Source: a virus. Taken from it: a DNA stretch of 21,023 nucleotides. Shown piece by piece: positions 1 through 21,023 of this stretch (within the stretch, counting starts at the first letter, position 1; every line of letters begins with the position of its first letter). The translations under genes and the position numbers were made by a program. The stretch is taken from positions 1-21,023 of the IMG/VR virus record IMGVR_UViG_3300021197_000658; one strand, given 5' to 3'. The notes beneath the pieces were generated by a model. That model was not told the origin of the DNA. It saw only the letters and a list, made by a program, of their open reading frames with translations, and did no database searches.

Positions 1-92
1 AAATTTGTATTGGTTGTTGTACCCCAAGTACCTGAACCATCTCCTGTGGCCATCTCATTTAATCTGAGATCATTTACATATGTGCTTGCCAT
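1..92 (-). CDS. Tail-fibre-like protein, N-terminal fragment (cut by window edge)
   Basis: This reading frame starts at an ATG at position 92 and runs off the window at position 1, so only the first 30 residues are visible. They begin MASTYVNDLRLNEM and continue with GDGSGTWGTTTNTN, a Gly/Thr/Trp-rich start that I associate with tail-fibre or tail-associated proteins of marine phages. The start is supported by a good ribosome binding site, GAGG, six bases upstream (99-102), and by lying 16 bases after the stop of the preceding minus-strand gene. It is probably the next gene of the late operon. The bulk of the protein, and so its real function, lies outside the window. Confidence 0.6.
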   Translation of the reverse strand, partial: MASTYVNDLRLNEMATGDGSGTWGTTTNTN

Positions 93-108
93 TATTTACC
101 TCTTGTTT

Positions 109-642
109 TTACGCAACTGCCTCCCAACTGGGAGTTTGAGTGTCTGTTATAGTAGTATAGTTTGGAGTTTGGCTTTCATCAATACGTGACCATATCAAAA
201 CTGTTCCTACTGATCCTGTAGCGCTTTGTCCGACTGGATAAACGTTTGCTGCTGCATCTGTGGTAACTGTTCCCAAAGATCCAGTTGCAGCATTAAGTGT
301 AACAGATAAATTGTTATTGGTAACAAGACTTATTGTTCCAAGGGCTGAAGTGCTTGTTTGCCCTGTAGGTGTTACGTTGGCCTCACCATCTACTTCAACA
401 GATACAGCGCCTAATGTTCCTACAACTCCAGGTAATACAGCTATTGCTTGCGCATTAACTCCAGCAGTTGGAGCGCCAGCTGTTCCAGCTTGGCCTGTTG
501 GTATTACATTAGCTTCTGCATCAACTGCAACAGTGCCTAAAGCAGATGTTCCTGCTCCTGGAGCTGTAAGTGTAACTGGAAGCGGTTCGCCCCACGTGAG
601 TTGGCCCCACGTGCCTCGACCCCAACCATTGATATTAGCCAT
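109..642 (-). CDS. Repetitive virion protein with Trp-rich N terminus
   Basis: A 177-residue protein whose first 20 residues carry a WG-rich motif (WGRGTWGQLTWGE). Three degenerate repeats of about 40 residues follow. Each contains a core such as EANVIPTGQ, EANVTPTGQ or AANVYPVGQ, followed by a T..(L/V)GTV segment. The C terminus is different (DESQTPNYTTITDTQTP). This architecture, short beta-type repeats rich in Gly, Thr, Val and Ala with almost no charge, fits a phage structural or fibre-associated protein, and I have seen similar repeats in cyanophage and other marine phage virion proteins. It lies between two other virion-type genes and is transcribed with them. The biochemical role is not known. 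That it is a real gene is nearly certain; that it is a virion protein is inference from composition and position. Confidence 0.8.
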   Translation of the reverse strand: MANINGWGRGTWGQLTWGEPLPVTLTAPGAGTSALGTVAVDAEANVIPTGQAGTAGAPTAGVNAQAIAVLPGVVGTLGAVSVEVDGEANVTPTGQTSTSALGTISLVTNNNLSVTLNAATGSLGTVTTDAAANVYPVGQSATGSVGTVLIWSRIDESQTPNYTTITDTQTPSWEAVA

Positions 643-648
643 TTAAGG

Positions 649-1077
649 CTAGGCGATTCTTATAATCGCTGTGCTGGCTGCTGCCGCTGGGAATACAATG
701 GTAAAGTCTCCTGCTGTTGATGTTTTGTCTCCACCAAAATCTATGGTTGCTACTGACTTGTCACTGTTAGTATCGTTATAGATCATACAACCTCTTGCAG
801 TTACTGTAGCTGTTCCAAAAGTTAAATCAGCAAAGTCAGTAAAACCAGTAGTTCCCGAACTTGTAGGGTTTATATTGGTTAATGCTGCTCCACCTGATGT
901 GTAGTTGGTCCCAGATGCTTGGCCTGTAGTGGTAAAAGCTGTGGTAGCTGCTCCCAGTGTAGCTGAACTTGTATATAAAGCTAGCTTAAATGAATTACCA
1001 CCTGATGCCTTAAAGTTATGTGTGCCGTCAAGTAGTTCTTTTTTAAAACTAGTTGTCAATGTAGATGTTATTGCCAT
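649..1077 (-). CDS. Conserved phage structural protein, small
   Basis: A 142-residue protein rich in Thr, Ala, Gly and Ser. It starts MAITSTLTTSFKKELLDG and has the pattern FKLALYTSSATLG near residues 30-42, then a Gly-Thr-Asn-Tyr region around residue 57 and a Phe-Thr-Asp-Phe-Ala-Asp segment near 79-84. This pattern is common in small virion-associated proteins of marine and enteric tailed phages, where the function is unassigned. There are no cysteine motifs apart from a single Cys, no membrane segment and no signal peptide. Its stop is 7 bases from the next gene downstream and its start is 2 bases from the stop of the previous one, so it is tightly packed in the late operon. Confidence 0.75.
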   Translation of the reverse strand: MAITSTLTTSFKKELLDGTHNFKASGGNSFKLALYTSSATLGAATTAFTTTGQASGTNYTSGGAALTNINPTSSGTTGFTDFADLTFGTATVTARGCMIYNDTNSDKSVATIDFGGDKTSTAGDFTIVFPAAAASTAIIRIA

Positions 1078-1078
1078 T

Positions 1079-1378
1079 TCAAATACCTTTTATTATTTTT
1101 GCTAAGTCTTCAGCATTTCCTTGAGCTAATTCTTGTATCAAAGATGCTTTATAAGATTTTATAGCATTTTTAATATATATCAAACAAACTTTATAAATTA
1201 AATCTTCGTAAGCTCTTGCTTGATCTTTTATATGTTGATCGCTTTCGTCTGAATAACCAACAATTTTTTGAGTTAATTGTTTGGCCCAAAACTCAGGTGA
1301 GTGTCCACCAAAATTAGTGGTTGCAACTTCAACAACACCCAACTTAGGCATTCCATCAGGTGTTAAAGAATCTACCAT
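1079..1378 (-). CDS. Conserved hypothetical phage protein, helical
   Basis: A 99-residue protein, MVDSLTPDGMPKLGVVEVAT followed by GGHSPEFWAKQ near residues 24-34 and then a predominantly helical, lysine-rich C-terminal half (KNAIKSYKASLIQEL). I have seen the GHSPEFWA motif in small hypothetical proteins of tailed phages, next to tail or adaptor genes, without an assigned role. Its start overlaps the stop of the upstream Rossmann-like gene by 7 bases, which suggests translational coupling. Function is unknown. A structural or assembly role is only inferred from position. Confidence 0.7.
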   Translation of the reverse strand: MVDSLTPDGMPKLGVVEVATTNFGGHSPEFWAKQLTQKIVGYSDESDQHIKDQARAYEDLIYKVCLIYIKNAIKSYKASLIQELAQGNAEDLAKIIKGI

Positions 1379-2112
1379 TTTTTTGGTTCCGGAGTTTTAA
1401 GATGGCCATCGTTTCTATCTATTAATATAGGTTCTATATTTACTTCTTTTTTGTCTTCCATTACCTCACTCATTTTCATGCTGGTCATAAAACCTTTTCC
1501 ATCTGCCATTACAACCAATGGATCATTAAGCCTGTGGTATCCGTATAATTTTTCTTCTGCTATAACATCTGTGTCAAGCAAAGCACTTGTTTTAGCAACC
1601 TCAACTTGAACACCTAAATGCATAGCTTTAGAAAGCCAAAATTCTACACAAGCTCTACCAGATTCTGCAAAGTGTAAATTACCTTTATAACTAAAGTCTA
1701 TTCCAAACAGCTTAATTGTTTCTACTTTGTTCCACAACGCAAAAGCAATTGCATAAGCAACTGTATTGTTTAAATAACAACAATTAAATTCTTTTAAAAT
1801 TTCATTAATAGGGAATTCTATTAAGTTTTTGCATCTGTCATCTAATTCACAAGTGTAAATGGGCTTATCATCGTTTAACAAAACTTCAATCATTCCATCT
1901 GTTTGGCCCCCAGCATCATCGGTGTCTAGAAACCTACTGACTGGGTCCATCATAAATGTTCTATCGTGAAATATTACAGATCCTACTGCATTAATTGCCC
2001 ATATTTCATCAAATTTTGCGCCATGTGATCTTGCTAAATTAAAATCGTGCCAACTTTTACCAAGACCTACAATAGCTACACTTTTGCCTTCAAGACTTTT
2101 TATCTTTTCCAT
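1372..2112 (-). CDS. Rossmann-like phage protein (DUF115 / sialyltransferase-fold-like)
   Basis: A 246-residue protein with an N-terminal nucleotide-binding-like strand and glycine turn, VAIVGLGKSW (residues 12-21). Next come an acidic/aromatic segment WAINAVGSVIFHDRTFMMDP in the first quarter and a conserved second core, KLFGIDFSY, then ESGRACVEFWLSKA in the middle. The last 50 residues are charged and probably flexible. The layout resembles the DUF115/MAF-flag10 group and related Rossmann-type folds that include sialyltransferase-like enzymes. I recognise the FG.DF.Y plus E.GRA.VEFWL combination from tailed phages, where it has no proven role. It sits among adaptor and tail genes rather than in a metabolic cluster. 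It may modify a sugar or nucleotide, or be a structural protein built on an enzyme fold. The function is not established. Confidence 0.7.
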   Translation of the reverse strand: MEKIKSLEGKSVAIVGLGKSWHDFNLARSHGAKFDEIWAINAVGSVIFHDRTFMMDPVSRFLDTDDAGGQTDGMIEVLLNDDKPIYTCELDDRCKNLIEFPINEILKEFNCCYLNNTVAYAIAFALWNKVETIKLFGIDFSYKGNLHFAESGRACVEFWLSKAMHLGVQVEVAKTSALLDTDVIAEEKLYGYHRLNDPLVVMADGKGFMTSMKMSEVMEDKKEVNIEPILIDRNDGHLKTPEPKKW

Positions 2113-2130
2113 TCTCTCTCCTTTCCAAAT

Positions 2131-2805
2131 CTAACTAACTTCTGTTCTTAATGAATCATACCTATATTCATCTCTTCTTCCTCTTGCCTCTGCTCTATTT
2201 TTAAGTCTAGAAACTTCTTGACCAAACCTTGCTTCATACATGGTTTGACTTTCTACAGGAAGTTTCATAAAAGAAGATGCTTCTATTAAACAACCATAAA
2301 GCAATGCATTACGAGCATTTTGAGATATCCAAGTGCCAGTGGTTGCTGATGTTAAACTGGTTGGTTTGTAAAGATAATGAAGTTCAACATTGTAATCTGC
2401 ATCTGGAACTGGAGAAACTATTAAAGTTGAGCCATTGTTAGATGCAGTAGAAAGTTCTTTATCAAAATCTGCATAATACAAAGGCCTACCTCTTTCTGAA
2501 GTAGCTACTGCATCATTAGAATATTCACGCATAAAACTAGGATGTTTTTTGTCTAAATAATGATAATCATTGCTGCTATCAATAATAGCCAATGAAAAAC
2601 TTAAGTTAAAATCTGATGGCGCTGTTAAGTAAGTATTACCAGTTGTTAAATTACCTGTTACATTTTTTCTAAAAAAATCAAATTGAATTAATTCAAATAT
2701 TCTTTCTTCAGCATTTAGTATCATGTCATTTAATGTAGCAACAAACGTTGTTTCATCGTTTTCAACATAATTTTGTATCAGTGTTTTTAGTTCAGTTAAT
2801 GTCAT
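2131..2805 (-). CDS. Putative head-tail adaptor protein
   Basis: A 224-residue protein beginning MTLTELKTLIQNYVENDE and continuing with a helical segment containing LNDMILNAEERIFELIQ. That is the usual start of phage adaptor (connector) proteins that dock under the portal ring. The central part is beta-type with a Y-L-D and P-x-F-M-R-E-Y pattern. It is followed by ARNALLYGCLIEASSFMK in the last third, the helix in which such proteins usually contact neighbours, and a basic C terminus. Length fits the family of short SU10/P22-type adaptors. It overlaps the upstream gene by four bases (ATGA). Together with the 223-residue protein at 3143-3814 it probably forms the connector between head and tail. 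The assignment is by sequence pattern and gene order only. Confidence 0.65.
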   Translation of the reverse strand: MTLTELKTLIQNYVENDETTFVATLNDMILNAEERIFELIQFDFFRKNVTGNLTTGNTYLTAPSDFNLSFSLAIIDSSNDYHYLDKKHPSFMREYSNDAVATSERGRPLYYADFDKELSTASNNGSTLIVSPVPDADYNVELHYLYKPTSLTSATTGTWISQNARNALLYGCLIEASSFMKLPVESQTMYEARFGQEVSRLKNRAEARGRRDEYRYDSLRTEVS

Positions 2806-3140
2806 AATGTGATTGTAACCTCTCCAACAGAACCTGTCATTTTATCTACAGTAAAGTTTGACCCAATAATGTTAGGGTCCATTGAATTGCCTTTTGTAAT
2901 ATCTGTGTATGTTACAACCACAAAACCCTCACCAACTCCAAAATCACTACTTGGTCTAGGTTCGTATAAAGCTTCAGGGTCAACAACATGTGGCAAAGGA
3001 TCTAGTTGTGGGTGTTTAGGTTCAAAACATTCTTGACATGTTTTTAAACCATTCCATTCTTTTCGCAAAAAAGAAAGTTTGTATTTAAATCCACAACGAT
3101 CACAAATGGCTAATGCGTATTTACCAGTTGCATACGCCAT
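2802..3140 (-). CDS. Four-cysteine (zinc-ribbon-like) phage protein
   Basis: A 112-residue protein starting MAYATGKYALAICDRCGFKY. It contains two CxxC pairs (Cys13/Cys16 and Cys35/Cys38) about 19 residues apart with basic and aromatic residues between, as in a zinc ribbon. The motif EPKHPQLDPLPHVVDPEALY follows and the C-terminal third is beta-type. This N-terminal arrangement is recurrent in small proteins of marine tailed phages encoded between the two adaptor-like genes, as it is here. The stop overlaps the next start as ATGA and the start is 2 bases from the upstream stop. Metal binding is inferred from the cysteines; whether it is a virion part or an assembly factor is not known. Confidence 0.7.
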   Translation of the reverse strand: MAYATGKYALAICDRCGFKYKLSFLRKEWNGLKTCQECFEPKHPQLDPLPHVVDPEALYEPRPSSDFGVGEGFVVVTYTDITKGNSMDPNIIGSNFTVDKMTGSVGEVTITL

Positions 3141-3142
3141 GA

Positions 3143-3814
3143 TTATAAACCTGGTTTATATGGAGAGATTCTAAAAGAAGCTCTATCCTCATCTTGGCTC
3201 ATAGCCCTTTCAAATTCTTCTTCATACATTTGTTTTAACATAACAACTCTTTCCGGGGCTTTTTTAATTGCAATATAATATGCAAGTCCAGCTGCAAAAC
3301 ATGGATAAAATCTAAAAGGCATGTCCATGGTGTTAGTTGCTTTGTCAGCATCATCCATTCTTACAAGTTTATTAAAAACTAATATATCAGTGGAGTTTTC
3401 CGGAGCAGGCCACACATTTAATACTGGAGTAATAGATTTTTCAAAAAAGAATTGAGAGGGTCTAGCTTCAGAAGCTTTGTTTGGTATGTTTAAAAACTCA
3501 CTTCTGCCTATTCTAGACATTTGTAAGTCAGTGGTTGTTCCACCACTTGTTCTTCTAAGAGAACAATCAAGTATATCGATAATATTTGCAGTTAAAGTAT
3601 AACTTGTTGTGCCTTGAGTAACAGTTTGAGTAGCTTGTTCTACAGTCCATTGATTTAGACCTCTGTTGGCCCATTCAGCTAACATTAAGTTAATAGATCT
3701 TTTTGCTGTTTTTAAGTCATAGCCAGTTCTAAGTTCTAAGCCACATCTTTCAAATGCTTCTTCTACAAACTCAGCTACGTTTGGCTCAAAATCTGTGCTG
3801 CTTGACGTTGCCAT
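3143..3814 (-). CDS. Putative head-tail connector or tail-tube-like protein
   Basis: A 223-residue protein. Its N-terminal helical region contains FVEEAFERCGLELRTGYDLK and SINLMLAEWANRG, typical of phage connector proteins that begin with an amphipathic helix pair and a Trp-rich turn (LNQWTVEQ). The middle is beta-type, with a P..FFFE and LNVWPAPEN segment, and the C-terminal part is helical and acidic (YEEEFERAMSQDEDR). I read it as the second of two adaptor-like proteins in this cluster, similar in role to tail-tubular or P22 gp4/gp10-type proteins. It shares its first base with the last base of the upstream gene. Exact family placement needs a profile search. Confidence 0.65.
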   Translation of the reverse strand: MATSSSTDFEPNVAEFVEEAFERCGLELRTGYDLKTAKRSINLMLAEWANRGLNQWTVEQATQTVTQGTTSYTLTANIIDILDCSLRRTSGGTTTDLQMSRIGRSEFLNIPNKASEARPSQFFFEKSITPVLNVWPAPENSTDILVFNKLVRMDDADKATNTMDMPFRFYPCFAAGLAYYIAIKKAPERVVMLKQMYEEEFERAMSQDEDRASFRISPYKPGL

Positions 3815-4491
3815 TATTCATCCTCTGCATATAAGTTATCAAAAATTTTGTTTACATCTAAAGTATAGTCTAAATCAGATTTAGAATAGTGTATATGCCC
3901 CGAAGGTTTAAAATCTGGAGCACCACTACCTGTTTCAAACCATGCTGGATGAGTTACTCTAACCCTGTTGTTGGGTAAAGCAACAATATTTCCTGTCCAT
4001 TCTCCTGCATCTAACAACTCTAATACGTGACTTTGTTTGTGTTGAGCTGGATCATCTGCTATTTCATTTTCAGCATAATCCACTGTAAACATGTATTTAG
4101 CAGGAAAAAATTGACCATCTATCTTTGCCATCCAAGGACATGGTGTTGCTCTATTTATAACATAAACTGAGTTTGTATGCGATGAACAATCCCAAGGCTG
4201 TGCATCGTGTACTGCCATAGGTTCGGGCCACTCTGAAAAAGGAGTATCGCCAACTAAAGCTGTAATTGGCATTCTAGCCCACATAGCACCGCCATGAATA
4301 GTATCTTCTGGCTCACCTTCAGCTTCTATGCCTGTAAATATAATATGGAAACTTAAACATCTAGTCGGCATGGTGGTTACACCAATTGCCATTGCATGTA
4401 AGAACTCACCATGATATTTATCATGGTTGTGCGTATACTCTCTCCTTACCCAACATTTAAAGTAGGGTATATTACTATACAAATAAGCCAA
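3814..4491 (-). CDS. Conserved phage protein of unknown function
   Basis: A 225-residue protein beginning MAYLYSNIPYFKCWVRREYT, with HDKYHGEF, GGAMWARMPITALVGDTPF and HDAQPWDCSSHTNSVYV in the first 130 residues, and KHIHY-type and acidic stretches at the end. I recognise the YFKCWVRREY and ITALVGDTP motifs from large unassigned proteins of marine tailed phages, always inside the structural block. It is rich in Trp, His and Pro and has no membrane segment or signal peptide. Position next to connector genes suggests a virion or assembly function, but nothing in the sequence identifies the activity. Confidence 0.75.
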   Translation of the reverse strand: MAYLYSNIPYFKCWVRREYTHNHDKYHGEFLHAMAIGVTTMPTRCLSFHIIFTGIEAEGEPEDTIHGGAMWARMPITALVGDTPFSEWPEPMAVHDAQPWDCSSHTNSVYVINRATPCPWMAKIDGQFFPAKYMFTVDYAENEIADDPAQHKQSHVLELLDAGEWTGNIVALPNNRVRVTHPAWFETGSGAPDFKPSGHIHYSKSDLDYTLDVNKIFDNLYAEDE

Positions 4492-4499
4492 TCTTACCT

Positions 4500-4820
4500 C
4501 TAAGAATATTTGGTTTTTTTCCTTCTGTTGGACATTACTTTACCACAACCTCTAGCAATTCTTCTAACTTCTCCGCCATTTTTTAATTTAACTTTAGCTT
4601 TTGGAGTATTCGATACAACAGTCTTGCCTTTTTTACCTGCTGCTTTTTTCTTTTTTGCTGTAGATGCTCTTTCTGATTGTGAAAGACTTTTAGCTTTTGA
4701 CATTGGTAAACAACGATCTGGGTTTTTCTTGTCCTTGCTGGTTCCACATTTTCCTTTAATAGAACCATCTGTCCCTATGCGAACCCAGTTTTGATCAACC
4801 CATTTTTTTAGCTCGCCCAT
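4500..4820 (-). CDS. Small basic phage protein (DUF5872-like) with Gly/Arg C-terminal tail
   Basis: A 106-residue, very basic protein. The N-terminal half has WVDQNWVRIGTDGSIKGKCG, then CLPMSKAKSLSQSERASTAKK and a KKKKAAGKKGKTVV stretch, a pattern I associate with the DUF5872 group seen in phages. The C terminus is NGGEVRRIARGCGKVMSNRR followed by a short lysine-rich end. This GG..(I)A.RG.GK tail resembles the tails of other basic proteins in the same operon. The start overlaps the stop of the upstream gene by one base. The charge suggests DNA or nucleoprotein binding in the head, but this is inference. Confidence 0.7.
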   Translation of the reverse strand: MGELKKWVDQNWVRIGTDGSIKGKCGTSKDKKNPDRCLPMSKAKSLSQSERASTAKKKKAAGKKGKTVVSNTPKAKVKLKNGGEVRRIARGCGKVMSNRRKKTKYS

Positions 4821-5023
4821 TAGCCTCTTTGCCTGTTTTGCCTAGCTTGTCTGCCTCCACCTACAAGGCCACCATCTTTCATTTTTTTTGCTTTTTTCTT
4901 TGAGCCTTTTGCATAGTTTGGATCTTTACAATATTTAGACGCTGCCATGTTTGCATAAGCGCTTGGATATGTATCAAACGTTCTTTTGGCCCACGCCTTT
5001 CCTTTTGGACATATTTTAGCCAT
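4820..5023 (-). CDS. Small basic phage protein, start corrected to ATG
   Basis: I place the start at the ATG at 5023, giving 67 residues that begin MAKICPKGKAWAKRTFDTYP. An in-frame GTG twelve bases upstream would add four residues but has no better binding site. AGGTGG lies eight bases before the ATG, and the ATG overlaps the upstream stop as TAATG, the same coupling seen for the gene before it. The body has the pattern CPKGKA...YPSAYANMAASKYCKDP, related to the 106-residue neighbour by its Cys-Pro-Lys-Gly and Lys-rich style. The C terminus is MKDGGLVGGGRQARQNRQRG, a Gly/Arg tail. Probably a small nucleic-acid-associated or virion protein; the function is unknown. Confidence 0.7.
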   Translation of the reverse strand: MAKICPKGKAWAKRTFDTYPSAYANMAASKYCKDPNYAKGSKKKAKKMKDGGLVGGGRQARQNRQRG

Positions 5024-5322
5024 TAGCACTTCCACCTTCGTCTTGCTTGACGTATTCTTGAGTTAGGATCATTTCTTGTTTTAGCTGAACTGCGTTTAAG
5101 TTGGCCAGCTGATCTAGCGCAATAAGACTTACGTCTTTTGGCTGCTTTACTACCTTTTTTAACTTTGCCTGTTACAGCTGTTTTTAATTTAGAGCCTGGG
5201 TTTGCTCTGCGATGAGCAGCAACTCCTTTTCTAGTCATACCAGCCCCACTTTTTGTGGGGCGATAATTAGCTCCTTTGCCTCTAGTTGTTCTTCTAATCG
5301 GCTTTGCTGCTTTTCGAGGCAT
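5023..5322 (-). CDS. Small arginine-rich phage protein (DUF6321-like)
   Basis: A 99-residue, strongly basic protein. It has TTRGKGANYRPTKSGAGMTR near residues 12-31, then AHRRANPGSKLKTAVTGKVK, KRRKSYCARSAGQ and a C-terminal RQARRRWKC. I recognise the GMT.KGV.A.RR.NPGSKLKTAVTG and RRKS.CARSAG patterns from a conserved family of tailed phages and other marine sequences that I believe is catalogued as DUF6321. It is the first of three consecutive small basic genes joined by one-base TAATG overlaps. The composition suggests binding to DNA or RNA. There is no enzyme motif. Confidence 0.8.
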   Translation of the reverse strand: MPRKAAKPIRRTTRGKGANYRPTKSGAGMTRKGVAAHRRANPGSKLKTAVTGKVKKGSKAAKRRKSYCARSAGQLKRSSAKTRNDPNSRIRQARRRWKC

Positions 5323-5948
5323 TATGCATAAAATGTTGTCATAGTGCCAAAGGTACTTTGAGTGTATTGAATGTAAATACCATCAGTAAACAACAATCCA
5401 TTATCCGGAATGGTAATATCTCTGGTTACTGTAGCAGATGCTACAGATCCAAGTTTAAATAAACTCGTTCCTGTTGGAGAGGTTGTTAAAAAATCAATGT
5501 TGCCAGCTGTAGCAGAACAAACCAAATTTAACCCTTGTAGTCTAGCCCTTCCTGCAAAAACAACATCAGCCGCTGAATTATTAATTCCTGCTGAAACATT
5601 GCCTGCTGGATTACCAACTGCTGATATGCCAGATATTGTTTTAAAATATTTGCTTCCAGTAGCTGTGCCTGCATTAGCACCTGTTATAGATTCAGTTTGA
5701 GCATCGCCATTTACATCTGTTCCTGTAACTGTAAAAGAAATACCTGAATCATCTCCAGCTGATAAAATAGTAACTATTCTTCCAGAATTAAGAGCAACTG
5801 CTCCACCGTCAGCTAACGCACCACCTATTGTAAGTGCTGCGTTATTTCCAACTGAAGCGGCTGCTGATATTCCATCTGCGTCTAATGCTTGAGTATCAGC
5901 GGTAATAAATTTACCTTGAACATCTGAGCCTGTCATTCGACCTGCCAT
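5322..5948 (-). CDS. Putative virion structural protein
   Basis: A 208-residue protein rich in Gly, Ala, Ser and Thr and poor in charge. It contains VTGTDVNGDAQTESITGANA near the middle, followed by GSKYFKTISGISAVG. This beta-type pattern is common in phage head- or neck-associated proteins. It starts MAGRMTGSDVQGKFITADTQ and ends in IYIQYTQSTFGTMTTFYA. It lies 14 bases after another virion-type gene, and its stop overlaps the next start by one base. I cannot say if it is a decoration, a neck or a tail part. Confidence 0.7.
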   Translation of the reverse strand: MAGRMTGSDVQGKFITADTQALDADGISAAASVGNNAALTIGGALADGGAVALNSGRIVTILSAGDDSGISFTVTGTDVNGDAQTESITGANAGTATGSKYFKTISGISAVGNPAGNVSAGINNSAADVVFAGRARLQGLNLVCSATAGNIDFLTTSPTGTSLFKLGSVASATVTRDITIPDNGLLFTDGIYIQYTQSTFGTMTTFYA

Positions 5949-5962
5949 AATTTACTCCGTTT

Positions 5963-6868
5963 TTAGCCTAAGTTCATATTAATTAATGAATACTCAGTGT
6001 TAGCTGAAACAGCCATAACATCACCAACTTCTTGTAAGACGTTATCTGTTGCTGGAGCAACTCCACCTGCTGTACCACCTGATCTAACAGCTGCGTTACC
6101 TACAACTAAAGTTCCTACAGTCAATAATGCTGCTGGGCCTTTAATAACAGCCCAACCATAATAATCTGCTGTCATATCAATAACTGTAGCACCCATTAAC
6201 GCACCTGTTTCTGTTGCTGGTGCAACTATAAGGTTAGTGTTTGGATTCTCTATAAGAGATAGCTGTGAGCTTGTTGTTAAAGCTGTAGCAAGATCATCAT
6301 AACAAGTTATAACCACAGAAGGATCAGCTGAATGATCGTGTGCTGGATTAGATTTAACTCTAAGCATTTGACCTTCACCATTTACATCGTTTACCCAAAG
6401 GTAACCATCTGCATATTGGTTAAGTGTTAAGTCAGTTCCACCTGTTTCTACAGAAATAGCTGTTTCACCTGCTGCAACTGCTGCCGTTGCTGTCATATTA
6501 GCATGATCAGAAACAATAGCTTTGTGTTGTAAAAGTTTACCTGCTGTTACTGCAGTTCCACCTATTTCTACATAACGATAAACATTGTTACCATATACAA
6601 GTGTTGCACCTAAAGGGAAAAGCTGAGTTGCACTTTCAGAATAAGGATCAACAGTGCCATATTGACTACCGCCCTTACCAACAATTAAATCAGCAGGACC
6701 ATATCCTGTTGCTGCTACATATTGAATATGTCCACCATCATCGGTAAAGATATTACCATTTGCGTTGATTACCAACCCATCAGTAACTGCACCTGTTGTT
6801 GAATTAATATCAATGGTTTTAAAACCATTTTCTGAACGGACTGGACCGCTAAAAGTTGAATTCGCCAT
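5963..6868 (-). CDS. Putative virion structural protein with N-terminal phage motif
   Basis: A 301-residue protein starting MANSTFSGPVRSENGFKTID, a start that recurs in virion-associated proteins of marine phages. The rest is Gly/Ala/Thr/Val-rich with regular beta-type segments (YVEIGGTAVTAGKLLQHK, AAGETAISVETGGTDL) and a Trp-containing stretch (GWAVIKGPAALLTVGT) near residue 235. The start has an AGGAGG binding site seven bases upstream (6876-6881), the best in the operon, which fits a highly expressed structural protein. A 7-bp dyad lies in the leader just upstream. Role within the virion is not determined. Confidence 0.75.
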   Translation of the reverse strand: MANSTFSGPVRSENGFKTIDINSTTGAVTDGLVINANGNIFTDDGGHIQYVAATGYGPADLIVGKGGSQYGTVDPYSESATQLFPLGATLVYGNNVYRYVEIGGTAVTAGKLLQHKAIVSDHANMTATAAVAAGETAISVETGGTDLTLNQYADGYLWVNDVNGEGQMLRVKSNPAHDHSADPSVVITCYDDLATALTTSSQLSLIENPNTNLIVAPATETGALMGATVIDMTADYYGWAVIKGPAALLTVGTLVVGNAAVRSGGTAGGVAPATDNVLQEVGDVMAVSANTEYSLINMNLG

Positions 6869-6887
6869 AATTTCCTCCTGGAAATAA

Positions 6888-6929
6888 GTTCTATTGTCTC
6901 GGCTTGTCTGCTAGGTCAGTCGATAGAAC
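6888..6929 (-). promoter_or_regulatory. Leader hairpin upstream of virion gene
   Basis: GTTCTATTG at 6888-6896 and CGATAGAAC at 6921-6929 form an inverted repeat of nine positions (seven Watson-Crick pairs, one wobble, one closing pair) around a 24-base loop. It lies in the 102-base gap between the DUF1289-like gene and the 301-residue virion protein, ending just before that gene's strong Shine-Dalgarno site. There is no T-run, so it does not look like a terminator. It could be an mRNA stability or processing hairpin, or a protein-binding site. Confidence 0.4.
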
Positions 6930-6970
6930 AAGTTAATTAATCCTAGATACTAACCAAAGTATATATCAGA

Positions 6971-7393
6971 TTAGTCTAAATGGGGAAGAGTTTGTTTTGT
7001 TTTTAATATTTCTTCTCTTGATTGAACAAGAGATTGATATGCATCTTTTACAGCCGGATCTTTGCCAAAGTAGTCTAATATGTCTTGGCCTGTCATTTCA
7101 ATTAAAGATTGAATGGTAATTAATCTACCCTCGATGTCTTTTAGTTTTTCGTCTGAATGATCTGCCATGGTGTTTATCCTATCTCTCTTCTGTCTAATAT
7201 TATAACCATCTAACCAATTTTTTACATTGATTATTTTTTTACTAAACTCTGAAAAAGTTTCCCAGTCTCTAATATCTTCGACAGTTCTACCACACCCTTG
7301 GCATCGGTCATCGAATGGGGCCATTGATGTCGAGCAAACTCCTACACATGGTGAATTCGCTAGACTTATTGAATCGTGTAAAGCTGTATTCAT
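6971..7393 (-). CDS. DUF1289-like four-cysteine protein with helical C-terminal extension
   Basis: A 140-residue protein. Residues 15-44 read SPCVGVCSTSMAPF then DDRCQGCGRTVEDIRDW, with Cys16, Cys20, Cys31 and Cys34 in the spacing of the DUF1289 family (a short domain of unknown function common in proteobacteria). The C-terminal half is charged and helical (EEILKTKQTL near the end) and is not part of the usual short family. The start has GAGG five bases upstream and a candidate promoter just before it (7417-7446), while a strong terminator lies between this gene and the capsid gene. So it probably opens a new transcript in the middle of the late block. Metal or Fe-S binding by the cysteines is inferred only. 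Confidence 0.7.
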   Translation of the reverse strand: MNTALHDSISLANSPCVGVCSTSMAPFDDRCQGCGRTVEDIRDWETFSEFSKKIINVKNWLDGYNIRQKRDRINTMADHSDEKLKDIEGRLITIQSLIEMTGQDILDYFGKDPAVKDAYQSLVQSREEILKTKQTLPHLD

Positions 7394-7416
7394 AAAACCT
7401 CACAGGTTTTTGTTGA

Positions 7417-7446
7417 ATTATACACTTATTAACTTAAATTAAACAA
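7417..7446 (-). promoter_or_regulatory. Candidate sigma70-type promoter
   Basis: On the minus strand TTGTTT (7441-7446) and a perfect TATAAT (7417-7422) are separated by 18 bases. The site lies just after the terminator of the capsid gene and 23 bases before the ATG of the DUF1289-like gene, so it would restart transcription for the next segment. The -35 box is only a half match. Confidence 0.45.
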
Positions 7447-7460
7447 ACTTTATTATAAAT

Positions 7461-7487
7461 AAAAAAAAGGGAGCCGAAGCTCCCTTT
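7461..7487 (-). terminator. Rho-independent terminator after the capsid gene
   Basis: Read on the minus strand, GGGAGC pairs with GCTCCC around a TTCG tetraloop. The stem extends to nine pairs with flanking A/T, and a run of eight T follows. The hairpin begins 15 bases after the capsid stop. It has no T-run on the plus strand, so it acts on the late transcript. Confidence 0.9.
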
Positions 7488-7502
7488 ACCAATAAATTGG
7501 AT

Positions 7503-8411
7503 TTATGCACCTTGTGATGCAAAGACAGCTCTTGGATTTGAGAATCCGAAAGAATATCTTTCTCTAGCTTTGAATCTGACATTGCCAGTATCAAAGTCAC
7601 CTTCCATAGAAGTTGAAAGAGCAGATCTCTCGAAGTGTTTAAATCCGTCAGGACAGTCTGTTAACAAGAACCAAGCATCGTTGTCTGTTAAGAAATGGTT
7701 AACTGCGTAACCACCTGGGACCATTCCCATGTTCTTAATAGCATTGATGTCATTATCAGAGGTACTAACTCTACCTGGTGTGTTAAGCAATCTATCTGCC
7801 ACAAATTGTAATTGTGGTGGAATGATTAGTTTCTGGCCCTGTAGGGCAAGAATCATGCTTTTGTCATCAGTGAAAGTTGATACAGAGATAATTGCATCTT
7901 CCAACGAAGTCTCATTTAAGTCAGAGTAAGTGCTAGGTCTGTTGCTTAAAGTACCGCCACCAGCTAATGGGTGAGCTGTACTTACTAGAGCAACACCATC
8001 TCCACCAGTAAAGCTGGATGAGAAAGCGTTGTTCAAAACAGCAGCTGCTTTTACTTGCTTAGTATGAGCCATAGATCGTGCTAGAGCTTTTGTATATCTA
8101 GCTCCTAATCTATCATATAGGTTGTCTTCAATTGCTTCTTCAGTAAGAGCAAACGCTAACGCGATAGTCTCGTGTGAATACCTTGCAGTAAAGCCTTCAG
8201 AAGCTGAATCAAATTCAACCGCATTTCCTTCTTGTTTTACTTTAGCATTCCCGAAACCAACGATCATTGTTTCTTCTTCAAAAGCACGGTCAGATGACTC
8301 GGTTTCAAAGATTTCAGCATGTTCGTTTTCGTAACGATTGTACTCCATTCCAAATAACGCATTCAGACCTGGTTCTAGCTCTTTGGCTAATTGTGATCTA
8401 TTAATCGCCAT
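7503..8411 (-). CDS. Major capsid protein
   Basis: A 302-residue protein that I assign as the major head subunit, of the HK97-fold type related to Mu gpT-like capsid proteins. Supporting patterns are the acidic N-terminal domain (MEYNRYENEHAEIFETE), the helix-rich middle with MAHTKQVKAAAVLNNAF, the conserved LIIPPQLQFVADRLLNTPG segment near two thirds of the length, and a final beta section (HFLTDNDAWFLLTDCPDGFK, RFKARERYSFGF). Length and position right after a decoration-like protein and downstream of portal and scaffold are as expected. GGGAG lies eight bases before the ATG. A strong terminator follows, consistent with a high-output gene. No protease cleavage site is evident from sequence alone. 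Confidence 0.88.
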   Translation of the reverse strand: MAINRSQLAKELEPGLNALFGMEYNRYENEHAEIFETESSDRAFEEETMIVGFGNAKVKQEGNAVEFDSASEGFTARYSHETIALAFALTEEAIEDNLYDRLGARYTKALARSMAHTKQVKAAAVLNNAFSSSFTGGDGVALVSTAHPLAGGGTLSNRPSTYSDLNETSLEDAIISVSTFTDDKSMILALQGQKLIIPPQLQFVADRLLNTPGRVSTSDNDINAIKNMGMVPGGYAVNHFLTDNDAWFLLTDCPDGFKHFERSALSTSMEGDFDTGNVRFKARERYSFGFSNPRAVFASQGA

Positions 8412-8413
8412 TG

Positions 8414-8992
8414 TTATACTCCCGTTGTTTGAGCGTATAAGTGCTCGTTAATTTTAACAATCATATTGACGTAAGTAGAAAGACTTCCAGTTCCTAGAGC
8501 GTTATTCTCTGGGTCGTTAGAAAATCCAATAATTCTACACTGAGCTGTGCCTGTAGCCATAGTTCCACTTAGATCTACATTAGATCGTCCGTTTACTGTA
8601 CTACCAGCAGTGTAAACAATATCAGCGTTTAAACCGACAACTGTTTGTACCACACTACCTGTAGCAGCACTTTGAACTTCAAACAAAGCATTAGGATCGT
8701 CAACTACGAAAGCCACCGCGTCAGAAGATGCAGTTGTGGTCGGCCAGTAAGGTGAATAAATCACTTCGCCAGCTGAATCAGTATATCTACATCCTTGAAA
8801 GACTCCCAACAGTAAATCGCCAGCAGCAGCGACTGCAATGCCGCCAGTGTTAACCATTTTTACCGGGTCGCCTGTAAAGATACTTCCGGTTGTACCTGTA
8901 AGAATATCGTACTCAGTAGTACCAGTGCTGTTAGAACTGCTACCAAGTTTTCCTATAGGTCTTAAACCGAATTTAGCATTTGTATTTGCCAT
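8414..8992 (-). CDS. Putative head decoration or capsid-associated protein
   Basis: A 192-residue protein starting MANTNAKFGLRPIGKLGSSS, a typical start for small capsid-associated proteins encoded directly before the capsid gene. It continues with GDPVKMVNTGGIAVAAAGDL, LLGVFQGCRY and VAFVVDDPNALFEVQ, then a Gly/Thr-rich beta region. I recognise the FGLRP, GDPVK and DDPN.LFEVQ combination from phage head proteins of this size. It ends two bases before the capsid gene start. Decoration of the capsid surface is the likely role, but a minor head function is possible. Confidence 0.65.
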   Translation of the reverse strand: MANTNAKFGLRPIGKLGSSSNSTGTTEYDILTGTTGSIFTGDPVKMVNTGGIAVAAAGDLLLGVFQGCRYTDSAGEVIYSPYWPTTTASSDAVAFVVDDPNALFEVQSAATGSVVQTVVGLNADIVYTAGSTVNGRSNVDLSGTMATGTAQCRIIGFSNDPENNALGTGSLSTYVNMIVKINEHLYAQTTGV

Positions 8993-9030
8993 AATAGTTT
9001 CCTAGTTAAATTTTATTTTAGAAGTTGTAA

Positions 9031-9534
9031 TTACTTACCGCTTCCACCAAAAGTAACCTTCGATGATCTATTTGTTGTAATAGGCATCGATGGGTTCTCT
9101 TCACGCATTAGGTCGTTTTCTACAGCTGTCATTTGGTTTTGGGTTTGTTGTTCAAAGTATTCATTCCTTTGATCTGCGATTTCTTTATCAATTTTGCACA
9201 GTATCAATCCACCCACTCCTATAATTCCAGCGTGTCGACCATCATCGACTGTAGGCAAATCATGAAATCCTGGAAGCTCTTCAGGTCTTACTGGAACGAA
9301 TCCTTCACGAAATCTTTTTGAGACATTCGTTTTGTCATCTTGTCCTAGTATGGCCTCTCTGATCCAACGATAAGTTATGCCTTGAGATTCAGCTGCTTTA
9401 ATAGCTTCTTCTGGTAGCTCTAAAGCTGAAGGCATTTTCCAAACTTTTGGCCTGTCCTCTTTTGCTCTAGTGTCAGCACTCCTTGAAGTTCTAACATCCT
9501 TATCATCAATCACTTTATCTTTTCCTTCTGTCAT
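9031..9534 (-). CDS. Conserved hypothetical protein of the head cluster
   Basis: A 167-residue protein, highly charged at the N terminus (MTEGKDKVIDDKDVRTSRSA). Its central region contains SQGITYRWIREAILGQDD and FVPVRPEELPGFHDLP, then GIIGVGGLILCKI, and a polar C-terminal end. The first bases overlap the stop of the scaffold-like gene (ATGA). I recognise the YRW.RE..LG..D..N pattern from marine phages, always between scaffold and capsid genes. A role in capsid assembly is inferred from position; no enzymatic motif is visible. Confidence 0.7.
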   Translation of the reverse strand: MTEGKDKVIDDKDVRTSRSADTRAKEDRPKVWKMPSALELPEEAIKAAESQGITYRWIREAILGQDDKTNVSKRFREGFVPVRPEELPGFHDLPTVDDGRHAGIIGVGGLILCKIDKEIADQRNEYFEQQTQNQMTAVENDLMREENPSMPITTNRSSKVTFGGSGK

Positions 9535-10526
9535 GATTTTTCTAGCCTCGCTTTTTGTATTGCGTAGTCCTTAAATGACACTCCAAGCTTTTTAGCTAAT
9601 GCTTGCTCGCTCGGTGTCAAGGCGATACGATTTTGTTTGCGTCCTGTCGATGTGTTGCGTGTGGCTGAAGCGACTGTCTGGACGGGTTTTTTGTCCGCTT
9701 CCACGTTAAACTTGTGGGGCAACTCGCGTTGTACCCTCTTATCAATCTCACTATAATACTCATCTGAGTCTAAGTCAAAGCCTTCGTTCTCTAATTCCTT
9801 GTGAACTGCAAAGGCAACAGAGGTTGCAACTTGGTCTTGTCCAAACCAAGTATTCTTTTTGGCCCAATCACGAGACTTAGGTGATGGCTCATTATACTCT
9901 TCAATAGTTTCTTGAGGTTGTTGTTGAATTTGCGCTTGTTCTACATAAGCGGCTTCTTGTTCTTCGTATTGTTTTTGCTGTTGCCTATATTGTTCAAGCC
10001 TTGCTTTATCTGATGTAGCCATAGTTAAAGCTTCAGTTGCACTAGCTATTGCTTCTGCATCTTGAGCTTCGCTGGCTTGTTTTAAAGCTTGTCTTGCTAA
10101 AGTTATTTGTGATTCAACTCGATTAGTAAATTCATCACCATAACTTGATTGAAAGGATTTTTGCGACTGTCTTAATTGCTCGTTTTGATCTTTCAAATCT
10201 TTGGCGTACTGAACAGCCATAAGTTCTCTTCTTTGAAACTCTTTGGCTTGGGCCACTGCTTTGTTAATTCTATTTTGTGCAAGTGATGCTCTTTTTTCTA
10301 CATCAGATAAATCTTTTGCTTTTTCCTCTACTTGAGGAGACGCTTCAAAATCTTCTTTGATTTCATCTTCAGTAACTGGAGATGCTTGTTCAGCTTTTTC
10401 GTCTAGGACAATATCAACTGAATCTTCCTGCACTTCGTCTTCAACTCTTTTGTGCTCTGGAACTGCTGCTTTTTCAATTTTTTCGTCTGTAATTTCTACA
10501 TCAATGTTTGTTGCTTCTTCTGCCAT
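9531..10526 (-). CDS. Putative scaffolding protein
   Basis: A 331-residue, very polar protein. Residues 1-80 are acidic (EEATNIDVEITDEK, EDEVQEDSVDIVLDEKAEQ). Residues about 70-200 are predicted as long helices or coiled coil (NRINKAVAQAKEFQRREL, QITLARQALKQASEAQDAEA), with a Gln-rich stretch near 185-205. A conserved C-terminal part has DWAKKNTWFGQDQVATSVAF, then a Lys/Arg-rich end (LAKKLGVSFKDYAIQKARL). This acidic-coil-basic pattern, immediately before the capsid cluster, is characteristic of phage internal scaffolds that shape the procapsid. There is no protease motif in it. The start has GAGG seven bases upstream (GAGGTAAATC). Confidence 0.75.
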   Translation of the reverse strand: MAEEATNIDVEITDEKIEKAAVPEHKRVEDEVQEDSVDIVLDEKAEQASPVTEDEIKEDFEASPQVEEKAKDLSDVEKRASLAQNRINKAVAQAKEFQRRELMAVQYAKDLKDQNEQLRQSQKSFQSSYGDEFTNRVESQITLARQALKQASEAQDAEAIASATEALTMATSDKARLEQYRQQQKQYEEQEAAYVEQAQIQQQPQETIEEYNEPSPKSRDWAKKNTWFGQDQVATSVAFAVHKELENEGFDLDSDEYYSEIDKRVQRELPHKFNVEADKKPVQTVASATRNTSTGRKQNRIALTPSEQALAKKLGVSFKDYAIQKARLEKS

Positions 10527-10535
10527 GATTTACCT

Positions 10536-10979
10536 CTATAAAGATTTAATGTCGTCTGGGTTTAAAATTGTAGCAATCACTTCGTCATCATTAATAATGC
10601 GAACTTCGTGATCATCTTCTAATTTAAAACGAGTGCCAGCATATCTGCCAATAAGGATCCAATCTCCTTTTTTAGCCCATGCTTCGTTGCCAAATTTATT
10701 TTCATCTTGGTAGGCCAAAGGTCCAACCTTTAGCACATAGCATATAACTGTGGACAAAGCTTCTCTGTCTACAGTTTCTTTTATTAATTGAATGCCACCA
10801 TCAGTTACTCCTTTGCCTTTGTACGGCAATACCAATAAACGCCATCCTGATGGATCGGGCATTCTATCTAGTAAGGATTTTTTTAGTAGGGTGGGGTCTA
10901 AAACTTTAGTTTCAGAACTGACAAATGCTTTGTCTAATTCAGATTCAGTTTCATTTTTTTTTGCGACATCTTTACTCAT
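10536..10979 (-). CDS. Phage GroES-like co-chaperonin (Cpn10 family)
   Basis: A 147-residue protein. The first 40 residues are an extra, polar segment. Residues 45-140 follow the GroES pattern: WRLLVLPYKG (46-55), a mobile-loop motif GGIQL (61-65) of the GGI.L type that docks into GroEL, a VLKVGPLAY strand, then KKGDWILIGRYAGTRFKLED and EVRIINDDEVIATIL, matching the C-terminal part of GroES. It would bind the host GroEL ring in place of host GroES to help fold viral proteins, probably capsid proteins, as known for T4 gp31. It sits directly upstream of the scaffold and capsid genes, which fits. Its start overlaps the previous stop by 8 bases. The family assignment is strong, the substrate is inferred. 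Confidence 0.85.
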   Translation of the reverse strand: MSKDVAKKNETESELDKAFVSSETKVLDPTLLKKSLLDRMPDPSGWRLLVLPYKGKGVTDGGIQLIKETVDREALSTVICYVLKVGPLAYQDENKFGNEAWAKKGDWILIGRYAGTRFKLEDDHEVRIINDDEVIATILNPDDIKSL

Positions 10980-11166
10980 CGTTATCTTCCATTTGCAGCG
11001 TTTCTTTTAAATCTTCTATAAGGGATCGAATCGCCGATAACTCTCCCATAAGATACTTGTAATCTTCCATCGATCTTACATTGCCCCCAGCAATGATGTC
11101 AACAGTGTTCTGTTCTCTTTTTCTTAAATTTTTAAATAAATATTCTGCTAAATTTACAGCATCCAT
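10972..11166 (-). CDS. Small helical hypothetical protein
   Basis: A 64-residue protein with a LAEYLFKNLRKREQNTVDII segment and an acidic end (LKETLQMEDNDE), almost certainly helical. The start has AGGAGAG about six bases upstream. The stop lies inside the next gene by 8 bases, suggesting coupling to the GroES-like protein. I know similar short proteins from tailed phages between portal and scaffold genes but not their role. Confidence 0.65.
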   Translation of the reverse strand: MDAVNLAEYLFKNLRKREQNTVDIIAGGNVRSMEDYKYLMGELSAIRSLIEDLKETLQMEDNDE

Positions 11167-11189
11167 GGCTCTCTCCTGCCTGTGTTATT

Positions 11190-12149
11190 TTATCTTCTAG
11201 GCCCAAACATTCCTCTGTCTCTTAAATTTGGGTTTCCATAATCGTAATCTTCAAACATTTTTTCTATTTTAGGTGGAGGTGTGTATATTGGGGCTGGAGT
11301 TGCCAAAGCTTCTCTAATGCTTTTTTGTCTATTTTCTACACTGCCATATTTCGCTATTGCATTTTTTATGCTTTCAGCCTTTCTTTCTTCTTCTTCTGCT
11401 TTTTTTCTTGCAAGTTGTTCGGTGGTTAGAGGCATTTCACCAATAGGAGTTCCTTGTGTTTGAAATGAAGGCGGAGGAGCTGGCATTGTTGGTGCTGGCA
11501 TTTGATACTGTGGTAATCCACTAAAATCTAAATCTGCTAATCTAGGTACTTTTGACAAATCTGGCAAGCCACTTAAATCTAAGTCTTCAAAATTCATATT
11601 TGGAAAAAACCCATTAGGCTCCGGCATTGTAGGTGGGGGTGTAAATACTGGTTCAGGTGCCGGTGTGGGTGTCGGTTCAAACACAGGTTCTGGCTCCATT
11701 GAATAAGGCTCCATTGTAAAAGATGGAGGCTCACCAAACTGTAAGTTTCCATTCACATCTATGTATGATTGAACTGGGTCTGGCATTGGATCTGTAGAGA
11801 CATCATATTGTGGAGCTGGAGCTGGAGCTGGCACATAAGGCGCAGGATCTCCTACTCCTCCTGTTGGGGGTGGTGCTGGCGTAGGCGCTGGTGCAGGAGC
11901 TGGCATCGGCATAGGCGCTGGAGGTCTATTAAATTGATCTCGAATTGGATCATATCCTGTTCTAGTTGGCATAAAAGCCTCTTGTGGTTGAACAGGGGCT
12001 TGATAACCTTCAGGCGTAAAATACGCAGGGCCACCCACCACGAGATTGTTTGCTGGTCTTGGGGGTGTAGGCATACGTTGAATATTGCGCTCTGCAAATA
12101 AGTCAGGCCTAGTAAGACCTGGAGGTGCAACTAAAACTCGATCAGACAT
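11190..12149 (-). CDS. Proline-rich low-complexity phage protein
   Basis: A 319-residue protein dominated by Pro, Ala and Met: residues about 77-145 and 150-245 contain runs of PAPAP, PTPAP and PPP. Two short repeats, DLDLSGLP (189-196) and DLDFSGLP (206-213), lie in the middle. A charged helix (RKKAEEEERKAESIKNA, about 248-264) follows and the last part ends RDRGMFGPRR. There is no signal peptide or membrane segment. Such Pro-rich linkers suggest an extended, flexible protein. It is encoded between portal-linked genes and the GroES-like gene, so a virion-internal or assembly role is possible. The region in other frames gives spurious long frames because of the GC-biased repeat codons. Function unknown. 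Confidence 0.7.
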   Translation of the reverse strand: MSDRVLVAPPGLTRPDLFAERNIQRMPTPPRPANNLVVGGPAYFTPEGYQAPVQPQEAFMPTRTGYDPIRDQFNRPPAPMPMPAPAPAPTPAPPPTGGVGDPAPYVPAPAPAPQYDVSTDPMPDPVQSYIDVNGNLQFGEPPSFTMEPYSMEPEPVFEPTPTPAPEPVFTPPPTMPEPNGFFPNMNFEDLDLSGLPDLSKVPRLADLDFSGLPQYQMPAPTMPAPPPSFQTQGTPIGEMPLTTEQLARKKAEEEERKAESIKNAIAKYGSVENRQKSIREALATPAPIYTPPPKIEKMFEDYDYGNPNLRDRGMFGPRR

Positions 12150-12157
12150 TAGTTAAT

Positions 12158-12313
12158 TTAACGTTTTTTGCTTTTTGCATTTTTTTTACCTTTATTCTTT
12201 CTTGCTGCTTCTAGAGCAATTGCAATAGCAGTTTTTTGTTTTTTACCACTACCCATTAATTCACTTATGTTAGCAGATATTGTCTTCTTACTGCTACCTT
12301 TTTTTAAGGGCAT
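12158..12313 (-). CDS. Very small basic phage protein (DUF6496-like)
   Basis: A 51-residue frame, shorter than most gene-finding cut-offs, beginning MPLKKGSSKKTISANISELM and continuing GSGKKQKTAIAIALEAARKN with a lysine-rich end. The MPLKKG.SKKTIS.NI.EL and AIAIAL..AR patterns are ones I know from a conserved family of small phage and bacterial proteins, which I believe is catalogued as DUF6496. It starts two bases after the stop of the 85-residue gene and ends nine bases before the next start, so it fills an otherwise empty gap in the operon. Role unknown; basic charge suggests nucleic-acid contact. Confidence 0.75.
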   Translation of the reverse strand: MPLKKGSSKKTISANISELMGSGKKQKTAIAIALEAARKNKGKKNAKSKKR

Positions 12314-12314
12314 A

Positions 12315-12572
12315 TTATTTCTTCTTTTTTACCTTGGCCTTAGTCTTAGCGACAGCTTTAGGTTTGGAAACTTTTTTTGCTTTTGGTTTGCTTTCTTTAA
12401 CGACTTTGGCAAGGACTTCATTCGCTTCCTTATCGGCTTCTTTTGCGATTTTGTCGATGTCGAGATTTGCATTCTCATTGATGATCGGTTGATTGCCATT
12501 GATTCTACGCTCCTCTTCTTCTTTTAATTGTTTTTTGTGCATTGCTGCCATTTCTTTTCTTATTGAACTCAT
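12315..12572 (-). CDS. Small lysine-rich protein coupled to portal
   Basis: An 85-residue protein. The N-terminal half is a charged helix (MAAMHKKQLKEEEERRING), the middle is acidic (NANLDIDKIAKEADKEANEV) and the C-terminal 25 residues are a Lys/Ala/Pro tract of the histone-H1-tail type (KPKAVAKTKAKVKKKK). The start overlaps the portal stop as ATGA, so it is translationally coupled. The H1-like tail suggests contact with DNA or with acidic partners. I do not recognise a family. Confidence 0.65.
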   Translation of the reverse strand: MSSIRKEMAAMHKKQLKEEEERRINGNQPIINENANLDIDKIAKEADKEANEVLAKVVKESKPKAKKVSKPKAVAKTKAKVKKKK

Positions 12573-15034
12573 TTGTTACCTCGCATGATATCCATTGCTT
12601 TGAATTGGTTTTGTTGTTCGATTCTTTCTCTTGCTATGTCATCTTTCATCTTAGCAATGTCTTGTTGAATAACCAAACGTTGTTCTGCTAATTGATTACT
12701 TTGCATAGCCTTCATAGCATCAAACTGTTGACGTTGTGCAAACTCTTCACGCTTGCGTTGTACATCATCAGCTTTGATGTCTAACTCTTTACCTCTTAGT
12801 TCTACCAAAGGATCAGGTTGTGGAGGGGGTGGCATGAAGATAGAATTTATTTGTTCCATCAACTGAGAGACAACTGCAGCCACGTCTCTTGCCACCGACT
12901 CTTGTAATTGTTGTTGATACTGCATGCCAACTTCTGGTGGCAATTGTTGTATCTGTTGCAAGGTTGCTTGGAACTCTGGGTTCTGAGCATTTTGCTGGTC
13001 AACAATTTCAGCAGCTCTAAACGAAACATGCTGATAAATGTGTGCTTGTATTAAAGATAATACAACTGGGTTTGATTGTGCAGTAATGGTTCCATACAAA
13101 GATACATGAGAATTAATATGTGAATCATGATCTTGGCCTTGGAAAGCTTGCGCTGGCATTCCAGCTATCAAACTTGCATTTTCACTTGCAGGGTCAATCG
13201 GTTGAGGTTGAGGGGGAGGTGGCAAAAGCTGTTCAATGTTTTGCACTCCCATTGAAGCATACATTCTTCTGTAAGCTTCATGAATTCCAGTAGGCCCATG
13301 AATCTCAGGATTGCTTTGTACTGTTCTAAGAAGTTCTTGAGCCATGATGACTCTTTGACTCATAGAAAAAGTATTAGGATCTGAGACAGGTAATACATCT
13401 ACCCTGTTATCAAAATCTAAAGCCTTAATGGTTTGATTGCCATTAGCTGTTGAATATGGATAAGCGGGTGGTAGATATTCGCCAAACACTTTGGATAAAA
13501 TTTCAAACTCAATTCTTTGACTTGCATGCAGTCTTTTGTGAATGGCACTCATAACACGAGTGCCACGTTCTAACAGAGCAACCGTTGTACCGACTGGCGC
13601 ATTTTGGTTTCCATCACCCACTTGAATGTCTGCGATAGATGCGAAACGCCTCCCACTGTCGACCAAGATCCCTAGGAGAGAGAGAAGGGTTTGACTTGGC
13701 TCCTTAAAAGGTAACGGTACAAAAGCGTCTCGCAAACTACCGCCGGGTGCGTCCATGTCTCTGAACTCGCCGGGCTGTAAAGGCTGGTCGTCATTACGAA
13801 TACGAATTCCTCTAGCTTTAAATCCAGCTGGTAAATTAGATAAAGTACCAGCGTCAATAAGCTGACGAAGAATTGAAGTTGAGGCTTTCGATAAGCCTCC
13901 AATCATGTGAGTCAAACCAAAGCCATAGAAACCTAGGCCTGGTAAAAACTTGTAATGCACAAAGTAATTGGTACGCTGTTTCAGCTGATCATTTTCTTTG
14001 TAGTTTCTGCGAATAGATAAAACTTTGTTATTAGCAATGGTGACAATGTATGGCAATTTAATTCCAGTCTCTTCACCTTGAGCGTTCATATCTTCAAAAC
14101 CTGGGATGTCTAGCTCTGTATGAATCTCATGCACTTTGCAAGTATCATCATCGCTGTAGCTTGGACTAACGCCTTGAAGCTCGTCTATCTCTTCTTGAAT
14201 TTCATCTGTTTCATCTGCCATCATGCTTGCAGAATCTATTTTTACATCGCTGTAAAAACCAACTTGTTGCAATTTGCGTATGTCGTTCATTGACATGTTA
14301 ATTACATGCGTGATTCTTGTAGCGCTGTGTAAGTCTGTTGCAGCATAAGGCACAATTAAATCTTCACTTGGAATAAATTTAGAGACTGCTCGTCCTAAGT
14401 TTTGGTCGTAGTAAACTTTTCTAAAAGCTGAACCAGATAGAGGTAGATAAAATAACATTTGATCAGTTTCAGGATCATATTCTTTCATGACCTGCATAAG
14501 CTGATAATTCATAAACTCTTGCACACGAGAAGCCTGTTGTTCAGTTTCCGGAGTTGTCATGCCAAGCACCTGTGTTTTGACTGGGCCTTGCGATGGTAAG
14601 AGTTCGTTGTAAGCTTGCGCTTGGAATTGGGTAACACTTTCTGCAAGCAATGGATGCATAACACCCGAAGCTCCTTCAAAGGGAGCAGATCTTTCTTCAT
14701 ACTTCATGCCAAGATATTCAAGGCCATTGCGATATGTTTTTTCCCAATCGCTACGAGATTCTTTATCAGCTTCAATGTTGCCCATCAGATCATTCTTTAA
14801 AGAATTAAGATCTGAATCATCTATGATGTCTGCTAAATTAGCATAGAAATCTGTGTTGTCCATAGGAGGTAATGGCGCGCCAAACTCGATGCTACCATCT
14901 TCCATTTGCTCAAATGAATCTAGCTCTGGGTTAGACTCAGCAACATCGACCTCAATGTCCATGTCTTTAGATCTGTCGCGTACTTTAAGGTCTACCTGCT
15001 CGTCAAAGGTAATTGCCTTATCTGTGGTTGCCAT
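12569..15034 (-). CDS. Portal protein (large, P22-like type)
   Basis: An 821-residue protein that I assign as the portal, the dodecameric ring through which DNA enters and leaves the head. The first 75 residues are acidic. Then come the conserved segments SGVMHPLLAESVTQFQAQA (123-141), MLFYLPLSGSAFRKVYYD (193-210) and IPSEDLIVPYAATDL (221-235). Further on are GLGFYGFGLTHMIGGLSKA, the NAPVGTTVALLERGTRV segment near residue 490, and a long Gln-rich helical C-terminal region with two proline tracts (LPPPPQPQP and MPPPPQPDP). Length is at the high end for portals, because of the C-terminal extension. It directly follows the stop of a basic protein gene, and terL is three genes upstream in the same operon. 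P22-like family is my best guess; the portal call itself is secure. Confidence 0.87.
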   Translation of the reverse strand: MATTDKAITFDEQVDLKVRDRSKDMDIEVDVAESNPELDSFEQMEDGSIEFGAPLPPMDNTDFYANLADIIDDSDLNSLKNDLMGNIEADKESRSDWEKTYRNGLEYLGMKYEERSAPFEGASGVMHPLLAESVTQFQAQAYNELLPSQGPVKTQVLGMTTPETEQQASRVQEFMNYQLMQVMKEYDPETDQMLFYLPLSGSAFRKVYYDQNLGRAVSKFIPSEDLIVPYAATDLHSATRITHVINMSMNDIRKLQQVGFYSDVKIDSASMMADETDEIQEEIDELQGVSPSYSDDDTCKVHEIHTELDIPGFEDMNAQGEETGIKLPYIVTIANNKVLSIRRNYKENDQLKQRTNYFVHYKFLPGLGFYGFGLTHMIGGLSKASTSILRQLIDAGTLSNLPAGFKARGIRIRNDDQPLQPGEFRDMDAPGGSLRDAFVPLPFKEPSQTLLSLLGILVDSGRRFASIADIQVGDGNQNAPVGTTVALLERGTRVMSAIHKRLHASQRIEFEILSKVFGEYLPPAYPYSTANGNQTIKALDFDNRVDVLPVSDPNTFSMSQRVIMAQELLRTVQSNPEIHGPTGIHEAYRRMYASMGVQNIEQLLPPPPQPQPIDPASENASLIAGMPAQAFQGQDHDSHINSHVSLYGTITAQSNPVVLSLIQAHIYQHVSFRAAEIVDQQNAQNPEFQATLQQIQQLPPEVGMQYQQQLQESVARDVAAVVSQLMEQINSIFMPPPPQPDPLVELRGKELDIKADDVQRKREEFAQRQQFDAMKAMQSNQLAEQRLVIQQDIAKMKDDIARERIEQQNQFKAMDIMRGNK

Positions 15035-15502
15035 TTATTTTTTTCCTGTAAATGCTTTACCAAGGCCTTTGATTGCTATACCACCGCCTTTCATTTTTCT
15101 GATTTTTGGTCTTGTGAGTCTAGATGCCACATCGTCTCCTGGCATAGCCATAGTAGGACGTACGCTTTCAAAGTTTGATGTATCTGATGTTCTATTTTTT
15201 CCAACCTTGCCTTTTGCAGAACGAGTTTGTTTTTTCTTTTTAGCAACAGGCTTTCTTGAAGGCGTACGTTCAGTTGTTCCGCCTTTTTGAGCAACTTTTC
15301 CAGCGCCTTTTTTGGTTACTCCAGCTTTTGCTTTACCGGCACTTGGAGCTAGAATTCCAGGCGATGCTGCAGCCGCTAATGCAGTTGCTATTTTGGTGTT
15401 AGGTGCAATTGTCCTTGCAACTCTATTGGCTGCTTGCAAAGGAGCTGTTTTTGTTTTGTAAGCTTTTCTCAAAGCTCCTTTTATTAATTTTCTTATGGCC
15501 AT
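15035..15502 (-). CDS. Small basic protein with GGGIAIKG C-terminal tail
   Basis: A 155-residue protein with a very basic, low-complexity body: Ala-rich segment ATALAAAASPGILAPSAG (38-55), then KKGAGKVAQKGG, KPVAKKKKQTRSAKGKVG, and a more ordered SVRPTMAMPGDDVASRL near 115-131. It ends MKGGGIAIKGLGKAFTGKK, a tail of the same type as that of the 182-residue protein two genes upstream. It ends exactly where the portal gene begins. It may be an internal head protein or a DNA-binding protein. No enzymatic motif. Confidence 0.65.
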   Translation of the reverse strand: MAIRKLIKGALRKAYKTKTAPLQAANRVARTIAPNTKIATALAAAASPGILAPSAGKAKAGVTKKGAGKVAQKGGTTERTPSRKPVAKKKKQTRSAKGKVGKNRTSDTSNFESVRPTMAMPGDDVASRLTRPKIRKMKGGGIAIKGLGKAFTGKK

Positions 15503-15516
15503 TATTTTTTACTCCA

Positions 15517-15798
15517 TTATTTTTTACTAAGGTCTTTTTTAATGTCTTTAATTGTTTGCCTTGCTCTTCTCATGCGAGCGCCGCCACCTTCATATGCAGT
15601 CATAGCTGCTGCTGTAGCTCCGGCTGCTCCAGCTACTTTAGCTGTAGTCTTGGCTGCTTTTACTGTTTTGTTGGGAAGATTCATTGGTTGTTTTTTATGG
15701 CTTGATGGCAACATGTCTTTAGAATCTTCTTTAAGATTCTGTTTAATTTTTGTTGTTGCTCTTTTAAGAGCCTTTGCTGTTTTGGATACTTTTCCCAT
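15517..15798 (-). CDS. Small basic protein with short hydrophobic segment
   Basis: A 93-residue protein. It is lysine-rich at both ends, with an Ala/Gly-rich hydrophobic patch (VAGAAGATAAAMTAYEGGG, about 55-73) followed by ARMRRARQTIKDIKKDL. The patch is short and small-residue-rich, so a true membrane helix is doubtful. A GGG-ARM-RRARQ segment recalls the Gly/Arg tails of neighbours. It lies in a row of three basic genes between terL and portal. Function unknown. Confidence 0.6.
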   Translation of the reverse strand: MGKVSKTAKALKRATTKIKQNLKEDSKDMLPSSHKKQPMNLPNKTVKAAKTTAKVAGAAGATAAAMTAYEGGGARMRRARQTIKDIKKDLSKK

Positions 15799-15799
15799 T

Positions 15800-16348
15800 T
15801 TACTTTAGAGCTTTACCGAAACCTCTTTTGGCTATGCCTACACCTCTTTTTTTACCACCCTTTCTCATGCCTTTGGATTTTACAACGCCACCATTTCTGT
15901 AGCCTTTGGATGTCATGCCGCCGCCATTAAACTTCTTAGGTTTTATAGATTTTTTGTTCCTTAACTGTGTCTTTGGAGAAAGAACAGTCTTCTTAGCAGC
16001 TTCCATATTTTCTTTTTTGACTTTAGCAATTCTAGCATCTTCAGCCATGCCTTTTTCAACCCTAGCATCAAACTCTTTTTTTGACATTCCTTTTTTACTT
16101 TTCTGTGCATCAGATAGCATTTTGTTAAAAGGTTTAGACATTTCTTTTCTTTGCGCAACAGTCATTCTTTTTTTAATTTTTTTACCGCTTGGCAAAGTTT
16201 TCATGCCAGTCAGCTCATCAACTTTTTTAGTAATGGCTTTTTGAACTTTAGGATCGTTGGACTTAACAGTTATTTTTCCATCTTTAATTCTTTGAGCAGT
16301 GTCTTTAGTTAACTCTGAAATGCTTTTAATAAATTTTGTTTTTGACAT
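15800..16348 (-). CDS. Lysine-rich protein with repetitive Gly/Lys C-terminal tail
   Basis: A 182-residue, lysine-rich protein. The N-terminal two thirds are helical and charged (ISELTKDTAQRIKDGKITV, MTVAQRKEMSKPFNKML). The last 40 residues are a near-repeat of short Gly/Lys units: SKGYRNGG, SKGMRKGG and then KRGVGIAKRGFGKALK at the end. The start has GAGG six bases upstream (GAGGTTAAT). It is the first gene after terL, the place where a small terminase subunit or packaging factor often lies, but I see no helix-turn-helix or other TerS-like feature. Confidence 0.65.
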   Translation of the reverse strand: MSKTKFIKSISELTKDTAQRIKDGKITVKSNDPKVQKAITKKVDELTGMKTLPSGKKIKKRMTVAQRKEMSKPFNKMLSDAQKSKKGMSKKEFDARVEKGMAEDARIAKVKKENMEAAKKTVLSPKTQLRNKKSIKPKKFNGGGMTSKGYRNGGVVKSKGMRKGGKKRGVGIAKRGFGKALK

Positions 16349-16356
16349 ATTAACCT

Positions 16357-17829
16357 CTAATAATATATTCGTTGTTTCGGTATTGGTTCATCGTCCTCTT
16401 CATCAGAGTCCAATCGAACAAAATTACCTTGACGAAATCTTAGTATAGCCTGTGTTGTTGAATCTACAAAATCATCGTGTTCACCAAATGGAAATGCTGC
16501 GCATTCCTCTATAACTTCCTCTGCAAATATGGCATCGGGAGCCCACACCATCCCTGCTTCAAACACAGGAGAGGCGCTGTGTACACGGGTGACTTTGTCC
16601 TTCCCCTTAGTGGGTCGGTAGTTCACCACAGGTATGCCCATCATTCTCAGCTCTTGCGTCAAAGGCGTACCACTTGCTTGAGATTCTACCAAGACAATGT
16701 CCGGTTGCCAATAGTTATATTCATCATAAGCTGTTGCTTTTAAATCTGGAAAGTCCCAGCGCCCTCGTTTAGCATCTAACAGCATGATGGATTCAGGTGC
16801 GCCATCGCTTGGTTTAAAAACGCCCCAAGTGGTAATGGCGCTATAGTCAGCAGTTTCTTTGGAACTAAAAGCTGTATCGTAAGACTGAAGTATGTAGGAG
16901 CAAGGAGGGGGATTGTCTTGCTCCCACATTTGCCACCACTCGCGTTTGAGTAGGGCACCCTCTTCAGAGGTAGGGTTTTGCATGTACTGAGCGTTCCACT
17001 TAGCCACAGGAATCGAAGCCTTTACAGCCTCTAACTCTTCAAGCTTCCAGAAGCCAGGCCACAAAGGGGTGTTGTCTTCCAAAATGGCAGGCAACTCTAA
17101 AATCTCCCATTGATCAGCATGGTCTTCGCTCATGCGCTTAATCAGTTTCTCAGTAAGATCCAATGTTGACCAGCGCGTCATCACAATCACAATAATACCA
17201 CCAGGCTGTAAACGCTGGCGCGGGCCGGAGGTGTACCATTCATAAGCCGACTCAAGGGCAGTGGGCGACAGAGCATCTTGCTCAGAATGTGGATCATCGA
17301 TAATGAGCAAGTCAGCGCCTCGACCTGTGATCGCGCCACCGACTCCAGCAGCAAAGTATTCGCCGCCTTTGTTCGTCTCCCACCGACCTGCTGATTTGGA
17401 GTCAGCAGACAAACTCACCTTGTTGAAGATTTGCTTGTACTCATCTGTGTCCATCAAGTTACGCACCTTGCGCCCGAACCTTGCCGAGAGTTCGGCGGTG
17501 TGAGTGGTTTGCATAATTTTCATGTCAGGCTTGAGGCCCATGATCCAACTCGGAAAGAACACAGAAGCAAACTCAGACTTGGTATGACGTGGGGGCATGT
17601 TAACGATAAGACGCTTGCACTTGCCTTTGGCCACAGCTTCGAGCTTTTGCGCAAAGAGCTTATGGTGCTCGCCTTCGATGAAGCCGTCCCAGACGTGCTT
17701 AACGTACTCGATGAAATCTGTTTGCGCTTTCTCGCGCACGCCCAGTTGCTTGATACGATTTTGAATTAAGACAATCTCTTTTAGAGCATCGTCTGGCACA
17801 TGTTCTAGTTTTGTGTTTTTTGCAGGCAT
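16357..17829 (-). CDS. terL: Terminase large subunit (DNA packaging ATPase-nuclease)
   Basis: I start this at the ATG at 17829 (490 residues, MPAKNTKLEHVPDDALK). An upstream TTG at 17880 is in frame but would add 17 unlikely residues. The ATPase domain has the deviant Walker A PPRHTKS (79-85) and Walker B LLIIDDP (174-180), followed by GRGADLL- and MTRWS-type segments seen in TerL. The linker has WNAQYMQNPTSEEGALLKRE (278-297). The nuclease domain has YDTAF with Asp318, then VLVESQASG and the final HDDFVDSTTQA, supplying the acidic cluster of the RNase-H-like fold. It cuts and pumps genomic DNA into the prohead at the portal. The first half is GC-richer than the rest of the window. No convincing Shine-Dalgarno site precedes the ATG, which is unusual here. 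Confidence 0.92.
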   Translation of the reverse strand: MPAKNTKLEHVPDDALKEIVLIQNRIKQLGVREKAQTDFIEYVKHVWDGFIEGEHHKLFAQKLEAVAKGKCKRLIVNMPPRHTKSEFASVFFPSWIMGLKPDMKIMQTTHTAELSARFGRKVRNLMDTDEYKQIFNKVSLSADSKSAGRWETNKGGEYFAAGVGGAITGRGADLLIIDDPHSEQDALSPTALESAYEWYTSGPRQRLQPGGIIVIVMTRWSTLDLTEKLIKRMSEDHADQWEILELPAILEDNTPLWPGFWKLEELEAVKASIPVAKWNAQYMQNPTSEEGALLKREWWQMWEQDNPPPCSYILQSYDTAFSSKETADYSAITTWGVFKPSDGAPESIMLLDAKRGRWDFPDLKATAYDEYNYWQPDIVLVESQASGTPLTQELRMMGIPVVNYRPTKGKDKVTRVHSASPVFEAGMVWAPDAIFAEEVIEECAAFPFGEHDDFVDSTTQAILRFRQGNFVRLDSDEEDDEPIPKQRIYY

Positions 17830-18075
17830 TTCAAAATGTTTTTTTCTGTGTGAAATATGGTACCTCAATAGGGGTCCCAAATGAAGAGGGGGGGGTAAAA
17901 TGGTTTTTTGGGTAATTGTATATATCGATAGTTATTTATATACACAAAAAAAAATCGCCACGCCCCTATATATGGGGGTGGGGGTCAAGCAAAACTCGCA
18001 ATCAAAAAATGGCACGCGATCCAATAGAGACCCAAAGTATGACATGTATGACACTTTGCTCGATGTCAAGTTTAC

Positions 18076-18106
18076 TTTACATAACAATCTCATTCAGAAA
18101 TATAAT
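18076..18106 (+). promoter_or_regulatory. Candidate early promoter
   Basis: TTTACA (18076-18081) and a perfect TATAAT (18101-18106) are 19 bases apart, slightly long for a sigma70 site. It would give a leader of over 100 bases for the gene at 18236. A second AT-rich box TATAAA (18162-18167) lies nearer but without a -35 partner. Confidence 0.35.
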
Positions 18107-18170
18107 GCAGTGTCAAATTTAATTGTGTTAATTGATGTATGTAATTTGCTTATCAAGTGTTTATAAATTA

Positions 18171-18188
18171 AACTAACTTTAGTTAGTT
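18171..18188. promoter_or_regulatory. AACTAAC dyad, candidate operator
   Basis: AACTAAC (18171-18177) and GTTAGTT (18182-18188) form a perfect inverted repeat with a four-base spacer TTTA. A third AACTAAC lies at 18215-18221, next to the Shine-Dalgarno site of the gene at 18236. The dyad lies just after TATAAA, where a repressor would block transcription. Confidence 0.4.
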
Positions 18189-18235
18189 GATATTTAAATA
18201 ACCAAACAATATGCAACTAACATGGAGAAAATAAA

Positions 18236-18595
18236 ATGGACAAACGATTAGACCAACTAAAGAAGCTTCAAGATAAAATGGCTTCTTTAAAATGGAGTAA
18301 AGAGGTATCAACATACCTTGAAATCTCAAATCAAATATCATCTTTAAAAGGCGCTATTAAAAAAGATGCTATGAGTCATATCATAGTTAATGACAATGGC
18401 TTTGGTGTTAGAAGAACGCTTAAAGAATTTAAAGATGAATTCATGCTAGGAACTAACATGACTGCTAACAAAAAAACCTTTAGTGGAATTCTTAAAGGTA
18501 AAGAGGTCATGGCTCATATTAAACTGACTCACAAGTCAGCGTATGAAGTGCAAGCTTCTAGCCTTCTAAAAATAGAGGGGTGGAACAATGCCTAA
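18236..18595 (+). CDS. Small hypothetical protein, early arm
   Basis: A 119-residue protein. The N-terminal half is a charged amphipathic helix (LDQLKKLQDKMASLKW, KEVSTYLEISNQISSLKG). The C-terminal half contains FGVRRTLKEFKDEFML and TANKKTFSGILKGKEVM. The start has GGAG eight bases upstream. The last 8 bases overlap the next gene, so the two are co-translated. I do not recognise a family. As the first rightward gene, near control elements, it may be an early accessory protein. Confidence 0.65.
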   Translation: MDKRLDQLKKLQDKMASLKWSKEVSTYLEISNQISSLKGAIKKDAMSHIIVNDNGFGVRRTLKEFKDEFMLGTNMTANKKTFSGILKGKEVMAHIKLTHKSAYEVQASSLLKIEGWNNA

Positions 18596-19115
18596 TCATA
18601 CCTCTAACTTTGTCGAAGTTGAAACTAATACAGGTTGCTCGAAAGAGCAACTTGCATTAGCTGAACTTAAAACCAAACTATCTATTCTAAAAGGTGGGTT
18701 TGATTTTAATGGAATGATACCTATGCCATCTGACCTAAAGAAAGCTTTAGAGATTGATAACCCATTTGATCATGGCGATGATTGGGTAAATGACATGGGA
18801 CATTTGGTGCCATCTGATCCACTCACCAGAAAGCGATGGATTAAAAAGCATGGTGCTGATAATTGGTATCGATGGAGCATAGACAATTGGGATACCAAAT
18901 GGAATGCTTACGATGTCGATATTGAGCTTGAGGGAGTTAATCGAATTCATGTCAACTTCTTAACAGCTTGGTCATGTCCAACTAAAATCTATCTCAAGCT
19001 AAAAGAGTATTGCGATGAGCATAATCTATCTTTAGATTGGGGTGTAAGCTTTGAGGGTGAAGATGAATACTTCGATCTGAAATACCAAGACCTTTTCGAT
19101 GGGATGTGGCAATAG
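18588..19115 (+). CDS. Api92-like protein (ferredoxin-like domain, DUF1281-type)
   Basis: A 175-residue protein starting MPNHTSNFVEVE. It has MIPMPSDL near residues 44-51, then NWYRWSIDNWDTKWNAYD near 91-108, and DIELEGVNRIHVNFLTAWSC followed by a helix and a final beta hairpin. This is the pattern of the Api92/YubB group of plasmid and phage proteins, whose C-terminal part is a ferredoxin-like fold and whose role is not known (WY.W..NWGTKWNAYD is the hallmark; here the Gly is Asp). It overlaps the previous gene by 8 bases and is followed by a terminator, so the two form a short operon. Confidence 0.75.
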   Translation: MPNHTSNFVEVETNTGCSKEQLALAELKTKLSILKGGFDFNGMIPMPSDLKKALEIDNPFDHGDDWVNDMGHLVPSDPLTRKRWIKKHGADNWYRWSIDNWDTKWNAYDVDIELEGVNRIHVNFLTAWSCPTKIYLKLKEYCDEHNLSLDWGVSFEGEDEYFDLKYQDLFDGMWQ

Positions 19116-19134
19116 ATAGACCAACACCAACTAA

Positions 19135-19158
19135 GGGAGCAATTGCTCCCTTTTTTTT
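19135..19158 (+). terminator. Rho-independent terminator of the first early operon
   Basis: GGGAGCAATTGCTCCC is a perfect 16-base palindrome, followed by eight T. It begins 19 bases after the stop of the Api92-like gene. Confidence 0.93.
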
Positions 19159-19226
19159 GTGCTGGCAAATTTCCAGGTTGGGAGTTCGGGCCCAGCAGCT
19201 TCAGTAGTTTGGATCTTTAAAAAAAA

Positions 19227-19292
19227 TTTTTACTATCATAAGAGTTGAACGCAAAAGAACGCAAAAAATTAAAAACGCCCAGGAACGCAAAA
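19227..19292. repeat. Repeat element A: TTTTTACTATCATA plus three ACGCAAAA iterons
   Basis: The 14-base core is at 19227-19240. ACGCAAAA follows at 19249, 19259 and 19285; between the last two is a half-copy, AACGCCC. Core and iterons recur together twice more in the right arm (20641 and 20756). Here the core follows an A8T5 tract rather than a strong hairpin. Confidence 0.85.
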
Positions 19293-19353
19293 GGCCAGGA
19301 TTGGCTTAACTTCGTTAATGGTAAACCTTAGACCACATCAAAAGAATTCAATG

Positions 19354-19380
19354 ACGGGCTTCTGGTGCTGCCGTTTTTTT
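19354..19380 (+). terminator. Weak, bulged hairpin with T-run
   Basis: ACGG (19354-19357) pairs with CCGT (19371-19374) and an inner GC pair is separated by a two-base bulge; seven T follow. No gene precedes it after the terminator at 19135, so if real it ends an untranslated transcript through repeat element A. It may be chance. Confidence 0.3.
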
Positions 19381-19406
19381 GAAAAGTTGTGTAAATTGTG
19401 TATAAT
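19379..19406 (+). promoter_or_regulatory. Strong sigma70-type promoter of the second early operon
   Basis: TTGAAA (19379-19384) and TATAAT (19401-19406) are separated by 16 bases. A GGTTAACC palindrome lies at 19410-19417, at the expected transcription start, and could be an operator. The leader is about 30 bases long and contains the binding site AAGGAGG (19431-19437). Confidence 0.75.
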
Positions 19407-19443
19407 ATAGGTTAACCAACCATAAACCATTAAGGAGGACATT

Positions 19444-19848
19444 ATGGGAAATAGAGCGATTATTGCTTTCAAAGAACCGAAAGCAAAAAGAAATGATAAA
19501 CAGATACCTTGTATCTATTTGCATTGGAATGGTGGAAGAGACTCGGTTGAGTCTTTTCTGGAAGCTGCAAGAAGACTAGATGTTAGAAGCACTGATCAAA
19601 ATTATTCAATGGCTAGACTAACTCAAATAATAAGCAATTACATAGGGGGGACGCTTTCGATTGGCTGTAGTACAGTTGGCGATTGGGCGTTAGACTTCTT
19701 AGACAATGGCGTTTATTGGGTGGATAACCTAGAAATCTATGATCGAACTGATACATATGAAGGCTATGAAGAGCAAAAAAATCATAATCAGGAAACAATG
19801 GTTCAAGAAATCCTAGAGATTAATGAGCCAATTTTTGGGGGTAAGTAA
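19444..19848 (+). CDS. Conserved phage/plasmid protein with LHWNGGRDSVE motif
   Basis: A 134-residue protein, MGNRAIIAFKEP..., with IYLHWNGGRDSVESFLEAAR (about 24-43) and a central YSMARLTQIISNYIGGTLSIG, then a VYWVDNLEIYDR segment. I recognise the MGNRA.I and YLHWNGGRDSVE motifs from small proteins widespread on phages and plasmids, with no assigned function. It is the first gene of the second early operon, with a perfect AAGGAGG seven bases... upstream and a strong promoter, so it should be well expressed. There is no membrane segment or known catalytic motif. Confidence 0.8.
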   Translation: MGNRAIIAFKEPKAKRNDKQIPCIYLHWNGGRDSVESFLEAARRLDVRSTDQNYSMARLTQIISNYIGGTLSIGCSTVGDWALDFLDNGVYWVDNLEIYDRTDTYEGYEEQKNHNQETMVQEILEINEPIFGGK

Positions 19849-19850
19849 TC

Positions 19851-20033
19851 ATGAGAACATATAAAATAATAAGGTTCTATGAAAAAGATAGCTTTCTAAC
19901 GCCTGCTAAAAGAACAATAAAAAAAGGGCTTACACTTGCGCAAGCCCAAGAACATTGTCAACGAGATAATACTTCAGGCTTTCATAATAATACAAGGTGG
20001 TTCGACGGATACACTAAGGAGGTGAAATCATGA
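19851..20033 (+). CDS. Small conserved phage protein
   Basis: A 60-residue protein: MRTYKIIRFYEKDSF, then KRTIKKGLTLAQAQEHCQRD and RWFDGYTKE. The R.IK.GLTL.QAQ.HC pattern followed by WFDGY is common in small proteins of many tailed phages, function unknown. It starts two bases after the previous stop, in the same operon. The usual Asp-Pro-Glu-Thr-Ser stretch after the His-Cys is replaced here by RDNTSGFHNN, so this is a divergent copy. Confidence 0.75.
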   Translation: MRTYKIIRFYEKDSFLTPAKRTIKKGLTLAQAQEHCQRDNTSGFHNNTRWFDGYTKEVKS

Positions 20034-20269
20034 GTCAGGCAAAATATATTGAAGCCCATTATACGCAAGTATTACAATTTGATATTGAAGATTTAGATAT
20101 AGATTGGAAAGATGTCAAAGATTATTGGGTTAAGTGGGCAAAACTTCACATTGAACTTAAAAATGGAGAAGTTGTAGAAACTGAAATGTATCATGAATGT
20201 GATATGGATTGGAAACATCCAGATAAAACAGAAGCCTTTGATGAAAATTTTTACGAGGTGAAATTATGA
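20030..20269 (+). CDS. Small acidic hypothetical protein
   Basis: A 79-residue acidic protein with many Trp and Asp: LQFDIEDLDIDWKDVKDYWV, WAKLHIELKNGEVVETEMYH and CDMDWKHPDKTEAFDE. It overlaps the previous gene by four bases (ATGA). AGGAGG lies seven bases before its ATG. Likely a small soluble protein; an acidic, Trp-rich surface could mimic DNA, but that is only a suggestion. I do not recognise a named family. Confidence 0.7.
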   Translation: MSQAKYIEAHYTQVLQFDIEDLDIDWKDVKDYWVKWAKLHIELKNGEVVETEMYHECDMDWKHPDKTEAFDENFYEVKL

Positions 20270-20424
20270 GAGAAGGATTTATCTATGGACTACTTACCGC
20301 ATTGGCGGTGAGTGTCCCTGTTATGTTAGTTGATCATTTGGCCATCATTCCTGCATTTCTGGTTTTCCTATCAGGCTGCTTGTTCAGTATTTCAGCTGGC
20401 GCATTTATAAAACCAACAAAATAA
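20266..20424 (+). CDS. Small membrane protein with two hydrophobic segments
   Basis: A 52-residue frame, below common length cut-offs, starting in an ATGA overlap with the previous gene and ending in a TAATG overlap with the next. It reads [20 protein letters not shown], then [20 protein letters not shown] and a short [12 protein letters not shown] tail. Two hydrophobic stretches separated by Asp-His suggest two short membrane helices. Both gene couplings and a GAGG site eight bases upstream argue that it is real. The function is unknown; small phage membrane proteins often act in host takeover or lysis timing, but nothing here shows that. Confidence 0.7.
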
Positions 20425-20606
20425 TGGATAACATAAAAGCAATTGAAATTATTGAAGACATTGATAATGGTGTTTACAGTGAAAAAGATTTTATTTCTGC
20501 ATGGCAACATTTAGTAGATACAGGCATAGCCTGGAAACTTCAAGGAGGCTATGGGCGCAAAGCGCATGAGTTAATTCAAAACGGTTTAATCAAACCACCG
20601 CAATAA
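20424..20606 (+). CDS. Small conserved phage protein
   Basis: A 60-residue protein, [20 protein letters not shown] followed by [21 protein letters not shown] and [15 protein letters not shown]. The AWQ.L.DTG.AW.LQG..GR.A..LI..G pattern is a familiar one in small proteins of many phages with no assigned function. Its start overlaps the previous stop by one base (TAATG) and it is the last gene of the operon, with a terminator 9 bases on. Confidence 0.8.
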
Positions 20607-20614
20607 TTCCTCCA

Positions 20615-20645
20615 GGGGGTGAAAGTCCCCCACCTATTTTTTTTT
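20615..20645 (+). terminator. Rho-independent terminator of the second early operon
   Basis: GGGGG (20615-20619) pairs with CCCCC (20627-20631) around TGAAAGT. ACCTA and then nine T follow (20637-20645). The T-run merges into the 14-base repeat core. Confidence 0.8.
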
Positions 20646-20669
20646 ACTATCATACGCAAAAACGCAAAA
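20641..20669. repeat. Repeat element B: TTTTTACTATCATA plus two ACGCAAAA iterons
   Basis: The core at 20641-20654 starts inside the T-run of the terminator. ACGCAAAA follows at 20654 and 20662, eight bases apart, so the first iteron shares its first A with the core. Confidence 0.85.
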
Positions 20670-20730
20670 ATTATGTTATGGTTCGCATATGTCTATGTTC
20701 ATAGGCTAGTTTTCTCCAAAAACTTATAGA

Positions 20731-20760
20731 TCCGGGGCCGCAAGGCCCCAGGATTTTTTT
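20731..20760 (+). terminator. Strong terminator with no gene before it
   Basis: GGGGCC and GGCCCC pair around a GCAA tetraloop (20734-20749). TCC and GGA extend the stem past a bulged A, and seven T follow. The previous terminator is only 86 bases upstream and no gene lies between, so it is an orphan. It could end a small noncoding RNA. Confidence 0.85.
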
Positions 20761-20844
20761 ACTATCATAGAACGCAAACGCAAAAATCCGGATCCAGGCG
20801 CAAAAAAGCAGCTGGACGCAAAAAAAATGCGTCAGGACGCAAAA
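20756..20844. repeat. Repeat element C: TTTTTACTATCATA plus five iterons
   Basis: The core at 20756-20769 again emerges from the terminator T-run. ACGCAAA occurs at 20772, 20778, 20816 and 20837, with a GCGCAAAA variant at 20798. Late spacings are about 18-21 bases, near two helical turns. The copy at 20816 is half of a GACGCA / TGCGTC dyad with an A7 spacer (20815-20833). Confidence 0.85.
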
Positions 20845-20943
20845 ATATTAAGCTTATGTCCGCGTGAGTGGGAAAATGCAAATAATCATTCTCAATATAA
20901 AGTTTTTATTATCTGTAGTTATCTTTTTAATTTGTGTTATTGA

Positions 20944-20973
20944 TTGTATATTTTGATTAATAACTGTTATAAT
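20944..20973 (+). promoter_or_regulatory. Candidate promoter of the third early operon
   Basis: TTGTAT (20944-20949) and a perfect TATAAT (20968-20973) are 18 bases apart. A second possible pair, TTGATT (20953-20958) and TATATA (20977-20982), overlaps it. The start codon at 21007 follows an AAGGAG site (20990-20995) 11 bases away. Confidence 0.5.
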
Positions 20974-21006
20974 TTGTATATAAGATAATAAGGAGAAAAT
21001 TATATA

Positions 21007-21023
21007 ATGCTTAAAATACAAGC
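21007..21023 (+). CDS. Start of a gene cut by the window edge
   Basis: Only five full codons (MLKIQ) are visible before the window ends. The start is supported by an AAGGAG site and a promoter-like sequence upstream, both in the same orientation as the early genes. Nothing can be said about the product. Confidence 0.45.

Follow-up and report, generated by a model that had tools for sequence, protein, structure and literature searches.

The window, by which we mean the whole stretch of DNA analysed here, is an entire virus record of 21,023 bases, from a marine phage. Leftward genes occupy 0.1-17.9 kb and include those for the capsid, the portal and the terminase large subunit (TerL), and small rightward genes start from 18.2 kb. 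TerL is closest to that of pelagiphages HTVC023P and HTVC027P, phage 023Pt_psg01 and phage DSL-LC04, with 59-61% amino acid identity; the two pelagiphages are grown on SAR11 HTCC1062. The record is a fragment, as are many of the relatives compared, and it lacks a gene for the terminase small subunit (TerS). The right-hand end carries three intergenic sites, with arrays of short repeats lying within ~3 kb of TerL, and its features are the following:

16357-17880, - strand: TerL, left anchor of the region (phrog_38, E 1.9e-113)
19133-19159, + strand: intrinsic terminator with an 8-pair stem and a T-run, closing the 18236-19115 gene pair
19227-19240, + strand: site 1 core TTTTTACTATCATA, found at the same place in contigs L331, L330 and L238
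19249-19292, + strand: site 1 repeats ACGCAAAA at 19249, 19259 and 19285, seen in the sequence and the alignment
19379-19406, + strand: promoter of the gene at 19444, placed after site 1, a sigma-70 type TTGAAA-16-TATAAT agreeing with the consensus at 11 of 12 bases
20615-20640, + strand: hairpin GGGGGTGAAAGTCCCCC with a T-run, ahead of site 2; the hairpin is kept without the T-run in L337 and L340-L346
20641-20654, + strand: site 2 core, an exact match
20654-20669, + strand: site 2 repeats ACGCAAAA at 20654 and 20662, covering the -35 region of a putative small-RNA promoter
20677-20760, + strand: putative phage small RNA, with a -10-like TATGGT at 20677-20682, the RNA at about 20688-20756 and its terminator at 20734-20749
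20756-20769, + strand: site 3 core, sitting directly on the T-run of the small-RNA terminator
20772-20844, + strand: site 3 repeats at 20772, 20778, 20798 (GCGCAAAA), 20816 and 20837, read from the sequence
20845-21007, + strand: AT-rich stretch from site 3 to the gp88 gene (PF17338), conserved in the alignment and holding AATGCAAATAA, paired TTATC boxes ~10 bp apart and then the gp88 promoter region

The three copies of the 14-base core are exact, all on the + strand and intergenic, at the positions given by an earlier note on this DNA, and TTTTTACTATCATA is the sole 14-mer with at least three copies in the record when both strands are counted. The note had also held that such a recurrence is not chance, which was borne out: allowing up to two mismatches the window contains 4 matches against 0.51 expected, a number reached by no shuffle. 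ACGCAAA is present in 13 copies (3.0 expected), and each of the nine + strand copies beyond 19 kb comes after a core. The CGCAAAA-type repeats following the cores amount to ten, in agreement with the previous tally, distributed as three, two and five at sites 1, 2 and 3, with the variant at 20798 included. Core and first repeat are separated by 8 bases at site 1 and by 2 at site 3, and share a single base at site 2; the spacing of the window arrays is less regular than that of the arrays of relatives. Terminator-like hairpins were located near the sites (19133-19152, 20615-20631 and 20734-20749); the site 1 core lies ~75 bases beyond its terminator, outside the T-run. Rfam gave no match above the gathering score in the window, only sub-threshold terminator look-alikes at 19129-19156, and a DNA similarity search of phage records with 20600-20960 returned nothing meaningful.

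Directly upstream of site 2 the window carries a small DUF7417 gene (PF24192, 20424-20606), where several relatives have other genes instead. The sequence that follows site 1 (19292-19375 in the window, 5340-5417 in L331 and 7305-7390 in L238) reads ...GQDWLNFVNAMGQVASKEFNDGLLVNPFF in L331 and has stops in the window and in L238; it is possibly the remnant of a gene end.

Sites 2 and 3 flank a 70-nt unit with no protein gene in it; the placement of all copies between operons and outside genes proposed in the note stands as regards their being intergenic, but at these two sites the neighbour is a short noncoding unit and not a protein operon. The terminator hairpin is preceded by two others, of which the second has a CUCC (anti-Shine-Dalgarno-like) loop, and the unit is found at 20677-20760 in the window, 6480-6562 in L331, 7888-7973 in L238 and 3641-3727 in L337, being present also in L340-L346, which like L337 lack the core. 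The window fold is better than 200 of 200 shuffles (z -4.0), while the copies of L337 (z -0.9) and L346 (z -0.4) do not beat all of theirs, so that fold energy alone is not decisive. Three pairs of the terminator stem vary with pairing kept, two of them turning G-C into A-T and the third C-G into G-C, and in the first hairpin G-C is replaced by A-T or G-T. The conserved unit is probably a phage-encoded small RNA.

Regarding the closest relatives, TerL of L331 is 100% identical over the aligned region and that of L238 92%, and in both contigs all three sites occupy the same places as in the window, with an additional core 41 bases after the first at site 1. From terL to gp88 these two contigs have partly different small genes, indicating that the sites are kept while the surrounding genes turn over. 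A search of viral contigs with the core alone gave mostly chance matches, and the core plus two repeat units retrieved six contigs: L238 and L331 with the whole layout, L330 at site 1, and L170, L328 and L329, which were discarded as relatives since their matches are isolated and look like chance. The core is limited to the subclade of the window, L331, L330 and L238. Upstream of the gp88 gene in other relatives (L334, L335, L337, L339-L343, L345-L348, L353, L354 and L436) a terminator precedes core-less arrays of the degenerate decamer G(A/G)NCGCAAAA, and the site 3 repeats are syntenic with the arrays of L331, L238, L334-L348, L353, L354 and L436. The terminator-core-repeat layout singled out by the earlier note is real in the window but is not a general unit, as relatives have the repeats and lack the core; the CGCAAAA repeats are the deeper feature and predate the core. 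A homologue of site 1 was found in L409, L436, L441 and L446, a similar array follows a T-run in L248 (TerL 73% identical), and the 29-kb relative G001 has three motif pairs, all at the gp88 site. Neither of the outcomes that the note regarded as fatal (relatives devoid of the repeat, or cores inside genes without iterons) was encountered; the repeats recur intergenically in related phages.

The repeat dimer is widespread in bacterial genomes, apparently by chance, and was rejected as a host signal for that reason. Similar perfect 10-bp repeats were observed in unrelated phage or bacterial DNA (L425 127-163, L543 3424-3460, L397 14231-14267 and L491 1011-1047), those of L425, L543 and L397 sitting just after a terminator hairpin (TTCGCAAAAG five times, GAACGCAAAA four times).

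More distant TerL relatives (60-75% identical), HTVC023P and HTVC027P among them, have the same kind of array built on other lineage-specific motifs: GTCGGG in L252, L255, L256 and L260, TAGGGTC in L247, AGGGGC in L257, TTGCCCAC in L272, ATGTTATT in L311, GGCTTG in HTVC027P, GCTCGC in 023Pt_psg01 and CTAGGAAA in HTVC023P. The array behind the PNHT-type gene, at the place of site 1, is made of CGCAAAA in the window's clade and of GTCGGG in L256, and one array of L252 comes after a terminator and ahead of a promoter. The motif is common to TerL clusters at least 77% identical (77-88% in the L252 group) and differs between clusters; L256 has GTCGGG like L252, L255 and L260 despite a TerL only ~65% identical to theirs, hence TerL relationships do not account for the motif in every case. 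The identity of TerS is 81-94% among the relatives with CGCAAAA arrays and ~52% or less when these are compared with relatives that have other motifs. A second conserved noncoding region lies directly upstream of TerS (L573 8990-9240, L409 12720-13000, L436 5350-5650 and L575 10970-11170); in the window's clade GCACA/TGTGC motifs recur within it, next to an inverted repeat, CTATAGTTCTCTATAGAG, that is conserved, and it is another candidate for a packaging site.

The arrays are helically phased. Neighbouring repeats in the arrays of the clade are exactly 10 bp apart in 62 of 125 spacings, 20-22 bp in 26 and 30-31 bp in 16, a set that includes many near-identical arrays; the 10- and 20-bp peaks persist in ten representative arrays. 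Moreover, the arrays are strand-polar. The motif pairs of HTVC027P are all on the + strand at 16505-17725, between TerS (15254-15781) and TerL (20471); those of HTVC023P, also all +, are at 11680-11743, just ahead of TerS at 11866; and those of 023Pt_psg01, again all +, are at 15449-16263 between TerS and TerL, with no motif pairs elsewhere in these three genomes. All 32 GTCGGG pairs of L256, L252, L260 and L255 are on the TerL strand and none lies elsewhere in these contigs of up to 43 kb. Altogether, searches of complete genomes or long contigs with four motifs (GTCGGG, GGCTTG, CTAGGAAA and GCTCGC) located each on a single strand and nowhere but between the terminase genes or next to them, in surveys that were carried out after the repeats had been seen and covered both strands of whole contigs. 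Inverted copies are also present in L257, thus polarity is not absolute.

Each genome has two to five arrays, spread over 1-5 kb, and in L247, L257, L311 and HTVC023P arrays are directly upstream of TerS. In the Roseobacter phage CRP-901, which has adjacent terminase genes, no obvious array was detected in the 549 bases before TerS. Noncoding DNA makes up 27-44% of the terminase interval in three complete genomes (HTVC027P 14740-20470, HTVC023P 10667-17221, 023Pt_psg01 13512-17968) and 2.0-3.5% of their sequence outside it, a noncoding share of the interval that in the HTVC023P type is ten or more times that of the remaining genome; most of the long intergenic gaps of HTVC023P-type phages are contained in it.

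The note had offered three interpretations: the sites could be an origin, an array to which a regulator binds, or members of a family of dispersed repeats. This proposal is partly supported: an array bound by a regulator or another protein fits best, given the ~10-bp phasing, the strand polarity and a motif that changes with lineage at a constant location. Phased repeats fixed in place whose sequence drifts by lineage are the trace expected of a coevolving DNA-binding protein. We tentatively favor a fast-evolving phage protein, most likely TerS, as the one binding these arrays in a pac/cosB-like manner, because they are confined to the terminase region, strand-polar and indifferent to gene orientation. 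One sequence-specific phage protein would assemble on the clustered repeats along one face of the DNA; the arrays belong to a family-wide noncoding set that HTVC023P-like phages have between their terminase genes or next to them, and which TerS, as the putative binding protein, may use as recognition or loading sites for DNA packaging, with the direction of packaging presumably set by their strand polarity. The 14-base core is, in this reading, a second lineage-specific element, added next to the repeats in the window's subclade. A bolder and rather doubtful proposition is that several strand-polar phased arrays across the terminase interval are recognised by the packaging or genome-processing system of HTVC023P-like phages, every lineage having a motif of its own that coevolves with the cognate protein; we found no description of such a dispersed multi-array recognition region for tailed phages.

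As in pac and cosB, the arrays are positioned at or near the terminase genes and consist of direct repeats of fixed polarity, excepting L257; the chief difficulty for recognition by TerS is their number, since pac is usually one region and here each genome has more. Also against it, the array beside TerS in the window's clade carries a different motif (GCACA), and several arrays are close to promoters. Our second choice, which we consider possible though clearly less probable, is that a phage regulator uses the arrays as operators or activator sites to control the small accessory transcription units between the terminase genes. Sites 1 and 3 are roughly 90 bp upstream of promoter regions, the site 2 repeats stand in place of the TTTACA that relatives have at -35 of the putative small-RNA promoter, and the AAGC-type arrays of HTVC027P run into TTGACA before gp33 and gp34, two genes that according to PMC12753301 form a temporal expression cluster of their own. 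However, a position upstream of a promoter, seen at window sites 1 and 2, is not general: the site 1 array of L409 and L436 lies between convergent terminators without a downstream promoter, it is between convergent genes in L446 and L256 too and between divergent ones in L260, and the control region by the CI-like HTH gene is without such repeats. With arrays between convergent, divergent or, in the window, tandem units, they are not simply operators of the adjacent promoter.

A role as iterons of a replication origin seems unlikely to us. In satellite phage P4, ori and crr are both needed and are bound by the primase-helicase, and the arrays could likewise represent two or more distant clusters that are both required; direct repeats of ~10 bp and the conserved AT-rich stretch after site 3 would suit this function, and the large Prim-Pol/PriCT_1 protein of the clade could act like P4 alpha. 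This AT-rich region exists after site 3 only, where it overlaps the promoter region. The lack of an AT-rich flank at site 1 speaks against an origin. The checks suggested in the earlier note, GC skew and replication-gene neighbours, added nothing to the origin option: no skew switch occurs at the arrays of HTVC027P, HTVC023P or 023Pt_psg01, and no known initiator adjoins the arrays, the Prim-Pol, helicase, Sak4-like annealing protein and RusA being elsewhere in relatives. Still more improbable is an action through DNA shape, by which phased A-tracts would curve the DNA and insulate units or dock a host nucleoid protein. In relatives AA/TT phasing at the arrays does reach the 98.7-99.99th percentile, and that of the window's arrays the 95-99th, but the GTCGGG, GGCTTG and GCTCGC arrays of other lineages have no A-tracts; these GC-rich motifs exclude A-tract curvature as a common property or function. 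As for the core, its TATCAT (+ strand) or TATGAT (- strand) resembles a -10 box, with the repeats at the start or at -35, yet we give a promoter hardly any credence: the promoter scan yields no site at any core, no -35 stands at a fixed spacing on either strand, ~11 bases are constant, exceeding what a -10 box needs, and the core-repeat gap of the window is variable (-1 to 8). For sigma-70, neither strand offers a -35/-10 pair at 16-18 nt at any core, and such a promoter was rejected. CsrA-like GGA repeats in RNA were rejected too, GGA not being conserved (GAACGC, GATCGC) and some arrays lying between terminators.

HTVC023P-type phages are described in PMC10149686 and PMC9599517 as being among the most abundant in the ocean; a term search within open papers found no mention of the repeats. 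As packaging sites, the arrays would provide a testable recognition code of the small terminase as well as a sequence tag by which lineages can be told apart; as operators, they would mark accessory units that are activated apart from the usual early, middle and late classes.

Several known systems resemble these arrays in part. Iteron origins, including P4 ori/crr, likewise have short noncoding direct repeats in ~10-bp phase and more than one cluster; unlike them, the arrays have no adjacent initiator or skew switch, and relatives have one cluster enclosed by convergent terminators. The TTGC-N6-TTGC pattern of lambda CII sites also appears on the reverse strand of the decamer array; here, however, there are long arrays and not one pair, their orientation is opposite to that of the promoters, and no match to the CII family appeared. 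Plasmid operator or centromere arrays of heptads or decamers, of the ParR/omega type, are also helically phased direct repeats at several intergenic places per genome, whereas no partition gene was found here and a single weak ribbon-helix-helix match, in L575 only, was below the cut-off. As described in PMC4737164, the pac DNA of SPP1-like phages has direct repeats at the small-terminase gene and alternating AT and GC runs suited to wrapping round the TerS ring. Our arrays differ from such SPP1/SF6-type sites in being several and separate in each genome, in following terminators, in a motif that varies among lineages and in a binding that is predicted; they share with them the direct repeats at or near the small-terminase gene, the AT runs alternating with GC and a length of ~100 bp suited to wrapping.
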